This document shows, piece by piece, positions 1 through 64,000 of a stretch of 64,000 bases of DNA. The stretch's first letter is position 1. Each line of letters begins with the position of its first letter. The DNA comes from Bacillota bacterium. Its GTDB lineage: Bacteria; Bacillota; Sulfobacillia; Sulfobacillales; Sulfobacillaceae. The translations under genes were made by a program, and so were the position numbers. The stretch spans positions 186,001 to 250,000 of the forward strand of contig JAIMBD010000001.1 in the NCBI GenBank assembly GCA_023511625.1, in the 5' to 3' direction. Below the pieces are notes generated by a model, which had not been told where the DNA came from, did not search any database, and worked only from the letters and a program-made list of their open reading frames with translations.

Positions 1-86
1 CCCAGTCGCTGCGTTACTGGACCCCGGCGGTCCACCGGGCGGCCTTCTGTCTGCCGCCTTTTGTCCAGGAGCTGATCGATGCCTGA
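1..86 (+). CDS. speE: Spermidine synthase, C-terminal end (partial)
   Basis: The reading frame open from the left edge (phase starting at base 3) encodes 27 residues and stops at TGA 84-86. The peptide contains RYWTPAVHRAAF followed by LPPFVQELI, which matches the typical C-terminus of polyamine aminopropyltransferases (RYYxPxVHRAAFxLPxFVQ). The stop overlaps the ATG of the downstream agmatinase gene by 8 bp, as expected for a translationally coupled speE-speB pair. Only the tail is visible, so neither the active site nor the substrate can be judged. The assignment rests on the short motif and on the neighbour. Confidence 0.75.
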   Translation, partial: QSLRYWTPAVHRAAFCLPPFVQELIDA

Positions 87-969
87 AGGGTTTACTCGGC
101 AAGACCGGTTTTTGGGCATGGAGGCGACCTACGCCGAGGCAGAGTGGGTACTGATGGGGGTGCCGTTCGACACCACGGCCTCGTTTCAGCCGGGGTCGCG
201 CTTTGGTCCGCCCCGGATCCGCGAGGCGTCCTTTGCCTTGGAAACTTACTCCCTGGCTGCGGCGTGCGACCTGACCGAGCTTAGCCTGTGTGACCTCGGG
301 GATTTGGAGCTGCCGTTCGGGAACGTGGCCAAGAGCCTGGACCGGATCCGCCAGGCCGCCGAGGGCCTCTTGGCCGATGGCAAGCGATTTGTGGCCGTGG
401 GCGGCGAACACCTGATTACGCTCCCCTTGGTGCAGGCCGTGGTGGCTCGGTATCCGGACCTGGTGGTGGTGCATTGGGACGCCCATGCCGACCTGCGCGA
501 CCAGTACCTCGGCGAGACGCTCTCCCACGCCACGGTGCTGCGCCGGGTGGCGGAGACGCTCAGAGCAGGCCACCTGTATCAGTTCGGGATCCGGTCGGCC
601 ACGCGCGAGGAGGTGGATTGGGCGTGTCGCCATCACCACTTCTTCCCCCACGAGGTGCGGCGCCCGCTCGAGGCCTGTCGCCCCGAGTGGCAAGGGCGGC
701 CGCTGTACGTGACCATCGACGTCGACGTGATTGACCCTGCCTTCATGCCCGGCACCGGCACGCCGGAACCGGGTGGGATTACCGCGCAGGAGGCACTGGC
801 CGCGTTGGCCAGCTTTCGGGGCCTCGACGTGGTGGCGCTCGACGTGGTCGAAACCATGCCTGCCCACGACCTTTCCCAGCGCTCTAGCATCCTGGCGGCC
901 AAGCTGGTGCGGGAGGCGCTGGCCTGGATCGCCGGGGGGACACCGAAGGAAGGGGGAGCGCGCGGGTGA
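79..969 (+). CDS. speB: Agmatinase / ureohydrolase family protein
   Basis: Protein of 296 residues in the arginase/agmatinase fold. The manganese-site motifs are present: GGEH near residue 109, DAHAD near 134-138 and IDVDVIDP near 213-220, followed by the usual GTGTPEPGG substrate loop. Length fits bacterial SpeB. It should hydrolyse agmatine to putrescine and urea in the cytoplasm and feed the spermidine synthase encoded immediately upstream. Its ATG lies inside the end of speE (8 bp overlap) and its TGA overlaps the GTG start of argS by 4 bp, so the three genes look co-transcribed. Guanidinobutyrase or another ureohydrolase specificity cannot be excluded from sequence, but the speE neighbour favours agmatine. 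Confidence 0.88.
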   Translation: MPEGFTRQDRFLGMEATYAEAEWVLMGVPFDTTASFQPGSRFGPPRIREASFALETYSLAAACDLTELSLCDLGDLELPFGNVAKSLDRIRQAAEGLLADGKRFVAVGGEHLITLPLVQAVVARYPDLVVVHWDAHADLRDQYLGETLSHATVLRRVAETLRAGHLYQFGIRSATREEVDWACRHHHFFPHEVRRPLEACRPEWQGRPLYVTIDVDVIDPAFMPGTGTPEPGGITAQEALAALASFRGLDVVALDVVETMPAHDLSQRSSILAAKLVREALAWIAGGTPKEGGARG

Positions 970-2606
970 GCTCGCGGTACGCCCAGGCCAAGGCCGCCAT
1001 TCAAAACCAACTGTCGGTCCTTGTTCAACGGTGGGACGCAGGATTGGTGCCCGAAGCGATCGCGGTGGAAGAGCCGACCGAGCCCGGCCATGGCGACCTC
1101 GTCAGCAATGTGGCCTTCCGCTTGGCCCGAACGCTCCGGCGGCCGCCGCGGGCCGTGGCCGAGGAGCTGGCGGCGGCATGGTCTCCGCATCCAGCGCTGG
1201 AACCGCCCGAAGTGGGGGGCGCTGGATTTCTCAACTTCCGCCTGAGGACTGCCTGGCTGGCCGAGGTGGTAAGGGAGGTGCTGGAAGCCGGGCCCCGCTA
1301 TGGGTCGAGTGACGTCGGCGGGGGGCAGCGGGCGCTGTTGGAGTTTGTCTCTGCCAACCCCACCGGCCCGTTGGTGGTGGTCAATGGGCGGTCGGCGGCC
1401 GTGGGCGATACCCTGGCCCGCCTCATGGCAGCGGCGGGATGGCAGGTGGAGCGCGAGTACTACGTCAATGACGCCGGCAACCAGATCGAGCGGCTGGGAG
1501 AGGCCATGTCGCTGCGCCTGCGCGAGCTTCGGGGCCAGCCGTTGCCGGATCCCTGGCCAGAAGGGGTCTACCCGGGAGAATACGTGCGGGATCTGGCCCA
1601 GCGCTGGCTTGCGGCGGGAAGGCCGACGCCCGAGACGGTGGAGGCGCTCGGCGAGTGGGCTGCCGAGGCCTTGCGGGCCGAGCAGGAGCAAGAATTGTTG
1701 CGCTTCGGCGTGCGCTACGACCGCTGGTTCTCGGAACGGGCCCTGCGCCGGTCGGGCGCCTGCGAGGCGCTCTTGGAGCGGCTGCGCAGGGAAGGGTTGT
1801 TGGTGGAAGCGGACGGGGCCGAGTGGTTTCTCTCCACGCGCTGGGGCGACGACAAGGACCGGGTGATGGTCAAGTCTGATGGCAGCTGGACCTATTTCGT
1901 GCCCGATGCCGCCTACCATGCCGACAAGCTGGCGCGCGGGTACGATGTCGCCATCGACCTTTTGGGGCCTGACCACCACGGCTACATCGGGCGGCTGAAG
2001 GCGTTGGTCCAAGCCCTGGGGTATCCCGCCGAGCGCCTCGAGGTGCATATCGTCCAGCTGGTGCGGCTGGTGCGTGGGGGCCAGACGGTCCGCATGTCTA
2101 AGCGGGGCGGCAGCTTCGTGACCTTGGGCGAACTCGTGGACGAGGTGGGGGTCGACCCGGCCCGGTGGTTCTTCTTGGAACGGGCCATGGACACGCCGCT
2201 CGATTTCGACTTGGACCTGGCTCAGCTCAAGAGCAACGACAACCCAGTCTACTACGTGCAGTACGCCGCCGCGCGCATCAAGAGCCTGGCTCGCCTGGCG
2301 CCGGCCGAATCGCTCCCGGATCCTGATCTAAGCCAGCTCCAAGAGCCGGAAGCGCGGGCGCTGCTATTGGACTTGGCGCGCTTTCCTGACCTCGTGGCCA
2401 AGGCTGCCCAATCGCGCGCTCCGCATCTTTTGCCGCGCTACCTCCACCAGCTGGCCGGCGATTTCCACCTGTTCTATCGCCTGTACCGGATCCTGCAGGC
2501 TCCGCCGCCCCAGGCGGCTGCCCGCTTGGCGCTTTCCCGGGCGGTGTTGGTCGTGCTCGAGCGCGGGCTCGGCCTGATGGGCATCTCGGTCCCAGAACGC
2601 ATGTGA
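966..2606 (+). CDS. argS: Arginyl-tRNA synthetase
   Basis: Class Ia ArgRS of 546 residues. An N-terminal Add1-like domain (about 1-110) is followed by the Rossmann catalytic domain with SANPTGPL near residue 120, the highly conserved YYVNDAGNQI and the KMSKS-equivalent RMSKRGGSF near residue 376. A C-terminal DALR anticodon-binding domain follows (about 430-546, with NPVYYVQYAAARI at its boundary). The HIGH box is unusual: the common HVGHGR after NPTGPL is VVVNGR here, so both histidines are absent. Everything else is well preserved, so the enzyme is probably active. The gene starts with GTG overlapping the speB stop. No second argS is visible in the window. Confidence 0.92.
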   Translation: MSSRYAQAKAAIQNQLSVLVQRWDAGLVPEAIAVEEPTEPGHGDLVSNVAFRLARTLRRPPRAVAEELAAAWSPHPALEPPEVGGAGFLNFRLRTAWLAEVVREVLEAGPRYGSSDVGGGQRALLEFVSANPTGPLVVVNGRSAAVGDTLARLMAAAGWQVEREYYVNDAGNQIERLGEAMSLRLRELRGQPLPDPWPEGVYPGEYVRDLAQRWLAAGRPTPETVEALGEWAAEALRAEQEQELLRFGVRYDRWFSERALRRSGACEALLERLRREGLLVEADGAEWFLSTRWGDDKDRVMVKSDGSWTYFVPDAAYHADKLARGYDVAIDLLGPDHHGYIGRLKALVQALGYPAERLEVHIVQLVRLVRGGQTVRMSKRGGSFVTLGELVDEVGVDPARWFFLERAMDTPLDFDLDLAQLKSNDNPVYYVQYAAARIKSLARLAPAESLPDPDLSQLQEPEARALLLDLARFPDLVAKAAQSRAPHLLPRYLHQLAGDFHLFYRLYRILQAPPPQAAARLALSRAVLVVLERGLGLMGISVPERM

Positions 2607-2610
2607 GGAC

Positions 2611-3252
2611 TTAGGCGCGGCCTTGGGGCCTCCGCCTCAGGCCTTGCCATCGCCATCCCACGGCCCCTGCTCCGAGGAGGGGAAGGGTTGCCGCCCACGG
2701 CACTTCGGGTAGCTGGCCGACGGGGGCGGTGCTGCTGCCGTTGCACACCGGTGCCGTGTCTTGATCATTCAGCGCGCCGTCGATCATTTGGTAGACGTGG
2801 AAGACGTGGTCCGTATGGGGTCGGTCGACCAGCGCGACGGTGTAGGGGTCCTGGGGATGCCCGAGCGACGCCGCAAAGGTATAGGTGGCAGAGGCGCTGT
2901 GGCCAGGCGTCAAGAGGCCGGAGGGCGCCAAAAGACCGGTGGCCGGGATCTGTACGACGGTTCCGGTCTGGGTATCGGTGAGGGCGATGACCGGCAGGGC
3001 TTCGGGGTTGTTTTGGATGTTGGGGTCGGTCGGCGCGGGAAAGCCAAAGGTGCCGGGCACCACGCCGTCGTCGAAGACCGTGACGCCCACGGCGAAGGTC
3101 GTGACGCCCCCGCTGGAGTGCGAGGAGGCCAAAGACACCTGGGTCACCACAAAATGACAGGCGCCGTTGTCGGCCAGCGCGATGCCGCCGAATCCTACAA
3201 GACCTGCGACGGCCTCCAAGGCCACCGTCAGGCCCCAACCGATCCGCTCCAT
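2611..3252 (-). CDS. Secreted protein with C-terminal membrane/sorting tail
   Basis: Not a recognised family. The ATG at 3252 is chosen because GGGAGG lies 6 bases upstream; an open frame continues to 3318 but its peptide is arginine-rich and looks non-coding. The 213-residue product begins with a signal-peptide-like stretch (MERIGWGLTVALEAVAGLVG) ending near ALADNG. A Thr/Val/Pro-rich, beta-type middle follows. The C-terminus has PEVP, a hydrophobic segment (WAATLPLLGAGAVGW) and a basic tail (RRRPQGRA), the layout of sortase or PEP-CTERM-type sorting signals. It is probably exported and held in the envelope. It converges with argS, leaving 4 bp between the stops. Confidence 0.6.
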   Translation of the reverse strand: MERIGWGLTVALEAVAGLVGFGGIALADNGACHFVVTQVSLASSHSSGGVTTFAVGVTVFDDGVVPGTFGFPAPTDPNIQNNPEALPVIALTDTQTGTVVQIPATGLLAPSGLLTPGHSASATYTFAASLGHPQDPYTVALVDRPHTDHVFHVYQMIDGALNDQDTAPVCNGSSTAPVGQLPEVPWAATLPLLGAGAVGWRWQGLRRRPQGRA

Positions 3253-3515
3253 TGGCCGCCTCCCTTCTTCCGCGATCGTGGGACGGTCCCGCGATGCTTT
3301 CCGGCCTTCTCTCCCCACGATACCCGAAGAGGCCAGCCATGGCCGTCGCCAGTCGGGGCTCTATTTCGGTCTTAGGAGCGGTCGCAGTCGGGATCAGAAG
3401 GGTCGGAGTCGCCGCGTCGCCCTGGAGCCCCTTGGGGCATGGGGCCAGGACGGGGACGGCGGGCAGCGGCTTGGGCTTTACCGGAGGGCGAGGGGGCGGC
3501 CCCGGCCGGGCCGTC

Positions 3516-4133
3516 TTAAGGCAGGTACAATTCGGGAAAGGGGTGACGGGACGGCTTCCACTTGGTGACCACAGGGCCGGGTGGAGGCGGCTTTAGCCCC
3601 GCTTCCGGCGCTTGGTGGGCCAACAGCCAGACTTGCGCCTCTTCTTTGCTGGTGCAACTCGACAGCGGGCGCTTCCTCAGCGAGCGCTCGGCTTCGCGGA
3701 GCAAGGCTTGCTCGCGCGCCAACACCCGCAAGATCACGGGGTGGGTAGGGCGAAAACCGGTGCGCGCGATGAACTCCGAGGGCAGGGCGTTGTTGCGGCT
3801 GTGGTTGCACGCCCGGCAGGCCACGACGCAATTGTCAAGCCGCGTCCGCCCGCCCCAACACAGCGGGATGACGTGGTCCACGGTGGAACCCGGCCCATGG
3901 CACCACGCGCAGGTCCATCCATCGCGGCGCCGCACCTGACGCAGCACCTTGCGATGGGCCAGCGGGCGATAGCGGAGGTGCAACACGCCCGCCTCGTCTA
4001 GATCCGCCAGGCCATCCACGAGGTTTTGTAACGCCTTGGCGGGCGAACAGGGAGTCAGGCGATGCCCTTCGAGGTCGACCACCGGCACGCGGAGGTCGGC
4101 CGGGGCGGCTTCTAAGAACAGCACCGGATCCAC
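3516..4133 (-). CDS. HNH endonuclease family protein
   Basis: Protein of 205 residues. The C-terminal half carries an HNH nuclease motif: CAWC near residue 78, DHVIPLCWGG, DNCVVACRACNHSRNN, which gives two zinc-binding CxxC pairs and the catalytic H-N-H pattern. The N-terminal part (VLFLEAAPADLRVPVVDLEG) resembles the leader of the stand-alone HNH proteins common in Gram-positive bacteria and cyanobacteria. It is a cytoplasmic nuclease of unknown biological role. It lies alone between two minus-strand genes, and no intron, intein or restriction partner is visible, so I do not call it a homing or restriction enzyme. Confidence 0.75.
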   Translation of the reverse strand: MDPVLFLEAAPADLRVPVVDLEGHRLTPCSPAKALQNLVDGLADLDEAGVLHLRYRPLAHRKVLRQVRRRDGWTCAWCHGPGSTVDHVIPLCWGGRTRLDNCVVACRACNHSRNNALPSEFIARTGFRPTHPVILRVLAREQALLREAERSLRKRPLSSCTSKEEAQVWLLAHQAPEAGLKPPPPGPVVTKWKPSRHPFPELYLP

Positions 4134-4211
4134 GCGCTCCTAGCCCCCATCGGCGCCGGGGATCGGGTCCCGCGCGCGCTAGGTTCAGGGTACCACGCTC
4201 CACGGCCGCTT

Positions 4212-6935
4212 TCAAACCCGGGACAACCGGATGCGGGCGTCCACCACCCAGGCCCCTTGGCCCTCGCTGCCCACTACCACCGGGTTAAGATCGAGCTCAA
4301 CCACCTCCGGGAGCCGTTCCCCGATCCAGGCCACGCGACGAAGGATGTCCACCAAGGCACTGCGGTCGGCGGGGGCACGTCCGCGGGCGCCGGCCAGCGC
4401 GCCGCGCGCCCGGATGGCGTCGAGCATCTCGGCGGCGTCGACTTCCGTCAACGGCAGTACGCTTAACGCGACGTCCCCGATGACTTCCGCCCAAATCCCC
4501 CCGAGCCCAAAGGCCACGAGCGGCCCGAATTGGGGGTCGACGGTCAGGCCGACCAAGCACTCGAGACCCGGTGGAGCCATGGGTTGCACCAAAAAGCCCT
4601 GGAGCTTTAGGGCGGGCGCCGTCGCCGCAAGGCGGGCGGCCATCTTCCGCGCGGCTTCGGCCACGTCCGCGGAGCCGCGTAGCCCAAGCGCCACTCCGCC
4701 GACTTCGGTCTTGTGGACCACGCCGGTCGCCACCACTTTGAGGGCCACCGGGCCGGGAACCGCCGCGGCCAACGCCGCCGCCTCCTCGGTCGTGGCGGCC
4801 ATCTGCGGCACAATCACTGGCAAGCCCACCGCCTGAAGGAGGGCGAAGACATCCTGGGGTGCCATCCACCCTTGTGCGTCTGTGGCGGCGTGGTGCAGGA
4901 TGCGCCGTACGGCTTCCTCCTGGCGGTCCGGAAGGTGCAAGACCTCGCCAACCGGGCGGGAGCGCCAGCGCTGATAACGCCAGCCCGCAGCGAGGGCGCG
5001 CGCGGCCGCCTCCGGCCAAGCAAAGACGGGCACCTCCCCTCCACCTGGATCCAAGACGGGAGGCGGCGCCCCCTCGATGACGCAGGCCAGAACCGGTTGG
5101 CTTCTGCCGCTTGCCCGCGCGGCCGCGGTCTCCTCGGCGATGGCCGCCAGGAAGGCCGGGCGGTCGGCGGCCGTAAGGGGCACGTAAATCGCCAAGACGG
5201 CATCGTAGGTGTCGTCGGCCAACAGCTGGCGCAGCACGAGCCGGTATTGATCGGCTGTCACGCCGGCGGTGCCGTCGAACGGGTTTCCGAGGCTGGCTTG
5301 GGCCGAAAGGAGGGTGGCGAGGGCTGACCGCAAGGGGTCGGAAGGGGGAGGCACCTCGAGCCCGGCCGCAGTCAGGGCATCGGCGGCCAAGATCGCGGGC
5401 CCCCCGGCGTTGGTGAGGATGGCCACGCGAGGGCCGCGGGGCAGCGGTTGGCGGACCAAGAAGGCAGCGATGTCGAACAGCTCCTCCACCGTCTCTACCC
5501 GCAGCACTCCAGTCTGCTGGCACAACGCCTCCACGGCGGCGTCTTGGGTGGCCAGGGCGGCGGTGTGCGAAGCCGCAGCGCGTTCTCCGACCTGGGTGCG
5601 GGCGGCTTTGACCAGCAATATCGGCTTTTTCTGGCTGACGCGGCGGGCGATGTGGGCGAACCGGCGCGGGTTGCCAAAGGATTCGAGGTAGAGCACGATG
5701 ACGTGCGTGGCGGGGTCTTGCTCCCAGTATTGCAGGAGGTCGTTGCCGCTGACGTCGACCTTGTTGCCGGTGCTGGCAAACGAGGAGACACCAAGCCCGT
5801 GAGCGGCGGCGTAATCCAAAAGGGCCAGGCCCAAAGCTCCGCTCTGCGAAGCCATGGCCAAGCGTCCGGAAGCCGGCATGGTCGGAGCGAAACTGGCGTT
5901 GAGGTGGACGGCGGGGTCGGTGTTGAGCACGCCGAGGCAGTTTGGCCCCACCACACGCATGCCGCCGTGCCAGGCGAGATGGCGCAAGGCCTCCTGGCGC
6001 GCTTGGCCCGCGCCCCCGATTTCGGCAAAGCCGGCCGTCACCACCACCACTGCGCGCACGCCTGCCGCAGCCAGACCTTCCATCGCCGGGAGCACGCCCT
6101 CCGAGGGGACGGCCACCACGGCCAAGTCGATACCTGGGGGGAGCTCGCGCGGGCTCGGCACGGCTGGGATGGGCCCGACATGGTCGGTGTGGGGATTGAC
6201 CGCCCAGACCCGACCTTCGAAGCCTGCTCGCACCAGGTTGTCGAGAATCCGGCGACCGATCTTGCGGGGATCCCGAGACGCGCCGACCACCGCGACGGCG
6301 CGGGGGCAGAAGAGGGGGACCAGCGAGGCCACAGTGGCTTCGCGGTCGCGGTCGTCGAATCGGGCCAAGCTCGTGGCAGTGGGGACGATGGTCACCAAGA
6401 CCGTCTCCTCGTCTCCGACCAGCGGCGACTGGGTGTGGGTCAGAAACCCGCTGTGGGCCAGCACTTCGGCCATGGCGGGGTTGTCTCGGCGCATGGCGGC
6501 CCGAAAGGCCGTCATGCCGTGCCGCCAGGCGACCATGGCCAGCCGTTCCAAGAGGATGGTGCCCAGTCCGCGCCCCTGCCAGGCGTCGTCGACCAATAGG
6601 GCCAGTTCCGCCGTGCTCCCGACCGGGTCCCGGGCGTAGGAGCCGAGCGCGACCACCGTTTCGGCGTAAAGGTCACCCATGGTTACCACCAGGGCCAAGG
6701 CGGTACGGGGGGAGGCGTCGGCCAACGCCAGCACCTGGTCGACGAGGCGCTGGTCCACCCGTACGGCGCCGTGAAAGCGGTGCTGAAGGGTTTCCCGGGA
6801 CTGGCGAGCCAGAAAAGCCAAAAGGCGCTCGCGATCCAGGGTCGAAAGGGGCCGGATTTCGGCGGAGGTGCCGTCGCGTAGGAGGATGCGGCCCCTTTCA
6901 GGCCGGTGCTGCACCAGCGGGTCGCGGGTTTCCAC
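4212..6935 (-). CDS. GNAT acetyltransferase fused to ADP-forming acyl-CoA synthetase
   Basis: Fusion of about 907 residues. Order: an N-terminal GNAT domain (about 10-190, acetyl-CoA loop QGRGLGTILL), a CoA-binding Rossmann domain (AVVGASRDPRKIGRRILDNL), a succinyl-CoA-ligase-like domain (VGPNCLGVLN, SQSGALG, SHTAAL) and a C-terminal ATP-grasp domain (GPVALKVVATGVVHKTEVGG). The domain set is that of Pat/PatZ-type lysine acetyltransferases and ADP-forming acetyl-CoA synthetases. The SHTxAL histidine is kept, whereas some Pat proteins lose it, so CoA-ligase activity is possible. Start: GTG at 6935 is preferred. The frame stays open to 7277, but that stretch contains a strong hairpin and arginine-rich translation. 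Function could be protein acetylation or acyl-CoA formation. Confidence 0.8.
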   Translation of the reverse strand: METRDPLVQHRPERGRILLRDGTSAEIRPLSTLDRERLLAFLARQSRETLQHRFHGAVRVDQRLVDQVLALADASPRTALALVVTMGDLYAETVVALGSYARDPVGSTAELALLVDDAWQGRGLGTILLERLAMVAWRHGMTAFRAAMRRDNPAMAEVLAHSGFLTHTQSPLVGDEETVLVTIVPTATSLARFDDRDREATVASLVPLFCPRAVAVVGASRDPRKIGRRILDNLVRAGFEGRVWAVNPHTDHVGPIPAVPSPRELPPGIDLAVVAVPSEGVLPAMEGLAAAGVRAVVVVTAGFAEIGGAGQARQEALRHLAWHGGMRVVGPNCLGVLNTDPAVHLNASFAPTMPASGRLAMASQSGALGLALLDYAAAHGLGVSSFASTGNKVDVSGNDLLQYWEQDPATHVIVLYLESFGNPRRFAHIARRVSQKKPILLVKAARTQVGERAAASHTAALATQDAAVEALCQQTGVLRVETVEELFDIAAFLVRQPLPRGPRVAILTNAGGPAILAADALTAAGLEVPPPSDPLRSALATLLSAQASLGNPFDGTAGVTADQYRLVLRQLLADDTYDAVLAIYVPLTAADRPAFLAAIAEETAAARASGRSQPVLACVIEGAPPPVLDPGGGEVPVFAWPEAAARALAAGWRYQRWRSRPVGEVLHLPDRQEEAVRRILHHAATDAQGWMAPQDVFALLQAVGLPVIVPQMAATTEEAAALAAAVPGPVALKVVATGVVHKTEVGGVALGLRGSADVAEAARKMAARLAATAPALKLQGFLVQPMAPPGLECLVGLTVDPQFGPLVAFGLGGIWAEVIGDVALSVLPLTEVDAAEMLDAIRARGALAGARGRAPADRSALVDILRRVAWIGERLPEVVELDLNPVVVGSEGQGAWVVDARIRLSRV

Positions 6936-7330
6936 CGTTTTTGTCCCCGGGCGGCATCGCCGGGAGCGACGCCGGGGCCGGGTTCCTCCTTTCCCCGGGA
7001 GGTCTCGACGCGCCCCTCGATGGGAACGTCGAGGGGCGCGGGGCCTCACTCCGGCCAGGATGTTCCTTGTAAGGGATTGTACACCGGTGGCCCAGCGGGC
7101 AACAGCGGCAGTCGGGTCGGATTCGCCGCCGCCCGAGGAAGGCTTCCGAGCCCGATCCTTAAACCTCACATAGAATGTGGGAATATCGCTCAAAAGATCA
7201 CAAGAATATCGGATAAGGCCTTGAACCAACGAAAGGTTTTCGAGTATATTGGTCATGGAAAAGTCAAAGCCTCTCATTGGAACACGCCAGTTGAGAAAGA
7301 CCTTGACAGAGATGACGCGGCCAAGGAGGG
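6936..7330. promoter_or_regulatory. Divergent control region with stem-loop, repeats and promoters
   Basis: This is a 395-bp gap between the divergent acyl-CoA synthetase and amt clusters. For the minus gene there is a TACAAT -10-like hexamer at 7083-7078. Its 5' leader holds a perfect 12-bp stem (CGCGCCCCTCGA and its complement, 7009-7040) and an AAAGGAGG at about 6995-6988 that no start codon follows at normal spacing. For the plus genes there is an inverted repeat CACAT-AGA-ATGTG at 7167-7179, two direct copies of GAATATCG (7181-7188 and 7204-7211), then a sigma-A-like promoter. The region is AT-rich compared with its surroundings. Confidence 0.5.
7221..7250 (+). promoter_or_regulatory. 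Sigma-A-like promoter of the amt cluster
   Basis: TTGAAC (7221-7226), an 18-bp spacer and TATATT (7245-7250). It precedes the small membrane protein gene at 7331 and hence amt. The inverted and direct repeats just upstream are candidate activator sites for nitrogen control. Confidence 0.55.
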
Positions 7331-7729
7331 ATGGCGATGTCTCCGAGTGACGCCCCGCAGTGCCGGCGCCGACCGGTGCGCCTGTATCGCCTAGGTTTTG
7401 GGCGCTGGCGCATGGTGCGCGTGCCGCCGGGAGCCTGCGCGCGGCGCCGCCTGACGGTGAGCGCCGTGGGAATGGGGTGGCTTTTGGTGATCGCGGCCGG
7501 GTGGCCCGTAGCCACGACCCTCTTCGGCGCGGAGGTCATGCGGCTGGCGTGCATGGAGCTGTGGACCATCGGCTTTGGCTTGGTGGGGGCCGTGACGGTG
7601 TTGGTGTTGTGGCCGCGGTCTCGGCCGCGCCCTCGAAAACCCCGCCGGGCGGCCTTTGCGGCCGCGCACCGCACCTCCCGTCTGCCCCCGCGCCCGATTC
7701 CGGACGCACCAGAACGCGCCTTCGACTGA
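7331..7729 (+). CDS. Small membrane protein upstream of amt
   Basis: Not recognised. The product has 132 residues: a basic N-terminus, two probable membrane segments (about 44-60, VGMGWLLVIAAGWPVAT, and about 75-92, ELWTIGFGLVGAVTVLVL) and a strongly basic, proline-rich tail. The ATG at 7331 has AAGGAGGG upstream; a second in-frame ATG at 7337 is possible. It is the first gene after the promoter at 7221-7250 and lies 118 bp before amt, so it is probably co-expressed with the ammonium transporter. No function is proposed beyond a membrane location. Confidence 0.5.
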   Translation: MAMSPSDAPQCRRRPVRLYRLGFGRWRMVRVPPGACARRRLTVSAVGMGWLLVIAAGWPVATTLFGAEVMRLACMELWTIGFGLVGAVTVLVLWPRSRPRPRKPRRAAFAAAHRTSRLPPRPIPDAPERAFD

Positions 7730-7847
7730 AGGACTGCAGGGCGGGCGGGGCAGGGAGCTGTCGGCGGGGCTCGGGGAGGATCGGGCGGGTCGGTTTCGGC
7801 CTTGGCAGGGCCGGCGCTTGGCCCAGGGCAAGAGAAGGAGGACAATC

Positions 7848-9242
7848 ATGTACGTGCCAGATCCGGCGTACCTCAACCCCGGGGACAACGCCTGGCAACT
7901 GACGGCGGCAACCTTCGTGGGCCTGCAGTCGGTTCCGGGGTTGGCCATCCTCTACGGAGGCTTGGTCAAAAAGAAGTGGGCCATCAACTCGGCCATGATG
8001 GTGGTCTACGCCTTTAGCGTGGTACTCATCGTCTGGTTGCTGTGGGGGTACCAGATGGGGTTCGGCGCCCCCTGGAAGATCGGTCCCGGGATCCTGTCCA
8101 ACCTCATCGGCATTCCTCACCCGGCGCTGTCGGCCGGGGCTGAACAGGGCCAGGCCCAAATCCCCTTGCTCAACGGGGCCATGCCGGCATTTCGCTTTCC
8201 GTCGGCAACGCTGGTCTTCTTCCAGTTCGTGTTTGCCGCCATTACTCCGGCTATCCTCGCCGGCGGCGTCTTGGGCCGAATCAACTGGAAGGCCTGGATG
8301 ATTTTCGTGCCGGCTTGGTCGACGCTGGTTTACGCAGTCAACGCCTTTTGGCTGTGGGGTGGCGGGTGGCTGTCGCAGCTCGGGGCAGTGGACTACAGTG
8401 GAGGCTACGTGATTCACGTCGCCGCTGGCGTCTCTGGATTCGTGGCCGCAGCCGTGGTGGGGCCGCGCCTGGCCGAGGACCAGCGCCACTTCTCCCCCAA
8501 CAGCCTGCTCTTGGCCTTCGCCGGCGCCGGTATCCTGTGGCTCGGATGGAATGGGTTTAACGGGGGCGACCCCTACTTCGCCAACGCCGACGCGGCGGCG
8601 GCCGTGCTGAACACCAACCTGGCCACAGCGGCGGCGCTTTTGACCTGGCTCATCCTCGACATGTGGCGCCACGGCAAGCCCTCGCTGGTGGGGATGATCA
8701 ACGGCATGGTGTGCGGACTGGTGGCCATCACCCCTGCAGCCGGTTACGTCAACGGGGCCGGCGCCCTCATCGTCGGGGTGGTAGGCAGCCTTATCCCCTG
8801 GTGGACCATGAACCGGTTGGGCGAACGGTGGCCGTTTCGCGGCGTGGACGACACCTTGGGCGTTATCCACACCCACGCCTTCGCCGGAGCCATCGGGGGC
8901 CTCTTGACGGGAGTGCTGGCCGATCCCCACATGGTGGAGTACTTGGCCACCAAAGGGGCGCCGGTCGCGGTGACCGGGTGGCTGTACGGGGACCCGCACC
9001 AGTTCGTGGTGCAACTCGAGGCGCTTTTGGCCGTGGTGGCTTACGATGCGGCGATGACCTGGGGCATTCTCAAGGCCGTGTCGTTGGTGGTGCCGCTGCG
9101 TTGGCCCGAAGCGGTGTTGACTCGGGGCGATCACGCGGTCACCGGCGAGACCTCCTTCGAGCACCAGCCGGTGGTGCCGACTGGCTCGCCGCTGCCAACG
9201 CCGGCGGCCATGCACCTTGAGGAGGTCATCGAGCAAGGGTAA
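7848..9242 (+). CDS. amt: Ammonium transporter (Amt/MEP/Rh family)
   Basis: Protein of 464 residues with about eleven membrane segments. The family landmarks are present: PGLAILYGGLVKKK near residue 30, the recruiting aspartate in AVDYSGG (D182), the first pore histidine in VIHVAAG (H190) and the second in HTHAFAGAIGG (H343). It conducts ammonium or ammonia across the cytoplasmic membrane. The ATG at 7848 is preceded by AAGGAGG; longer upstream frames lack a comparable site. No glnK/PII gene is next to it, which is unusual for amt. The following genes encode a HisA-fold protein (40 bp downstream) and a soluble chemoreceptor, so a sensing role is plausible by inference. Confidence 0.95.
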   Translation: MYVPDPAYLNPGDNAWQLTAATFVGLQSVPGLAILYGGLVKKKWAINSAMMVVYAFSVVLIVWLLWGYQMGFGAPWKIGPGILSNLIGIPHPALSAGAEQGQAQIPLLNGAMPAFRFPSATLVFFQFVFAAITPAILAGGVLGRINWKAWMIFVPAWSTLVYAVNAFWLWGGGWLSQLGAVDYSGGYVIHVAAGVSGFVAAAVVGPRLAEDQRHFSPNSLLLAFAGAGILWLGWNGFNGGDPYFANADAAAAVLNTNLATAAALLTWLILDMWRHGKPSLVGMINGMVCGLVAITPAAGYVNGAGALIVGVVGSLIPWWTMNRLGERWPFRGVDDTLGVIHTHAFAGAIGGLLTGVLADPHMVEYLATKGAPVAVTGWLYGDPHQFVVQLEALLAVVAYDAAMTWGILKAVSLVVPLRWPEAVLTRGDHAVTGETSFEHQPVVPTGSPLPTPAAMHLEEVIEQG

Positions 9243-9282
9243 TCCCCGCGCCCAAGAGCATCGCAGGGAAGGGGGCAGGCGG

Positions 9283-10011
9283 ATGTTTACGGTGGTCCCG
9301 TCGATTCCGGTGGCCTTTGGACGGGTGGTGCCCGAGGCGGAGGCGGAGCGCAACCCGCTGCGGCTGGCTTGGCGATGGATGGCGTCGGGCGCCCGCCGCA
9401 TACACCTGGAGGACCGCGGGGGGAGACGGGGCAATGCCCCGTCTACCCTCCCTGCACTGGTTTTAGGGTGCCAGGCCGGTCCGGCCCTGATTCAGGTCGG
9501 CGGTGGCATTTGGGAACCGCGCGAGGCTCGGGCGCTGGTCGGGGCCGGCGCAGCCCGCTTGGTGGTGCACGCGGCGTGGTTTCACCCCCGGCGGCTTGGC
9601 CGCCTGGCAGACGCAGTGGGGGCCGAGCGCCTCGTCTTGGGCGTCCGGCTGCCCCTGCCCGAGGGGGCCGGCGCCCTCTTGAAGGCGGCGCGGGCTTTAG
9701 GAGTCGCCGAGGCCGTGCTCAGCGGGCCGGCCTGGAACCCGGAATCGGTGCGGGATGCCGTGGCCCCTTGGGTGGATCAGGGGTTTGTGGTGTGGGCCGC
9801 AGGCCACATCGAGACGCTGGAGGCAGTAGAGGCGCTCAAAGCCGTGGGGGCGCGCGGCGCTATCGTGGGGAGGGCCTTGTACCTGCGCCGGCTGGATTGG
9901 CAGGCCTTGCGCGGCTTAGAGGTTCCCCGGCCGGTGCCGACGCCGCCGGGGCAGCGGGTGCCGTGCGCAGGCGCAAGGCCGTGGGCGGCTCAGGAAGCGA
10001 AGGATGCCTGA
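9283..10011 (+). CDS. HisA-fold TIM-barrel protein without catalytic aspartates
   Basis: The 242-residue length equals that of HisA (ProFAR isomerase). Family features remain: LIQVGGGIWEPREARALVGAG (phosphate-site loop, near residue 67) and GARGAIVGRALYLRRLD near the C-terminus. The two aspartates needed for the Amadori rearrangement are gone. The N-terminal PAIDL is PSIPV (residue 9 is Pro), and the mid-barrel VxxDxR position is VRL (Arg122). No other his gene is nearby. It sits 40 bp after amt and 24 bp before a chemoreceptor gene. It is likely a pseudoenzyme that may still bind a phosphorylated ligand; a new catalytic role cannot be excluded. ATG at 9283 follows a GGGAAGGGGG stretch. Confidence 0.7.
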   Translation: MFTVVPSIPVAFGRVVPEAEAERNPLRLAWRWMASGARRIHLEDRGGRRGNAPSTLPALVLGCQAGPALIQVGGGIWEPREARALVGAGAARLVVHAAWFHPRRLGRLADAVGAERLVLGVRLPLPEGAGALLKAARALGVAEAVLSGPAWNPESVRDAVAPWVDQGFVVWAAGHIETLEAVEALKAVGARGAIVGRALYLRRLDWQALRGLEVPRPVPTPPGQRVPCAGARPWAAQEAKDA

Positions 10012-10035
10012 CGAGAGGAATGGTGACGAAGGGCG

Positions 10036-11463
10036 ATGGCGGCGATGCGCGAGGATATGAGGGCGGAGGAGGGTTTGGCTGCCGTCGAGGTCGTGCTCGC
10101 CGACCCCCGGGATTTGACGCGACGGTTGGAAGGGGCCCATCCCCTGGCCGCAACGGTCAACGGCTTTTTAAACCGGCTGGCGGAGGCCGTGGAAGCGGTG
10201 GTGCGACAGACCTTGGCCGTGTCCCACGATGCATTGGCCCTGAAGATGCGCCTCGGTCCGCTCCGCGAGGCGGCCGAGACCACCCGCGCCGCCGCCGCCA
10301 GCATCGCCGGGGCGACGGGACAACTCGGTGCCGATATTGCGCGCTTGGTCGAGGTGACTGAGGCCTTGAAGGCGTTTTTTGAGGAGTTGGACGCCGAGGT
10401 GGAGGCAGAGCGCCGGGCGGCGGGGCAATTTTTCCAAGCGTTGGCTGAGGTTTCCCAAAAGGTGCGCACGGTCTGGGAGGTGGTGGGCAGCTTTGCCTCC
10501 GAGGCCGAGGCGCTTTTGGGGTTGGCCTCCGTCATCGACCCCATTCTCCGCCAGTTGCGCATCTTGGGCATCAATGCCGCCATCGAGGCGGCCCACCTCG
10601 GGTCTCGGGGGCGCGGGTTTGGAGTGGTGGCAGAGGCCATCGACCGGTTGGCCCGTGAGAGCAGCGAGGCCGTGCACCAAGTGCAGGCAGTGGTGGAGCG
10701 CCTTCAGCAGGATACTCGGCGCATGGTGGAGGAGGCTCGGGCGACGTGGGCGGCGATGGACGCGATGCGCCACCGGGAGGCGGAAGAAGCCGCCCGGCTT
10801 GAGCGGATCTGGGGTCGGGTGCAGGAACTGGGGCCGGCCTTGGCAGCCTTAAAGGAGACGGTCGACCGCCAGGTGGCGGCGACGGCGGCGATTCATACCG
10901 CGGCGGCCGAGGCGGACAGACGCGCCGAAGGCGGACTTGGATGGGTCACGGCCACGGCGGGCACGGCCGCTGCACTGCACCGGGCGGTGGAAGGCCTGGT
11001 GACAGCAGTGGGAGGGTTTCGCACTCAGTGGCAGGAGCCGTTGGTGCAGCAGCTGGAGGCCCTGGCGGCCCATCCAGCGCTCAAGCAGGGCGGGGCGGCG
11101 GCGACGCGCTACCTTCAGGCTGTGGTGGGAACCCAACCGGTCTTTGAACTCCTGTACTTGATGGATCGGCGCGGCGTGCAGGTCACGCCGAATGTGGTTC
11201 ACCCCTCGCGCCAGGAGGTCATCGCCGTCGAAGGGCTGGGCGTCGACCGCGGGCAACGGCCGTACTTTCGGGAGGCGTGGGACCACGCCGCCCCCTATGT
11301 CTCTCCGCTGTATCTTTCTTCGGCCACGCGCGAGTGGTGCCTGACGGTCTCGGTGCCGGTGCGCGACGCGGAGGGAAGACTGACGGGCATCTTGGCCGCC
11401 GATGCCAACGTGGCGACTTTGCTTAGCCTTCCGGGTCCGGGCGGACCCCATGGCGGCGACTGA
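10036..11463 (+). CDS. Soluble methyl-accepting protein with C-terminal Cache-like domain
   Basis: Protein of 475 residues with no hydrophobic segment long enough for a membrane span. The N-terminal two thirds form long coiled coils with the receptor hairpin tip near residues 173-205 (LGINAAIEAAHLG and RGRGFGVVAEAIDRLA, matching [15 protein letters not shown]/[15 protein letters not shown]). The C-terminal part (about 373-465) reads like a PDC/Cache sensor (MDRRGVQVTPNVV, GVDRGQRPYFREAW, VSVPVRDAEGRLTGILAADAN). Usual receptors have the sensor first and outside the cell; here order and location are reversed. It should act in the cytoplasm through a CheA/CheW-type pathway. It follows amt and the HisA-like gene closely, so it may report nitrogen or metabolite status. 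Confidence 0.75.
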   Translation: MAAMREDMRAEEGLAAVEVVLADPRDLTRRLEGAHPLAATVNGFLNRLAEAVEAVVRQTLAVSHDALALKMRLGPLREAAETTRAAAASIAGATGQLGADIARLVEVTEALKAFFEELDAEVEAERRAAGQFFQALAEVSQKVRTVWEVVGSFASEAEALLGLASVIDPILRQLRILGINAAIEAAHLGSRGRGFGVVAEAIDRLARESSEAVHQVQAVVERLQQDTRRMVEEARATWAAMDAMRHREAEEAARLERIWGRVQELGPALAALKETVDRQVAATAAIHTAAAEADRRAEGGLGWVTATAGTAAALHRAVEGLVTAVGGFRTQWQEPLVQQLEALAAHPALKQGGAAATRYLQAVVGTQPVFELLYLMDRRGVQVTPNVVHPSRQEVIAVEGLGVDRGQRPYFREAWDHAAPYVSPLYLSSATREWCLTVSVPVRDAEGRLTGILAADANVATLLSLPGPGGPHGGD

Positions 11464-11497
11464 GGAGTTGAGCGGGCCCGCCCTGGGCGCCCGCGCC

Positions 11498-11842
11498 CTA
11501 CGGTTGCCGCAAGGCGCGCCGCCGTTCGTCCGTGGAGAGGTAGAGCATCACCTCCGCGCTCAAAAGCAGCACCCCTGGCAGGAGCCAGAAGAAGGATACC
11601 AGGACGGCGCCACCTAAGAGGGCGACGGCGTTCAGCCAAGCGCTCCACTTGGGGTGGGACCGCGCTAAAAGTCCGCCGGCAACGGCCAAAAGCCCCATGA
11701 TGGCCACTCCTATCGCGCGCAGCCAAGCCTCTGGCAGGGTGTCGACGTAGATGCCGAGGCCAAATCGCGCCACGGCCATATACCCGAGCATCAGTCCCGC
11801 CACTCCGGCCAAACAACTGGACACGCAGGCACCGGTTCGCAT
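11498..11842 (-). CDS. Small integral membrane protein
   Basis: Not recognised. ATG at 11842 is chosen for the AAAGGAGC upstream; the open frame extends to 11914. The 114-residue product has three probable membrane segments (about 7-26, 42-60 and 70-95: LAGVAGLMLGYMAVARFGLG, AIGVAIMGLLAVAGGLLA, LLGGAVLVSFFWLLPGVLLL) and a charged C-terminus. It is convergent with the chemoreceptor gene (34 bp between stops). Nothing in the sequence points to a function. Confidence 0.55.
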   Translation of the reverse strand: MRTGACVSSCLAGVAGLMLGYMAVARFGLGIYVDTLPEAWLRAIGVAIMGLLAVAGGLLARSHPKWSAWLNAVALLGGAVLVSFFWLLPGVLLLSAEVMLYLSTDERRRALRQP

Positions 11843-12012
11843 TGGGCTCGCTCCTTTCCCTCTTTTTGCGGGTTGTGGCGGTGCTAGCATGCCCCATTGC
11901 TGCGCATCCTTCACACCGGCGCTGGCCGGGGCGCGCCGTTCCGGACTATGATGGGAGGGGCCCCAGCCTGCCGATCTGGGGAACTGAAAAGGCCACGAAA
12001 AGGGGAGGAGCG

Positions 12013-12441
12013 ATGGTACGCCTGACGGAGGAGATGCGGGAGGCGCTCAGCCAGGCCTTTAGCGACCGCCGCTTCTGTGTCCTGGCCACTGCCAGCCGCG
12101 AGGGGTGGCCAGACGTCAGCTACCGCGGCAGCGTGGTAGTGCTGGATGCAGAGCATTTGGCGTTTTGGGAGCGCAGTCGCGGCACGGCACTCGATAACAT
12201 GACCGAGAACCCGCGGGTTTGCATCATGTACTCGAACCCCGAACAGCGCAAGTTCTGGCGGTTTTACGGCCAAGCAGAGCTCATCCGGGAGGGGGCCGAA
12301 CGCGAGCGCATCATGCGCCTGATCCCCCAGCCCGAGTTGGACCGGGACCCGGAGCGGCGCGGTGTGGCGGTGCGGGTCCGATTGGAGACGGTGCGGGAAG
12401 GGCCTGCAGTTATCATGCGCCGCGAGGAATCCCGGCCCTGA
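12013..12441 (+). CDS. Pyridoxamine 5'-phosphate oxidase-like FMN-binding protein
   Basis: Protein of 142 residues. The fold is recognisable from RRFCVLATASREGWPDVSYRGS (first strand pair), LAFWERSRGTALDNMTENPRVCI and FYGQAELI. These match the split-barrel flavin-binding family that includes PNPOx-like and F420-dependent reductases. The short form usually binds FMN or a related cofactor and reduces or oxidises small substrates. True pyridoxine phosphate oxidase is longer, so that activity is unlikely. ATG at 12013 has GGGGAGGAG upstream. The gene stands alone and is convergent with the thiazole operon. Confidence 0.75.
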   Translation: MVRLTEEMREALSQAFSDRRFCVLATASREGWPDVSYRGSVVVLDAEHLAFWERSRGTALDNMTENPRVCIMYSNPEQRKFWRFYGQAELIREGAERERIMRLIPQPELDRDPERRGVAVRVRLETVREGPAVIMRREESRP

Positions 12442-12449
12442 AAAGATTG

Positions 12450-13589
12450 TCAGTGCTCTGGCGGCGCTGCAGAAAGGCGGGCAGGGGAGAATTGGGCCCA
12501 CTGCGGCAGCGACTCGCCGGCGGCCCACGCCGCGACCATGGCGGCGGTGATCACCGACAGCAGGACGCCGTTGCGGTGGTGGCCGCTGGCCAAGAAGAGG
12601 GACTCGCGCCCCGGAACCGGGCCGAGCACCGGCCAGCCGTCGGGCAGTTTGGGCCGAAGGCCGGCCCAGGCCCGCTCGAAGATGAGATGGTCGAGGGGCA
12701 GCCCGAGTTGGGCGACCGCCTCGGCGATCTCCAAAACGCCGCGGGCGGTGGTGCGGCCATCAAAGCCTGCGGCGTCCTCGGTGGCCCCGGCAATGAGCCG
12801 GCCGTCGGGTTTCGGGCAGAGGTAGCGGGAGCCCCAAAACACGATGCGGCGCAGGCGGGGGCCGTCGTGATGCAGTCCCAGCACCTGTCCCCGCACCGGC
12901 TCCAACGCCAGCGGCAGCTCCAGCTGCCGCGCCAGGAGGCCGGTCCAGGCTCCAGCGGCCAACACCACCCCGCGGCGGCTTTGGAGCCGGCGGGCTCCGG
13001 CTACGACCCCCTCGACCTGCCCCGTGGCATCTTGCAGGAAGGCCTCTACGGGAGTGCCGGCGACCAGCTCAACCCCCCGGGCCACCGCGGCGCGCACTGC
13101 CGCTTGCACCATCTTGGGGGCGTGGACCTGGGCCTCGTTGGGGGCAAAGATGGCCGGTCGCTCAAGACCGTCTAAAGCCGGCTCGAGCTCGGTGACGCCT
13201 TGGGGGTCAAGCCAGCTCAACGAAGGGTCGAGGGCGCTCTGCCAACGAAAGCGTTCCGCCAACGCCGCCGCCGCCTCGGGCCCAGGTGCGGCAGCCAGCT
13301 GCAGTACGCCGCTGCGATGAAAGTCCACCTGGATGCCGCTGTCGCGTTCAAGGGCCGCCACTGCCTCCGGATAGGCGGAGAGGCTTTGGTGGGCCAGCCG
13401 CCAGAAGGCACCGGGCGCATCCACTTCGGCGGAGGGAGCGAGGATGCCAGCGGCGGCGTTCGAGGCCTGTCCGCCAGGCGGTCCGGCATCCACCAGCGCC
13501 ACCCGGTGACCTTGCTGCGCCAATCGCCACGCTGCCATGGCGCCGATGATCCCTGCTCCCACCACGATCACGTCGTAGCGCTCACCCAC
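12450..13589 (-). CDS. thiO: Glycine oxidase (FAD-dependent)
   Basis: D-amino-acid-oxidase-type flavoprotein of 379 residues. The N-terminal FAD motif VIVVGAGIIGAMAAWRLAQ is followed by GGQASNAAAGILAP, and the C-terminal signature is GWPVLGPVPG and ASGHHRNGVLLSV. It oxidises glycine to the imine used by ThiG to build the thiazole ring. GTG at 13589 is preferred: GGGAGG lies 8 bases upstream and the start overlaps the thiF stop by 8 bp. Last gene of the TPP-controlled operon; it converges with the FMN-binding gene with 8 bp between stops. Use of ThiO rather than ThiH implies aerobic thiazole synthesis. Confidence 0.88.
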   Translation of the reverse strand: MGERYDVIVVGAGIIGAMAAWRLAQQGHRVALVDAGPPGGQASNAAAGILAPSAEVDAPGAFWRLAHQSLSAYPEAVAALERDSGIQVDFHRSGVLQLAAAPGPEAAAALAERFRWQSALDPSLSWLDPQGVTELEPALDGLERPAIFAPNEAQVHAPKMVQAAVRAAVARGVELVAGTPVEAFLQDATGQVEGVVAGARRLQSRRGVVLAAGAWTGLLARQLELPLALEPVRGQVLGLHHDGPRLRRIVFWGSRYLCPKPDGRLIAGATEDAAGFDGRTTARGVLEIAEAVAQLGLPLDHLIFERAWAGLRPKLPDGWPVLGPVPGRESLFLASGHHRNGVLLSVITAAMVAAWAAGESLPQWAQFSPARLSAAPPEH

Positions 13590-14388
13590 GGTGCTGGCCT
13601 CCCATGCGGGCCTGGCCGACCGCGACCGGTCCTGACGCGCACACCGGACAGTCCGGCCGCGGAGGCACGGCGAGGATGCGGGTGCGGCCGGCATAGGCGT
13701 CCCAGGTCCAAAGCCGCCCGATCAGGGGCCGGCCTACCCCGAGGAGAAGTTTGAGCGCTTCTTGGGCCTGGACCATCCCGGCCATGCCCACCACCGGTCC
13801 CAATACGCCTTCGACGGCGCAGTCCTGAGCCGCGTCGGCCACCGAGCCGAAGAGGCAGAAGAGGCAGGGCTGGCCGCCGGCCACGACCAAGACTTGGGCC
13901 TCGTAGCCAATGGCTCCGGCAAAGACCACAGGGACGCCGTGCGCGACGGCCCACCGGTTGAGCAGGTCGCGCGGCACGCCCTGGTCGAGACCGTCGAGCA
14001 CGAGGTCGTGTCCGGCCAAAAGAAAGTCGGCGTTCTCGGGTCCCAAGGCGTGCGGCCAGAGGCTTAGGGAAAGTTCAGGGCGCAACCGGCGCAGGGCAGA
14101 GCCTGCCGCTTCCACCTTGAGGCGCCCCACATCCTCGGGGGCATAGAGCACCTGCCGTCCTAAGTTATGGGCCGCCACCCGGTCGGGGTCGATGAGGGTA
14201 AGGTGCCCCACCCCTTGGCCGGCCAAGTACAGCGCGGCGGCGCAGCCGAGCCCTCCCATCCCGACCACGGCCACCCGCGCCGCCAAAAGCCGCTCGAGCG
14301 AGTGCGGGCGCACGCCTGGGAGGGCCAACAGTCGTCGGACGCGTTCTTTGTCGGCCAGGGGCCAGTCGAGATCGGCCGTGGCCGCCAC
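13582..14388 (-). CDS. thiF: ThiF/MoeB/HesA-type ThiS adenylyltransferase
   Basis: E1-like enzyme of 268 residues. The nucleotide-binding loop VAVVGMGGLGCAAALYLAGQG is near residue 38, the magnesium/ATP region DPDRVAAHNLGRQ follows, then the adenylation aspartate in LDGLDQGVPRDLLN. The zinc pairs CLFC and CPVC are both present. It activates the C-terminal glycine of ThiS by adenylation. A MoeB role cannot be fully excluded, but it lies between thiG (19 bp upstream) and thiO (8 bp overlap) in the thiazole operon, which makes ThiS the obvious partner. Confidence 0.88.
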   Translation of the reverse strand: MAATADLDWPLADKERVRRLLALPGVRPHSLERLLAARVAVVGMGGLGCAAALYLAGQGVGHLTLIDPDRVAAHNLGRQVLYAPEDVGRLKVEAAGSALRRLRPELSLSLWPHALGPENADFLLAGHDLVLDGLDQGVPRDLLNRWAVAHGVPVVFAGAIGYEAQVLVVAGGQPCLFCLFGSVADAAQDCAVEGVLGPVVGMAGMVQAQEALKLLLGVGRPLIGRLWTWDAYAGRTRILAVPPRPDCPVCASGPVAVGQARMGGQHRG

Positions 14389-14407
14389 CTCCTTCCTTCG
14401 GCTGCTC

Positions 14408-15190
14408 TTACGGTCGCCCGATCATGCCGGTGGTGGGCGAGGAGGGCACTGCGGCCGGTTGCGGTGCCATGCGCCCGGCCAAATACCCCATCCGTCCGGC
14501 CTCCACCGCCAGGCGCATGGCGCGGGCCATGGCTACCGGATCGCGGGCCTTGGCGATGGCGGTGTTGATCAGCACCGCGTCGGCCCCAATCTCCATGGCC
14601 AAGGCGGCATCGGCCGGGCCGCCGATCCCGGCGTCCACCACCACTGGGACCGCCACGCGCTCTTTGATGCGCAGCACCGACTCGGTGTCCAGCACTCCGC
14701 GGCCCGACCCGATGGGAGAGCCGAGCGGCATGACCGCCGCTGCTCCTGCCCGTTCCAGCCGCACCGCCAGGACCGGATCGGGACTGGTGTACACCATCAC
14801 CGTAAAGCCGCGGTCGCTCAGGCGCTCCGTGGCCTCCACAGTGGCGATGGGGTCTGGCCACAGCAAGGGGTCGTCGCCGATCACCTCCAGTTTGATGAGG
14901 TCCCCGATGCCGGAGGCCCGTGCCAACTCCGCCACAGCCAGGGCCTCCTCCACGGTGTGGCACCCGGCGGTGTTAGGCAACAGCTGCACCGACTTGGGAA
15001 TGAAATCCAACAGCGAAGGCTCGGCCGGGTTGTCCAGGTTGACCCGCCGCAGGGCCACCGTGACCAATTCGGTGCCGGAAGCCTCGATGGCGGCCTGCAT
15101 CGTCTCCCAGCTCTGGTACTTTCCCGTGCCTACGAACAGGCGCGAGCCGAAGCGATAAGAGCCCACCGCCAACTGATCATCGCGTTCCAC
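14408..15190 (-). CDS. thiG: Thiazole synthase
   Basis: TIM-barrel enzyme of 260 residues with the ThiG signatures RLFVGTGKYQSWETMQ, ALRRVNLDNP, IPKSVQLLPNTAGCHTVEEA, LIKLEVIGDD with the Schiff-base lysine, and VVDAGIGGPADAALAMEIGA. It condenses 1-deoxy-xylulose-5-phosphate, the glycine imine and ThiS thiocarboxylate into the thiazole phosphate. It begins 8 bp after thiS and ends 19 bp before thiF. Length and motifs are fully conventional. Confidence 0.95.
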   Translation of the reverse strand: MERDDQLAVGSYRFGSRLFVGTGKYQSWETMQAAIEASGTELVTVALRRVNLDNPAEPSLLDFIPKSVQLLPNTAGCHTVEEALAVAELARASGIGDLIKLEVIGDDPLLWPDPIATVEATERLSDRGFTVMVYTSPDPVLAVRLERAGAAAVMPLGSPIGSGRGVLDTESVLRIKERVAVPVVVDAGIGGPADAALAMEIGADAVLINTAIAKARDPVAMARAMRLAVEAGRMGYLAGRMAPQPAAVPSSPTTGMIGRP

Positions 15191-15198
15191 CGCTTCCC

Positions 15199-15399
15199 CT
15201 AGCCTCCTCCCACAAATCGCACGATCTCCAACGCGTCGGAATCTGCCAGGAAGGTGGAGGCGTACCGTTCGCGGGGGATCACCGCCCCGTTGACCATCAC
15301 CGCCACCGCCTGGTGGGTGACGCCGAGGTGGTCCAACAGGGCCGCCACGGTGTCGACCTCTGCCACCGTCCGCACCTCACCGTTGATCGTCAGCTGCAT
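15199..15399 (-). CDS. thiS: Sulfur carrier protein ThiS
   Basis: Ubiquitin-like protein of 66 residues starting MQLTINGEVR and ending FVGGG. It thus has the C-terminal Gly-Gly that is adenylated and thiocarboxylated. VAVMVNGAVIPRERY is typical of the family. Its start overlaps the upstream tenI-like gene by 23 bp and thiG follows after 8 bp. It delivers sulfur to ThiG. Confidence 0.93.
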   Translation of the reverse strand: MQLTINGEVRTVAEVDTVAALLDHLGVTHQAVAVMVNGAVIPRERYASTFLADSDALEIVRFVGGG

Positions 15400-16012
15400 G
15401 GATGCCTCCTTGCCGCCAATCGGCTCGCTGGACGGCCCGAGCTAGTGCCCGCGCTGCGTCGGGGGGATGGGGTTGGGCCCAGATGCCGTCTTGCACGACC
15501 ACGCCGGACAATCCCCATCCGGCCAGGCGCCCGACGTTGTCGGGCGCGATGCCTCCAATCGCCAACACGGGACACGTAGCCCGGGTCAGCACGTGGCTAA
15601 GAGTACTCAACGACCTCGGGGCAAGACCCGGCTTCGAGGTGGTAGGGAAGGCGTGTCCCCAGATCCAGTAGTCGGCTCCCGCCTTGCCTTGGGCCTCCTC
15701 TGGGGTGTGGACTGCGGCGCTGAGCCGGCGAGACCAGAACCTTCGCAGGCGCCCGACGTCCAAGCCGTCGGCAGGAATATGCCACCCTTCTGCCTCTAAA
15801 GCCAGCGCTACCTCCAACCGCTCGGCCACCCACAAGGGAGTCTTCGGGGCCTGCCGCCGCACGCGCTCCCCCGCCCGGAGCAGGGCCGAAGCCCCCCAAC
15901 TTTTGCCCCGCAAGAGGATGGCGTCGACGGCGGCCGCCACCTCGGGCAACGCCTCCCATCCCGAATCCGGGAAACGCGAAAGGTCGATCAGGGCCACCAA
16001 CATCTCGGCCAC
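15377..16012 (-). CDS. tenI: Thiazole tautomerase TenI-like / ThiE-family protein
   Basis: TIM-barrel protein of about 211 residues in the TenI/ThiE superfamily. It has LRGKSWGASALLRAGERV, HTPEEAQGKAGADYWIWGHAFPT (TenI-type GHxFxTxSK loop, here GHAFPTTSKPG) and CPVLAIGGIAPDNV. The canonical ThiE magnesium/pyrophosphate residues are not obvious, so aromatisation of the ThiG product is more likely than TMP synthesis. Start: GTG 16012 has GAGAGG 5 bases upstream. ATG 16003 is an alternative. A TTG at 16039 lies in the U-tract of the riboswitch terminator and is unlikely. First gene of the thiazole operon. Confidence 0.75.
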   Translation of the reverse strand: MAEMLVALIDLSRFPDSGWEALPEVAAAVDAILLRGKSWGASALLRAGERVRRQAPKTPLWVAERLEVALALEAEGWHIPADGLDVGRLRRFWSRRLSAAVHTPEEAQGKAGADYWIWGHAFPTTSKPGLAPRSLSTLSHVLTRATCPVLAIGGIAPDNVGRLAGWGLSGVVVQDGIWAQPHPPDAARALARAVQRADWRQGGIHAADDQR

Positions 16013-16035
16013 CGCGTCCTCTCTTGCGGGGCGAA

Positions 16036-16062
16036 CCAAAACCGCCCGCAGGCATGCGGGCG
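16036..16062 (-). terminator. Intrinsic terminator of the TPP riboswitch
   Basis: On the minus strand CGCCCGCA-TGCC-TGCGGGCG is followed directly by GTTTTGG: an 8-bp GC stem with a U-rich tail, between the riboswitch and the first thi gene. It suits transcription termination when TPP is bound. Confidence 0.75.
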
Positions 16063-16069
16063 TTGGAAT

Positions 16070-16160
16070 GGGTCGCTTCCCTCCGCTGGCACTGCTCCAG
16101 ATCAGGTTCCAAGGGTATGGCTACAACCATTCTCAGCCCAAAGGGGGCACCCCTAGCGCA
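16070..16160 (-). promoter_or_regulatory. TPP riboswitch (THI element)
   Basis: Read on the minus strand the region has the conserved THI-box elements in order: GGGGTGCCC, CTGAGA, ACCCTTGGAACCTGATC and CCAGCGGAGGGAAGC. The element precedes tenI-thiS-thiG-thiF-thiO, and a terminator hairpin follows it at 16062-16036. Excess thiamine pyrophosphate should therefore stop transcription of the operon. Confidence 0.95.
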
Positions 16161-16170
16161 ACTCAAGGTC

Positions 16171-16179
16171 ATTATACCA
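16171..16179 (-). promoter_or_regulatory. Extended -10 promoter of the thiazole operon
   Basis: Minus-strand TGGTATAAT (extended -10, consensus TATAAT at 16176-16171) lies about 10 bases before the first conserved riboswitch bases. No clear -35 hexamer is seen, as expected for an extended -10 promoter. Confidence 0.6.
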
Positions 16180-16203
16180 GCTTTTCCTAAAGAGCGGGCC
16201 GAC

Positions 16204-17037
16204 CTAGAGGGGAGGCAGAATTTGGTGGCGGTCGACTTCGCGGTTGAGCAGCACGGCCACCGTTGCCAGCATGCCCATCACTACTCCTTCCGCGACCAAA
16301 GACACGAGCCCGCCCAATACCGGAACCAGGGTCGCCAAGCCGTTGACCACCAACGCCGGGAGAATGACCCCGAAGAACAGCATCAGGGCCACGCGCAGGC
16401 CGAGCCACCAATCGTGCCGAAGCCAGCCGATGGCGGCGCCCAGAGCGCGGGCCACCCCCGTCCGACCGTAGTAGACCGCGCCGAGCCAGTACAGCACCAA
16501 CGCCAAGGCCAAGAAGGCCAAGCCCAAGGTCAAGGCCACGGCCAAAATCGCCAACAGCGTGGACACGGCGGCACTTTGGGCCAAGAGCCCAAGGCCGAGC
16601 GCGATGGCTCCTGCCAAAAGTCCGATGACACCGGCCACCACCAACATCCCTACCATCACCGCCAGAGACCGCCAGAAGTTCTCGACGGCGAAGTGGAAGA
16701 AGCGGAAGAATCCTTGCAGGCGGTCGCCGTGGCCCAACGCCGCAGACACGCCGCCGTAAAGCCCGCCCAACGTAAAGGGGAGCACGATGAGAAGCATGGT
16801 CAGGTTGACGAGCCCGATCTTCACCCAGAGGGTCGAGGGCATGGCCCAAAGTCCGCTCAACCCAGACCCGGACGACCCGATGCGGGTCAGCCACGGCTGG
16901 ATCTGCGGTCCGAGCCGGCTCATGAAGAAATACTCCACCAAGGAGGTGAGGAGCACGTTCCAAAAGGCCAACAGCAACAGGCCCGGCCGTTGCCACAGTT
17001 CGCGCCAGGCCATGCGCAACAACCCGCGGGCAGACAC
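16204..17037 (-). CDS. Multi-pass membrane protein of unknown function
   Basis: GTG at 17037 is chosen: GAAGG lies 10 bases upstream, and the frame before it is not protein-like. The 277-residue product has about six membrane segments, among them LLLLAFWNVLLTSLVEYFF, IGLVNLTMLLIVLPFTLGGL, SLAVMVGMLVVAGVIGLLAG and FLALALVLYWLGAVYYGR. The pattern of paired helices after an amphipathic FFRFFHFAVENFWRSL segment resembles uncharacterised DUF4013/DUF975-type membrane proteins, but I cannot assign it. A consensus TATAAT (minus, 17097-17092) lies about 55 bases upstream. The gene ends just before the thiazole-operon promoter. Confidence 0.6.
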   Translation of the reverse strand: MSARGLLRMAWRELWQRPGLLLLAFWNVLLTSLVEYFFMSRLGPQIQPWLTRIGSSGSGLSGLWAMPSTLWVKIGLVNLTMLLIVLPFTLGGLYGGVSAALGHGDRLQGFFRFFHFAVENFWRSLAVMVGMLVVAGVIGLLAGAIALGLGLLAQSAAVSTLLAILAVALTLGLAFLALALVLYWLGAVYYGRTGVARALGAAIGWLRHDWWLGLRVALMLFFGVILPALVVNGLATLVPVLGGLVSLVAEGVVMGMLATVAVLLNREVDRHQILPPL

Positions 17038-17141
17038 TGGTTGACCGCCTTCTTTCCCACATGCCGGGGAACCCGGCTCGCCACGCCCCCCATTATACCG
17101 TGCCGGCCGCCTCTCGGCGGGGTGCCGCATCCAGTTTTCCC

Positions 17142-17171
17142 TTGAGCGCGAATGGAAAAAGCAGGTAGAAT
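17142..17171 (+). promoter_or_regulatory. Sigma-A-like promoter
   Basis: TTGAGC (17142-17147), 18-bp spacer, TAGAAT (17166-17171), about 29 bases before the GTG of the nitrilase-amidohydrolase fusion gene. Confidence 0.5.
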
Positions 17172-17199
17172 TGGAAGAAAAGACCCAGGGGGGACCGGT

Positions 17200-18657
17200 G
17201 TGAAGCCTCGCGTGGCGATGGCTCAAGCTCCGCACGTGCGCGATCCCGAGCTGGCGCTGGCGCGCCTAGGTCGCCAGATGCAATGGGCGGCAGAGCGGGG
17301 CGCCGAGGTGATCCTCTTTCCCGAATGGTATCTGGGCTTAAACCCGGTCGAGCCCCTTCCCAACCGATGGGTTCAAGCCGTTGGGCATTGGGCCCGCGAA
17401 CTTGGCCTTTTGGTGGTGACCGGCAGCGTGCGGGCCTTGGATCCGGAAACCGGCAAAAAACAGCAGCGCGGTCTGGTGATCGACCGCGACGGGCGGTTGG
17501 TCGGCACCCAGGCCAAACTGAACGTGGCGCCGGTGGAGCGGCCCTGGTTCGAACCGGGCAACGGGCTGAACCCCATCGCCACCCGTTTGGGATGCGTGGT
17601 CCTGCTGTTGGGCTTGGATGCCTTAGATGCTGAGCTGTGGCGCGAGGCCTTGCACCTCGGTCCGGACTTGGTGGTGATGACCGCCTTGGCCCGCTCGCCC
17701 CACGAGCGCGACGCGTTGCGAGCGCTGGCCGTGACGCGCAGCCGGGAACTTAGGGGGCTGGTGGCTTGGGTTCCCCTCATGGGGCGGTTCTCGGGCAGTC
17801 AGCACGTGGGCGGCGGTGTCCTGGCCCAGGACGGGGAGCTGGTGCTGGCGGCCGAAGACCAGGAGGGGGTCTGGGTCTTGGGCGAGGTCGAGGCGCCCAC
17901 AGTGCAGCTCGGGGTCACCGATGTCTCGGCCAGCCTGGGGCCAAAGCGCGAGGTGGCGCCGGAGGCCGAACGGCGGGTGGTGGCCGATTGGCGGTGGCTG
18001 CGCAGCAGCGATTGGTTGCCGGCGGCCCAGGCGGCGCTGGAGGCCGCGACCGACAACCCCCGCCAGGTGGTGTTGGTGCCCATTCGCCCCGGCACTGTGC
18101 GGGAGGTCGAGCGCCTGTTGGCCGGTGGGGCCGGTGGCGGCTTTACGTGTCCCGGCATCGACCGCGTCTATCCGTGGTCAGACGCGTTCATGCAGGTGGG
18201 CGCGGCGTTGCAACGGGCACGCCGGCCGATGGTGGTGGAAACCGTGGAGGCGGGCGCGCCACTTCGGTTTGCGCGGCCCGTGGAGTGGGACGACTTCCTC
18301 TTCAGCTTTCCTGACGTGCCGGTGGTCTTTCTCCACCTGGGCGGGCGCTCGCCGTTCTTCGAAGAGGCCTTGCGGATGGCCGAGCGCCACCGGCAGGTGT
18401 GGCTGGAGACCTCGGAGGCGCCGCCGGAGGCAGTGCGCGAGGCGTGGGCGGCCTTGGGCCCCGAACGCCTGGTGTTCGGAAGCGGCGGATCCCGCGCCGA
18501 CTTTTCCCGCGAATGGGGGAAGTGGCAGGCGTTGGCGCCAGATCTGCCATCGGCGGGGATAAAGGCGGTGGTCAACGCCAACGGGCGACGGCTCTTTTTT
18601 GACCCGGGCCAGGTCGAGGAACGGCCGAAACCGTTTCAGGTCCTGCGTCCCGGATGA
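17200..18657 (+). CDS. Nitrilase-like/amidohydrolase-like fusion, both halves degenerate
   Basis: Protein of 485 residues. Residues about 1-250 match the carbon-nitrogen hydrolase fold: catalytic Glu42 in LFPEWYLG and Lys106 in TQAKLNVAP are kept. In the nucleophile elbow, LLGLDALDAELWR aligns with the family lICyDlrFPElyR, so glycine (Gly138) replaces the catalytic cysteine. Residues about 310-480 resemble the C-terminal part of amidohydrolase-2 TIM barrels (FPDVPVVFLHLGGRSPF, then LGPERLVFGSGG, then VVNANGRRLFF). There the usual GSD metal aspartate is Gly and the N-terminal HxH is absent. GTG 17200 has AGGGGGGACCG upstream. A binding or scaffold role seems likelier than hydrolysis, but this is inference. 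Confidence 0.65.
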   Translation: MKPRVAMAQAPHVRDPELALARLGRQMQWAAERGAEVILFPEWYLGLNPVEPLPNRWVQAVGHWARELGLLVVTGSVRALDPETGKKQQRGLVIDRDGRLVGTQAKLNVAPVERPWFEPGNGLNPIATRLGCVVLLLGLDALDAELWREALHLGPDLVVMTALARSPHERDALRALAVTRSRELRGLVAWVPLMGRFSGSQHVGGGVLAQDGELVLAAEDQEGVWVLGEVEAPTVQLGVTDVSASLGPKREVAPEAERRVVADWRWLRSSDWLPAAQAALEAATDNPRQVVLVPIRPGTVREVERLLAGGAGGGFTCPGIDRVYPWSDAFMQVGAALQRARRPMVVETVEAGAPLRFARPVEWDDFLFSFPDVPVVFLHLGGRSPFFEEALRMAERHRQVWLETSEAPPEAVREAWAALGPERLVFGSGGSRADFSREWGKWQALAPDLPSAGIKAVVNANGRRLFFDPGQVEERPKPFQVLRPG

Positions 18658-18695
18658 GGCCAGGGGCGGGCCAAGGAGGAGACAAGGAGGAGGGG

Positions 18696-18806
18696 ATGTG
18701 GCCTTTGGGGGCAGGACGAGCCTGTGAGGTGCGCCGCGACCGGTTCAGAAGGCTCGGGCCGCCTTTGGCGGCCAGTCCCGGTGATCCGCTTCCCGGCGTA
18801 CCCTAA
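18696..18806 (+). CDS. Possible small ORF with strong ribosome-binding site
   Basis: A 36-codon frame (MWPLGAGRACEV at the start, ending LPGVP) begins at ATG 18696. The preceding bases contain two AAGGAGGA/G repeats. No homology is recognised and the composition is not distinctive. It could be a leader peptide or chance. The surrounding gap 18658-18920 otherwise holds only the promoter described next. Confidence 0.2.
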   Translation: MWPLGAGRACEVRRDRFRRLGPPLAASPGDPLPGVP

Positions 18807-18835
18807 GGGCCTGGACCCTGCGCGGGGGTGCGGAG

Positions 18836-18865
18836 TTGTCTCTTTACCGCCAGCGGCGGTACACT
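18836..18865 (+). promoter_or_regulatory. Promoter of the penicillin acylase gene
   Basis: TTGTCT (18836-18841), an 18-bp spacer and TACACT (18860-18865), about 55 bases before the ATG at 18921. Confidence 0.5.
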
Positions 18866-18920
18866 CGGGGCGAGTGACCGGTCGGACCGCAAGACCCGGC
18901 AGTAAGGAGGCATCCACCCC

Positions 18921-21185
18921 ATGGAGGCTGGTCTGCGCCTTGGCGTCGCCGGCCGCGCTGCCGTCACGCGCATCTTGCAGGGCTTGGGATTGGTGGCGCC
19001 ACCGCCTCGGGGGCCACAGGAGCTCAGCGTGGCGGGCTTGGACGGGGAGGTCCTGGTAGAACGCGACGAGCGGGGGATTCCCTGGATCCACGCCCGCAGC
19101 ATGCAGGACGCCCTCTTGGCCCAAGGGTACCTGCACGGATTAGAGCGCGGCTTTCAGATGGATCTCTGGCGGCGGCTGGCCACCGGGCGGTTGGCGGAGT
19201 GGTTTGGGGCGCCGGCGGTGGCCCACGACCGTTTCATGCGCCGCTTAAACTTCCGACACTGGGCAGAGGCCTCGACGGCCACTTGGTCGGAAAACACGCG
19301 CCGATATGTGGCGGCCTACGCTCGGGGCGTGAACCTGGCTTGGGCGGCCAAGCCGCTCGCCACCGAGTTCCGCCTGTTGCGCGCGCGCCCCGAACCGTGG
19401 CGGGAGTCGGACACCAATCTCCTGATCTTCTGGATGAGCTGGCTGCTCAATCGCGGCTGGTGGTTTCACTGGGCCCACCACCGGTTGGGAGGCGACCCCC
19501 TTGTGCGGGCGTGGCTCCTCGATCCCCTGCCGGAGGCGGCGCCGACCATCGTGTCGGGCACGGGGTCGGCCGTGGGCGGGGTTGGCCTCGGGTCGAACAG
19601 CTGGGCCGTGGCGCCGTGGCGGTCCGCCAGCGGGTTTCCCCTTCTGGCCAACGATCCCCATCTCGCTCCCACCTTTCCCGCGCCGTGGTACCTGATGATG
19701 ATTGAGGGCGGGGCCTTGCACGCTTTCGGGGCCACACTGCCAGGGGCACCAGGCGTGGTTATCGGGCAAAACCAAGAGATCGCCTGGGCCTTTACCAACC
19801 TCAACGCCGATGTCCACCGGCTGGTGCGGCTGGAATTGACCGGCGACGGCGGCCGCTACCGGGTTCAGGACCGCTGGGAACGGCTCGGGGTCCGCGAGGA
19901 GCATATCCGGGTGCGCGGTCAGGGGGAAGTGGTGCAGTGGTGCCGCGACAGCCATCTCGGACCGGTGGTGACCGAGCTTTCGCCCAAGGAAGTGGTGGTC
20001 TTGCACTGGACCGGCTTTGCTCCGCAATCCACCGTCCAGGCCTTGCTCGGGTTAAACCGCGCCCACGATTGGGAGAGCTTCAACTTGGCCCTGGCCGAGT
20101 GGGGGGTTCCGGTGCAGAGCGTGTTGTACGCCGACCGGTCGGGACACATCGGCTATGTGGCGGTGGGGCGGCTGCCGGCAGCTTCGGACACCGCCCCGGG
20201 CCTCGTCGACGGCAACGCCGGCGAGGGGGCGTTTTTGCGGTTCTGGGACTGGCAGGCGCATCCCCGCGCCTACGATCCCCCGGGCGGGATTTTGGTGGCG
20301 GCCAACAACCCTCCCGGCGGGGAGGTGCCGGTCCCAGGGTTCCACAGCCTGGGCTACCGCGCCCGGCGCATCGCCGAGCGCCTGTTGGCCGTGGAGCACC
20401 ATACGCCCAAGACCATGGCCGCCCTCTTCACCGACTGCTACTCGGCTCCGCTTTGGGAAGTCTGCCAGCGCCTGTTGGCCCAGTCGACGCTGCCCGAAGG
20501 GTGGCGGGAAGCCTTGGAGGCCTTTGACGGGCAGGTGCGGCCGGAGGCGGTGGCCCCCACCTTGCTCTACACCTTTTTGTTCGAAGCACTTCCCGATCCC
20601 GTGCGCCGGGCGTTGCGAGAACCGTTTTGGCCGGAGGCGCCTCGGGGTGGCCTGGGGCTTGCGCACCCTGCCCATTTCGGCTGGCTGCTGTACGAGCGGT
20701 TGGCTCCTGCCGTTCTCCGGTTTTGGGACGCCGTGGCGGTGCAGCCGGCATTGGCGCGCGCGCATCAGCGCGTGGTGCGGGACCTCGGGCACGACCGCGC
20801 GCGCTGGCGCTGGGGGGAGGCCTGCCCGGTGGTGCCGCTGCACCCGCTCGGGCGAGTGCGGGGCGTCGGGGCCGTCTTCGCCTTCCGGCCGCTGGCTGCG
20901 GGGGGCGATCTGTACTCGGTGCAACAGCTGGTCTGGGACCTAGACCCCGAGGGGCGGTGGCCGACTTCGGCGCTGGTGGTTCCCGGCCTGCGCCTGGTGA
21001 TGGACCTCGGGCACCCCCAAGAATCGTGTGGGGTGGTCTTCCCGGGCCAGTCTGGCCATCCGACGTCGCCGCACGCGGCAGACCAAGTGGCGAGCTGGCT
21101 CTTGGGGGAACTCGGGCCGGTGGGTCCCGGGATGGAGGCCGGGGACTGGGTCACCTTGCGCCAAGACCGCCCCTGGCGGGGGTAG
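18921..21185 (+). CDS. Penicillin acylase family hydrolase (S45, Ntn)
   Basis: Protein of 754 residues, the usual precursor length. The alpha part has VERDERGIPWIHARSMQDALLAQGYLHGLERGFQMDLWRR split over residues 48-88. The beta subunit starts at the autoproteolytic Gly-Ser in GSNSWAVAP; Ser225 is the N-terminal nucleophile. PLLANDPHL, the calcium/oxyanion region, follows. PGAPGVVIGQNQEIAWAFTN is also typical. The family cleaves amides such as acyl-homoserine lactones, cyclic lipopeptides or beta-lactam side chains; substrate cannot be deduced. No clear signal peptide is seen, which is odd for a family that is commonly exported. ATG 18921 follows TAAGGAGG at 12 bases. Confidence 0.85.
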   Translation: MEAGLRLGVAGRAAVTRILQGLGLVAPPPRGPQELSVAGLDGEVLVERDERGIPWIHARSMQDALLAQGYLHGLERGFQMDLWRRLATGRLAEWFGAPAVAHDRFMRRLNFRHWAEASTATWSENTRRYVAAYARGVNLAWAAKPLATEFRLLRARPEPWRESDTNLLIFWMSWLLNRGWWFHWAHHRLGGDPLVRAWLLDPLPEAAPTIVSGTGSAVGGVGLGSNSWAVAPWRSASGFPLLANDPHLAPTFPAPWYLMMIEGGALHAFGATLPGAPGVVIGQNQEIAWAFTNLNADVHRLVRLELTGDGGRYRVQDRWERLGVREEHIRVRGQGEVVQWCRDSHLGPVVTELSPKEVVVLHWTGFAPQSTVQALLGLNRAHDWESFNLALAEWGVPVQSVLYADRSGHIGYVAVGRLPAASDTAPGLVDGNAGEGAFLRFWDWQAHPRAYDPPGGILVAANNPPGGEVPVPGFHSLGYRARRIAERLLAVEHHTPKTMAALFTDCYSAPLWEVCQRLLAQSTLPEGWREALEAFDGQVRPEAVAPTLLYTFLFEALPDPVRRALREPFWPEAPRGGLGLAHPAHFGWLLYERLAPAVLRFWDAVAVQPALARAHQRVVRDLGHDRARWRWGEACPVVPLHPLGRVRGVGAVFAFRPLAAGGDLYSVQQLVWDLDPEGRWPTSALVVPGLRLVMDLGHPQESCGVVFPGQSGHPTSPHAADQVASWLLGELGPVGPGMEAGDWVTLRQDRPWRG

Positions 21186-21200
21186 CGAGGACCTGCGCGC

Positions 21201-22217
21201 TCAGCGGTCGCGGTTGAGGAAGCGGGCGGGAGGCAGGCTGCCGACTTCTAGCAGCTGCGCGGCCCAGGAAAAGCCAGAGCCGAAGGCCACCGATAACAGC
21301 CGGTCGCCGGGGCGAATCAGGTTTTGGGCAAGCATGTCGGCCAAGGCCAGAACGACCGATGCCGAGCCGGTGTTGGCGTAATACGCGACATGCGAGAAGA
21401 CCTTGGCCGGAGGGATGGCAAGTTCTCGCGCCACGGCGTCGAGGATGCGCTGATTCGCCTGATGCGGGACCACCCAGGCGATGTCGTCGGCCTCCAGTCC
21501 CGCCATGGCCAGCACCTGGCGAGCGGCTTCCGACATGTGGTGCACAGCGTGGCGGAACACCTTGCGCCCTTCCATGTGGATGGTGTGATGGTGACCGCCC
21601 GCGACCAATTCCGGCGTCAAGGGGTGACGCGTGCCCCCGTAGGGCTTGTTGAGGATGTCGGCTTGCCGCCCGTCGCTTTGGGAAAACGCCGTCCTGGGAT
21701 AGATGCCGGCGCCGTCGGGCGCCATCAAAAGGGCCCCGGAACCGTCTCCGAAGAGCACCGCCGTGCTGCGGTCGCTCCAGTCGACGGCTTTGGTCAAGAC
21801 CTCGGTACCGATGAGCAGTACGGTGTGGCCCCGGGCCACCAACCCCTCGGCTAGCGTGAGGGCTTGGAGAAAGCCGGCGCAACCGCCGGTCAAATCGATG
21901 GCCGAGGCCCGCTCGGCCCCCAAGAGCGCTTGGACGAAGCAGGCCGTGGCCGGCGACCACATCTCTGCCGTGTCGGTGGCTACCAGGATCCAGTCCACGG
22001 CCGTGGCCGGCATGCCGGCCGCCTCCAGGGCGGCTTGGGCCGCGGCGTGGGATAAGGTGGCCGTGGTCTCATCGGCTCCTGCCACATGGCGCTGGCGGAT
22101 GCCGGTGCGGGTGCGAATCCATTCGTCGCTGGTGTCGAGGCGCTGGCTGAGGTCGTCGTTGGTCAGAACGGCGGGGGGCACATACGCCCCGATCGCCAGG
22201 ATGGTAGGCGTGGCCAT
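21201..22217 (-). CDS. fabH: Beta-ketoacyl-ACP synthase III
   Basis: KAS III-type thiolase-fold enzyme of 338 residues. Cys113 lies in DLTGGCAGF, His in VVPHQANQRI and Asn in YYANTGSAS, giving the complete C-H-N triad. It starts MATPTILAIGAYVPPAVLTN. The usual role is initiating fatty-acid synthesis from acyl-CoA and malonyl-ACP, and in Gram-positive bacteria often from branched primers. ATG 22217 has AAGGAGC at 6 bases. There are no other fab genes nearby, so it may be an additional or specialised copy. It converges with the penicillin acylase gene (15 bp) and diverges from the gene at 22376. Confidence 0.88.
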   Translation of the reverse strand: MATPTILAIGAYVPPAVLTNDDLSQRLDTSDEWIRTRTGIRQRHVAGADETTATLSHAAAQAALEAAGMPATAVDWILVATDTAEMWSPATACFVQALLGAERASAIDLTGGCAGFLQALTLAEGLVARGHTVLLIGTEVLTKAVDWSDRSTAVLFGDGSGALLMAPDGAGIYPRTAFSQSDGRQADILNKPYGGTRHPLTPELVAGGHHHTIHMEGRKVFRHAVHHMSEAARQVLAMAGLEADDIAWVVPHQANQRILDAVARELAIPPAKVFSHVAYYANTGSASVVLALADMLAQNLIRPGDRLLSVAFGSGFSWAAQLLEVGSLPPARFLNRDR

Positions 22218-22315
22218 CGCGATGCTCCTTCTCGTGTCGTGCAACCAACCGTGCGGAGTGGCCGGGCGGCGCACGCGCGATGCCCCCCGCCAAACCGAAT
22301 TGCCGATACACCTGG

Positions 22316-22339
22316 ATTATACAACGCCGATGGTATAAT
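22316..22339. promoter_or_regulatory. Back-to-back -10 elements between divergent genes
   Basis: Plus strand: extended -10 TGGTATAAT (22331-22339), about 36 bases before the GTG at 22376. Minus strand: TATAAT (22321-22316), facing fabH. The two consensus hexamers are 12 bp apart, so the two transcription starts probably exclude each other to some degree. Confidence 0.5.
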
Positions 22340-22375
22340 ACAGCCAACCAACATGGCCGCGATGGGAGGGCAGGC

Positions 22376-23215
22376 GTGGACCCAGCGTGGCAGGCGGTTG
22401 AGCGATATCTCGATGAAGCCGAACGGGCTTTAGGCCACAAGTATCGGGGGCGGCGGGCAAGCGCGCGCCTGCGCCGGCGCCTGTTGGCGGACGTCGACAG
22501 GCTGTGCGCGGGCGGGATGGCGCCGGCCGAGGCTGCCGTGGCGGCGATGGAGCGGTTGGGATCGCCTAAGGCGGCAGTGGAGGCCGAGCTCGCCACCGGG
22601 CCTCGAGCGACGTGGGTGACGCTGTTGCAGGCCGCCTTGGGCTTATTGGTGACGGTGGTCAGTCTGCGCACCCAATACCTGCCCGGGTTTCTTTGGGGGC
22701 GTCTGGTGGCGGCGTGGGGCATCGTGGCCACAGGGGTGGCCTACGGATGGGGCGACGGCTGGCAGTGGCGAGGCACTCGGCTCAGGATGGCCCCGGCGTG
22801 GTGGCGCGGGCTTGGGCTGGGGGCCGCCAGCGGCCTGGCCGCGAGCGTGGCGGCGGTCCTGCCGTGGGTGGACATGCCAGGCGTATCCGGCTGGCCGTGG
22901 CACCTCAAATGGGGCCTGACGGCAGTGCTGGCCGTGGGGGCAGGGCTTATGCCCTGGATGGCCTCGGGCTATCGCGTCGCGGCTGCCCTGGAGGACCCTA
23001 CGACCCAGTCCGGAGCCAGCCTGGCCGCGGCGGGGACGGCGGCGGCGCTTTGGGCCAGCCATCCCGGAGCCGTGCCGCCTCCCTGTTTTGACTGGGCACC
23101 CTGGCTGGTCGCTCTGGTCGGATATGCGTTCTTTTATGGCGTCCTGCGCCTGTACGCGGGTTGGCGGGCAGTGCGGCAAGTCCTGGGGGCAGGCCGGGCT
23201 GCAGTGCGGCCCTGA
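22376..23215 (+). CDS. Membrane protein with N-terminal HAAS-like domain
   Basis: Product of 279 residues. The first ~75 residues are helical and charged, with LLADVDRLCAGGMAPAEAAV and MERLGSPKAAVEAEL. This is the pattern of the HAAS/permease-prefix domain often found on signalling or permease-associated proteins of Firmicutes. About six membrane segments follow (for example LLQAALGLLVTVVSL, LVAAWGIVATGVAYG, WLVALVGYAFFYGVL). GTG 22376 has GGGAGGG at 6 bases. No PadR regulator partner is adjacent. Function unknown. Confidence 0.6.
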   Translation: MDPAWQAVERYLDEAERALGHKYRGRRASARLRRRLLADVDRLCAGGMAPAEAAVAAMERLGSPKAAVEAELATGPRATWVTLLQAALGLLVTVVSLRTQYLPGFLWGRLVAAWGIVATGVAYGWGDGWQWRGTRLRMAPAWWRGLGLGAASGLAASVAAVLPWVDMPGVSGWPWHLKWGLTAVLAVGAGLMPWMASGYRVAAALEDPTTQSGASLAAAGTAAALWASHPGAVPPPCFDWAPWLVALVGYAFFYGVLRLYAGWRAVRQVLGAGRAAVRP

Positions 23216-23246
23216 TGCGGGCGCAAGCCCCGGGGGAGGCGGTCTG

Positions 23247-24110
23247 GTGCGGCAGCGGGTCTATGTGGTGGGTGGCGGTCCAGCCGGGATTTCCGCTGCC
23301 ATCTGGGCCCACCGATTGGGGTGGGAGGCCGTGGTGGTCGAACGCCGCCCGACGCTCGGGGGGCAGTTGGGGGAGATCAGCCTGCCGATTCCGGACCTTC
23401 CGGGATGGCCGGAGGTGCCGGCCAGCGAGGTGTTGGAGCGCCTGTCAGACCACTTGGCGCGCCTTGGGGTGGCGGTCGAGCTCGGAGTGGAAGCCGTGGC
23501 CTACGACCCGGCTCGGGAACGGCTGACCTTCGCCGATGGAACCACCGTGGTCTGCCGCTACCTGGTCTACGCCCCTGGCCTGCGCGTCCGCCGCCTGGGG
23601 GTGCCGGGGGAAGAGGCGTTGTCCGATGAGTCGGTGGCAGCGTTCTTGGCCCGGATGGGCTCGCGCCCGGCCCGGTGTCTCGTGGTGGGCGGGGGCGACC
23701 GCGCGCTGGAGGCGGCCGCGCGCCTGGCCGAGGCCGGGCACCCCACGGTGGTGGTGCATCGGCGCGATCGGTTCCGCGCCCGAGCCCAGATGCGCGCCCG
23801 GCTGGCGGCCTCGGGGGCCGAGGTGTGGTGGAACACGTCGGTCCGCGCCATCGCCCGCGAGGAGGGGGCGTGGGCGGTGGCATTGCAGCAGCCGGGGCGG
23901 CGGCTGACCGTGCGCGTCGACCACGTGGTGGTCCGCATCGGCATGGAGCCAGATTGGGCGCCCGGGATTCCGGTCAGCGACCCCGAAGGAAGGCTCGCCG
24001 TGGCCGGAGACGCGGCCCATGAGGCGCCCTACCGCAGCCTCGTGACTGCCTTCGGCAGCGGGATGGCTGCGGTGCGCCGGCTGGTGGAACGGGAGGAACG
24101 GCTCTCCTAA
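23247..24110 (+). CDS. Thioredoxin reductase-like flavoprotein lacking the CxxC
   Basis: Protein of 287 residues. FAD motif VYVVGGGPAGISAAIWAHRLG, then GGQLGEI and PIPDLPGWPEV; NAD(P)H motif CLVVGGGDRALEAAARLAE; C-terminal FAD motif LAVAGDAAHEAPYRSLVTAFGSG. It therefore has the two-domain TrxR/FNR-type fold. The redox CxxC that precedes the NADPH motif in TrxR is missing (the region reads EEALSDESVAAFLARMGSRP). Disulfide reduction is thus unlikely, and ferredoxin- or small-molecule-directed reductase activity is more plausible. It is also shorter than typical YumC-type FNR. GTG 23247 has GGGGGAGG upstream. Confidence 0.7.
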   Translation: MRQRVYVVGGGPAGISAAIWAHRLGWEAVVVERRPTLGGQLGEISLPIPDLPGWPEVPASEVLERLSDHLARLGVAVELGVEAVAYDPARERLTFADGTTVVCRYLVYAPGLRVRRLGVPGEEALSDESVAAFLARMGSRPARCLVVGGGDRALEAAARLAEAGHPTVVVHRRDRFRARAQMRARLAASGAEVWWNTSVRAIAREEGAWAVALQQPGRRLTVRVDHVVVRIGMEPDWAPGIPVSDPEGRLAVAGDAAHEAPYRSLVTAFGSGMAAVRRLVEREERLS

Positions 24111-24141
24111 GATGCGTCGGCGGGAGAGGGGGCGGGGCGGG

Positions 24142-24684
24142 ATGGAAGCCATGACCGAGGGGAAGGCAGTGCCGCCGGTGCCGGATTTGATCCGACCGGG
24201 CCTGCGCCTGTTGTTCGTCGGCTACAATCCGGGACAGCGGTCGGGGGCCATCGGCCACCACTTTGCCGGGCGGGGGAACCATTTCTGGCGCCTTTTGTTC
24301 GAGGCTGGCCTCACGCCGGTGCTGTTGACGGCCGAGCAAGACCAACGGCTGTTAGAGTGGGGAATCGGTATCGTCAACCTCGTGGACCGGGTGACCCCGG
24401 GAATCGGCGAACTCAGTCGGGAAGAGATGGCGGCCGGCGGCCAGCGCCTGCGCCAGCGCTTGACCGAACTTTGCCCGAGGGTGACGGCCTTTTTAGGGAA
24501 GAACCTTTGGCGGGCGACGGCGGAGCTTCCTGCGGGAAGGCCGGTGGCTTGGGGTTGGCAGCCGGCTTTGGCCGGCACCACGGTCTTTGTGGCGCCCAAC
24601 CCGAGCGGGCGTTCGACCTTGCCGTACGCGGAGCGTCTTGAGTGGTTCCGCGTCCTGGCCGAGGCCGTGGTAGGCAGTCACTAG
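24142..24684 (+). CDS. mug: G/U mismatch-specific uracil-DNA glycosylase
   Basis: Protein of about 180 residues of the Mug/TDG family. The catalytic-site motif is GYNPGQRSGAIGHHFAG (GxNPG, with the key Asn) and NHFWRLLFEAGLTP follows. The second motif is APNPSGRSTLPY (NPSG). The middle part GIGIVNLVDRVTPGIGELS is also typical. It removes uracil or thymine from G:U/G:T mismatches in double-stranded DNA. ATG 24142 is favoured by the purine-rich GGGCGGGGCGGG; an in-frame ATG at 24112 is possible. It follows the flavoprotein gene closely. Confidence 0.88.
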   Translation: MEAMTEGKAVPPVPDLIRPGLRLLFVGYNPGQRSGAIGHHFAGRGNHFWRLLFEAGLTPVLLTAEQDQRLLEWGIGIVNLVDRVTPGIGELSREEMAAGGQRLRQRLTELCPRVTAFLGKNLWRATAELPAGRPVAWGWQPALAGTTVFVAPNPSGRSTLPYAERLEWFRVLAEAVVGSH

Positions 24685-24708
24685 CCCCGGCGAGCAAGGA
24701 GGAGGACG

Positions 24709-25794
24709 GTGCATCCACATCTTGAGCGCTTGCGGGAGCGCCTGGCGCGTTGGCCAGGGATGGCGGCATGTCTCGTGCCCGGCGTGGATTTCCTCTACCT
24801 CCTCGGGTGGAGCCCGGTGGTCGACGAGCGGCCGACCTTCCTCATGGTCGGCCCCAAGGGCGTGGCCTTGGCCGTCCCTGCCCTCAACGCCGCGCGGGCC
24901 GAACAGGTCCTCGGGGAGGCGGGCCGGGTTTTTGCCTGGACCGACGGGGAGGGGCCGGGCCAAGCCACGGCGGCGGCCTTGACCACGTGCGGATGGCAAG
25001 GGGGACGTCTGGCCTTCTCGGACGCCGGGCGGTTTGACCACGCTGTACTTCTTGAAGCGGTGGCGGGCGTGCGCCTGGAGCGGGCGAGCCCCATCTTGCG
25101 CCCCTTGCGGCTGATTAAAGACGCTGCAGAACAAGCGCAGTTGGCCCATTCCGCGCGCCTGTGCGACCGGGGCATGGAGGCCGGCTTGAAGGCCCTTCGG
25201 CTCGGCATCACCGAACAGGAGGTGGCCGAGGCGGTGCGGCAGGGATTTCTTTTGGCCGGCGCCGACAGCCCGGCGTTTATCCTGGTGGCCTTTGGACCCA
25301 ACACGGCCGAACCGCATCACCAACCCGATGGCACGCGACTCGGCCCGGGACCGGTGCTGCTCGACATCGGCTGCTATCACGCCGGCTACGCGTCGGACAT
25401 GACGCGGATGGCCTATTGGGGCGAGCCCACCCCCGCCTTTCGGGAAGCCTTTGCCACCGTGGAGGCGGCCGTAGAGGCCGGGCTTTCGGCCGTGGGCCCC
25501 GGGAAACCGTGCGAAGCGGTGGACCAAGCCGCCCGCTCTGTCATCCGGGCCCAAGGCATGGCGGAACGGTTCGTGCACCGGACCGGCCACGGGATCGGCC
25601 TTGAGGTGCACGAGGCGCCGGACATCGTCGAGGGCAACCGCGAGGAGCAGGCCGTGGGCATGGCCTTTTCGGTGGAACCGGGGGTGTATTTTCCGGGAGC
25701 CTTTGGGATCCGCCTGGAAGAGGTGGTCTTGGTGCACGAGGGCGGTGGGCGGGTGCTCTCCCGCCTGCCGCGCGATCTCGTGCGGCTCGGGTGA
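24709..25794 (+). CDS. Xaa-Pro peptidase, M24 family
   Basis: Protein of 361 residues: a creatinase-type N-terminal domain (1-125, with FLYLLGW near residue 25) and a pita-bread M24 catalytic domain. Metal ligands are all visible: Asp in LLDIGCYHAGYASDMTRM (two Asp), His in HRTGHGIGLEVHE, Glu in FSVEPGVYFPG and Glu in IRLEEVVLV. It should cleave the N-terminal residue next to proline in peptides, or act on a related substrate, in the cytoplasm. GTG 24709 has AAGGAGGAGG upstream. Confidence 0.88.
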   Translation: MHPHLERLRERLARWPGMAACLVPGVDFLYLLGWSPVVDERPTFLMVGPKGVALAVPALNAARAEQVLGEAGRVFAWTDGEGPGQATAAALTTCGWQGGRLAFSDAGRFDHAVLLEAVAGVRLERASPILRPLRLIKDAAEQAQLAHSARLCDRGMEAGLKALRLGITEQEVAEAVRQGFLLAGADSPAFILVAFGPNTAEPHHQPDGTRLGPGPVLLDIGCYHAGYASDMTRMAYWGEPTPAFREAFATVEAAVEAGLSAVGPGKPCEAVDQAARSVIRAQGMAERFVHRTGHGIGLEVHEAPDIVEGNREEQAVGMAFSVEPGVYFPGAFGIRLEEVVLVHEGGGRVLSRLPRDLVRLG

Positions 25795-25806
25795 GGGGCG
25801 GCGATG

Positions 25807-25815
25807 TGCTACAAT
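25807..25815 (+). promoter_or_regulatory. Extended -10 promoter of bcp
   Basis: TGCTACAAT (extended -10, TACAAT at 25810-25815), 30 bases before the ATG of the peroxiredoxin gene and just after the stop of the peptidase gene. Confidence 0.45.
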
Positions 25816-25844
25816 GCCGTCAGATCACCGCGAGGAGGGAGCCT

Positions 25845-26348
25845 ATGGCAGAACAGGAGGCGGCCGTCCCCGAGGCGGCGGTGAAGGAGGGCGACCTCGC
25901 TCCCGACTTTACCCTCGAGGGGACCGGCGGGCCGTGGACGCTCTCCCGCCACCGAGGGCGCCCGGTGGTGCTGTACTTCTACCCGCGCGACAACACCCCC
26001 GGCTGCACTACGGAAGCGTGTGACTTTCGCGACCAGCTCGACGCCTTTCGGCGATGGGGGGCTGAGGTGGTGGGCATCAGCACCGACTCATTGAAGAGCC
26101 ACCAGAACTTTGCGGCCAAATACCGGCTGCCGTTTCCGCTCTTGTCTGACCCCGATGCGACAGTGGCCGCGCGCTATGGGGTGTGGCGGGAGAAGATGCA
26201 GTACGGCAAACCCAGGATGGGGATTGAGCGCACCACCTTTCTCATCGACTCCGAAGGCCGGATCCGGGCCGTGTGGCGGAAAGTGAAGGTGAACGGCCAC
26301 GTCGAAGCAGTCGCAGCACGATTGGCCGAGCTTCTCGCCCAGTCCTAG
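25845..26348 (+). CDS. bcp: Thioredoxin-dependent peroxiredoxin (Bcp/PrxQ)
   Basis: Protein of 167 residues with GDLAPDFTLEG, the peroxidatic site YPRDNTPGCTTEACDFRD (P-x3-T-x2-C) and GIERTTFLIDSEGRI. The resolving Cys five residues after the peroxidatic one, found in many PrxQ proteins, is absent here (GCTTEAC gives the next Cys at +5; check by alignment), so its mechanism may be 1- or 2-Cys. It reduces hydrogen peroxide and organic hydroperoxides with thioredoxin. ATG 25845 has GAGGAGGGAG upstream; nth follows 10 bp after the stop. Confidence 0.9.
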   Translation: MAEQEAAVPEAAVKEGDLAPDFTLEGTGGPWTLSRHRGRPVVLYFYPRDNTPGCTTEACDFRDQLDAFRRWGAEVVGISTDSLKSHQNFAAKYRLPFPLLSDPDATVAARYGVWREKMQYGKPRMGIERTTFLIDSEGRIRAVWRKVKVNGHVEAVAARLAELLAQS

Positions 26349-26358
26349 TCGGTACCGG

Positions 26359-27012
26359 GTGCGTCGGGTGTTGGACACCTTGGCGGCCCTGTATCCAGAG
26401 GCTCGGACCGAATTGCGGCACCAAAACCCGTGGCAGCTGTTGGTGGCCACCATCCTGTCTGCTCAGTGCACCGACCGGCGCGTCAACCTCATCACGCCGC
26501 GCCTGTTCGCCGTCTACCCCGACGCCCGCGCCCTGGCGGCGGCGCCGATCGAGGCCGTGGAGGCGCTCATCCGCGACTGCGGACTTTACCGCACCAAAGC
26601 GCGCAATCTCTTGGCTACGGCGCGCATCGTGGCGGAGGAGTACGGCAACGCCGTTCCGGAGGACCCGGCGGCGCTTTTGCGCCTGCCCGGAGTGGGGCGC
26701 AAGACTGCCAACGTGGTGGCGGCCAACGCCTTTGATCGCCCGGCGTTGGCCGTAGACACCCATGTCTTTCGCGTGGCCCACCGCTTGGGTTGGGCGCGGG
26801 CCAAGACGGCGGCCGAAACCGAACGCGAACTGACTGCGCTCATCCCCCGCCGCCAGTGGAACGCTGCCCACCACCGCCTGATCCAGCACGGGCGCCAGGT
26901 CTGCCGGGCCCGTCGCCCGGCCTGTGAGCGCTGCGCCGTCGCCCGCTGGTGCCCCAAGGTGGGCGTGGCGACGGCCCGCGACCTTTTGCCTTCCCCAGCG
27001 AAAAAGCCTTAA
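26359..27012 (+). CDS. nth: Endonuclease III
   Basis: DNA glycosylase/AP lyase of 217 residues. ATILSAQCTDRRVN is the N-terminal signature. The helix-hairpin-helix is LPGVGRKTANVV with the catalytic lysine, and LAVDTHVFRVAHRL holds the catalytic aspartate. The C-terminal iron-sulfur motif CRARRPACERCAVARWC has the exact C-x6-C-x2-C-x5-C spacing. It removes oxidised pyrimidines. The start codon is GTG, 10 bp after bcp, so the two oxidative-damage genes are probably co-transcribed. Confidence 0.95.
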   Translation: MRRVLDTLAALYPEARTELRHQNPWQLLVATILSAQCTDRRVNLITPRLFAVYPDARALAAAPIEAVEALIRDCGLYRTKARNLLATARIVAEEYGNAVPEDPAALLRLPGVGRKTANVVAANAFDRPALAVDTHVFRVAHRLGWARAKTAAETERELTALIPRRQWNAAHHRLIQHGRQVCRARRPACERCAVARWCPKVGVATARDLLPSPAKKP

Positions 27013-27073
27013 CCGCATCTTCACCGCGTCTTAACCCTGCGATCGCAGGGCGATAACCTCGGCGCTTTATGAT
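27008..27073 (+). promoter_or_regulatory. Pho box and promoter of the pst operon
   Basis: Three direct repeats with an exact 11-bp period: CTTAACC (27008-27014), CTTCACC (27019-27025) and CTTAACC (27030-27036). This is the geometry of Gram-positive PhoP boxes (TTMACA-type repeats). A perfect 16-bp palindrome CCCTGCGATCGCAGGG (27035-27050) occupies the -35 position and TATGAT (27068-27073) is the -10. The poor -35 is consistent with PhoP activation under phosphate starvation. Confidence 0.7.
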
Positions 27074-27118
27074 CCTCCCGGATTGACGGCGGGAGTTGTA
27101 GCCGCCGGGAGGTGGAAC

Positions 27119-27934
27119 ATGTTTTACGGCAAGGCCGACGCGCGCCCAAACGCGACCGACCGCGCGGGGCTTCCTTGGCTTCGGGTATCCAATGTGTCGT
27201 TGACGGTGGGGCACCGCGCCATCTTGCAAAAGATTTACCTCGAATTGCAGCCGGGGACGGTCACGGCCCTGGTGGGGCCAAGCGGCAGCGGAAAGTCGAG
27301 CCTCTTGCGCGTGCTCAATCGCCTGTGGGATGGGATACCAGGGGCCCGGGTGAGCGGCCAGGTCTGGTTTTTAGGCCAAAACCTCTACGGGCCTGGCGTG
27401 GACGTCACTTGGGTGCGCAGCCGCATCGGCATGGTGTTTCAACGTCCGACTCCGTTTCCTTGGTCGATCTACGAAAACCTCGCCATCCCCCTGCGCGTCC
27501 AGGGGGTACCCCGGCGCGCCATCCCGGACCGGGTGGAGGAGGCGCTGCGGCGAGCCGCGCTGTGGGACGAGGTCAAAGACCGCCTGCGCGAGCCGGCCCT
27601 GACCCTGTCGGGGGGTCAACAGCAGCGGCTGTGCATCGCGCGGGCCTTGGCCGTCGAGCCGGCGGTGTTGTTGTTGGACGAGCCCGCCTCGGCCCTGGAC
27701 CCGGTCTCCCGGGGGCGGATTCGCGAACTCCTCGCCGCCCTGCGCGGGCAGGTCACGGTGTTGCTGGTGACCCACCACCTCGACGACGCGGTCAGCGTGG
27801 CTGATTACACCGGCGTGTTGGTCGATGGGGTCCTGACGGCCTTAGACCGCACCGAGGCGGTGTTCGGCGCCGGGGCGGCGCCGGCCCTGCGCGAGTACCT
27901 GCAAGGGCTTTCATCCTCTTCGCCCCTTCAATAG
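27119..27934 (+). CDS. pstB: Phosphate ABC transporter ATP-binding protein
   Basis: ATPase of 271 residues: Walker A GPSGSGKSSLLRVLNRL, the PstB-type region VWFLGQNLY and GMVFQRPTPFPWSIYENLA with the Q-loop. Signature LSGGQQQRLCIARAL, Walker B VLLLDEPASALDP and switch histidine THHLDDA complete it. The FPxSIYxN sequence is characteristic of PstB. ATG 27119 has GGGAGG at 6 bases; an upstream ATG at 27083 has no such site. Here pstB is the first gene of the operon, ahead of pstS, which is unusual. Confidence 0.9.
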   Translation: MFYGKADARPNATDRAGLPWLRVSNVSLTVGHRAILQKIYLELQPGTVTALVGPSGSGKSSLLRVLNRLWDGIPGARVSGQVWFLGQNLYGPGVDVTWVRSRIGMVFQRPTPFPWSIYENLAIPLRVQGVPRRAIPDRVEEALRRAALWDEVKDRLREPALTLSGGQQQRLCIARALAVEPAVLLLDEPASALDPVSRGRIRELLAALRGQVTVLLVTHHLDDAVSVADYTGVLVDGVLTALDRTEAVFGAGAAPALREYLQGLSSSSPLQ

Positions 27935-27963
27935 ACGCGGGAACGAAGCAGAAAGGAGCAACG

Positions 27964-29061
27964 ATGGTGTCGCAAGGCAAGACGCGATGGTTGGCAGTGG
28001 CGGCAGGCGCGCTGTGGCTTGCGGGATGCGGAGGAGGCGCACCAAAAGGGGCGGCGCCAAGTGGGACCAAGGCGGCGGCCGGGGCGCCGGTGTCGCTCTT
28101 GGAGACCGGGTCCACCCTGCTGTACCCCTTGTTCCAGGCGTGGGTTCCGGCTTATGAGGCGGGCCATCCCGGCGTGCGGATCACGCCGGCGGGCACCGGC
28201 AGCGGGACCGGCATCGCCCAGGCCTTGGCCGGCACGGTGCAGATCGGGGCGTCGGACGCCTACATGAGCGACGCCCAGATGCGTCCTGACATCTTGAACA
28301 TTCCGCTGGCCATCTCGGCCCAGGTGGTGGCGTACAACCTGCCCGGTTTAAACAACCAGCACCTCAACCTCTCCGGGCCGATCCTGGCCGGCATCTACAC
28401 CGGCCGGATTCGCTACTGGGACGACCCGGCGCTCAAAGCGGCCAATCCCGGGCTGGCACTGCCGCATCAGGCCATCATCCCGGTGCGCCGGAACGACAGC
28501 TCGGGGGACAGCTTTCTCTTTACCCAATACCTGACCAAGAGTGCGCCGTCGGCTTGGACGGTCGGCTACGCCACCAGCCCGGCTTGGCCGGCGGTACCCA
28601 ACGAGGCCAGCGCCACCGGCAACGGAGGCATGGTGGACTTCCTGCACGCCAATCCTGACTCCATTGCCTATGTTGGCATCTCCTACCTCAACCAGATCGA
28701 GGCCGACCACCTGGGATACGCCGCGCTGCAAAACCCCGCCGGGCGGTACGTCTTGCCCACCCAAGGCGCCATCGAGGCCGCCGCTGAGGCCATGGTGCCG
28801 CAGACTCCCAAGGACGAGCGCATCTCCCTCATCGACGCCCCCGGCGCCGACGCCTATCCCATCATCAACTACGAGTACGCCATCGTGAAGGCCGATCAGC
28901 CGAATGCCCAGACGGCGGCGGCGCTGAAAACCTTCCTCGATTGGGCGATGTCGCCCAAGGGCGGAAATCGGCCCGCATTCTTGGACCGGGTGCACTTTTT
29001 GCCCCTGCCGCCCTCGGTGGTGCGCCTAAGCCAGGCGCAGGTGGACGCGATCCATGGCTGA
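27964..29061 (+). CDS. pstS: Phosphate-binding lipoprotein
   Basis: Protein of 365 residues beginning with a lipoprotein signal (basic start, hydrophobic stretch, lipobox LAGC with Cys22). PstS features: ETGSTLLYPLFQAWVPAY near residue 45, PAGTGSGTGIAQALAGTVQIGASDA (anion-binding Ser/Gly loops) and RNDSSGDSFLFTQYL. It captures phosphate at the outer face of the membrane. ATG has AAAGGAGC upstream; pstB ends 29 bp before it and the stop overlaps pstC by 8 bp. Confidence 0.92.
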   Translation: MVSQGKTRWLAVAAGALWLAGCGGGAPKGAAPSGTKAAAGAPVSLLETGSTLLYPLFQAWVPAYEAGHPGVRITPAGTGSGTGIAQALAGTVQIGASDAYMSDAQMRPDILNIPLAISAQVVAYNLPGLNNQHLNLSGPILAGIYTGRIRYWDDPALKAANPGLALPHQAIIPVRRNDSSGDSFLFTQYLTKSAPSAWTVGYATSPAWPAVPNEASATGNGGMVDFLHANPDSIAYVGISYLNQIEADHLGYAALQNPAGRYVLPTQGAIEAAAEAMVPQTPKDERISLIDAPGADAYPIINYEYAIVKADQPNAQTAAALKTFLDWAMSPKGGNRPAFLDRVHFLPLPPSVVRLSQAQVDAIHG

Positions 29062-30076
29062 TCCGGTGCCAGGGGGCGAAGGGATGGCGCCGCGCCGTGG
29101 ATGGCGGCGGCTTGACGGAACGATGGCGGTGGCGCTCGGCGCCGCCGCCCTGGTTCCCCTTGTGGCCGCCCTGGGGCTTGCGGCCTACCTGGGCTGGTCG
29201 GCCTACCCGGTGCTGCGGGAGATGGGGCTGGGGTTCATCACCTCCACGCAGTGGACGCTCGGCAACCTCTACGCCCAGCCCATTCATCGCGGGGGCTGGG
29301 CATGGATGCCAGGGGCCCAGTACGGCGCTGCCGTGTTTTTGGTCGGAACGGGACTGACCTCGGGTTTGGCGCTGGCCTTGGCCACCCCTTGGGCCTTTTT
29401 GGTCGCGGCTTATGCCACCTTTGGCGCTCCGCCCCGGGCCCGCAAACTCTTGGCGGCGGTGGTGGAGACCATGGCCGGGATCCCCAGTGTGGTCTATGGC
29501 TTGTGGGGGTTTTTGGCTCTGGCCCCGGTCCTGACTCGGGTGGTGGCACCGGCCCTGAACCGGCTCTTGACTCCGCTGCCATTCGTGTCCGGACCGGTCG
29601 AGAGCGAGACCAACCTGTTGGTGGCCACGGTGGTCTTGGCCCTGATGATTCTCCCCATCGAGGCCGCGACCCTACGGGCCCGGATGGAACGGACGCCGCG
29701 GGATTGGCTTGACGGGGCGCGGGCCTTGGGATGGACCCAGGCGGAGGTGTTCTGGCACCTGGTGTGGCCCTACGTGCGCACGGGGCTCGCCGGCGCCATG
29801 CTCTTGGGCCTGGGGCGTGCCTTGGGGGAGACGATGGCGGTGTTGATGGTCAGCGGCAACGCCTTGAACGTATTGCCGCACGACTGGTATAGCCCCGTGG
29901 CCACGCTGGCCGCCACCATCGCCGGGCAGTTGGATTCGGCCCTGACCGACCCGACCGGGATGGCCGTGCGGGCGCTGGGCGGACTCGGGCTGGTGCTGTT
30001 CGCGTTGACGGTGGTGGCCAACTTGGCGGCCCGGGCGGTGGCAGGGGCGGGCCCAGGCCGGCGGGCCGCATGGTGA
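29054..30076 (+). CDS. pstC: Phosphate ABC transporter permease PstC
   Basis: Permease of 340 residues with about six membrane segments. The PstC-type motif VETMAGIPSVVYGLWGF and the ATPase-coupling EAA loop (WLDGARALGWTQAEVFWHLV, GLGRALGETMAVLMVSGNA) are present. It starts within the last codons of pstS (ATGGCTGA overlap) and is co-transcribed with pstA. A long periplasmic segment after the first helix is normal for PstC. Confidence 0.9.
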   Translation: MADPVPGGEGMAPRRGWRRLDGTMAVALGAAALVPLVAALGLAAYLGWSAYPVLREMGLGFITSTQWTLGNLYAQPIHRGGWAWMPGAQYGAAVFLVGTGLTSGLALALATPWAFLVAAYATFGAPPRARKLLAAVVETMAGIPSVVYGLWGFLALAPVLTRVVAPALNRLLTPLPFVSGPVESETNLLVATVVLALMILPIEAATLRARMERTPRDWLDGARALGWTQAEVFWHLVWPYVRTGLAGAMLLGLGRALGETMAVLMVSGNALNVLPHDWYSPVATLAATIAGQLDSALTDPTGMAVRALGGLGLVLFALTVVANLAARAVAGAGPGRRAAW

Positions 30077-30099
30077 GGCGGGAGCAGGAGGATGGGGAC

Positions 30100-30969
30100 A
30101 TGAAAGGCGCGGGGTACGAGGCGCCAAGCGAGCCGGCGCGTGGGCGCCGGCAGTGGCGCCGGGCGTCTTCTGCCTTGTGGACGGCGGCCGGGGGCGTGGC
30201 GGCGTGGGCAGCCGTGACCCTCGTGGCCTGGTTGTTGGCCGACCTTGTGCGCGGCGCGGCACCGGCCTTGACGTGGCGGTCGCTGGTGGAGACTACCCAG
30301 GGATTGGGTGGCGGATTGGCCAACGCCATCGTCGGCACGCTGTGGCTCCTGTTTTGGACCGCGCTCTTGGTCGCGCCCGTGGGCGTGGCGGCGGCCACCT
30401 GGGGGATGGTCTGGGCGACACCGCGACTGCGGCGCGCGGTGTTCTTGGCCAGCGACGTCTTGGCGGGGGTGCCGTCCATCGTGTTTGGGTACGTGGGGTA
30501 CCTCGCCCTGGTCATCGGCCTCGGTTGGGGGTTTTCGGCGCTCGCGGCCGCCGTGACCTTGGCGGTGCTGGTGCTCCCCTACCTCGTGCGCAACGCCCAA
30601 CAGGCCTTGGACGCGGTGCCGCGCGAACGGCAGGAGGCGGCGCTCGCGTTGGGCTTTTCCCGTGCCGCCATGGTTTGGTACGTGCTGTGGCCAGAGGCCC
30701 GGGGCGGCTTGGCCACCGGGCTGGTGCTGGCTTTGGGCATCGCCATGGGGGAGACGGCTCCGCTCCTTTACACCGCCGAGTGGTCGCAGAGTCTGCCGAC
30801 GTGGAGCTTGACCCATCACGCCGTGGGCTACCTCACCTACGTGGTCTGGGCCTTCGTCCAAGAACCGTATCCCCAGGCGGTGGCGCTGGCGTATTTGGCG
30901 GGCCTTTTGCTGACGGTGGCCGTGGGCGGCATCGCGGTCTTCACGCGCCTGGGAAGGGCGGCTGAGTGA
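30100..30969 (+). CDS. pstA: Phosphate ABC transporter permease PstA
   Basis: Permease of 289 residues from ATG 30100, which is preceded by AGGAGG at 8 bases. An earlier in-frame ATG at 30070 overlaps the pstC stop and would add ten residues. PstA landmarks: LANAIVGTLWLLFWTALLVAPVG, DVLAGVPSIVFGYVGY and the EAA loop ERQEAALALGFSRAAMVWYV followed by ALGIAMGETAPLLYTAE. With PstC it forms the membrane channel. Last of the four pst genes; no phoU follows. Confidence 0.9.
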   Translation: MKGAGYEAPSEPARGRRQWRRASSALWTAAGGVAAWAAVTLVAWLLADLVRGAAPALTWRSLVETTQGLGGGLANAIVGTLWLLFWTALLVAPVGVAAATWGMVWATPRLRRAVFLASDVLAGVPSIVFGYVGYLALVIGLGWGFSALAAAVTLAVLVLPYLVRNAQQALDAVPRERQEAALALGFSRAAMVWYVLWPEARGGLATGLVLALGIAMGETAPLLYTAEWSQSLPTWSLTHHAVGYLTYVVWAFVQEPYPQAVALAYLAGLLLTVAVGGIAVFTRLGRAAE

Positions 30970-31111
30970 GGAGAGCCGACCGCGCCCAAAACCGACGGCA
31001 GAGGGGAAGACTACTTCCCTGACCGCTGGGGACAAGGCCCCGGCACGGGTCATGTGCCCGAAGAGCGGCAGGACTCGGCGGCGGAACCGGGCGCGGAGAG
31101 GGGGAGACGGC

Positions 31112-32566
31112 GTGCGCGGGGGGCTTGAGGGAACGTTTTTCGCCGTCCTGGTCGTCGTTTTCGGGGCCGGGGCCCTGGCGTGGGGCTGGCTTTGGGTGCG
31201 GAGTCTGGCTGGGCGGCTTGAGGCCGGGCTGGGCGCGCCACCCCAGCGCACGGTGTGGGAATGGCTTTTTAGTCTCGCCTCCAGCACTCCGCAGGAGATC
31301 GCGCTCACGGAACAGCGCGCGGCCCGCGGCACGGCGGCGGCCCATCCCATGGGGTCGCGGGACGATGTCCACTGGCTTGACCGGATGGCCTTCCGCCCCG
31401 GAGGCCTCGACCATCCCGCCCAGACCGCCGAGGCAGTGCACACTGGCGTGCGCCTCGGGCCTATGGCCCCGCGCCCGCTTTGCCTGAGCCTGCCGGTCCT
31501 GGTGGCGCCCATGGCCTGGGGACTGAGTTTGACCACCGAAGCCAAAATCGCTTTGGCCCAGGCCAGCCAGGCCGCCGGGACGGCTGTAGTCAGCGGCGAG
31601 GGGCCGGTCTTGGTGGAGGAGGTGGCGTGGGCCGGGCGCTGGATCCTGCAGGTCAATCGCGGGCAGTGGGCGCACCAGCGCGCGTTGGTGCGCCTGGCCG
31701 ACGCCGTGGAGGTGCAGGTGGGGCAGGCGGCCGAGGGCAGCGGAGCCGTGGTCAAACACCGGCGCTCGCTGCCCCGGCGGGTGCGTCGGGCCCTTGCGAG
31801 GCTTTCGCCCGTGGTTATCCGCGCGGGGTTGCCGCGCCCGCTGCCGGTGTGGCTGCGGGCGTTACGGGCAGCCAATCCTGAGGTGCCATTGGGGGTCAAG
31901 ATCCCGGCCGGTCCCGACGTGGCCCAGGACGTGGTGAAACTGGCGCGGTGGGGCGTCGACTTCATCACCCTGGAAGGCGCGGAGGCCGCCACGGCCTCCA
32001 GTCCTGCCGTCATCCACGACCACTTCGGGATTCCCCTGGCCGTGGCCGTGCGGGCTGCCGACCGGGCTTTGAAGGCCGCTGGCTTGCGCCACCGGGTGAG
32101 TCTTGTGGCGGCGGGAGGCATCCGCGGGGCCGCCGACGCCGCCAAGGTCTTGGCTCTCGGGGCCGATGCGGTGGCAGTGGGCACGAGTTTGCTTTTTGCG
32201 CTGGCACACCGGCAGGTGACGGGGGTGCTGCCGTGGCATGCTCCTACGGCCTTGGTCTTCCCCAGCGGCAGCGGGCAAGCCCAGCCGCTCGACGCAGACA
32301 TGGCCTTCTTGCACGCGAGCAAATGGTTCCTGGCTACCCGCCTGGAGCTGGCGCTGGTGGCGGCTACTGTGGGGGAGGCCAGGCTGTCCGACCTCGGCCC
32401 GCACCATCTGACGGCGTACGACAGCGAAGTGGCCCGGGCGCTCGATCTCGACGAGCTTGGCGCTGCCCCAGCGGACCGGTTGCGCCGGCGCCTTTTGGCG
32501 GTGGCCGAGGGGTACCAGGACCTCGGTGGCCTGTATTCAAGCCTCGCGGCGTTGCTCGGCCCGTGA
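31112..32566 (+). CDS. Membrane-anchored GltB-like FMN-binding domain protein
   Basis: Protein of 484 residues. After one N-terminal membrane segment (about residues 6-28, GTFFAVLVVVFGAGALAWGW) comes a glutamate-synthase-type FMN barrel: LVAPMAWGLSLTTEAKIALAQ, SGEGP, PLGVKIPAGPDVAQDVVKLA, VSLVAAGGIRGAADAAKVLA and GADAVAVGTSLLFAL. The cysteine cluster that binds the 3Fe-4S centre in GltB is not seen (the protein has almost no cysteine), and no amidotransferase domain is attached. It belongs to the stand-alone FMN-binding glutamate synthase family, whose reaction is not established. GTG 31112. Its end overlaps the convergent flavoprotein gene by 30 bp. Confidence 0.75.
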   Translation: MRGGLEGTFFAVLVVVFGAGALAWGWLWVRSLAGRLEAGLGAPPQRTVWEWLFSLASSTPQEIALTEQRAARGTAAAHPMGSRDDVHWLDRMAFRPGGLDHPAQTAEAVHTGVRLGPMAPRPLCLSLPVLVAPMAWGLSLTTEAKIALAQASQAAGTAVVSGEGPVLVEEVAWAGRWILQVNRGQWAHQRALVRLADAVEVQVGQAAEGSGAVVKHRRSLPRRVRRALARLSPVVIRAGLPRPLPVWLRALRAANPEVPLGVKIPAGPDVAQDVVKLARWGVDFITLEGAEAATASSPAVIHDHFGIPLAVAVRAADRALKAAGLRHRVSLVAAGGIRGAADAAKVLALGADAVAVGTSLLFALAHRQVTGVLPWHAPTALVFPSGSGQAQPLDADMAFLHASKWFLATRLELALVAATVGEARLSDLGPHHLTAYDSEVARALDLDELGAAPADRLRRRLLAVAEGYQDLGGLYSSLAALLGP

Positions 32567-33742
32567 CGGCCGCACCGGGTACAACAGCGGGATCCATCCC
32601 CGTTGCCGGGCCCATGCCGCCTGCCACCCGAGGGCGAAGTCGGTGGGCCACGGCTGGACGAACGCCACCGTGCGGCCGCCCCAGGCCACGGCGTACACCC
32701 CCCGCCCGGGCGTCACCCATCCCATCCATTCCACGAGATCGGGCACCGACGAAGGCAGCGGGCGGTTGTCGAGCCGATGGGCGATGTGGAGCGCCGCCGC
32801 TTCCGCCCCCAGGGTGGCCAAAGACCCCCAGGGAGGACCGGAGTCGGCGGCGTCGCCAAGGGCGTACAGATCCGGATGCGATACGTGCTGTTGCCAAACC
32901 GTGACGGGGATGGCCCCACCTGGGCCGGCAAGGCCGCTCTGCCGGATCCACCGGTGGGCCGTCCAAGGCGGCAGCCACACGAGGTGGTCAAACCGCAGGC
33001 GCTCTTCGTGCCCGTCCCGCACCAGGTGTAAGGTCGACCCTTGGCGCGCCACGACGGTCGCCCCGGTGAGGAGCTCGACGCCTGACTCGACGAGGAGTTG
33101 GGCGACCGTCTGCGAACCGGTCTGGCCGAGCAGGGGGGCCGGACGCGGAGTCGGCACCACCAGGGTCCAGTGGGTGCCCTGGCCGTGGGCCGGAGGGGTG
33201 CGCCGAAATCGCGCCAGCGTCGAGACGAGCGGCAGGTCCGGCAACGGACGCGAAGAGCCGTCGGGTGCGGCCGCGGCCACCATCACCATCCGTCCGCCGG
33301 CAGCAAACCGCGGCAGGCGGGCAGCCACCAGCGCGGCGTGGGCCAAGGTGGCGAGCGAGGGCAGGCCTCCATCGAGGCCAGGGATGGCGTCCCAATGCGG
33401 GCGGCCACCGGTCGCCACCACTCCAAGGTCGTAGGAGAGGGGCGGATGCACGGCCAGAGTCAGGCGCCGCGCCACCGGGTCGAGATCCACGGCGAGGTCG
33501 CGCACCCAGCGCACCCTGGCCTTGCGCCAGAGCGGCCGCGGAGACCAGGTGCTGCACAGGGCCTTCAGTGCCGGCCAGCCGAGGGCCTGCGGCAGGGCCG
33601 GAGCGAACGCCTGGCGCACGACCGGGTCGACGACCCAGAGATCGATGTAGCGCGAGTCGAGATGGCGGCGGAGCGCGTGGACCATCGCCGTCCCACTCCA
33701 GCCGCTGCCCACCACCACCACGCGCACCCGGTCGGGCTTCAC
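32537..33742 (-). CDS. NDH-2/SQR-like FAD-dependent oxidoreductase
   Basis: Protein of 401 residues. The N-terminal dinucleotide motif is VVVVGSGWSGTAMVHALRRH. LGVVATGGRPHWDAIPGL follows, and the second FAD segment is HPDLYALGDAADSGPP. The arrangement fits the type II NADH dehydrogenase / sulfide:quinone reductase superfamily. The second nucleotide motif (GGRMVMVAAAAPDG) is weak and the SQR cysteines are not evident, so the electron donor is unclear. GTG 33742 overlaps the stop of the DUF2231 gene by 4 bp (GTGA), so the two proteins may form a membrane redox pair. Confidence 0.7.
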   Translation of the reverse strand: MKPDRVRVVVVGSGWSGTAMVHALRRHLDSRYIDLWVVDPVVRQAFAPALPQALGWPALKALCSTWSPRPLWRKARVRWVRDLAVDLDPVARRLTLAVHPPLSYDLGVVATGGRPHWDAIPGLDGGLPSLATLAHAALVAARLPRFAAGGRMVMVAAAAPDGSSRPLPDLPLVSTLARFRRTPPAHGQGTHWTLVVPTPRPAPLLGQTGSQTVAQLLVESGVELLTGATVVARQGSTLHLVRDGHEERLRFDHLVWLPPWTAHRWIRQSGLAGPGGAIPVTVWQQHVSHPDLYALGDAADSGPPWGSLATLGAEAAALHIAHRLDNRPLPSSVPDLVEWMGWVTPGRGVYAVAWGGRTVAFVQPWPTDFALGWQAAWARQRGWIPLLYPVRPSRAEQRREA

Positions 33743-34371
33743 GGGTGACGTCCCACCTTGCGGTCGCGGCGGACCAGGGCCCGAAGATACAAGCCGGCGA
33801 CGTGCGGGGCCACCCTGATGAGTCCAAACCCGGCCGCAGCGACGGCCAAGGGGATGGCCCCCCAGGCCAGGGAGATGGTCTGGCGCCACTCTGGGTAGCG
33901 CTCTGGAGCCGTACCGACGAGATAGCGGTAGACGAGGAGATAGCCGGCATGGTCGCCGATGGCCAAGAGCGCTGCGCAGGCGGTGAGAAACCCCAGGCTT
34001 AGGGCCGTGGGTCGGCGCAAGGGACCCATGCCCTCCAGGGGCGCCCCCGCCGTCAGCCGGGCCACGAGTGCGCCCCAGCTCGCCGCCGTGGCGCCGAGTG
34101 CGCACCACACCGTGTGGCGGAGGGTGACGTCGGCCGCAGCCGGCACCCGGGTCAGGCTTGCGGCGAGAAAACCTGTCACGTCGGCCAAGGCGATGAAGCC
34201 GACGGCAGCCACGATCCCCCACCCGCTGACTTGGGCGAAGAGCGGCTTTCGCGTCAACCTATACGCGATCTCGGCCCCGAGGGTGATGACCACCAGGGTA
34301 AACGGCCAATGCACCACAATGGGATGGATCGGGGCCAAGGGGGACGTGGAAAGGCGTAGCGCGATCCGCAT
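33739..34371 (-). CDS. DUF2231-type membrane protein
   Basis: Product of 210 residues with about five membrane segments. The opening [22 protein letters not shown] matches the DUF2231 signature (HPxxVHFPxxL). Further helices carry conserved-looking histidines ([26 protein letters not shown]), which suggests haem or another redox cofactor, as proposed for this family. It is translationally coupled to the flavoprotein gene downstream. Physiological role unknown. Confidence 0.7.
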
Positions 34372-34392
34372 GCGGCCTGTTCGCTCCTTGTG

Positions 34393-34413
34393 GCGAGGCC
34401 AAAGGCCTCGCCC
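34393..34413 (+). other. Perfect 9-bp stem-loop between divergent genes
   Basis: GGCGAGGCC-AAA-GGCCTCGCC followed on the plus strand by CGTTTCCTGTTT. It resembles an intrinsic terminator but lies in the leader of the chemoreceptor gene and upstream of the divergent DUF2231 gene, so it may act as an attenuator. Confidence 0.4.
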
Positions 34414-34593
34414 GTTTCCTGTTTACGGGACCTGTGTACGGGAAAGGATGCCCGCCGGAAGGCGAAGGCATGTCTGGCCGATCGATTGGGAGCGGGAAAA
34501 AGCAGGAATGTGGCTTTAGGTCGCGAAAAATGCCCAACCAGAGCAATTGCGCCGGCGCCGGCGTGGCGCCCGGCCGGGAAAGGACGACGGACG

Positions 34594-35709
34594 ATGAGAG
34601 AGGAGATCCAGGCTTCCGCGGCGGCCGCTGCCCCCATATCGGACTCCGATCTGGCCTTGGCGGTGGTGGCGGAGATGCTGGAAGGACTACAGCAGTCCTA
34701 TCCAGATGATACCGAGGTCACATTGGTCGACGCCGACTTCCGGGTGGTGGCGATCCGCTCTGGGCGCACGGTGTCAAGCCGCATGAAGGTGGGGGATACC
34801 TTGCCGCCGGGGGCTGTCACTCGCCAGGCCTTGGCCGAAGGGCGGGTCTTGACCGACCGCCGGGACGCCACTCTGTTCGGCTTTCCCTATCAGGCGACGG
34901 TGATTCCGGTGGTGGTGGGAGGAAAGGCGGTGGGGGCGCTCGGGATCATCACGTCGTTGGCGATTCGCCAAGCCGTGGAAGAGGCGGAGAGCGACCTCTC
35001 GCAACACGCCGACCTCTTGGCGGGGACCGCCGAGGAGACCCACGCCGCCGTCACCCACTTGCATCAGGTGTTCCAGGAACTGGCGGACCACGTGCGCACC
35101 ATCCGCCAGTCGGCCAGTGCGGCGGCCGGCGAGACCGGAAACGGCGAGGGGGTGGTGGCTTCGCTGACCCAGGAGGCCGGCGGCTTGCATGCCAGCATGG
35201 AGACGGTGGCCAACGCCCGGGGGGCCTTGGCGGGCCAGGTCCAGGCCATCGCCCAATCTACGACCTTGATCGAGGACATTGCGCGCCAGACCAATCTCTT
35301 GGCGCTCAACGCCGCCATCGAAGCGGCGCGGGCGGGTGACGCGGGACGGGGCTTCGCGGTGGTGGCCGAGGAGGTCAAAAAGCTTTCCGAGGGGTCGCGC
35401 GATGCCACCCGGCGGATTGAGGAGACCATCCGCGGCATCACCGAGGGGTTGGAGGCGCTCAATCAGGCCATGGCCAGCGCCGAAAAGGCCCAAGACTCCA
35501 GCCAAGGGTTAATCAGCCAGGTCTCGGCGACCTACACCGCCATCGGTCGGGCCGTGCGGGAGGTGGCCGATGCCGTGGCGGCGATGGACGAACGCATCCA
35601 GTCCGCCTTGACAGCCGTCGAGCAGCTCCGGGCGGCAGTGGAGCAGACCGCCCAGCAGGCCCAGGAGGTCCGAGCCTTGGCCGATCGGGTGCGGGACAAG
35701 ATCTTGTAA
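34594..35709 (+). CDS. Soluble methyl-accepting chemotaxis-type protein
   Basis: Protein of 371 residues with no membrane segment. The N-terminal ~130 residues form a small sensor-like domain ([39 protein letters not shown]). Then comes a signalling coiled coil with the standard tip [39 protein letters not shown]. The layout resembles YfmS-like cytoplasmic transducers of Firmicutes. It would signal to CheA with CheW; no che genes are in this window. ATG 34594 has GGGAAAGG upstream. Unlike the receptor at 10036, it has the normal sensor-first order. Confidence 0.82.
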
Positions 35710-35841
35710 GGCGCCGGACTCCCTTCGCCCAACGGTGCGTTGCGCTTTCCGGCGCGGGCCGGTATGATGGGGCCGAATAGGCTGGCACTCGGACCGTCAG
35801 GCGCGGGATGCTGTCACGGGTAGCGGAAAGAGGGGAGCAGC

Positions 35842-36954
35842 GTGGGCGAAGTGAAGGCGAGGGAGGTCCCCCCGTTTCGAGCCGATCAGGTGGGAAGCCT
35901 CTTGCGCACCGAACGGATCAAGGCGGCGCGGGCGGAGCGGGCACGGGGCGCCATTTCCCCTGAGGCCTTGAGGGCCGTGGAAGACGAGGAGATCGCGCGG
36001 TTGGTGGCGCGCGAGAAGGAAGTCGGCCTTCAGGCCGTGACGGACGGCGAGTTTCGGCGCGCGTGGTGGCATTTTGACTTTCTCGAACAGCTTATTGGCG
36101 TGGAAGGGTACGAGGGAGGGACCGGCATCCAGTTTGCTCAGACCACGACCAATCCGCACAGCGTGCGGGTGGTGGGCAAGGTCGACTTCAACCCCGCCCA
36201 TCCCATGCTCGACCATTTTCGGTACCTGCAGTCGGTGGCCGGAGACCATGTGGCCAAGATGACCATTCCCAGCCCCAATATGCTGCACTTCCGGGGCCAG
36301 ATTCTGCCCGGCGTGTACCCCGACGAAGGGGAATTCTTCGCCGACTTGGCGCGTGCCTACCAAAAAGCCTTGCGCGCGTTTTACGACCTCGGCTGTCGCT
36401 ACCTGCAGCTCGACGACACGGCCCTGGCGATGCTCTGCTCCGAGGAACAGCGCCAGCAGATGCGCGCCAAGGGGTGGGACCCGGCAGAACTCGAGGCCCA
36501 GTACACCTGGACCATTCAAAAGGCGTTGGAAGGCCGACCGGCTGACCTGCGCGTCACCATGCACATCTGCCGGGGAAACTTCCGGTCCACGTGGCTTGCC
36601 TCCGGGGGCTACGAGCCGATTGCGCGCACGCTGTTTCAGAAGCTGCCCGTCGACGGGTTCTTTTTAGAGTACGACAGCGAGCGCGCTGGGGGCTTCGAGC
36701 CGCTGCGGCATGTCGAGCGCAAGGACCTCCGGATCGTGCTCGGTCTCATCACCACCAAGACCGGCCAATTGGAGGATCCCGATCACATCCGGCGGCGCAT
36801 CGACGAGGCCAGCCGCTATGTGCCGCTAGAGCAGCTGTGTCTTAGTCCCCAGTGCGGGTTTGCCTCGACCGAAGAGGGCAACTTGCTCACGGAGGACGAG
36901 CAGTGGGCCAAGCTCCGCTTGGTGGTGGAGATCGCCCGCTCGGTGTGGGGATAG
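35842..36954 (+). CDS. Cobalamin-independent methionine synthase-like protein (YxjG/YxjH)
   Basis: Protein of 370 residues matching the C-terminal MetE barrel in its stand-alone YxjG/YxjH form: RADQVGSLLRTERI, LQAVTDGEFRRAWWHFDFL, YLQLDDTALAMLCS, MHICRGNFRS with the zinc His/Cys, and LCLSPQCGFAS with the second Cys. It is expected to transfer a methyl group to a thiol such as homocysteine, but the methyl donor of this short form is not certain. GTG 35842 has AGAGGGGAG upstream. A GAGGGGCC-AGC-GGCCCCTC hairpin (36956-36974) separates it from the convergent panE. Confidence 0.85.
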   Translation: MGEVKAREVPPFRADQVGSLLRTERIKAARAERARGAISPEALRAVEDEEIARLVAREKEVGLQAVTDGEFRRAWWHFDFLEQLIGVEGYEGGTGIQFAQTTTNPHSVRVVGKVDFNPAHPMLDHFRYLQSVAGDHVAKMTIPSPNMLHFRGQILPGVYPDEGEFFADLARAYQKALRAFYDLGCRYLQLDDTALAMLCSEEQRQQMRAKGWDPAELEAQYTWTIQKALEGRPADLRVTMHICRGNFRSTWLASGGYEPIARTLFQKLPVDGFFLEYDSERAGGFEPLRHVERKDLRIVLGLITTKTGQLEDPDHIRRRIDEASRYVPLEQLCLSPQCGFASTEEGNLLTEDEQWAKLRLVVEIARSVWG

Positions 36955-36955
36955 C

Positions 36956-36974
36956 GAGGGGCCAGCGGCCCCTC
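36956..36974. terminator. GC-rich hairpin between convergent genes
   Basis: Perfect 8-bp inverted repeat GAGGGGCC-AGC-GGCCCCTC. It ends at the panE stop and starts just after the YxjG/H stop. There is no U-tract, so termination is only probable. Confidence 0.4.
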
Positions 36975-37920
36975 AGCCGACCCCGCGCATGGCCTCGAGC
37001 GCGCGGAGAAGCTGCGCGAAGGCCTCGTTGAGGGGCGTGGGCACGCCATGACGGCGGCCGAGGGCCACGACGGCGTCGGCCAAGATATCGACCTCGGTCT
37101 TGCGCCCGGCCTCTATGTCCTGCAACATCGAGGTCTTGCCTTCCGGCTGAAGCCGCGCGAGCACCTCGCGGAAACGGACGATGTCCTCGGCCCGAAGCCC
37201 GATGCCTTCCCGCTCGGCCACTGCCACCACTTCGGCCATAGCCGCCTCCATGACCGCGCGCACCGCCGGCACGCGCTGAAAGACGCCGTAGGGGGCTTGG
37301 AGGAGGGCCGAGGTCTGGTTGATTCCGACGTTGATCATGAACTTCCACCACAGGGCCCGGAGCATGTCCTCGGGGATGTCGTACGGGATCCCCACCCGGT
37401 CGAAAAACGCGGCCACGCGGGCCACGCGCGGCGAGGGCGGGCGGTTTTGGCGCTCCCCGTACACGATTTGCCCGATCTGGGAGTAGGTGACGGTCCGCTC
37501 CTGGCGCAACGCGTCGATCCCGACGGCAAAGGCGTATAGCACCCGCTCCCACCCGAAGGCGCGGGCCGTGACCTCTTCACTAAAAAGACCGTTCTGCAGG
37601 GGCAGGATCTGAGTAGTGGCCCCGACCAAGGGGGCGATCTCCTCCAGGGTGCGGTCCAGGTGGTGCTGTTTGACGGTGAGGAGCACGAGGTCGACCGGCG
37701 CCGGGACCTCTTCCGGGGTGGCATACCGAAACTCGTAGGGTGTCTGGTTCACCCAGACCACCGGCGGGTAGTGGGCCCGCCGGATGGGGTCTAGCACCAC
37801 CCACAAGGCCTCGGGGTCGCAGGCATGGATGCGGCTTGCGTACACTGTGCCCAGCGCCCCGAGGCCGACGACGGCGACGCGGCCAATCGGGGCGCTGCGG
37901 GTAGATTGCAGTGGGGCCAT
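36973..37920 (-). CDS. panE: 2-dehydropantoate 2-reductase (ketopantoate reductase)
   Basis: Protein of 315 residues. NADPH motif VAVVGLGALGTVYASRI near residue 14; LTVKQHHL and LPLQNGLFSEE are typical of ApbA/PanE; the C-terminal domain has the catalytic lysine in LWWKFMINVGINQTSAL. It reduces ketopantoate to pantoate for CoA synthesis, although some family members act on other 2-oxo acids. ATG 37920 has AAAGGAAG upstream. Confidence 0.85.
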   Translation of the reverse strand: MAPLQSTRSAPIGRVAVVGLGALGTVYASRIHACDPEALWVVLDPIRRAHYPPVVWVNQTPYEFRYATPEEVPAPVDLVLLTVKQHHLDRTLEEIAPLVGATTQILPLQNGLFSEEVTARAFGWERVLYAFAVGIDALRQERTVTYSQIGQIVYGERQNRPPSPRVARVAAFFDRVGIPYDIPEDMLRALWWKFMINVGINQTSALLQAPYGVFQRVPAVRAVMEAAMAEVVAVAEREGIGLRAEDIVRFREVLARLQPEGKTSMLQDIEAGRKTEVDILADAVVALGRRHGVPTPLNEAFAQLLRALEAMRGVG

Positions 37921-38007
37921 AGGGGCTTCCTTTCTGTCGCCTTCTCGAATCCTCCCCATTCTATCGCTTCCCTCGCGGACGCGGGAAGAGCGCACGGGGC
38001 GCGCGGC

Positions 38008-38230
38008 TTACGACTGCCGGCCCGCCCCGATGATGGCGTACACCAAGCAAAATCCGCCAAGGCCGGTAGCTGCCAGTCCCAGCCCGACTACGTCCGTCAA
38101 AGAAGTCGCTGAGCACAGTGTGCCCGAGGAGTCCTACCGCCAAGACGGCGGCTCCGGCGGCCGTGCGCAGGATGCGCTCGGCGGCGCCGAGGGATCCCGG
38201 TCGGGGCATCGTCTCGCTTGACGTCTTCAT
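38008..38230 (-). pseudogene. DUF2892-type small membrane protein, one-base frameshift
   Basis: ATG 38230 opens a frame with AAERILRTAAGAAVLAVGLL, then GHTVLSDFF, the usual first helix of DUF2892 (YgaP-like membrane) proteins. After about 43 codons the frame loses similarity. Moving one base at the TTT run (plus-strand AAA at 38099-38101) restores LTDVVGLGLAATGLGG, FCLVYAIIGAG and a stop at 38008, which is the typical second helix and GFCxxYxxxG end. The uncorrected frame runs on to 37961 with arginine-rich nonsense. Either a sequencing indel or a recent inactivation. Confidence 0.6.
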
Positions 38231-38929
38231 GGGCTCTCCTCCCTTCGTCGTGCGAGCGCGCCGGGTAAAGCCCCCCCGCTCATCGATTTCAGCCTACTCC
38301 GCCGAGCGCAGCGCTGCCAGCCGCTTTCGGGTCATGGGGGAAGGGCCCGCTCGTACCACTGCCGGCTCCCTCGCCGGAAGCAGTCCCTTCGGAGGACGCT
38401 TTGCGGCAGCCGGTGGCAAAAAGCCCTTCCGGGCCGGTACAGGAAGCAGGAAGTAGCCGGGACAGGGGTTGAGACATTGGTCCACGAGTTGCCGAAGGCG
38501 GATCATGACCGAGGTGGGACGTCAGCCGTAGGTGGTCTGCGGGCTTGGGAAGACTGCCGCCCCGGGGGTCGCACCATTCAGATGGGCCTTGAGGCGGACG
38601 CCCCTGTGCCAAACGGCACCGGCCAGCCGCTTGCGCCCTCGCAATAGGACGGGGGATGAGGTAACGGGGCCCCCTTGACAAGGCCGAAATTTTCGTTCAG
38701 ATTCATAAATTGGCGTCCAGTACCAGGACACGGCGGCGGTTTTGCGCCGCAAGGCGGCGGCCTGACGTCTGGCCGGAAATCCGACGCCGTCTGGCCCCTC
38801 GGAGGATGCCCTCCCTGCGGTTGGGGGAATGTAGCACCGAAGACACTGGCGCCATGGCGCCTATCTTCGGCAGCGGTCGAGGCGGGAAGCCAAGCCGCCT
38901 GGCTAGTGGAATGTAAGGAGGCAAAAATC
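38231..38929. other. Gap of about 700 bp with promoter and structured leader
   Basis: No credible gene: frames here have arginine/proline-rich translations without recognisable domains. A perfect -35 TTGACA is at 38675-38680 on the plus strand with AT-rich sequence (to CATAAAT) after it. The ~230-nt stretch from there to the binding-protein gene contains stem-loops, notably CCGAAGA...GGCGCC-AT-GGCGCC...TCTTCGG at 38837-38870. Confidence 0.35.
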
Positions 38930-40135
38930 TTGTTGCGTGGGAGTATCCCAGGGTCTTTCGGTCGCTGGGTGGCAGGGGTGCCGGCTGTTTTGGTGGCGGC
39001 TTTGGCCTTGGCGGGATGCGGGGGGGCTTCTTCGGCTCCGAAGTCGTCGGCGCCGAAGCCGGCGCCAAGCTCGGCGCCTGCTGCCGCAGCGGTCTCGGCA
39101 GCCACCCTGGCTAAACTGGAGCAACGCGTGGCGCAAGCAGAAGCTGTGCCCACCTTTACGCCGCCGGGTCCGCCGGTGGACGCCGCCAAAGCCCGGGGGC
39201 AAAAGGCGGAGATCATCCCCGGCAACTCCGAGATCTCGTACTGTGCCAATGAGGCCAACGATTTGGTGAAACTGGGCCAGTCCATTGACGTGCCCACCAC
39301 CTACTACACCACCACCGGCCAACCCAGCCAATGGGTTCAAGGCATGCTGCAGGGGTTCTCCACCCACGTCCGTGCCATCGACCTCAGTTGCGGTGTGACG
39401 CCTTCGACCTTGGTCCCCCAGTTGCAGTTGGCCAAACAAAACCATGTCGCGGCCATCGTCGACGAGTGGTACCTGCCGAATCAGCCCATCCCGCCTTTGA
39501 CGACGGGAGCGAGCGGCATCTACCTGGAGAATTCGATGCGCCTGTTGGTGGATGACGCCATCGTCCAGAATCACGGCAAGCCGTTCGACGCCCTCATCCT
39601 GACTGCCGACGATGCCATCGCTGGCCCAGGCGGCGCCCAGGCCGCGCTGGCGGAGTTCCAGAAAGAGTGCGGCGCGGCCTGCCCGGCCAAGATCCTCAAC
39701 ATCCCCTTGGCAGATTGGGGCACCCGCATCCAGAGCACCGTGAGCTCTGCTTTGACCAACGACCCCAAGGTGACGGCCATCATCGCCGTGTTTGATGGTA
39801 TGATCCCAGGCGCCCTGCCGGCCGTAGAGGCCGCCCATCGCCCTGGGCTGAAGCTCTACGGGTACGGGGCCGGCGCTGGCGTGGTGCGGCTGATTCAGAC
39901 CACCCACGGCGTGGTCACGGCCGACATCGGGCCGAGTGCCAACTGGGCAGCGTACGCCGTGATGGACGAAAACCTCCGCTACATGACCGGCGAGCCTCTG
40001 GCGCCGCCTAATCGCGAGGTGGTGGCGCAACGCCTGTGGACGCCGGGCAACGTCAGCCAGTTCTTTACTCCGGATGGTTACGGCACGGCCTACATCACGG
40101 GGTACGAGAAGCTTTGGGGCATCCAGGGCAGGTAG
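38930..40135 (+). CDS. Sugar-type ABC transporter substrate-binding lipoprotein (orphan)
   Basis: Protein of 401 residues. TTG 38930 is chosen because TAAGGAGG lies 8 bases upstream. A lipoprotein signal follows (VPAVLVAALALAGCGG), then a Ser/Ala/Pro linker and a type I periplasmic-binding fold (VPTTYYTTTGQPSQWVQGML, LQLAKQNHVAAIVDEWY, KVTAIIAVFDGMIPGAL, GLKLYGYGAGAGV, VTADIGPSANWAAYAVMDE). This resembles ribose/rhamnose-type binding proteins. No permease or ATPase gene is adjacent, so transport genes lie elsewhere or it serves in sensing. An intrinsic terminator follows. Confidence 0.75.
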   Translation: MLRGSIPGSFGRWVAGVPAVLVAALALAGCGGASSAPKSSAPKPAPSSAPAAAAVSAATLAKLEQRVAQAEAVPTFTPPGPPVDAAKARGQKAEIIPGNSEISYCANEANDLVKLGQSIDVPTTYYTTTGQPSQWVQGMLQGFSTHVRAIDLSCGVTPSTLVPQLQLAKQNHVAAIVDEWYLPNQPIPPLTTGASGIYLENSMRLLVDDAIVQNHGKPFDALILTADDAIAGPGGAQAALAEFQKECGAACPAKILNIPLADWGTRIQSTVSSALTNDPKVTAIIAVFDGMIPGALPAVEAAHRPGLKLYGYGAGAGVVRLIQTTHGVVTADIGPSANWAAYAVMDENLRYMTGEPLAPPNREVVAQRLWTPGNVSQFFTPDGYGTAYITGYEKLWGIQGR

Positions 40136-40165
40136 CCTGCCGGGTTTGGAAGGCGAGGCCCTCAG

Positions 40166-40201
40166 CCGCCGCCGGAACCGATGGCCTCCGGCGGCGGTTT
40201 T
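40166..40201 (+). terminator. Intrinsic terminator of the binding-protein gene
   Basis: CCGCCGCCGGA and TCCGGCGGCGG form an 11-bp stem followed by TTTTCTCC, 30 bases after the stop codon. Confidence 0.8.
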
Positions 40202-41441
40202 CTCCCCGGTCAGCCGGAAGCGGGCGGAGGACCCGGGGCCAAAAGGTCGCCGGTAGGGTGGCCGGCGTGCCCATTACCGTACGGATTGCCGCCGCGAAAG
40301 GCGAGCCGGTCGCGCAAGGGGGCCCAGTGCCTTGCCTCTGGGATTGCGGGGCGGTCGGTCCCCCTTGGCTTTGGGGGTCGCGCGGGAAGGAGCCGACTGC
40401 GGGTGATGGACCGCGGCAGCCGACGTGCAGTGTCTTGGGTGCGCGGTGATCTTCCCGGCGTTGGGCGCATTTTGGAGCGGGGGACCGGGCTGCCCGACTG
40501 CCGTGTCGGCTAATCGGCATCATGCTCGGCGTTTTGACGCCCTTCGGGTAAGGCGTCTTACCTGCTCGTAAAACTCCACAAAGCCTAAGGCGTTCGCGAT
40601 TTGCGATAGACTGATTAAATAAATGAATTTGCCAGATGAACCGATTCCCAATACCATACACCTAGGCCGTGGCCGAAGCCGTAAGTCCGCGAAAGGAACC
40701 GCTGGAGAAAGCACGGCCTAGATCCTGTTCATCTGCTTCTTCACAGAAGGCGAAGCGGGCTCGGGCGGGAAAGGGGGAGCTATGGGCCATTTCCGGCCAG
40801 AGTCTTTTCGGAAACAGTGCAAGGCCTTGGGGGGATGTGGCCCCAGCGGGGAGGCTTTTGGGCCTTACGCTCAAGGCCGGTCGGCCAAAGAACCGGGACC
40901 GGTGACCCCTGCCGCGCCTGGGGCGCTTTGCCGGTCACGGCCGAGTCGGGCATCTCTCCGGGCCGCGTTCTGCAGGCATGAGCAGTCCTTCGCCTCGGCT
41001 GAAGGGGCTTGGGGCACAGTCTCGGGCTTTCGCGGATCTCGGCGCTTCCGGAAAGGCTTGTCCGTAGACGCCGGCTTGCGCTTTTGGGCAGCATCTGCTC
41101 GTGCTGCCGGCGCGGCCCTGCCGTCTCGGTGGGCGGCCGCTTTTTCCGTTTTTCGCTGCCTGTTCCGCTCCGGCCGGAGGCCAAGAAGGCGCGCGGCCGT
41201 TTGCCCACCAGCGCGGGGATGGGGCTTTTCGGGCTGTGCGTCGCGGCGCCTTGCGGGAAAAGGGCCAGCCGACCGGACTCGGTGACAGGATCGGCAACAG
41301 GAATGGAAGGGGGCGTATAGCGTAACCTGACCGATTGGCAAAATATCGGACAACCATGATGAAATGCCGCTCGGGGCCTGGGCGCCGGTTCCTTACGCCG
41401 TCGGTGGCATACGAGAAGAGGAAAAAAGGGAGGAGATGCGG
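40202..41441. other. Gap of about 1.2 kb without recognisable gene
   Basis: Frames in all directions are arginine/alanine-rich with no recognisable domain. Notable points: a GACGCC-N10-GGCGTC hairpin with T-runs at both sides near 40535-40560; a short AT-rich island (about 40590-40650); and a CCGAT-N9-ATCGG inverted repeat near 41328-41346 before the MFS gene. The AT-rich island on the minus strand encodes a 45-residue frame with IYLISLSQIANALGF, unassigned. The stretch may be decayed mobile DNA. Confidence 0.3.
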
Positions 41442-42755
41442 GTGGAAGGGTCCATGTCCGACCAGGCGGCGCGCGAGGGACCCAAGACCTCGTCGGGTTA
41501 CGTCGCCACGGTCGTGATCATCGCCACGTTGGGAGTTCTTTTGTGCGCGTTTGACTCCATTGCGCGCAACGTGGCGCTGCCGTTAATCCTGCAGACGGTG
41601 CACCTGAACATCGCTCAAGGGTCGCTGGTATTCAGCGGCGCCTTCGTCATGACGTTCATCGGCGATGTGGTCATGGGGCCCCTGATGGACCGTATCGGGC
41701 GCAAGTGGACCTTCATCTTGGGCCTGATCGCGGCCGCAGTGTTCAGTGGGTTTACCGCCTTTATCACCGCCGCCTGGCAGTATGTGGTGATCGGTATCTT
41801 GGCGGGCTTGTGCCTTGCGGTGTTGCAACCTGCCACCATTTTGATTTCGGAAGAGGCCCCGGCGAAATGGCGGGGCACCTTGATGGCCATCAGCTACTCG
41901 GGGTTTGCCGCCGGGTCGATCGTGGTGAGCCTTTTGGCCTCGGTCATCTTGCCCACCGGGAATTGGCGGGTCTTGTTCTATCTCTCGTTTTCACCCCTGT
42001 TGCTGGTATTGGTGGCCTGGGCCCTTTTGCGGGAGCCGCCGCGCTCGGCGGAGGCCTTGCGCGTCAAGCGGGAGCGCGACCGGGTGGCGCGCGGGGAATT
42101 GGTGCGCACGCAGTTCCAGATCGACGAGGAGAAGGCCATCCGCAGCGAGTGGAAGCAAATCTTCGCGCCGGACCTGCGCAAGCAAACCATCGTCACCAGC
42201 ATCGTGGGCTTTCTGCTCAACTTCAGCCCCGGCCTAATCCTGGTCCTGGGCGTGGCCTACATTACCAGTTACGACCATCTGCCCATTGGCGTGGCTTCCT
42301 TTGCCCTGGCCATCGAGGGCTTTGCCGTCATCCTGGGTACCTTGGCCGCCGGTGCCGCTACCGACCGCTTCGGTCCGCGCAACGTGGTCATTCTCTGGAC
42401 CATCTTGGGGGGGATCTCGGTCGGGTTGATGGCCATCCCCGGGCACGAAGGGTGGGTATTGGCCACTATGGCCGGGTACGGCTTCTTCGGCCAAGGCGCT
42501 TTGGGCTCTTGGAGCCGGTACTTGGCCGACTCTTTCCCCACACGCGCCCGGGGGATGGGGGTAGGGTTTGTCAACGGCGTCTATTTCCTCGGTGGGGGCA
42601 CCTTGGCACCGGCGCTCTTCGGGGCAGTGATGAACGCCGGCCACGCCGCGGCGGCGGCCTGGCTGGCAGGCGGCGTCTCGGTGTTGGGGGCCTTGGTGCT
42701 GTTCATGGGGCGATCGATCCAGCCGCGGCGCGAACTGGAAGAGATCGCATCGTAA
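41442..42755 (+). CDS. MFS transporter (sugar/organic acid porter type)
   Basis: Product of about 437 residues with twelve membrane segments. The MFS signature GPLMDRIGRKWTFILG lies between helices 2 and 3, and AATDRFGPRNVVIL is its half-repeat between helices 8 and 9. EEAPAKWRGTLMAISYSGFA is typical of the metabolite:H+ symporter branch that takes up aromatic or dicarboxylic acids. Start is uncertain: GTG 41442 has GGGAGG at 8 bases, ATG 41436 and 41454 are alternatives. Substrate unknown. Confidence 0.82.
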   Translation: MEGSMSDQAAREGPKTSSGYVATVVIIATLGVLLCAFDSIARNVALPLILQTVHLNIAQGSLVFSGAFVMTFIGDVVMGPLMDRIGRKWTFILGLIAAAVFSGFTAFITAAWQYVVIGILAGLCLAVLQPATILISEEAPAKWRGTLMAISYSGFAAGSIVVSLLASVILPTGNWRVLFYLSFSPLLLVLVAWALLREPPRSAEALRVKRERDRVARGELVRTQFQIDEEKAIRSEWKQIFAPDLRKQTIVTSIVGFLLNFSPGLILVLGVAYITSYDHLPIGVASFALAIEGFAVILGTLAAGAATDRFGPRNVVILWTILGGISVGLMAIPGHEGWVLATMAGYGFFGQGALGSWSRYLADSFPTRARGMGVGFVNGVYFLGGGTLAPALFGAVMNAGHAAAAAWLAGGVSVLGALVLFMGRSIQPRRELEEIAS

Positions 42756-42847
42756 GGGCACGGATCGGGAGGGGGCCGGCGGCGCACAGCCACCGGCCCT
42801 CAATGCGTTCTGGCGCCAGGGCCTCGGCGAGGATCTGGATTTGAATT

Positions 42848-42883
42848 CTTTCATGGCATTGGGAAAGTGCTTGGCGCTATACT
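42848..42883 (+). promoter_or_regulatory. Promoter/operator of the mercury-resistance operon
   Basis: TATACT at 42878-42883 serves as -10. An imperfect operator-like inverted repeat CTTTC-N10-GAAAG (42848-42867) spans the -35 position, where the ArsR-type repressor encoded first in the operon could bind. Confidence 0.4.
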
Positions 42884-42927
42884 GGCCGCGGGAAATCCCG
42901 CCAGCAGCCGAGGAGGGTTCAGGCGCA

Positions 42928-43311
42928 ATGGCAACTGCGGCTCAGGGCGAAACCAAACGGTTGGCGGCGTTCTGGCAGGCCTTCAGTCACCCGATTCGCC
43001 TCAAGGTGCTCGACATCTTGCGGGCAGAGGGCGTTCTCAACGTGGGCGAATTGGTGGAGCGGATCGGGATTGGCCAGGGCCACCTCTCCAACCACTTAGG
43101 CTGTCTGCGCGCCTTGGGGGTAGTGGAGGCCCAAAGTCGCGGGCGCTACGTCCACTACCGCATCGCCGACCCCCGCATCGTCCAGCTCTTAGATTTGGGG
43201 GCGGCGGTGGTGCGAGACCACCGCAATTGGGGTGGCCCACGAGGTGCCGCCGTCGACGGGCGCCCAGGCATCGCAAGCCTTTTACTTGTAGGCGCGGGAA
43301 GGAGATCGTGA
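42928..43311 (+). CDS. ArsR/SmtB-family transcriptional regulator
   Basis: Protein of 127 residues with the winged-helix core LAAFWQAFSHPIRLKVLDIL, VGELVERIGIGQGHLSNHLGCLRALGVVEAQSRGRYVHYRI. One cysteine (in LGCLRAL) lies in the recognition helix region, close to where metal-sensing ArsR proteins carry CxC. It presumably represses the ccdA-like, merP-like and merA genes until mercury or another thiophilic metal binds. ATG 42928 has GAGGAGGG upstream; its stop shares a base with the next ATG (TGATG). Confidence 0.82.
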   Translation: MATAAQGETKRLAAFWQAFSHPIRLKVLDILRAEGVLNVGELVERIGIGQGHLSNHLGCLRALGVVEAQSRGRYVHYRIADPRIVQLLDLGAAVVRDHRNWGGPRGAAVDGRPGIASLLLVGAGRRS

Positions 43312-43997
43312 TGGTGGGCTGGTGGTGGACCATGGGAGTGGCGGCGGTCTTTAGTCCGTGCGGCGTCGCGCTGTTGCCGGCCTCGCTGGCTTGGCTCGGC
43401 GGGAATGTGGTCACCGGCACGCGCCCGGCACGGCGCACGCTGGCCGCCGTGGGGGCAGGCTTGGCCATGGCCGCCGGGTTCACGGCGGTGGTCGCGGGGT
43501 TAGCCGTGGGGTTTCACGCCGTGGGCGCCCTTATCAGCCGGGGGTTGCGCCCGCTGATGCTGGGGTTGGGGCTAGCCCTGGGCGTTGGGGGCGTGGCGGT
43601 GGCCTTGGGCCGGGCGCATGCCCCGATCGACCGGTGGCTGGGCCTGGGGCCCGGCGGCGGGGTACCCAGGCGGTCGTGGTGGAGTGGGGTGGTGGCCGGG
43701 ACCGTGTATGCCCTGGGATCCTTAAGCTGCACCTTGCCGCTGTTTGTGGCGGCGCTGGCCCCGCTCGTCGTCGGCAATTGGTGGACGACCGCTGCGGCCA
43801 TCGCCACCATGGGAGCCGGTACGGCCAGCGTGTTGGTGGGGTTTAGCGTAGGCACGGTCTGGCTCGGGGACCTGGTGCAGTCAGCCGTCGGGCGCGTGGT
43901 GCCAAGGCTCACGTGGGGATTGGGGGCCCTTGTAGCCGCATCCGGCGGCTACCTAGTGTATTACTGGGGATGGGGCCCTGGACGCGGCATCGGATAG
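43311..43997 (+). CDS. CcdA/DsbD-like membrane protein of the mer operon
   Basis: Protein of 228 residues with six membrane segments. It has the paired cysteine motifs of the CcdA/DsbD core: VFSPCGVALLPASL in helix 1 and LGSLSCTLPLF in helix 4. CcdA proteins move electrons from cytoplasmic thioredoxin outward; versions in metal-resistance operons may instead carry the metal, taking the place of MerT. The ATG overlaps the regulator stop (TGATG) and merP follows 32 bp on, so it belongs to the operon. Confidence 0.78.
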   Translation: MVGWWWTMGVAAVFSPCGVALLPASLAWLGGNVVTGTRPARRTLAAVGAGLAMAAGFTAVVAGLAVGFHAVGALISRGLRPLMLGLGLALGVGGVAVALGRAHAPIDRWLGLGPGGGVPRRSWWSGVVAGTVYALGSLSCTLPLFVAALAPLVVGNWWTTAAAIATMGAGTASVLVGFSVGTVWLGDLVQSAVGRVVPRLTWGLGALVAASGGYLVYYWGWGPGRGIG

Positions 43998-44029
43998 CGG
44001 GATGAGGGGGAACGAGGAGGCGAAAGCCA

Positions 44030-44245
44030 GTGGACACGGTGCGTCTGAGGATCCAGGGGATGCACTGCCTCGACTGCGCGCGGAAGGTGGAAACTGCCCT
44101 CCGGGGGGTGCCAGGGGTCCACAGTGCCCGAGTACAGTACCTGCACCGTCGGGCCGTGGTGGAACTCGATGCGCCGGTGGCGGTCGAGGACCTTGCTCGG
44201 GCCGTGGAAGCAGCCGGATACGGGGCGGAACCCGAGGGGGAGTGA
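44030..44245 (+). CDS. Heavy-metal-associated (MerP/CopZ-like) protein
   Basis: HMA-domain protein of 71 residues: RLRIQGMHCLDCARKVETAL with the metal-binding GMxCxxC, then GVPGVHSARVQYLHRRAVVEL and AVEAAGYGAE. There is no signal peptide, so it works in the cytoplasm, unlike proteobacterial MerP. It probably hands Hg(II) to MerA. It overlaps the reading frame that leads into merA. Confidence 0.85.
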   Translation: MDTVRLRIQGMHCLDCARKVETALRGVPGVHSARVQYLHRRAVVELDAPVAVEDLARAVEAAGYGAEPEGE

Positions 44246-44301
44246 TGCGGTCGCCAGCAGGCGCGCGGGCAGGCGTAGGGCAACGGGGAGGGCGGGGCGC
44301 G

Positions 44302-45706
44302 ATGGAGCAGTCAGCAGATCTGATGGTCATCGGGGGTGGGTCGGCGGGCTTTGCGGCGGCCATCAAGGCGGCTACGGCAGGCCGAACGGTGGCGCTGATC
44401 GAAGCGGGGGTCATGGGCGGTACCTGCGTCAAGGTCGGATGTGTGCCCTCAAAGACCTTGATTGCCGCCCTAAACCTCCGCTGGCGGGCCCTGAACCCGC
44501 CGGTCCAGGGTCTCGGCCTTCGGGGAGAAGCGATGGATGCCGGAGCCGTGTTTGCGCACAAACAAGCTTTGGTCGAGACCTTGCGGGAAGAACGCTACCG
44601 TCAGGTGCTCGCGGCGTATCCTACCGTGCGCTGGGTGGAAGGGGCTGCGCGGATCGAAGCGGCGGAGCCTGCGGTTCGGGTCCGGGTGGGCGAGACGGTG
44701 TGGCGGGCGCCCCGCTGTATCGTCGCCACTGGGTCGCGACCGTGGATCCTGCCCATATCCGGCTTGGCCGGCACTCCGTATTGGACTAGTACCGAAGCGT
44801 TGTCGCCCACGGCTGTGCCCTCGCGGCTTTTGGTCCTCGGGGGCGGCGCCGTGGGGATCGAACTCGGCCAACTGTATCACCGTCTGGGAAGTGCCGTGAC
44901 GGTGGTCGAGGCGAGCGAACGCCTCCTCCCCCGAGAAGATCCCGAAGTCAGTGCCGTTGTGACCAAGGCGCTTGGGGCCGAAGGGATGACGGTGTGCACG
45001 GGGGCGGCGGTCGACCGCGTGACCTACTCACAGGAGCGCTTTACCGTCGAAGGACGCACTGCCGAGGGGCACTTCCAGTGGGTAGGGGAGGCGGTCTTGG
45101 TGGCGGCCGGTCGGCGCCCCAACCTCGCTGGTCTGGGTTTGGCCGAAGTGGGAGTGGCCTTGAACGCCCGCGGTGGGATCGCGGTCGACGAGCGGATGCA
45201 GTCGTCGGTGGCGACGATCTACGCCGCCGGCGACGCCGAATGCGTCTACGTGGCGGCGGAGGCGGGCAGCGTGGCTGCGACCCACGCGCTGGGGCTCGGG
45301 GATCGGCGCATTGGAGTGGTCGGCGGTGCCGCGGGTCACCTTCACCGATCCACAGGTGGCCAGCGTCGGCTATACCGAAACCGAAGCCGCCGCGGCGGGG
45401 ATTTCCGCTACAGCCTCGACGTTGCCGCTGTCGTACGTGCCTCGCGCCATCGTCAACGGGGAGCGCGAGGGGTTCATCAAGCTCGTCGTGGAATCGGGCA
45501 CAGAACGCGTCATCGGGATGCACGCGGTGGCGGCGGAGGCTGGGGAGATCATCCAGGTGGGAGTCTTTGCCGTCCGATTCGGCATGACCTTGGAGGATTT
45601 GACGACCACCCTCTTCCCCTATCTGACCCTGTCCGAGGGGGTACGGCTGGCGGCCTTGGCCTTTCACCAAGACGTCGACAAGCTCTCGTGCTGTGCGGGT
45701 AGCTGA
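44302..45706 (+). pseudogene. merA: Mercuric reductase with a one-base frameshift
   Basis: ATG 44302. The first frame has the FAD motif LMVIGGGSAGFAAAIKAATAG, the redox pair GGTCVKVGCVPSK (Cys42, Cys47), NAD motif LLVLGGGAVGIELGQLYHRLG and YAAGDAECVYVAAEAGSVAA. Similarity then jumps to the +1 frame at GGGG 45298-45301. Removing one G gives ALGLGIGALEWSAVPRV, FTDPQVASVGYTETEA and the C-terminal mercury-binding vicinal cysteines LSCCAGS (stop 45706). Apart from the indel every MerA feature is intact. It is either a sequencing error in a functional gene or a very recent mutation. The N-terminal HMA domain found in some MerA proteins is supplied by the separate upstream gene. Confidence 0.85.
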
Positions 45707-46362
45707 CCTCAGAGTGGCCGAGGCGTGCGGGGGTTGGCGAAGCGGCTAGGGATAGGAGGGCCGACCGACCTTTGGCCCAGGTAGCGGGATAGGTGTCGCG
45801 CGGGGGTCAAGTCTGGCTTCGACGGTGGGCCGTCGGGCTAGCGCCGGCAGGATTTCCCAAGCTGTACTGCGGGGGGGTTCGTTCTGCAACGCGGGGACCC
45901 ACGTCGCACGATACTGGTCCTGCTTGCTTCCTGTTTCCTCCACCAGCACTGGCCTTGCGAACTGCCACCTCTGATGTCCCCAGGCGTCCCTTCTTGCCGA
46001 ACTGGCGGTACGTGCTTTCCGCTGGCTATTGCCAGCAGGCCGGGCCGCGTTTACCTCCCGAACCGGATGTGTGCCGCAAACCGGCCAATCCGAGGCCGGC
46101 ACGACCTTACCCCGTGCCCACAAGCCCAGCAGGTGCTGCTCGGATGGTATCGGTTTGCGGCGACCAGGTGGCTCCCAGACCAAGGGCCCGTGTAGGCCAG
46201 CATCTACCGGAATGCTCTCCAACCCACGTCCGTGACGGGCCGAGCAATGCAGGGATTCGGCGCCATTTCACGAACGTGGGAATCCTCCCCCACCATCGCG
46301 TGCTTGGTTGTCGCCAAGCGTGTGGTGCGCAAGATGGGCGCCGCCTCCGAGGGTTTTCGGCC
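45707..46362. other. Gap of about 650 bp downstream of merA
   Basis: No gene could be recognised. Frames are proline/arginine-rich and without domain similarity; there is no terminator of good quality behind merA. It adjoins the decayed transposase and is probably relic DNA of the same insertion. Confidence 0.3.
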
Positions 46363-47215
46363 AAGCTCAAGTGGCGCGTGCAGCCGTGGATGGAAGCGGA
46401 GGTCATAGAGCGCGTGGGGGCCGCGCGGTGGGACCGCACCCCCGTTCGCACCACGTCCCGGAATGGGCATCGGCCCCGCGGGGGGGGGGGCCCGTCCCGG
46501 CCTCTGGCCAGCCCCCAGCTGCGTCAGGGCAGCGACGTCCCCGGGGTCTTGACACCGCGAAAGCGCAGCGAACCAGCGTTGGGGCCAGGGATCCCGGAAG
46601 CTGCCGGCAATGGCGTCAGTCCCCGGACGGTCGACCAACGCGTGCAGGCGCTTGAACTGGAGGGGGTCAGCAAGCGCCCCGTGTCCCGCATCGCCCAAGA
46701 GCGCGATGCCCGCCTCACGGCGTTCCGGGGCGCCCGCGGGACGGCCGGTATCCCTCCCCGGGTGGCGGGAGGCTCGGCCCGGGAAACTCCGGGACAGGGA
46801 CCGCGGTTTCAGCATGGCGCGCGGGAGGTCTTAGGCTTCGACGGCTGCTGGAGCGTACCGGCTGCCTTTGGGACGAACTTTCTCCGGCGTCGGCGGGCGC
46901 GGGGCCTTACCCGGGGGGCTCTTGGTCCTCCGCGACGCCCCCCAGAGCCTCCAGCACGCCATCCAGCCGGGGGGCCAGGGCGTCGTGGGGCCGCGGTGCC
47001 GCGTGCATTGCCTGCGGCATCGGCTGAGCACGGTCCCTCGCTCTGCGCAGGCCATGGTGGCCGCCCGCGTCCGGACGATCTTCGCCCCCGCGATGCAGGC
47101 GCGCGCTCGACAGCAACCCCCTGAACCCCTGCACTCCCGATTCCCCGCCGCGGCCACGTGGCTCGAGGACGGCGGTTTATGGCCCTCGGTCTTCTCTACA
47201 GTGCCCACGTCCCCC
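46363..47215 (+). pseudogene. Degenerate IS256-family (mutator) transposase
   Basis: Pieces of an IS256-type transposase are spread over two frames. The first part reads WMEAEVIERVGAARWDRT, TTSRNGHRPRG, GVSPRTVDQRVQALELEG, VSKRPVSRIAQERDA and REVLGFD, matching the family N-terminal half. After about 46,920 the similarity moves to another frame: RCRVHCLRHRLSTVPRSAQ, MVAARVRTIFAPA and FPAAATWLEDG. The G-run at 46480-46490 (11 G) lies inside. The catalytic aspartates are not in a continuous frame and the C-terminal third is missing, so it cannot be functional. No terminal inverted repeats were identified. Confidence 0.7.
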
Positions 47216-47273
47216 ACCACTGGCGCCGTGAACCTCCATGCACCGTAGCCAGGATCGAGCGGGGGGCCTATAG

Positions 47274-47279
47274 TACAAT
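47274..47279 (+). promoter_or_regulatory. Possible -10 for the ClC gene
   Basis: TACAAT (47274-47279) in the AT-rich CCTATAGTACAATGAC, about 49 bases before the ATG; no convincing -35. Confidence 0.35.
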
Positions 47280-47327
47280 GACAGCCGGGGGAGCACGGAT
47301 TGGGCCGGACACAGGAGGGTGCCGTCC

Positions 47328-48794
47328 ATGTTGCACCGGGTCGCATCCCGAGGCTTGAGTGAATGCTGGGAAATTTGGCTGCTCGGACGCCACTTCGTCC
47401 GTTGGCTCACCTTAGGAGCTCTGACGGGCGGACTGGTGGGCGTGGTGGTGACCTACTTTTTGAAACTCCTGTTCTGGTCGATAGCGGCTACCGCGCATTG
47501 GCCTGCCCCTGCCCTCTGGGTGGCGTTGCCGTTCGGCGGACTGCTGACCGGTGTTTTGATTCATTATGGCGCCCCCGACGCGGCGGGACACGGGACGGAG
47601 GCCGTCATTCGGGCCGTGCACCGCCGCGCCGGCCAGATCAACTGGAAGGTCGCTCCGATCAAGGCTCTGGCCACCATCACCACCATCGCCGCAGGAGGAT
47701 CGGCCGGAAAAGAAGGCCCCTCTGCGCAAATCGGGGCGGCAGTGGCCTCGGCCTTGGCCGATGTGTTCCACTTTTCGCCCGACCAGCGGCGACGCATTGT
47801 CATCTGCGGCATCGGGGCCGGCTTTGCCGCGGTGTTCGGCACGCCGGTGGCGGGAGCCGTGCTGGGGATCGAAGTCCTGGCCATCGGGGATTTGTGGTAC
47901 GACATGCTCTTGCCGTCGTTCGCCTCGGCGATGACTGCCTACTTGGTCGCGCGGGGCCTGGGCCTGACCTGGGTCTATCCGCACCCTCATGTGGGCCTCC
48001 CCCTCTCTGTGGGGCTTTGGGTGCGGATGACCGCCTTGGGCGTAGCCTCGGGCCTGGTGGCCTACGCCTTGGTCATTGCCTTGGAGGCGACACATCGTGT
48101 GGCGAAGTGGCTTCGCCAAGACCGCCAGTGGTGGCCTCCCATACTTCCCCTGCTGGCCGGCGCATTGCTGGCCGGATTGTATGCGGCTTCTGGACAGGAG
48201 GTCAGTGGCCTCTCGTTGGGACTTTTGAACCATGCGTTGGCGGGGGAACCGGTTCCTGCGGCGGCTTGGCTGGAGAAATTGGCAGCGGTGGCGTTGACGC
48301 TTGGACTTGGCATGAGCGGCGGGATTATCACGCCCCTGTTTGTCATCGGCGCCACGCTGGGGAGTGCCTTTAGCCTTCCGCTCGGCCTACCGCTAGCCGA
48401 TGGCGCTGCCATCGGCATGATGGCAGTGACGGCGGCCGGAGCCAACGCCCCAATAGCCGCCGTGGTGATGGGGATGGAGATCTTTGGAAGCTCCCTCTCG
48501 CCGGCCCTCCTCATGGCCATCGTGCCTGCCTTCATCTTGATTGGGCACCACAGCGTCTACCCGAGCCAGCGGATTCGGGTGGCCAAGGCGCCTTCCGTGC
48601 CCATTACGCCTGGAGTGGCCCTGGAGGACTTACCGCACCGCCATTGGATGACCTTGCATTCCGGCCGTCGTGCCAATCGACTTTATCGTCACGACGCGGC
48701 CAGCGAACCGGTCCCTGAGCTCTCCCCACCAGCCAGCGCGGCCTCGACTTCTGGACCCGCGCCTTCGGAACCCCCGGGTGGAGGCTCGGCCTAA
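47328..48794 (+). CDS. ClC-family chloride channel/transporter
   Basis: Protein of 488 residues with about eleven membrane helices. Signature sequences: GGSAGKEGPSAQIGA (GKEGP anion loop), GIGAGFAAVFGTPVAGAVLGIE and LGMSGGIITPLFVIGATLG. The N-terminal GSGxP loop is AGHGTEAVIRAV, a variant seen in some acid-environment homologues. The hydrophilic C-terminus lacks CBS domains. It moves chloride or another halide, with or without proton exchange; the gating glutamate is Glu of GKEGP. ATG 47328 has AGGAGG at 9 bases. Confidence 0.85.
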   Translation: MLHRVASRGLSECWEIWLLGRHFVRWLTLGALTGGLVGVVVTYFLKLLFWSIAATAHWPAPALWVALPFGGLLTGVLIHYGAPDAAGHGTEAVIRAVHRRAGQINWKVAPIKALATITTIAAGGSAGKEGPSAQIGAAVASALADVFHFSPDQRRRIVICGIGAGFAAVFGTPVAGAVLGIEVLAIGDLWYDMLLPSFASAMTAYLVARGLGLTWVYPHPHVGLPLSVGLWVRMTALGVASGLVAYALVIALEATHRVAKWLRQDRQWWPPILPLLAGALLAGLYAASGQEVSGLSLGLLNHALAGEPVPAAAWLEKLAAVALTLGLGMSGGIITPLFVIGATLGSAFSLPLGLPLADGAAIGMMAVTAAGANAPIAAVVMGMEIFGSSLSPALLMAIVPAFILIGHHSVYPSQRIRVAKAPSVPITPGVALEDLPHRHWMTLHSGRRANRLYRHDAASEPVPELSPPASAASTSGPAPSEPPGGGSA

Positions 48795-49159
48795 GCGCGG
48801 CGAGGCCGCCCCTGCGGTTCTTACCCGTCAAAGGGCGTCCTCCCGAACCTGGGGAATTTCTAGCTTTCCAGGCGGTACCGCGCCCGGCGTTCCTCCGGGA
48901 AAACCGCGGCCTGGCTGCAGGGAGACTTCCCGCCGTCGTCAATGGGCAGCAGGTTTTCGAAGACCTCGTCCAACCGGACAGTGCGCGACCTCGTGGCAGT
49001 TGGGCACCGCCAAGGCGCCATGGATGGGGAGTTCGGGAGGAACGTGGGGGCGCCACTGGCACGCCGAAGGCCTAAGCCACGGTGGCCACCCGCAGCCACT
49101 CCGCAATTCCGCCTGCCATGGGAGCCTCAGGCAACAGCATATAGCGGTCGCCCGCTGGC
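48795..49159. other. Non-coding or decayed stretch before the oxidoreductase relic
   Basis: No intact frame. It may contain the more decayed upstream part of the relic that follows, but similarity is too weak to place. Confidence 0.3.
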
Positions 49160-49629
49160 GCAGATACCATGCGTATGGGGTCTGCGAATGTTCCCCGATG
49201 CTGCCGCAGACTCGCGGAGACCTACCACCGCCTGCTCTACCGCCCGGTCTATCTCCCCCTCGGGACCACTGCCCACAAGCAGGGTGCACCGCGGGCCAAA
49301 ACGCGGCGGCCGCGCCCGCATGGGCCTTCGGGAAGAGGAAGCTACGGCATGGGGCCACAAGTCCTACGACCCTGGGGCAGAACGTTTACCCCTGCGGGTG
49401 ACGGGAGAGCGCACGACCTGCCGTCTGCTGGGCGCCCAGATGGTGGGGCCCCTGGCGCGTCGCCGTCGTCAAACGCATCGACGTGATGGCCACTGCCATC
49501 TCCTGTGGACTCCCGTTGCAAGACGTTGAGGACCTCGATCTCCGTCACACTCCTTCCCTCGGCACCCCCTGGGAGCCGTGGCAAATCGCCGCAGCGATCG
49601 GTCAAGACTGCCTTGAGTCAACTTCGTAG
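49160..49629 (+). pseudogene. Relic of an NAD(P)/FAD disulfide oxidoreductase (CoA-disulfide reductase/NADH oxidase type)
   Basis: The C-terminal third of a pyridine nucleotide-disulfide oxidoreductase is readable in three successive frames. Frame one has RLAETYHRLLYRPVYLPLG followed by TTAHKQG (family CAETxHxxTGxPVYLPLGTTANKQG). Frame two has MGLREEEATAWGHKSYDPGA and RLLGAQMVG. Frame three has VVKRIDVMATAISCGLPLQ, DVEDLDLRHTPSLGTPWEPW and a stop at 49627-49629 (family KRIDVLATAIxxGMTVxDLxxLDLxYTPP). At least two indels separate them, so it is a true pseudogene rather than one sequencing slip. The N-terminal part is lost or unrecognisable. Confidence 0.65.
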
Positions 49630-49737
49630 ACTGCAGCCCTTGGGGGACGATCCGCCGGCAATAGCCCGAGACGCGATGCACAGGCAAGGCGGGCGCACCG
49701 TCCCCACGGCCCAAGTACGAGGCCGTGGACCGCAAGA

Positions 49738-49766
49738 CGGCCCCGGAAATTGCCGGGGGCCTTTCG
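49738..49766 (+). terminator. Intrinsic-type terminator upstream of ylbJ
   Basis: GGCCCCGG-AAATT-GCCGGGGGCC-TTTCG: strong GC stem with a short T tract, separating the relic region from ylbJ. Confidence 0.5.
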
Positions 49767-49868
49767 CCCGGTCGGTGGTCGCAGACGGTAGGACATAGTC
49801 CGCCAGTCGAGGACATAAGGGTGAAGGGAGGTTGGGACAGCAGGGCGGGGAGGGGGTCGGCGAGGGCC

Positions 49869-51116
49869 ATGGACGATAACGGGACCTTCAAGCATCGCGG
49901 CGCCACCATTGCGACCGGGTTTATCATGCTGGGGTTGACGGTGGCCTTGATTGTCTTCTCGGAGCACGGCTATCGGGCCACGGTGGGCGCTTTGAAGCTG
50001 TTTTTCGAGGTGGTCTTTCCCTCGCTGCTCCCGTTTTTTATCCTCTCCGACATCATGTTGGCCACGGGGATGGTCCACTTTCTCGGCGTCTTTTTTGAGC
50101 CGCTGATGCGTCCGTTGTTTCGCGTACCCGGCGTGGGCTCGTTCGTGTTTTCCATGGGGCTGGCGGCGGGATATCCCATGGATGCGGTGTTGACGGCCAA
50201 ATTTCGCCGCCAGGGGCTGTGTACGAAGGTGGAGGGCGAACGCCTTCTGGCGTTTACCAACTCGGCCGACCCCTTGTTTTTGTGGGGGGCAGTGGCCGTG
50301 GGGATGTTTGGCATGCCGGGGTTGGGTACGCTTTTGGCCGTCGCCCATTATCTCTCCGGGTTGTTGGTGGGGTTGACCTTCCGCTTTTACGGGCGGGGGA
50401 AACCCGAGACGCCGGAGCCGCCGCGCCTCTGGCAGGGCATGTGGAGTCGGGCGATAGACGCGATGTTGACGGCCCGCGCGGAAGATGGCCGCCCCTTTGG
50501 GCGGGTGGTCAACGAGGCCATTTCCGAATCGGTGAGCACCCTGTTTATGATCATGAGTTTCATTGTGTTGTTTGCGGTCACGCTCCGGGTGTTGACCGAA
50601 ACCCGCATCCTGACCGTCATCAGTACCCCACTGGACTGGATCTTCCGGCTGATCGGATTCTCCCCCCATCTGGTTTCAGCGGCCGTCCAAGGCCTCTTTG
50701 AAATCGACTTGGGGGCTGCAGCGGCAGCCCAGGCCCACGCCCCGTTGATTCAGCAATTGGCGGTGGTCTCGGCCATTGTGGCCTGGTCGGGACTGTCTGT
50801 GCATGGGCAGGTGGCGTCGGTGTTGGCCGACACCGACATTTCCATGAAGCCCTACATGCTGGCCCGCCTGCTTCATGCCGTCTACGCCGGCATCCTGACC
50901 GTGTCGTTGTGGCCCCTTGCCGCCCATGTGTCTCTCGGCACCCTATTGCCGGTGTTCGCCGCCCGGGATTATCTCATCAGCGGCCCTACCGGCCCTGCGT
51001 TTCTCGACGGCCTGCATTTCTCGCTGGGGATGGCCGTCTTAAGCCTAGTGGGGCTGGTAGGAGCCGCGACGACAATCTGGCTGGTGCGGACCGGGCGCCG
51101 GTGGCTGGGGGAGTAG
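49869..51116 (+). CDS. ylbJ: Sporulation integral membrane protein YlbJ
   Basis: Protein of 415 residues with about eight membrane segments and the nucleoside-recognition/gate architecture. Typical YlbJ passages: LKLFFEVVFPSLLPFFILSD, MRPLFRVPGVGSFVFSMGLAAGYPMDA split over residues 79-105, LLAFTNSADPLFLWGAVAVG, and the second half LFEIDLGAAAAAQAHAPL and AWSGLSVHGQVASVLADTDI. In Bacillus YlbJ is needed for spore cortex formation and heat resistance. Its presence implies endospore formation in this lineage. ATG 49869 has GGGGAGGGGG upstream. Confidence 0.85.
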   Translation: MDDNGTFKHRGATIATGFIMLGLTVALIVFSEHGYRATVGALKLFFEVVFPSLLPFFILSDIMLATGMVHFLGVFFEPLMRPLFRVPGVGSFVFSMGLAAGYPMDAVLTAKFRRQGLCTKVEGERLLAFTNSADPLFLWGAVAVGMFGMPGLGTLLAVAHYLSGLLVGLTFRFYGRGKPETPEPPRLWQGMWSRAIDAMLTARAEDGRPFGRVVNEAISESVSTLFMIMSFIVLFAVTLRVLTETRILTVISTPLDWIFRLIGFSPHLVSAAVQGLFEIDLGAAAAAQAHAPLIQQLAVVSAIVAWSGLSVHGQVASVLADTDISMKPYMLARLLHAVYAGILTVSLWPLAAHVSLGTLLPVFAARDYLISGPTGPAFLDGLHFSLGMAVLSLVGLVGAATTIWLVRTGRRWLGE

Positions 51117-51394
51117 GGCGTCGCCGCACGGGCGGCGTGCAAGAGGCCAGGGTTCGGCCCAAGCGAGTCTCCGATGCCTGGTCTTGTGGCCGCGATCAGT
51201 CCGCTCCATCCCGGCGGAAGCGGGGCATGGGACGCCTACCACGGCACAAGTCCGACGGCGTTCTGGGATGGTCCTCCGGTTCTCCTCTGCCCCACGCGGA
51301 TGCGCGTGGCGGGGCGGCCAGGCGGCGAACGGGAGGATCTTAGCGGCGCGGTGGGGATGGCGGGGGTTCGGCAGGACGTGAGCCGGTTTCTCCT

Positions 51395-53161
51395 TTAGGG
51401 GCCAAAACGCCACAGGCGGTTGCGGGCGGGTTCGGTGGCCCAGACGGTCATCATGCCGGTCGCGTCCCAGGCCAAGGCCAGGCCCAAAATTCCAGCCGGC
51501 AGGGTAGGGAGCGTGGGCACCACGGACCCGCCCAAGGTGCGCAGGCTCGCAAGGCGGCCGGTGTGGGGATGGACCTCGAACAGGCGCGGGCCGTTGCCAT
51601 CGGCCACTACCAGGTGGCCGTTGTCGGGGTTGAAGGCCAGCGCCGCCGGATGCGCGAGCGGTTTTCCGGCAAAGATCGGTACCGGTTTCCAGGGGCCCTT
51701 GGGGGAAGAGGCGCCCACAACTTGCACCACGCGGTGGCCGTGTCCATCGCCGGCGTACAGGGTGTCGTCTTGGGGTACCCAGCAGAGGCCCAGCGGCTGG
51801 AGCTGAGGCGGAATCACCGAGGGGGCGAGTGCCACCAGGGGCTCGGGGCGCAGCGGCATGGGAGGGGACGGCCCATCGGACAGGGGCAGCCGGTACAAGG
51901 CGAGCCCGGGCCCGGCGAGATAAAACAAGTACGGGGGCAGGCCGTACCAAGGACCAAAATTATAGGCCGCTCCCAGAAGCCCCGGCCACGGAAAATCACC
52001 GGTCCCAATCCAGTCGCCGTCACCGGTCGGCTCTAGCACCTCAAGACAGGCGGCAGAACCGGTGGGGTCGTCGCCCCAGCTGACCACCCACAGCGTCTCA
52101 CCTTCGCCGACGGTAAGGCCGATGGGAGCGCGGCGGGACCGGGCGACGATTTCGGTCGTGCGGCCGCTTAAGCGGTGGAGGGTTCCTTCGGCCGTCACCG
52201 TTCCGCTGGCGTCGGCCAAAGTCGTCACAAGGGGAGTGGGCGTGGCCGGGGGAGGGGCTGTCGCAGGCACCACAGTCAGTCCCGCGGGACCTTGGTGCTC
52301 GCCGGCCGGAGTGGGAAAAAGGAGAGCCGGGCGTGGGGATCGCAGGGCACCCAAGCTTTGGCGGGGCGCAGTGTCGAGGGAATACGCCATGGTGGGGGAG
52401 ATTAAGCCCAAGCGGTGATAGGTCGCCGGGCCTACAACGCCGTCGGGGCGTTGGCCGACCCGCGCCTGTAGCGCCATGACCGCCTGTCGGGTCATCGACC
52501 CGAAACGCCCATCGATACGGCCCCGATAAAATCCGAGATTGGCGAGCACGGTCTGCAGAGCGGCGGTGTCTACCCCGTCGGCGCCGGCGTAAAGGTTGCG
52601 CCCGCCGAGGAGTGCCACCGCCTCAAGCAAGAGGAGGGTCTTGGGGTCAAGGGTGCCATCGACCGGCACCGGTTGCCTGCGAAAGACGCGACAGTCGGCT
52701 TGGAACGCCCGTAACGCGGCGGCGGTGGCGGTGGCAAAGACGCCGTCGGCGGGATGGCCCAAGAGGGCGGCGTAACGCAAGCCGTTGAGCCGGTTTTGCA
52801 GGACCACTACGTCGCCGCCGGTGTCGCCGAGTTTGAGGGGACGGCTGCCAAAGGCGGGGCCGCCGTAGGCGTCTGGAATATGGCCGAAGAGGCGAAACGT
52901 CGCCCGGCCCACCTCGCCCGAAGGGGAGAGGCCAAAGCACGCCTGGAGCGCCCGGGCCGCCTGGGCGCTCTTGCGGTCGAACCACCCCGTCACCGAAAGT
53001 CGCGGCAGGGCCAGGGCCGTCTCCGACTGCAAGAGGTTGCGAGCGGTGTTGTACAGCACCTGAAATATCCAGACGTCGGTGCCGCCAAGGTAGGGCCAGG
53101 TGAGGCGCAGCGCGCGCGAGCCAAAGGGGATGGCAGGCAAGGTCGACGGGGTCTTTGCCAT
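51395..53161 (-). CDS. Triple peptidoglycan-binding-like repeat plus beta-propeller protein
   Basis: Protein of 588 residues. Three PG_binding_1-like modules occupy about residues 8-265 (LGGTDVWIFQVLYNTARNLL; LGDTGGDVVVLQNRLNGL with DGVFATATAAALRAFQADC; VDTAALQTVLANLGFYRG with DGRFGSMTRQAVMALQARVG). After a proline-rich linker (PATAPPPATPTP) comes an NHL/SMP-30-like beta-propeller (LCWVPQDDTLYAGDGHGHR, AALAFNPDNGHLVVADGNG, LGLALAWDATGMMTVWATEP). There is no signal peptide, so export would need mother-cell lysis or another route; a spore-coat or cortex role is possible but is inference. ATG 53161 has AGGAGG. Confidence 0.7.
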   Translation of the reverse strand: MAKTPSTLPAIPFGSRALRLTWPYLGGTDVWIFQVLYNTARNLLQSETALALPRLSVTGWFDRKSAQAARALQACFGLSPSGEVGRATFRLFGHIPDAYGGPAFGSRPLKLGDTGGDVVVLQNRLNGLRYAALLGHPADGVFATATAAALRAFQADCRVFRRQPVPVDGTLDPKTLLLLEAVALLGGRNLYAGADGVDTAALQTVLANLGFYRGRIDGRFGSMTRQAVMALQARVGQRPDGVVGPATYHRLGLISPTMAYSLDTAPRQSLGALRSPRPALLFPTPAGEHQGPAGLTVVPATAPPPATPTPLVTTLADASGTVTAEGTLHRLSGRTTEIVARSRRAPIGLTVGEGETLWVVSWGDDPTGSAACLEVLEPTGDGDWIGTGDFPWPGLLGAAYNFGPWYGLPPYLFYLAGPGLALYRLPLSDGPSPPMPLRPEPLVALAPSVIPPQLQPLGLCWVPQDDTLYAGDGHGHRVVQVVGASSPKGPWKPVPIFAGKPLAHPAALAFNPDNGHLVVADGNGPRLFEVHPHTGRLASLRTLGGSVVPTLPTLPAGILGLALAWDATGMMTVWATEPARNRLWRFGP

Positions 53162-53231
53162 GGCGTCCTCCTGAACGGTGGCCGTTTCGTGCTTACCATC
53201 CAGGATATGCAAGAATTGGAAGTAGGCCCCT

Positions 53232-53271
53232 CGGGCCAAAATAAACGGCCACCGTCGTCTGGACGGTGGCC
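53232..53271 (-). terminator. Intrinsic terminator at the end of the liv/dehydrogenase operon
   Basis: Minus strand GGCCACCGTC-CAGAC-GACGGTGGCC, a perfect 10-bp stem, followed by GTTTATTTTGG. It lies 18 bases after the alcohol dehydrogenase stop. Confidence 0.85.
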
Positions 53272-53288
53272 CACGCTAGCGTTGCCGC

Positions 53289-54299
53289 TTACCGTTGCGG
53301 CTCCACCACAGCACCGACCACCGCCTCGGGGTGGCGCACCCATTCGAAGGCGTCGGGGGCCTCCGACAAACCGACCTTGCGGTGGACTAAAAGGGGTTGG
53401 AGCGCGTCGGGATGGGCGATGGCCCATTCGTAGGCCTGGCGGTAGACGTCGCGGTCGTAAGCGCAAGAGGCCAGGAGCGCCTGGCCGTTGTTGACAAAAT
53501 CCCAGATGGCCGCTTTAGGCATAGAGCCAGTCAAGGCCACCTGGACCAGAGTGCCGCCCGGCCGTACGGTGCGCGTCAGCCAGCTCAGCGCGTCGGGGGC
53601 TCCCGAGCACTCCCAAGCGATGTCGAAGCGGTCGGACGTCGGTCCCGCATAGCGGGCGAGATCGGTAAAGTCGCCCAAGACCTTGCGCGCTCCGAGGGCC
53701 GAAGCCACTTGGCGGCGGTTCTCCGCCCGTTCCACCACCGTGATGGCCTGGACGCCGTGGGCGCGCAGGGCCACCGTGGTGCAAAGCCCCACCATGCCGG
53801 CGCCGGTGACGAGCACGCGGTCGTCTGGGCGGGGGCGGCCCACGGCGACGGCGCGCCACGCCACGGCTAAGGGCTCGATGAGGGCCCCGACTTCAAAACT
53901 GACCGCCTCCGGCAACCGGTAGAGCTGTTCGACGGGAACCACGGCCAGCTCCGCAAAGCCGCCCGGCGCGTTGATTCCCAAGTTGGGATATTCGGCGCAC
54001 AAAAATCCCATCCCGCTCTGGCACCACCGACAGCGACCGCACTGCCCGACTGGGTTGACGGCCGCCCGATCCCCAGGACGCCAGTCGCGCACCTGTGAGC
54101 CGGTGGCGAGCACGCGGCCCGAAAACTCATGGCCCAAGATCTGGCCGGGAGCCACCGTGTCCATCTGCAACAAATGCAGGTCCGAACCACATACTCCACA
54201 CGCCTCTACGGCGAGCAAGACCTCGCCCGGTCCTGGCACCGGATCTGGGACCGTCTCCACCGCCAGCTCGCCGGGCCGGACTACTCGCAAGGCACGCAT
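53289..54299 (-). CDS. Zinc-dependent alcohol/polyol dehydrogenase (MDR family)
   Basis: Protein of 336 residues. Catalytic zinc: CGVCGSDLHLLQ and GHEFSGRV; structural zinc: four cysteines in CGRCRWCQSGMGFLC; coenzyme fold: VLVTGAGMVGLCTTVAL. It belongs to the threonine/sorbitol dehydrogenase branch. It is the last gene of the minus-strand operon with the SDR, the Liv-type transporter and the cupin, so it probably oxidises an alcohol intermediate of the imported compound. An intrinsic terminator follows. Confidence 0.85.
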   Translation of the reverse strand: MRALRVVRPGELAVETVPDPVPGPGEVLLAVEACGVCGSDLHLLQMDTVAPGQILGHEFSGRVLATGSQVRDWRPGDRAAVNPVGQCGRCRWCQSGMGFLCAEYPNLGINAPGGFAELAVVPVEQLYRLPEAVSFEVGALIEPLAVAWRAVAVGRPRPDDRVLVTGAGMVGLCTTVALRAHGVQAITVVERAENRRQVASALGARKVLGDFTDLARYAGPTSDRFDIAWECSGAPDALSWLTRTVRPGGTLVQVALTGSMPKAAIWDFVNNGQALLASCAYDRDVYRQAYEWAIAHPDALQPLLVHRKVGLSEAPDAFEWVRHPEAVVGAVVEPQR

Positions 54300-54348
54300 A
54301 ATCCCTTCCCCACTCCTTTCCCGGAGGCCGGAGAGGGCCTCCCGCCGT

Positions 54349-55185
54349 TTAGGTGCGCGGACCCAGCGACCGCGCAGGCAGCTGGCTCAACGCCGTTGCG
54401 CCGCCGTCGATGGGGAACACCGCCCCGGTGACGAAGCTCGAGGCCGACGAGGCCAAGAACAGCGCCAGGCCTTGAATCTCGCTGGGGTCCGCCATGCGTT
54501 GGAGGAGTACGGCGTCGCGCCACGGCTCCTCGTCTTCGGGCTTCCACGCCTGATGGCCGCCGATGTGGGTCTTGAAAGGGCCGGGCGCAATGGCGTTGAC
54601 CCGGATGCCATAGCCGGCGAGTTCTAGGGCGGCCTGCTTGGTGAGGTTGATCACCCCCGCCTTGGCGGTGATGTATCCGTAGCCGACCATGGGCTCCGAG
54701 CGCAGGCCGGCCGTCGAGGCGGTCACGATGATGCTGCCCCGCCGTTGCGGCTTCATCACCCGGGCCGCCGCTTTGAGCGTGTGGAAGACGCCGTGGAGGT
54801 TGACGCTCATGACGCGGTGCCAAAGCTCGATGGGAAACTCCTCAATCCCAAATCCCGGCGTCAAAAATCCCCGATCCCACGCCACCCCCGCGTTGGCGAA
54901 GGCCACGTCGACGCCGCCCAAAGCCTCTACGGCCCGGTCGAACAGGCGTTGGACGCTTTCAAGGTCGGCCACGTCGCACGGCACCGGAATCAGGCGCCAT
55001 CCCCGCTGCTGCCACTCGGCTGCGACGGCCTCCAGTCCCGCCTGGTCCACATCGCCACCGACGACGGTGGCTCCTCCGGCCGCCATCGCCTCGGCCATGG
55101 CCCGGCCAAGGCCGCTGGCGGCTCCGGTGACGACGACCCGGTACCCCTCGACATCCCATCGCGCACGGGGTTCGTGTTCGGCCAT
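54349..55185 (-). CDS. Short-chain dehydrogenase/reductase
   Basis: Classical SDR of 278 residues: TGAASGLGRAMAEAM (TGxxxGxG), FANAGVAWD (NAG), IVTASTAGL with the catalytic Ser, YGYITAKAGVINLTK with YxxxK, and VNAIAPGPFKTHI. NAD(P)-dependent oxidation or reduction of an alcohol/ketone. ATG 55185 has AAGGAGGAG upstream. It lies 49 bp before the alcohol dehydrogenase in the same operon; substrate unknown. Confidence 0.87.
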   Translation of the reverse strand: MAEHEPRARWDVEGYRVVVTGAASGLGRAMAEAMAAGGATVVGGDVDQAGLEAVAAEWQQRGWRLIPVPCDVADLESVQRLFDRAVEALGGVDVAFANAGVAWDRGFLTPGFGIEEFPIELWHRVMSVNLHGVFHTLKAAARVMKPQRRGSIIVTASTAGLRSEPMVGYGYITAKAGVINLTKQAALELAGYGIRVNAIAPGPFKTHIGGHQAWKPEDEEPWRDAVLLQRMADPSEIQGLALFLASSASSFVTGAVFPIDGGATALSQLPARSLGPRT

Positions 55186-55388
55186 GCTCTCTCCTCCTTC
55201 AACCCTTTCTCGTCTGCCGGTCTTTGCCCAAAGGCCCGCCGGCTGCCGGCGCATCAGGGGTTGTGAGCTCTTCCCTTCGGCGAACCCGGTGGGCCCATGC
55301 CGGTCTGACCAAAAACCGGGCGGCAGCCATGGGTCCCGTCATTCCAAGGCCGCCGCCGGTGCGTCTTGACGCTGCGGTGCCGGACGCG

Positions 55389-56648
55389 TTACCGCGGCAG
55401 TTCGGCAAAGCGCTGCTTCTCGAAGTTGGTGGGCACGAATTGGCCGTTTTCGATCCGCACCACGGCGATGTTGTTGACGTCGCTGACGCTGCCGTGTTGG
55501 GTGGGCGTGTAGTGATAGGATCCGTCCACCGTCAGCAGGGAGAGGTGATTGAGCGCCGCCGCCACGTTGGCCCGGGTCAAGGGGTGGGCCGCCTTCATGG
55601 CCGCGAACAGCAGCTGGCCCCCTGCGTAGGCGTCCACGGCGAACTGCGGCGGTTGTCCACCGTACTTTTGCTGGTAGGCCTTGGCAAACGCCAACACCAT
55701 CTGGGTAAAGGGCGTGGTGTTGGGCAGCTGCGTGCCCAGGTCGGCGTCGTTGCAATCCAGCACGACGCCGTTGGCAGCGGGCCCCGCCGGCTGCACGTAC
55801 TGGGAGAGGCACTGGGTTCCGCCCATCAGGAGCTGCATCTGTTTGTTGAGGCCGGCCGCCGCAAATTGCTTGGTGAGGATGACCTCGGCCGGTCCGGCCC
55901 CCCACACCGAGAAGGCCTGGGCGTTGGTCTGTTTGAGATTGGCCAGCATCGGGGTGAAGTCGGTGGTCGAGACCTGGAAGGGATACTGGGCCACCACCTG
56001 GATGCCAGCCGCCTTCGCGTCCTGAATCATGGCCGGGACCCCGTCGACGCCGAAGGGGTTGGTGGTGTCGTAGGCCACCGCAAACCGCTTGATCCCTTTG
56101 TACTTCATCCATTGCACCAGCGGCAGCGCCCAGTATTTGGGCAGCGGCACATCTTCGAAGATGTACGGCTGGGCCGGCGTGACCACCTTGGCGTCGTCAC
56201 TGGGCAAAAGGACCGGGATCTGCAGACGGTTGGCCACTGGCGCGAAGGCTTCGGCCACCGCGGAGTCCACCGGGCCCATGATGGCCAACACTCCCTGCCC
56301 GTTGACGGCATACAGGTCGGTGATGGCCTGGTTGCTGGAGGTGCCGTAATCCTTGACGATGAGCTGGACCGGATGGCCGTCGATGCCGCCGTGGGCGTTG
56401 ACGGCGTCTACTGCCAGGGTCAGGCCCTGCAGGTCGCCCTTGCCGAGAAACGCTGAAGGACCCGTCAAGGGGGTGATGAGGGCGATCTTGATCGGCGCCG
56501 CTCCGCCACCGGCGGCCGTCGAAGCCGGGGCCGAACTGCCAGACTTCCCTGGCGCGCTGGCACCGGAGCCACAAGCGGCGGCCAAGACAGTCACCGTGGC
56601 GGCGACGGCAGCGGTCTTCAAGGAACGCATGGAAGGGCCTGTACCCAT
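55389..56648 (-). CDS. Branched-chain amino acid-type ABC transporter binding lipoprotein
   Basis: Protein of 419 residues with a lipoprotein signal (VAATVTVLAAACGSG) and a Leu/Ile/Val-binding fold: IALITPLTGPSAFLGKGDLQ, HPVQLIVKDYGTSSNQAITD, LAIMGPVDSAVAEAFAPVAN and FAVAYDTTNPFGVDGVPAMI. LivJ-like proteins bind amino acids but also aromatic acids, amides and other organics. Given the dehydrogenases and dioxygenase-like cupin in the operon, a non-amino-acid ligand is likely. ATG 56648 has GAGGAGG upstream; 205 bp separate it from the permease gene. Confidence 0.87.
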   Translation of the reverse strand: MGTGPSMRSLKTAAVAATVTVLAAACGSGASAPGKSGSSAPASTAAGGGAAPIKIALITPLTGPSAFLGKGDLQGLTLAVDAVNAHGGIDGHPVQLIVKDYGTSSNQAITDLYAVNGQGVLAIMGPVDSAVAEAFAPVANRLQIPVLLPSDDAKVVTPAQPYIFEDVPLPKYWALPLVQWMKYKGIKRFAVAYDTTNPFGVDGVPAMIQDAKAAGIQVVAQYPFQVSTTDFTPMLANLKQTNAQAFSVWGAGPAEVILTKQFAAAGLNKQMQLLMGGTQCLSQYVQPAGPAANGVVLDCNDADLGTQLPNTTPFTQMVLAFAKAYQQKYGGQPPQFAVDAYAGGQLLFAAMKAAHPLTRANVAAALNHLSLLTVDGSYHYTPTQHGSVSDVNNIAVVRIENGQFVPTNFEKQRFAELPR

Positions 56649-56853
56649 GAAGATGATCCTCCTCACTGTCAATGTCGATGATTGCGATGCCAATCGGACT
56701 GGGAAACGCCCGGCACCGCGCCCGCCCCCTCCTTCGGGGCCGGCGCGGGCACGGGATGGCGCCGCGTCGTAACGGGGCGCCCAGCGCCAGAGTCCAGGGG
56801 CGGATGGCGGGCGCAGGGCGCTCCACGGAAGCGCGAAGTCGGCACGCGGGCCC

Positions 56854-58794
56854 CTAACCCCAACTTTGCCGCTGGGGCTCCACGTCCACAGGCGCGCCGG
56901 GTACGGGCTTGGCGGTCGGTGCCTGCTGCTGCCGGCCAAACCACCGTCTGAACTGCCCGCTGAAGAAGGGGACCAGGCCGTGCGGGAAGGCGATCAGCAC
57001 CACCACCAGCGTGCAGCCGTACACGGCGTACGAGAGCACCTCCGGCATGTACGCCGGCATCCCGGGCTGGGTGCCCAAGGTGTTCAGGACCTGGTTCAAG
57101 ATGACCAAGAGCGCCGTGCCGACCAAGGGACCGGCCAAGGTACCGAGCCCGCCCACGATGACCATGACCAGAAATTCCAGCGACAGCAGCAGGGAGAAGC
57201 CGTCGGGAGTAATGGCACCCATGAAGAAGGCGTAGATGGCTCCTGCCAGGCCGGCGTACGCGGCCGAGATGGCGAACACCACCACCTTAAAGCGCATCAC
57301 GTGGACGCCCACCGACTCTGCCGCCACTTCGCTGGTGGCCAGCGCCCGCAGCGCCCGGCCGGGACGCGAGGCGATGAGGTTGCGGGACAGAAAGAGGATG
57401 ATTACCGCCACGGCCACCGAAAGCCAGGCATAGCCCCGCAGGGACTGGATCTGCCAGCTGCCGATGCCGAAGTTGGGAATCGAGACCAACCCGGTCGAGC
57501 CGCCGAGCGCCGGAATGTTGCTCAAAAGCGCGACCAACATCAGCTGGATGGCCATGGTGGCGAAGGCCAGGTAGTTGGCGCGCATGCGCAAGACGGGAAT
57601 GCCGATGAGGGCCGCGAAGAGGCCCGACACCACCGGTGCGGCCAAGAACGCCAAAAGCGGCGGCCACCCGTGCAAGCTCAAGAGCGCCGCCGTGTAGGCA
57701 CCGATGGCCATAAACGCCGCCTGCCCGGCCGAGATCTGCCCGGCGAAGCCCATCAAGAGCGAAAGCCCGATGGTGATGACGGCGTACAGGCACATGGTGA
57801 TGTACACGGTCAGGTTCGACTGATTAAGGCCCAGAGGAATGGCCAACGCAGCCGCGATGCCGAAGAGGGGGAGTGCCACCCGCACCCATAGAGCGCGCGC
57901 GCCGCCTGTGGCAGCAGCAGGCGCCGGCGGGCGGTCTTCGACGTCGGATTGGTCGCGGCGTTGGATGGCCCGCCAGGTCATGACTGCGATCATGACCGCC
58001 AGGGCGACGATGCTTTCGTAAGAGGCCTGAAAGTATCCCGCGACCAAGGACTCCGCCACGCCCAGCACGATGCCGCCCAACAAGGCAAGGTCGAGGCTCA
58101 TGAGGTTTCCAAAGACGGCCGCCGCGAAACCGCCGATGGCCAGATTGACGTCCGAACTGAAGGTCATGGGCTGGATGGGAGCCAAGAGGACCCCTGCGAT
58201 GCCGCCCAAAAGCCCGCCCATCCCGAAGGCCCACAGCCCCATCCGACGCACGTCGATGCCCATCATCTCTGCCGCCATGGGGTTGTCGGCACAGGCCGTC
58301 ATGCCCTTGCCGAGGTAGGTGCGGTTGAAGAAGAGCCAGATGCCGGCGAAGATGGCCAGAGTGACGCCGATGATGAGGAGGTTCTGGTCTTGAATGAAGA
58401 GCTTGCCGACCGTCAGCGTCCCCGGGACTCCGGGGTAAGATTGCGGCAGATCGCCCCACAGCAAGAGTTCGCCGGCATAGCAGGCGATGGCCAGCCCAAA
58501 GGTGATGACCAAGGCGGAGATTGGCGACAACCCCCGCCGCCCCAGGGCCACGGCACCGACGCCCAGGCCGAGGCCCAACCCCACTGCGACGCCCATGGCC
58601 TCGGCCAGCCCGTGCGGCAGGTGCCAAGTCTGCAGGGCCGAAGCGGTGAGGAAGGCGGCCACCACCGAGAAGGTGCCGGCGGCGAAGTTGATGACGCGCG
58701 TCACCCGGAAGACCGCCACGAGACCGCTTCCCACCAAAGCCAGAGTACAGCCGATGGCGATGCCGGAGACGAGGTACTCGATCAGTAGGCTCAT
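56854..58794 (-). CDS. Fused LivH-LivM-type ABC permease
   Basis: Protein of 646 residues containing both permeases. Residues about 1-285 are LivH-like (GSGLVAVFRVTRVINFAAGT, MAAEMMGIDVRRMGLWAFGM); after a linker (RDQSDVEDRPPAPAAATGG) residues about 310-615 are LivM-like (GLSLLMGFAGQISAGQAAFM, YAFFMGAITPDGFSLLLSLE, VMVIVGGLGTLAGPLVG). About sixteen membrane segments in total. The two are usually separate genes; the fusion guarantees a 1:1 complex. It overlaps livF by 4 bp at its start. Confidence 0.88.
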   Translation of the reverse strand: MSLLIEYLVSGIAIGCTLALVGSGLVAVFRVTRVINFAAGTFSVVAAFLTASALQTWHLPHGLAEAMGVAVGLGLGLGVGAVALGRRGLSPISALVITFGLAIACYAGELLLWGDLPQSYPGVPGTLTVGKLFIQDQNLLIIGVTLAIFAGIWLFFNRTYLGKGMTACADNPMAAEMMGIDVRRMGLWAFGMGGLLGGIAGVLLAPIQPMTFSSDVNLAIGGFAAAVFGNLMSLDLALLGGIVLGVAESLVAGYFQASYESIVALAVMIAVMTWRAIQRRDQSDVEDRPPAPAAATGGARALWVRVALPLFGIAAALAIPLGLNQSNLTVYITMCLYAVITIGLSLLMGFAGQISAGQAAFMAIGAYTAALLSLHGWPPLLAFLAAPVVSGLFAALIGIPVLRMRANYLAFATMAIQLMLVALLSNIPALGGSTGLVSIPNFGIGSWQIQSLRGYAWLSVAVAVIILFLSRNLIASRPGRALRALATSEVAAESVGVHVMRFKVVVFAISAAYAGLAGAIYAFFMGAITPDGFSLLLSLEFLVMVIVGGLGTLAGPLVGTALLVILNQVLNTLGTQPGMPAYMPEVLSYAVYGCTLVVVLIAFPHGLVPFFSGQFRRWFGRQQQAPTAKPVPGAPVDVEPQRQSWG

Positions 58795-59471
58795 TGTGCT
58801 GCCCCCCCGCGACCTCCGAGAAAGGCCTCGTATATCGCTGGCTGTTCGGCCAACGCCTTGGTGGCACCCTCGGCGACGATGCGCCCCCCCTCAATCACGT
58901 AGGCCCGTTCGCACCAAGCAAATGCCAGGCGCACGTTTTGTTCGATCAGGAGGAGGGCAAGGTTGGTCTTTTCCCGAATCCGGGTGATCTGCTGCACGAT
59001 CTCCTTGACGACGACGGGCGCCAACCCCAACGACAGCTCATCGACCACCAAAAGCTGCGGGTCGCCCATCAAGGCCCGCCCCACCGCCACCATTTGTTGT
59101 TGTCCTCCGGACAGGGTGCCGGCCCGACGGTGGGCCATCGACCGCAGTTGCGGGAAGATCTCATAGACCAGATCGAGCGGCGGCCGATGCGAGCGCACCC
59201 GCCACGCGCCCAAAAGCAGGTTGTCTTCCACCGACAGCTCGCTGAAGAGCTGCCGCCCTTCCGGCACGAATCCGGCTCGGCCGTGAATCTGGACCGTGCC
59301 CCGCACCGGGCGCAGCACACCGGCTAGGGTCTTGACCAGCGTGGTCTTGCCGGCCCCGTTCGGGCCCACCAGCGTGACCAGCTCGCCCGGCTGAACCTCC
59401 AGGCGTACGCCGTCCAGAGCCACCGCTTGGCCGTACTGCACCACCAAGTCTCGCACTTCAAGCAGCGCCAT
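58791..59471 (-). CDS. livF: LivF-type ABC ATPase
   Basis: ATPase of 226 residues: Walker A VGPNGAGKTTLVKTLAGVL, LivF-type GRAGFVPEGRQLFSELSVED, signature TLSGGQQQMVAVGRALM, Walker B LLVVDELSLGLAP and switch His replaced by LLLIEQN as usual in LivF. It overlaps livG by 14 bp and the permease gene by 4 bp, giving a tightly coupled cassette. Confidence 0.9.
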   Translation of the reverse strand: MALLEVRDLVVQYGQAVALDGVRLEVQPGELVTLVGPNGAGKTTLVKTLAGVLRPVRGTVQIHGRAGFVPEGRQLFSELSVEDNLLLGAWRVRSHRPPLDLVYEIFPQLRSMAHRRAGTLSGGQQQMVAVGRALMGDPQLLVVDELSLGLAPVVVKEIVQQITRIREKTNLALLLIEQNVRLAFAWCERAYVIEGGRIVAEGATKALAEQPAIYEAFLGGRGGAAQ

Positions 59472-60225
59472 CGTCGTCAGCTCCTAAGTAGGCGGCAATC
59501 ACCTGGGGGTCCTTGCGCACGGTGTCGGGCGAGCCCTCAGCGATGACGGCGCCGAGCTGCATCACCGTGACCACGTCGGCCAATCGGGAGACGAATGCCA
59601 CGTCGTGCTCGATCAAGAGAATGGTGAGCCCGCTCTGCTTGAGCTGCTCTAAGAGTTGGGCCAAGGCCTCGCGCTCAGCCGGCCGCAAGCCCGAAGCGGG
59701 CTCGTCCAAGAGCAGGATCTTGGGCTGGCTCGCCAAGGCCCGCCCCACCTGCACAATGCGCTGGATACCGAAAGGGACGGATTCCACGGCGCGATCTTCC
59801 CATCCGGCAAGCCCCACCCGCGCCACTGCTTCGTGGGCGGCTTCGAGGATCGTCGACTCCTCCCGCCGCCCCCGGGGCGAGCGCACGATGGCGTCCACAA
59901 ATCCGCTGTGCGTCCACGGGTGCGCCCCGACCATGATGTTCTCCAACACCGTCATCCCGCGAAAGATCCGGGCCGATTGGAACACGATGGCGATGCCCAG
60001 CTTGGCGCGTTCGTACGGGGGAAGTTGGTCTACCCGGCGGTCCCGGAAGGTGATGGTGCCTTGGTCAGGAACCAAAAACCCGGTGATCAGGTTGAAAAGG
60101 GTGGACTTGCCTGCTCCATTGGGGCCGATGATGGCCCGAAATTCCCCCGCCTTGACATCGAGGGTCACGTCGTTGACGGCGTACACACCGCCGAAATGCT
60201 TGACCAGATGGTCCAGGCGGAGCAC
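59458..60225 (-). CDS. livG: LivG-type ABC ATPase
   Basis: ATPase of 255 residues: HFGGVYAVNDVTLDVKAGEF, Walker A IGPNGAGKSTLFNLITGFL, GIAIVFQSARIFRGMTVLEN, a signature region shifted to FGIQRIVQVGRALASQ (the canonical LSGGQ is replaced by VPFGIQR, close to the usual LPYGxQR of LivG), Walker B ILLLDEPASGLRP and H-loop LIEHDVAFVSRL. ATG has no strong separate promoter, and the cupin gene ends 135 bp upstream. Confidence 0.9.
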   Translation of the reverse strand: MLRLDHLVKHFGGVYAVNDVTLDVKAGEFRAIIGPNGAGKSTLFNLITGFLVPDQGTITFRDRRVDQLPPYERAKLGIAIVFQSARIFRGMTVLENIMVGAHPWTHSGFVDAIVRSPRGRREESTILEAAHEAVARVGLAGWEDRAVESVPFGIQRIVQVGRALASQPKILLLDEPASGLRPAEREALAQLLEQLKQSGLTILLIEHDVAFVSRLADVVTVMQLGAVIAEGSPDTVRKDPQVIAAYLGADDDGAA

Positions 60226-60360
60226 CGATTCAGAGCTCCGTTCGATCGTGATCCTTCCCCCTTGTCCGCGACCTCGCCGCCGTGCGGCAAACCGAGCCAG
60301 GCCCGATCTTGGGGGCGCCGGCCGCGCTTCGGCGGTGGGCGCCCCACCGCGCGGAACGGC

Positions 60361-60882
60361 TTAGAGGAACAGCTTTTCGTTGACGGGCAGATTGTGTTCC
60401 TTGCAGTAGGTCAGATAGTGGTTGATGTACCAGAACACGTCGTAAATGGCTGTGATGTTGTCGTTCTCGTCCAGGAATTCCAAGGCCCCTTGGAGCCAGA
60501 AGTAGGTCTTGGTGCCGTTGTCCGAGTACAAGGTGTGCGTGCGCCCGGGGCTTTCGCGCAGAAAGCTTCCCGGCGTGGCCACCCAGTCGTACTCGAGGTA
60601 CCGGAAGCTGCCTTCGAGGCAAAAGCCGGTCACCTGCCCGCGGTGGCGGTGACGACCGAGTCCGCCGCCTGCCTCCACCCAAAGCACATTGGCGGCGCAG
60701 TTGTTGCGCACATCAAACGCCAGATGGCGGATCCACACTTTGTCCACAAAGGGCACCCATGGGGAGTCCTCTTCAGTGGGTCCGATGAATCCCTCGACAA
60801 TCGCGAACCGGTCGCGAACGGGTTCTAACTTGCGCTCCAATTCTAAATACGGCGGCACCACGATCTCTTTCTCCACGGCCAT
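60361..60882 (-). CDS. Cupin protein, 2,4'-dihydroxyacetophenone dioxygenase-like
   Basis: Cupin of 173 residues. GGGLGRHRHRGQVTGFCLEG gives the first metal-binding cupin motif (H-x-H and Glu), and ESPGRTHTLYSDNGTKTYFW the second with its His. The fold and length resemble DAD, an iron enzyme that splits the carbon chain of dihydroxyacetophenone, and related acetylacetone-cleaving cupins. ATG 60882 is chosen because it fits family length; GAGGAGG lies about 12 bases upstream, and longer frames to 61017 are lysine/arginine-rich. First gene of the transport/dehydrogenase operon. The C-C cleaving role is inference. Confidence 0.7.
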   Translation of the reverse strand: MAVEKEIVVPPYLELERKLEPVRDRFAIVEGFIGPTEEDSPWVPFVDKVWIRHLAFDVRNNCAANVLWVEAGGGLGRHRHRGQVTGFCLEGSFRYLEYDWVATPGSFLRESPGRTHTLYSDNGTKTYFWLQGALEFLDENDNITAIYDVFWYINHYLTYCKEHNLPVNEKLFL

Positions 60883-61392
60883 CCCCAGTAGAGCCTCCTC
60901 TCGTTCCAACGCCCTGGCCCTGTTGGCCTTTACTTTTCGCCGGGGATATAACGACAAAGACTCCGCGCGAAAATGGGGCGCGGCGCCTGCCTTCTTCTCG
61001 TCGCGGTCTTTACCCAAGCCGGAAAGACTTCAGGATTTTTCAAAAGCCACTGCCCGGGTCAGCTACTCAATATACCGTCCACTCCCTTAACTGTCAAGGA
61101 GAAAAGCCGTTTCGGGACCAAGGAAAAACCGTGTCAATTGCCAAAAGCCTGGCGATGGGCAAGGTATCGAGCCAAGGAGGAAGTGGCTGCCATAGCAGTG
61201 ATGCTATATTATTCGCCCAAAACAGGTATTCGAAATCATTTTATCCGGCGGGTACAATCAGGGGCGGTTTCGAAGGGCCGAGGTGCCGCCCTAGAGGCTC
61301 GGGCTTTTCTTCGGCGCACAGCACGGGTGGCGGCACCTTTGCCTTTGGCCTTATGCCGATGGGTTTTGAATGCGGGGGAGGCGTCTTCAACT
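60883..61392. promoter_or_regulatory. Divergent intergenic region between cupin operon and MFS gene
   Basis: This 510-bp AT-richer region carries the strong minus-strand promoter described separately and a roughly 180-nt leader before the cupin gene. On the plus strand two -10-like hexamers, TATATT (61205-61210) and TACAAT (61253-61258), precede the MFS gene. No gene is seen in it. Confidence 0.5.
61069..61097 (-). promoter_or_regulatory. Near-consensus sigma-A promoter of the cupin/liv operon
   Basis: Minus strand TTGACA (61097-61092), exact 17-bp spacer, TATATT (61074-61069). The best sigma-A match in the window. Confidence 0.8.
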
Positions 61393-62736
61393 ATGGATGG
61401 CACATCGCGCGAGGTCGGCGCAATCCCCGGCCCAGACCGGGCAAGGACCCGCTCGATCATCGGTGGGATGATCGGGATGTTCGTCGACACCTGGGACATC
61501 TACCTGCCGGCGTTCGTCTTGCCCGCAGCGCTTGGCTACTTTATCCCCACCACCTTGCCGGTGGCGGTGCGGGCCACGCTCGGCAGCCTGATCTTTACCG
61601 TGGCCCTGATCGGGCGGCCGCTCGGCAGCGTGATCATGGGACACCTCGGCGACAAGTGGGGGCGCCGGTACGTCGGCATCGTCGCCGGGATCGGCTTTAC
61701 CCTGGTGACCCTCTTGATCGGCCTGCTGCCGGGCTATGCCGCGTGGGGTTACCTCTCTCCGGCCCTGATGATCTTTCTGCGCCTGGTGGGCGGGATCTTT
61801 CTGTCCTCAGGGTACGCGGGGCCGATTCCGCTGGCGCTCGAGCGCGCTCCCAAAAGCGCCCGAGGCTGGGTGGCGGGTGTGGTCTCTTCGACCTCGGCCT
61901 TGGCCGTGATGTTAACCAACCTCTTCATGGTGATCCTCACGGCCAACGTGAGCAGCCAAGCGTTTCTCCGCTGGGGCTGGCGGCTGCCCTTCTTCTTCGG
62001 GGTGTTGTTGGGGCTCGGCTACCTCCTTTTCTTCCTGCGGGTGCCGGAACAGGAGGCGGTGCTGGAGAGCCGGCGGGAGCACCGGCCGCGGCAACCGTTG
62101 CGCGAGTTCTTCAACCGGGAACAGGGGAAGGTGTTGCTCCAGGTCTTCCTGTTGACCACCGGGTTTTGGCTGGCTGCGCAACCCGTGCTGTCGTTCACGC
62201 CGGGGCTGCTCATCACGGTGCTCCACCAGTCTCCCAAGGCGGTGAGCCTGTTTGAGTTCTGGAGCAACATTCCGGCCATTGCCTTCGTGATCCTGTTCGG
62301 CGCGCTCAGCCAGGTCTTGGGCCGCCGCCGCTTCCTCATCGCTATGGGCGGCTGGTTCATGGTGCTCAGCACGTTGTTCTACTACCTCATGATCCACTTC
62401 GCCCGCCACGGCGGCGGCTTCGCGCTTTGGGTGGTGGGAGGCCTGGCCATCTTCCTCACCGACAACCCCCTGGCGCCGGTGATTCTCTACCTGGCCGAAC
62501 GCTTTCCGGTGCAGCTGCGCTCTACCGGCGTCAGCATTCCCTATCAGTTCGGCCTCATCATTCCGTCGCTCTACAGCTTCTGGCTGTTGGGATTGAGTGC
62601 CGTCATGCCCTACGCCTACACTCCGCTGGTGCTCATCGCCCTCGGCGGGGCCATGGTGTTGGTGGCGGGCTTGATGGGACCCGAGACGCGGGACTGGGAC
62701 CTGATCCGGCGCGAAGAGACGCCGGCGTCGGCATGA
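61393..62736 (+). CDS. MFS transporter (metabolite:H+ symporter type)
   Basis: Protein of 447 residues with twelve membrane segments. MFS motifs: MGHLGDKWGRRYVGIVAG between helices 2 and 3, RLVGGIFLSSGYAGPIPLAL in helix 4, and ERFPVQLRSTGVSIPYQFG near helix 11. The opening GGMIGMFVDTWDIYLPAFVL has the acidic residue in helix 1 (FxDxxD) common in organic acid symporters such as ShiA/ProP relatives. ATG 61393 has GGGGGAGG upstream. It diverges from the cupin/liv operon and may import a related compound. Confidence 0.85.
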   Translation: MDGTSREVGAIPGPDRARTRSIIGGMIGMFVDTWDIYLPAFVLPAALGYFIPTTLPVAVRATLGSLIFTVALIGRPLGSVIMGHLGDKWGRRYVGIVAGIGFTLVTLLIGLLPGYAAWGYLSPALMIFLRLVGGIFLSSGYAGPIPLALERAPKSARGWVAGVVSSTSALAVMLTNLFMVILTANVSSQAFLRWGWRLPFFFGVLLGLGYLLFFLRVPEQEAVLESRREHRPRQPLREFFNREQGKVLLQVFLLTTGFWLAAQPVLSFTPGLLITVLHQSPKAVSLFEFWSNIPAIAFVILFGALSQVLGRRRFLIAMGGWFMVLSTLFYYLMIHFARHGGGFALWVVGGLAIFLTDNPLAPVILYLAERFPVQLRSTGVSIPYQFGLIIPSLYSFWLLGLSAVMPYAYTPLVLIALGGAMVLVAGLMGPETRDWDLIRREETPASA

Positions 62737-62902
62737 CCCTGTCGGGCCGGATCAGGAAGTTCCCCGCTTTCGCCTCGCTCGTAGTACCATGGGGGAGGGA
62801 CACCTGAAGTCGCCGGGGTCCCCGGGCGCAATCGCTGGGGCTTCGGGGGCTTTTCGGCACCGCCGTTTTCTTGGGAGCAGGTGAGAGGGGAGGAGACCGG
62901 CT

Positions 62903-63157
62903 ATGGCGGCATCCAACGTCGCGTTGGAAGAGGCCTTGCAGGAGATTCGGGCTGGGTTGGCTGCAGACGGATTCGATGTGGAAGTGGAGGATTGGCAGGA
63001 GGGCGGCCGCTTGGCCCTGAAGGTCACGGCGGGGGCCGAGGCGTGCCTGGACTGCTTGTTGCCCGAACCGGTGCTTGCGGCGATGGTCGAGGACATCCTT
63101 GGCCGCCATGGCGTGAGCGTGCGCGAGGTGGCGCTGTCGTTACCGGTCGAGGAATGA
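62903..63157 (+). CDS. Small CxxC protein of unknown function
   Basis: Not recognised with certainty. An acidic protein of 84 residues with ALQEIRAGLAADGFDVEVED at the N-terminus and GAEACLDCLLPEPVLAAMVEDIL later. The CxxC followed by a helix recalls the NifU C-terminal fold, but key residues differ. ATG 62903 has GAGGGGAGGAG upstream. It lies 79 bp before the next gene, on the same strand, so the two may work together. Confidence 0.5.
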   Translation: MAASNVALEEALQEIRAGLAADGFDVEVEDWQEGGRLALKVTAGAEACLDCLLPEPVLAAMVEDILGRHGVSVREVALSLPVEE

Positions 63158-63236
63158 TGGCAGCGGTGGGGGGAGCCCGGGCCGGGCACGGCCTGCTCCC
63201 CCCGGCGCTTTGACGGCCGCGAGAGGGGGAGTAGAC

Positions 63237-64000
63237 GTGACGGAAGACGCCCAAATGGGCGCGGTGTTGGCCATGGAGGCCGGCTACGAGGCGGGGTGGA
63301 GCGATGGCTTGCCGGTCTTGCCGCCGGTGCGCGAGAAGGTCGACGAGTTTTTGCGCTGGACGCCCCGCCGCCCGGACGAGGTTTTGCTGACCTTTGAGCA
63401 CGTGGGGCGGGAATGCACGGTGGAATTGGCGGCGGCCAACGCGGTCATGGCCGGATGCCGCCCGGAGTACCTCCCGGTGGTCATCGCGGCCCTGGAAGCG
63501 ATTCGGGCCGAGGGAGTGGCCACAGTGGGCGCGTGGCAGAGCACCACCGGCAGTGCCCCGCTGTTGGTGGTCAACGGGCCCGTGCGCCAGGCCTTGGGAT
63601 TTAACAGCGCCGGCAACGTGTTCGGTCCCGGATTTCGGGCCAACGCCACCGTCGGTCGCGCCATCCGGCTCATCATCCTCAACGTCTTTGGGATCCGCCC
63701 GCACGATTTGGAACAGGCCACGCAGGGCACTCCCGCCAAATACACCTGTTGCATTGCCGAGAACGAGGAGCAGAGCCCCTGGGAGCCCTTGCACGTCGAT
63801 CTCGGATACCCCAAGGATGCAGGGGTGGTCTCGTCTTTGCACGTGCGCAGCATCGACTTTCTGGACAACCGGCAAGCCAACCGGCCTGAGCAGCTGTTGA
63901 ACGACCTGGCCAACAGCATCACCCGCACCGGGGCCCAGGTCAACGCGCGCACCACCGTGCTGGTGGTGCTAGGACCTGAGCACGCGCAGTGGCTGGCCGC
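63237..64000 (+). CDS. Uncharacterised protein, possibly of the UGSC-associated family (partial)
   Basis: The frame from GTG 63237 (GAGAGGGGGAG upstream) stays open to the right edge: at least 254 residues. Characteristic passages: SDGLPVLPPVREKVDEFL, ELAAANAVMAGCRPEYLPVV, ATVGAWQSTTGSAPLLVVNG, GFNSAGNVFGPGFRANATVG and TQGTPAKYTCCIAENEEQSP. From memory, proteins with DGLPVxPPTxxxV and NAVMAGCxPEYLPVV are often found fused to or beside UGSC-motif (seleno)proteins, whose function is not settled. Conserved cysteines (AGC, CC) suggest thiol chemistry. The C-terminus is outside the window. Confidence 0.6.
   Translation, partial: MTEDAQMGAVLAMEAGYEAGWSDGLPVLPPVREKVDEFLRWTPRRPDEVLLTFEHVGRECTVELAAANAVMAGCRPEYLPVVIAALEAIRAEGVATVGAWQSTTGSAPLLVVNGPVRQALGFNSAGNVFGPGFRANATVGRAIRLIILNVFGIRPHDLEQATQGTPAKYTCCIAENEEQSPWEPLHVDLGYPKDAGVVSSLHVRSIDFLDNRQANRPEQLLNDLANSITRTGAQVNARTTVLVVLGPEHAQWLA

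Follow-up and report, generated by a model that had tools for sequence, protein, structure and literature searches.

Among the nearest solved folds to the protein described here are those of the nitrilase superfamily (PF00795), represented by the N-carbamoylputrescine amidohydrolase MtCPA (PDB 5h8k), PH0642 (1j31) and the C146A variant of the latter (6ypa). The protein, a fusion, resembles this superfamily in its fold over residues 1-228, in its Glu-Lys-Glu residues and in an Asp located two residues past the nucleophile site, yet diverges from it in that the Cys is replaced by an invariant Gly and in that an amidohydrolase-like domain is attached. An N-terminal nitrilase domain within a two-domain protein is also found in NitFhit (1ems) and in the glutamine-dependent NAD+ synthetase (5kha), although the second domain of these proteins differs from that of the fusion. 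The nitrilase domains of both keep the Cys. As regards the second half, the fusion shares a sequence profile over residues 257-466 with the Amidohydro_2 family (PF04909), for which BB4693 (3irs) is the nearest solved chain; unlike that family, however, the fusion possesses no HxH motif, carries Gly in place of the metal-site Asp and has this domain positioned behind a nitrilase domain. From its sequence BB4693 itself also seems to be without some ligand positions, since it exhibits FGTA at the GSD site and MMTGG at the usual His in the alignment.

A nitrilase-superfamily protein without the Cys has previously been described in the form of BCG_2279c, a mycobacterial Lnt homologue in which Cys387 is changed to Ser and which, upon knock-out of the active enzyme, did not substitute for it (PMC3850990). 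Like the fusion, it is encoded by a genome with an intact paralogue, while it differs in being Lnt-type, in carrying Ser rather than Gly and in lacking an amidohydrolase-like domain. Neither BCG_2279c nor BB4693 represents a nitrilase/amidohydrolase fusion, and a literature search returned no published account of one. Pseudoenzymes that modulate an active partner, i.e., KIAA0157 with BRCC36 (PMC5106787) and the trypanosome prozyme (PMC6221367), are comparable in that a dead enzyme fold under selection works with a live relative. Partner contact has been demonstrated for these proteins, whereas for the fusion gene order alone suggests such contact and the partner is dispensable.

The fusion gene and its two altered active-site regions

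The fusion is encoded within the window, i.e., the entire analyzed stretch of 64,000 nucleotides, which derives from a 2.59 Mb genome of the order comprising Sulfobacillus and its relatives. Its features are as follows:

17200 to 18657, plus strand: fusion gene, pseudo-nitrilase plus pseudo-amidohydrolase by sequence, 485 amino acids
17209 to 17889, plus strand: nitrilase-fold domain, approximately residues 4-230 (PF00795 at residues 4-181; structure matches over residues 1-228)
17323 to 17325, plus strand: Glu42 codon, catalytic Glu kept (E in 36/36 covering sequences)
17515 to 17517, plus strand: Lys106 codon, catalytic Lys kept (K in 36/36)
17536 to 17538, plus strand: Glu113 codon, probable second catalytic Glu, assigned by spacing from the Lys (E in 36/36)
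17611 to 17613, plus strand: Gly138 codon, site of the nucleophilic Cys by alignment to 1f89 and intact nitrilases (G in 36/36)
17968 to 18597, plus strand: Amidohydro_2-like domain, residues 257-466 (PF04909, 1.6e-12)
18478 to 18489, plus strand: GSGG (residues 427-430), replacing the usual GSD metal-site motif (S, G and G in 36/36; first G in 35/36)

The open reading frame begins with a GTG at 17200, just 3' of an AGGGGGG stretch, while an alternative in-frame ATG at 17152 would add 16 residues that are absent in most relatives. An earlier note on this DNA had described a fusion of nitrilase-like and amidohydrolase-like domains, and this description is borne out by Pfam matches to CN_hydrolase (PF00795; 4e-12) and Amidohydro_2, both of which exceed the curated cut-offs. 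Among nineteen fusion members tested, the nitrilase domain was matched in all and the Amidohydro_2 profile in seventeen. The model of the fusion (mean pLDDT 85.7) returned structure matches of up to Z 29.2 (2.0 A over 224 residues), which support the alpha-beta-beta-alpha nitrilase fold; the Amidohydro_2-like half was also modelled confidently, and the structure-search matches for the whole model were filled by nitrilase folds.

Profile alignment placed Gly138 opposite the Cys of the GVGICYD motif of yeast Nit3 (1f89), and the same position was obtained against two intact nitrilases of the fusion's own genome and against the upstream partner nitrilase discussed below. The numbering in the earlier note, which had Glu42 and Lys106 retained and Gly138 at the Cys site, is correct; Glu113, which the note did not mention, is probably the superfamily's second catalytic Glu, judged by its spacing from the Lys. 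A catalytic Cys at a nearby position, which would have altered this assignment, was sought across the fusion family: no Cys is conserved at any position, the best Cys column amounting to 8/37, and Cys132 of the window protein corresponds to Arg, Lys, Thr or Ser in other fusions. Asp140, located two residues past the nucleophile position, is invariant in all covering fusions. Furthermore, around the four catalytic positions of the nitrilase half (up to two residues away), 9/20 columns are invariant versus 37/245 overall (P = 8e-4). This clustering, which three of the four former metal-site positions do not show, suggests that the nitrilase pocket is the functional site that the fusion has kept. 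Solved nitrilase-fold proteins with a Cys-to-Ala change carry, by their entry titles, glutaramide, butyramide and nicotinamide, and a pocket without the Cys can therefore bind.

In the amidohydrolase half, the HxH metal ligands of the first strand are absent, the fusion having DW and no His at this point, while the Asp of the GSD/GTD motif is replaced by Gly in all 36 covering sequences. The missing HxH and the reading of GSD as GSG had both been noted previously, and aligned stand-alone relatives from other Bacillota were found to keep HxH...H...H...GSD/GTD, small differences aside. The third ligand site (H347) is usually His, with E, A or R elsewhere and Glu in the window protein, while His, Ser or Ile occupies the fourth. 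Invariant columns do not cluster near the three His sites of this half that are lost or variable (2/15, P = 0.39), such clustering being seen around GSGG only. By sequence, the residues on which the Cys chemistry of nitrilases and the standard metal chemistry of amidohydrolases depend are missing from the fusion.

The same genome encodes a second nitrilase-family protein without the Cys (G000:C14:74404-75471, locus L107), which reads MANEG where genome-mates of 36-37% identity read CMDG, i.e., a change of Cys to Ala. Counterparts with 76-84% identity, all with Ala, are present in three other genomes of the order (L108, L109 and L110), while this type of protein is absent from most of the remaining ones.

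Distribution of the fusion and its upstream partner

Of the 42 genomes sampled from the order, 37 were found to carry the fusion, full-length or near so, a count that takes in the partial matches of G031 and G033, while a thirty-eighth genome (G012) carries the gene cut by a contig end. Every full-length case exhibits a frame of ~500 codons with no internal stops; Glu42, Lys106, Glu113, Gly138 and the Asp-to-Gly site are identical in all 36 sequences covering each; and whole-gene dN/dS in close fusion pairs, where dS could be estimated, ranges from 0.025 to 0.17. No full-length fusion was detected outside the order in 398 genomes of the phylum, and a contig scan of 84,980 species, based on two motifs such that a distant intact-Cys fusion would escape it, returned none beyond the order, every strong match being an order genome already found. 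Close homologues with intact residues, which the earlier note had named as a sign of simple decay, were not found in these searches, and neither was any relative with the Cys intact. Invariance within the order, low dN/dS and the lack of a full-length fusion elsewhere in the searches indicate that the losses of the Cys and of the metal ligands, as read from these sequences, are old and kept.

A stand-alone nitrilase-family gene is located upstream of the fusion on the same strand in 27 of 32 loci, mostly within 400 bp and, in one family, with a gap of only ~20-45 bp. Its product of ~345 residues carries Glu46, Lys170, Glu178 and Cys209, which are invariant in twelve aligned members, and its model (mean pLDDT 90.5) returned nitrilase-fold matches. 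As this arrangement is present in all three families of the order, it is probably ancestral. In the corrected tally of the 42 genomes, both genes are present in 34, the fusion only in four, the partner only in one and neither in three, two of the latter being 63-71% complete; across the order, a genome with one of these genes also tends to carry the other (Fisher P = 0.026, from counts that predate the G012 correction). A close paralogous relationship between the nitrilase half of the fusion and the partner was considered and is unsupported (hhalign probability 47%, 57 columns).

The partner is missing in the window species (G000), G001 and G002. The compact order fam1(-)/partner(+)/fusion(+), in which fam1 is a membrane-protein-like gene, occurs in G035, G008 and G016. 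In G002, the window species and the genus-mate of the latter, fam1 instead directly adjoins the fusion, which makes an in-place deletion of the partner probable. In G004 (L114:6845-8057) the partner is reduced to fragments upstream of an intact fusion, while in G036 (L113:2554-3113) fusion fragments lie behind an intact partner. The two genes are linked and not obligate, since the fusion survives alone in four genomes (G000, G001, G002 and G004) and the partner alone in G036.

In the genus of the window species the fusion exhibits a dN/dS of 0.29, and its identity between that species and the genus-mate, a metagenome assembly, is 59-60%, as against 61-86% for most nearby genes (ThiE-like and fam1, 61%; penicillin-amidase-like, 69%; FabH-like, 83%; ThiG-like, 86%; one other nearby ORF, 43%). 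As the fusion evolves faster in this genus, it may be under weaker constraint, or some relaxation, there. In a comparison aimed at relaxed constraint in species without the partner, otherwise-invariant positions are broken twelve times in each of the partner-less G000 and G001, but also eight times in G035, which is at a similar distance and has the partner, and 17 or 18 times in the more distant f2 family.

Other neighbors were observed at various loci. An HNH-nuclease-like gene is present in 23 of 32 loci, mostly right after the fusion (~1.6 kb past the fusion start in L052 and L059), and was not found beside the fusion in the window. There, a gene named penicillin-amidase-like by sequence reading lies downstream (18921-21185), its genus-mate copy, 69% identical, being ~8 kb downstream of the fusion. 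At L044, L059, L061 and others, a minus-strand run ~3-7 kb downstream of the fusion start comprises, by sequence reading, putative arginyl-tRNA synthetase, agmatinase-like, spermidine-synthase-like and pyruvoyl arginine-decarboxylase-like genes, and several loci have a putative urocanate-hydratase-like gene upstream, likewise named by sequence reading. With opposite strand and varying distance, a link of these polyamine and histidine genes to the fusion is only a lead.

Possible roles of a conserved double pseudoenzyme

That the fusion represents a conserved double pseudoenzyme under purifying selection is well supported at the sequence level. Its losses are shared by ~36 related acid-loving bacteria, in which an intact sister enzyme is usually encoded alongside, and the fusion is therefore probably not the product of a broken gene but a protein retained for a non-catalytic purpose, as a helper or a ligand binder. 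The earlier note had read the fusion as two inactive folds, and to this the present analysis adds conservation and the exclusion of decay, while the scaffold or ligand-sensing role that the note proposed keeps the standing of a proposal. We tentatively prefer a reading in which the nitrilase pocket (Glu42, Lys106, Glu113, Asp140 and neighboring residues) would bind, but not convert, a ligand resembling an amide, a carbamoyl compound or an acid, while the amidohydrolase-like half would provide a structural or interaction module. In most species, gene order and co-occurrence suggest that the fusion may assist or regulate the upstream intact nitrilase as one of its subunits, perhaps contacting it via the surfaces through which nitrilases usually dimerize. 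Where this partner is missing, as in the window species and three others, the fusion would work on its own.

It is somewhat unlikely that the protein is purely a scaffold, both folds offering only surfaces for protein interaction and the old pockets being structural leftovers. The absence of special conservation at three of four metal-site positions in the second half, for example the change of H347 to E, A or R, would fit such a role, but the strictly kept Glu, Lys and Glu together with an invariant Gly exceed what folding by itself should require, even if their retention for structural reasons is conceivable. The full conservation of those three residues and of Asp140 would suit an enzyme of different chemistry, in which a pocket enlarged by Gly138 would carry out, e.g., hydration, lysis or direct water attack with no covalent Cys intermediate. 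No conserved substitute Cys was found in the family, however, nor any precedent in the literature search, and we regard such an enzyme as improbable. A similarly low likelihood is assigned to a lineage-specific sensor or new non-covalent catalyst, in which the Cys-to-Gly pocket would pass its state through the dead amidohydrolase barrel to partner proteins.

That the fusion might be a dead subunit needed for the activity of the upstream nitrilase is consistent with their same-strand adjacency in most loci and in three families, with the short gap between them in one family and with their co-presence across the order, yet independent losses have left either gene without the other in five genomes, making an obligate heteromer very unlikely. 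Least probable is that a formerly bifunctional enzyme has simply decayed: although the faster evolution in the genus of the window species and the decayed copy of G036 point in that direction, the long open frames, the invariance of the substituted residues and the purifying selection evident from low dN/dS elsewhere lead us to reject it for the fusion family.

Two unrelated hydrolase folds have here been united in one protein, neither with its catalytic apparatus, and the combination persists across an order alongside an intact relative or, in some species, in the absence of one. Automatic annotation based on domains would label this protein a hydrolase twice, which serves as a warning. Bacterial pseudoenzymes have been little studied, and the set of fusions constitutes a natural series in which the role of a dead nitrilase may be tested.
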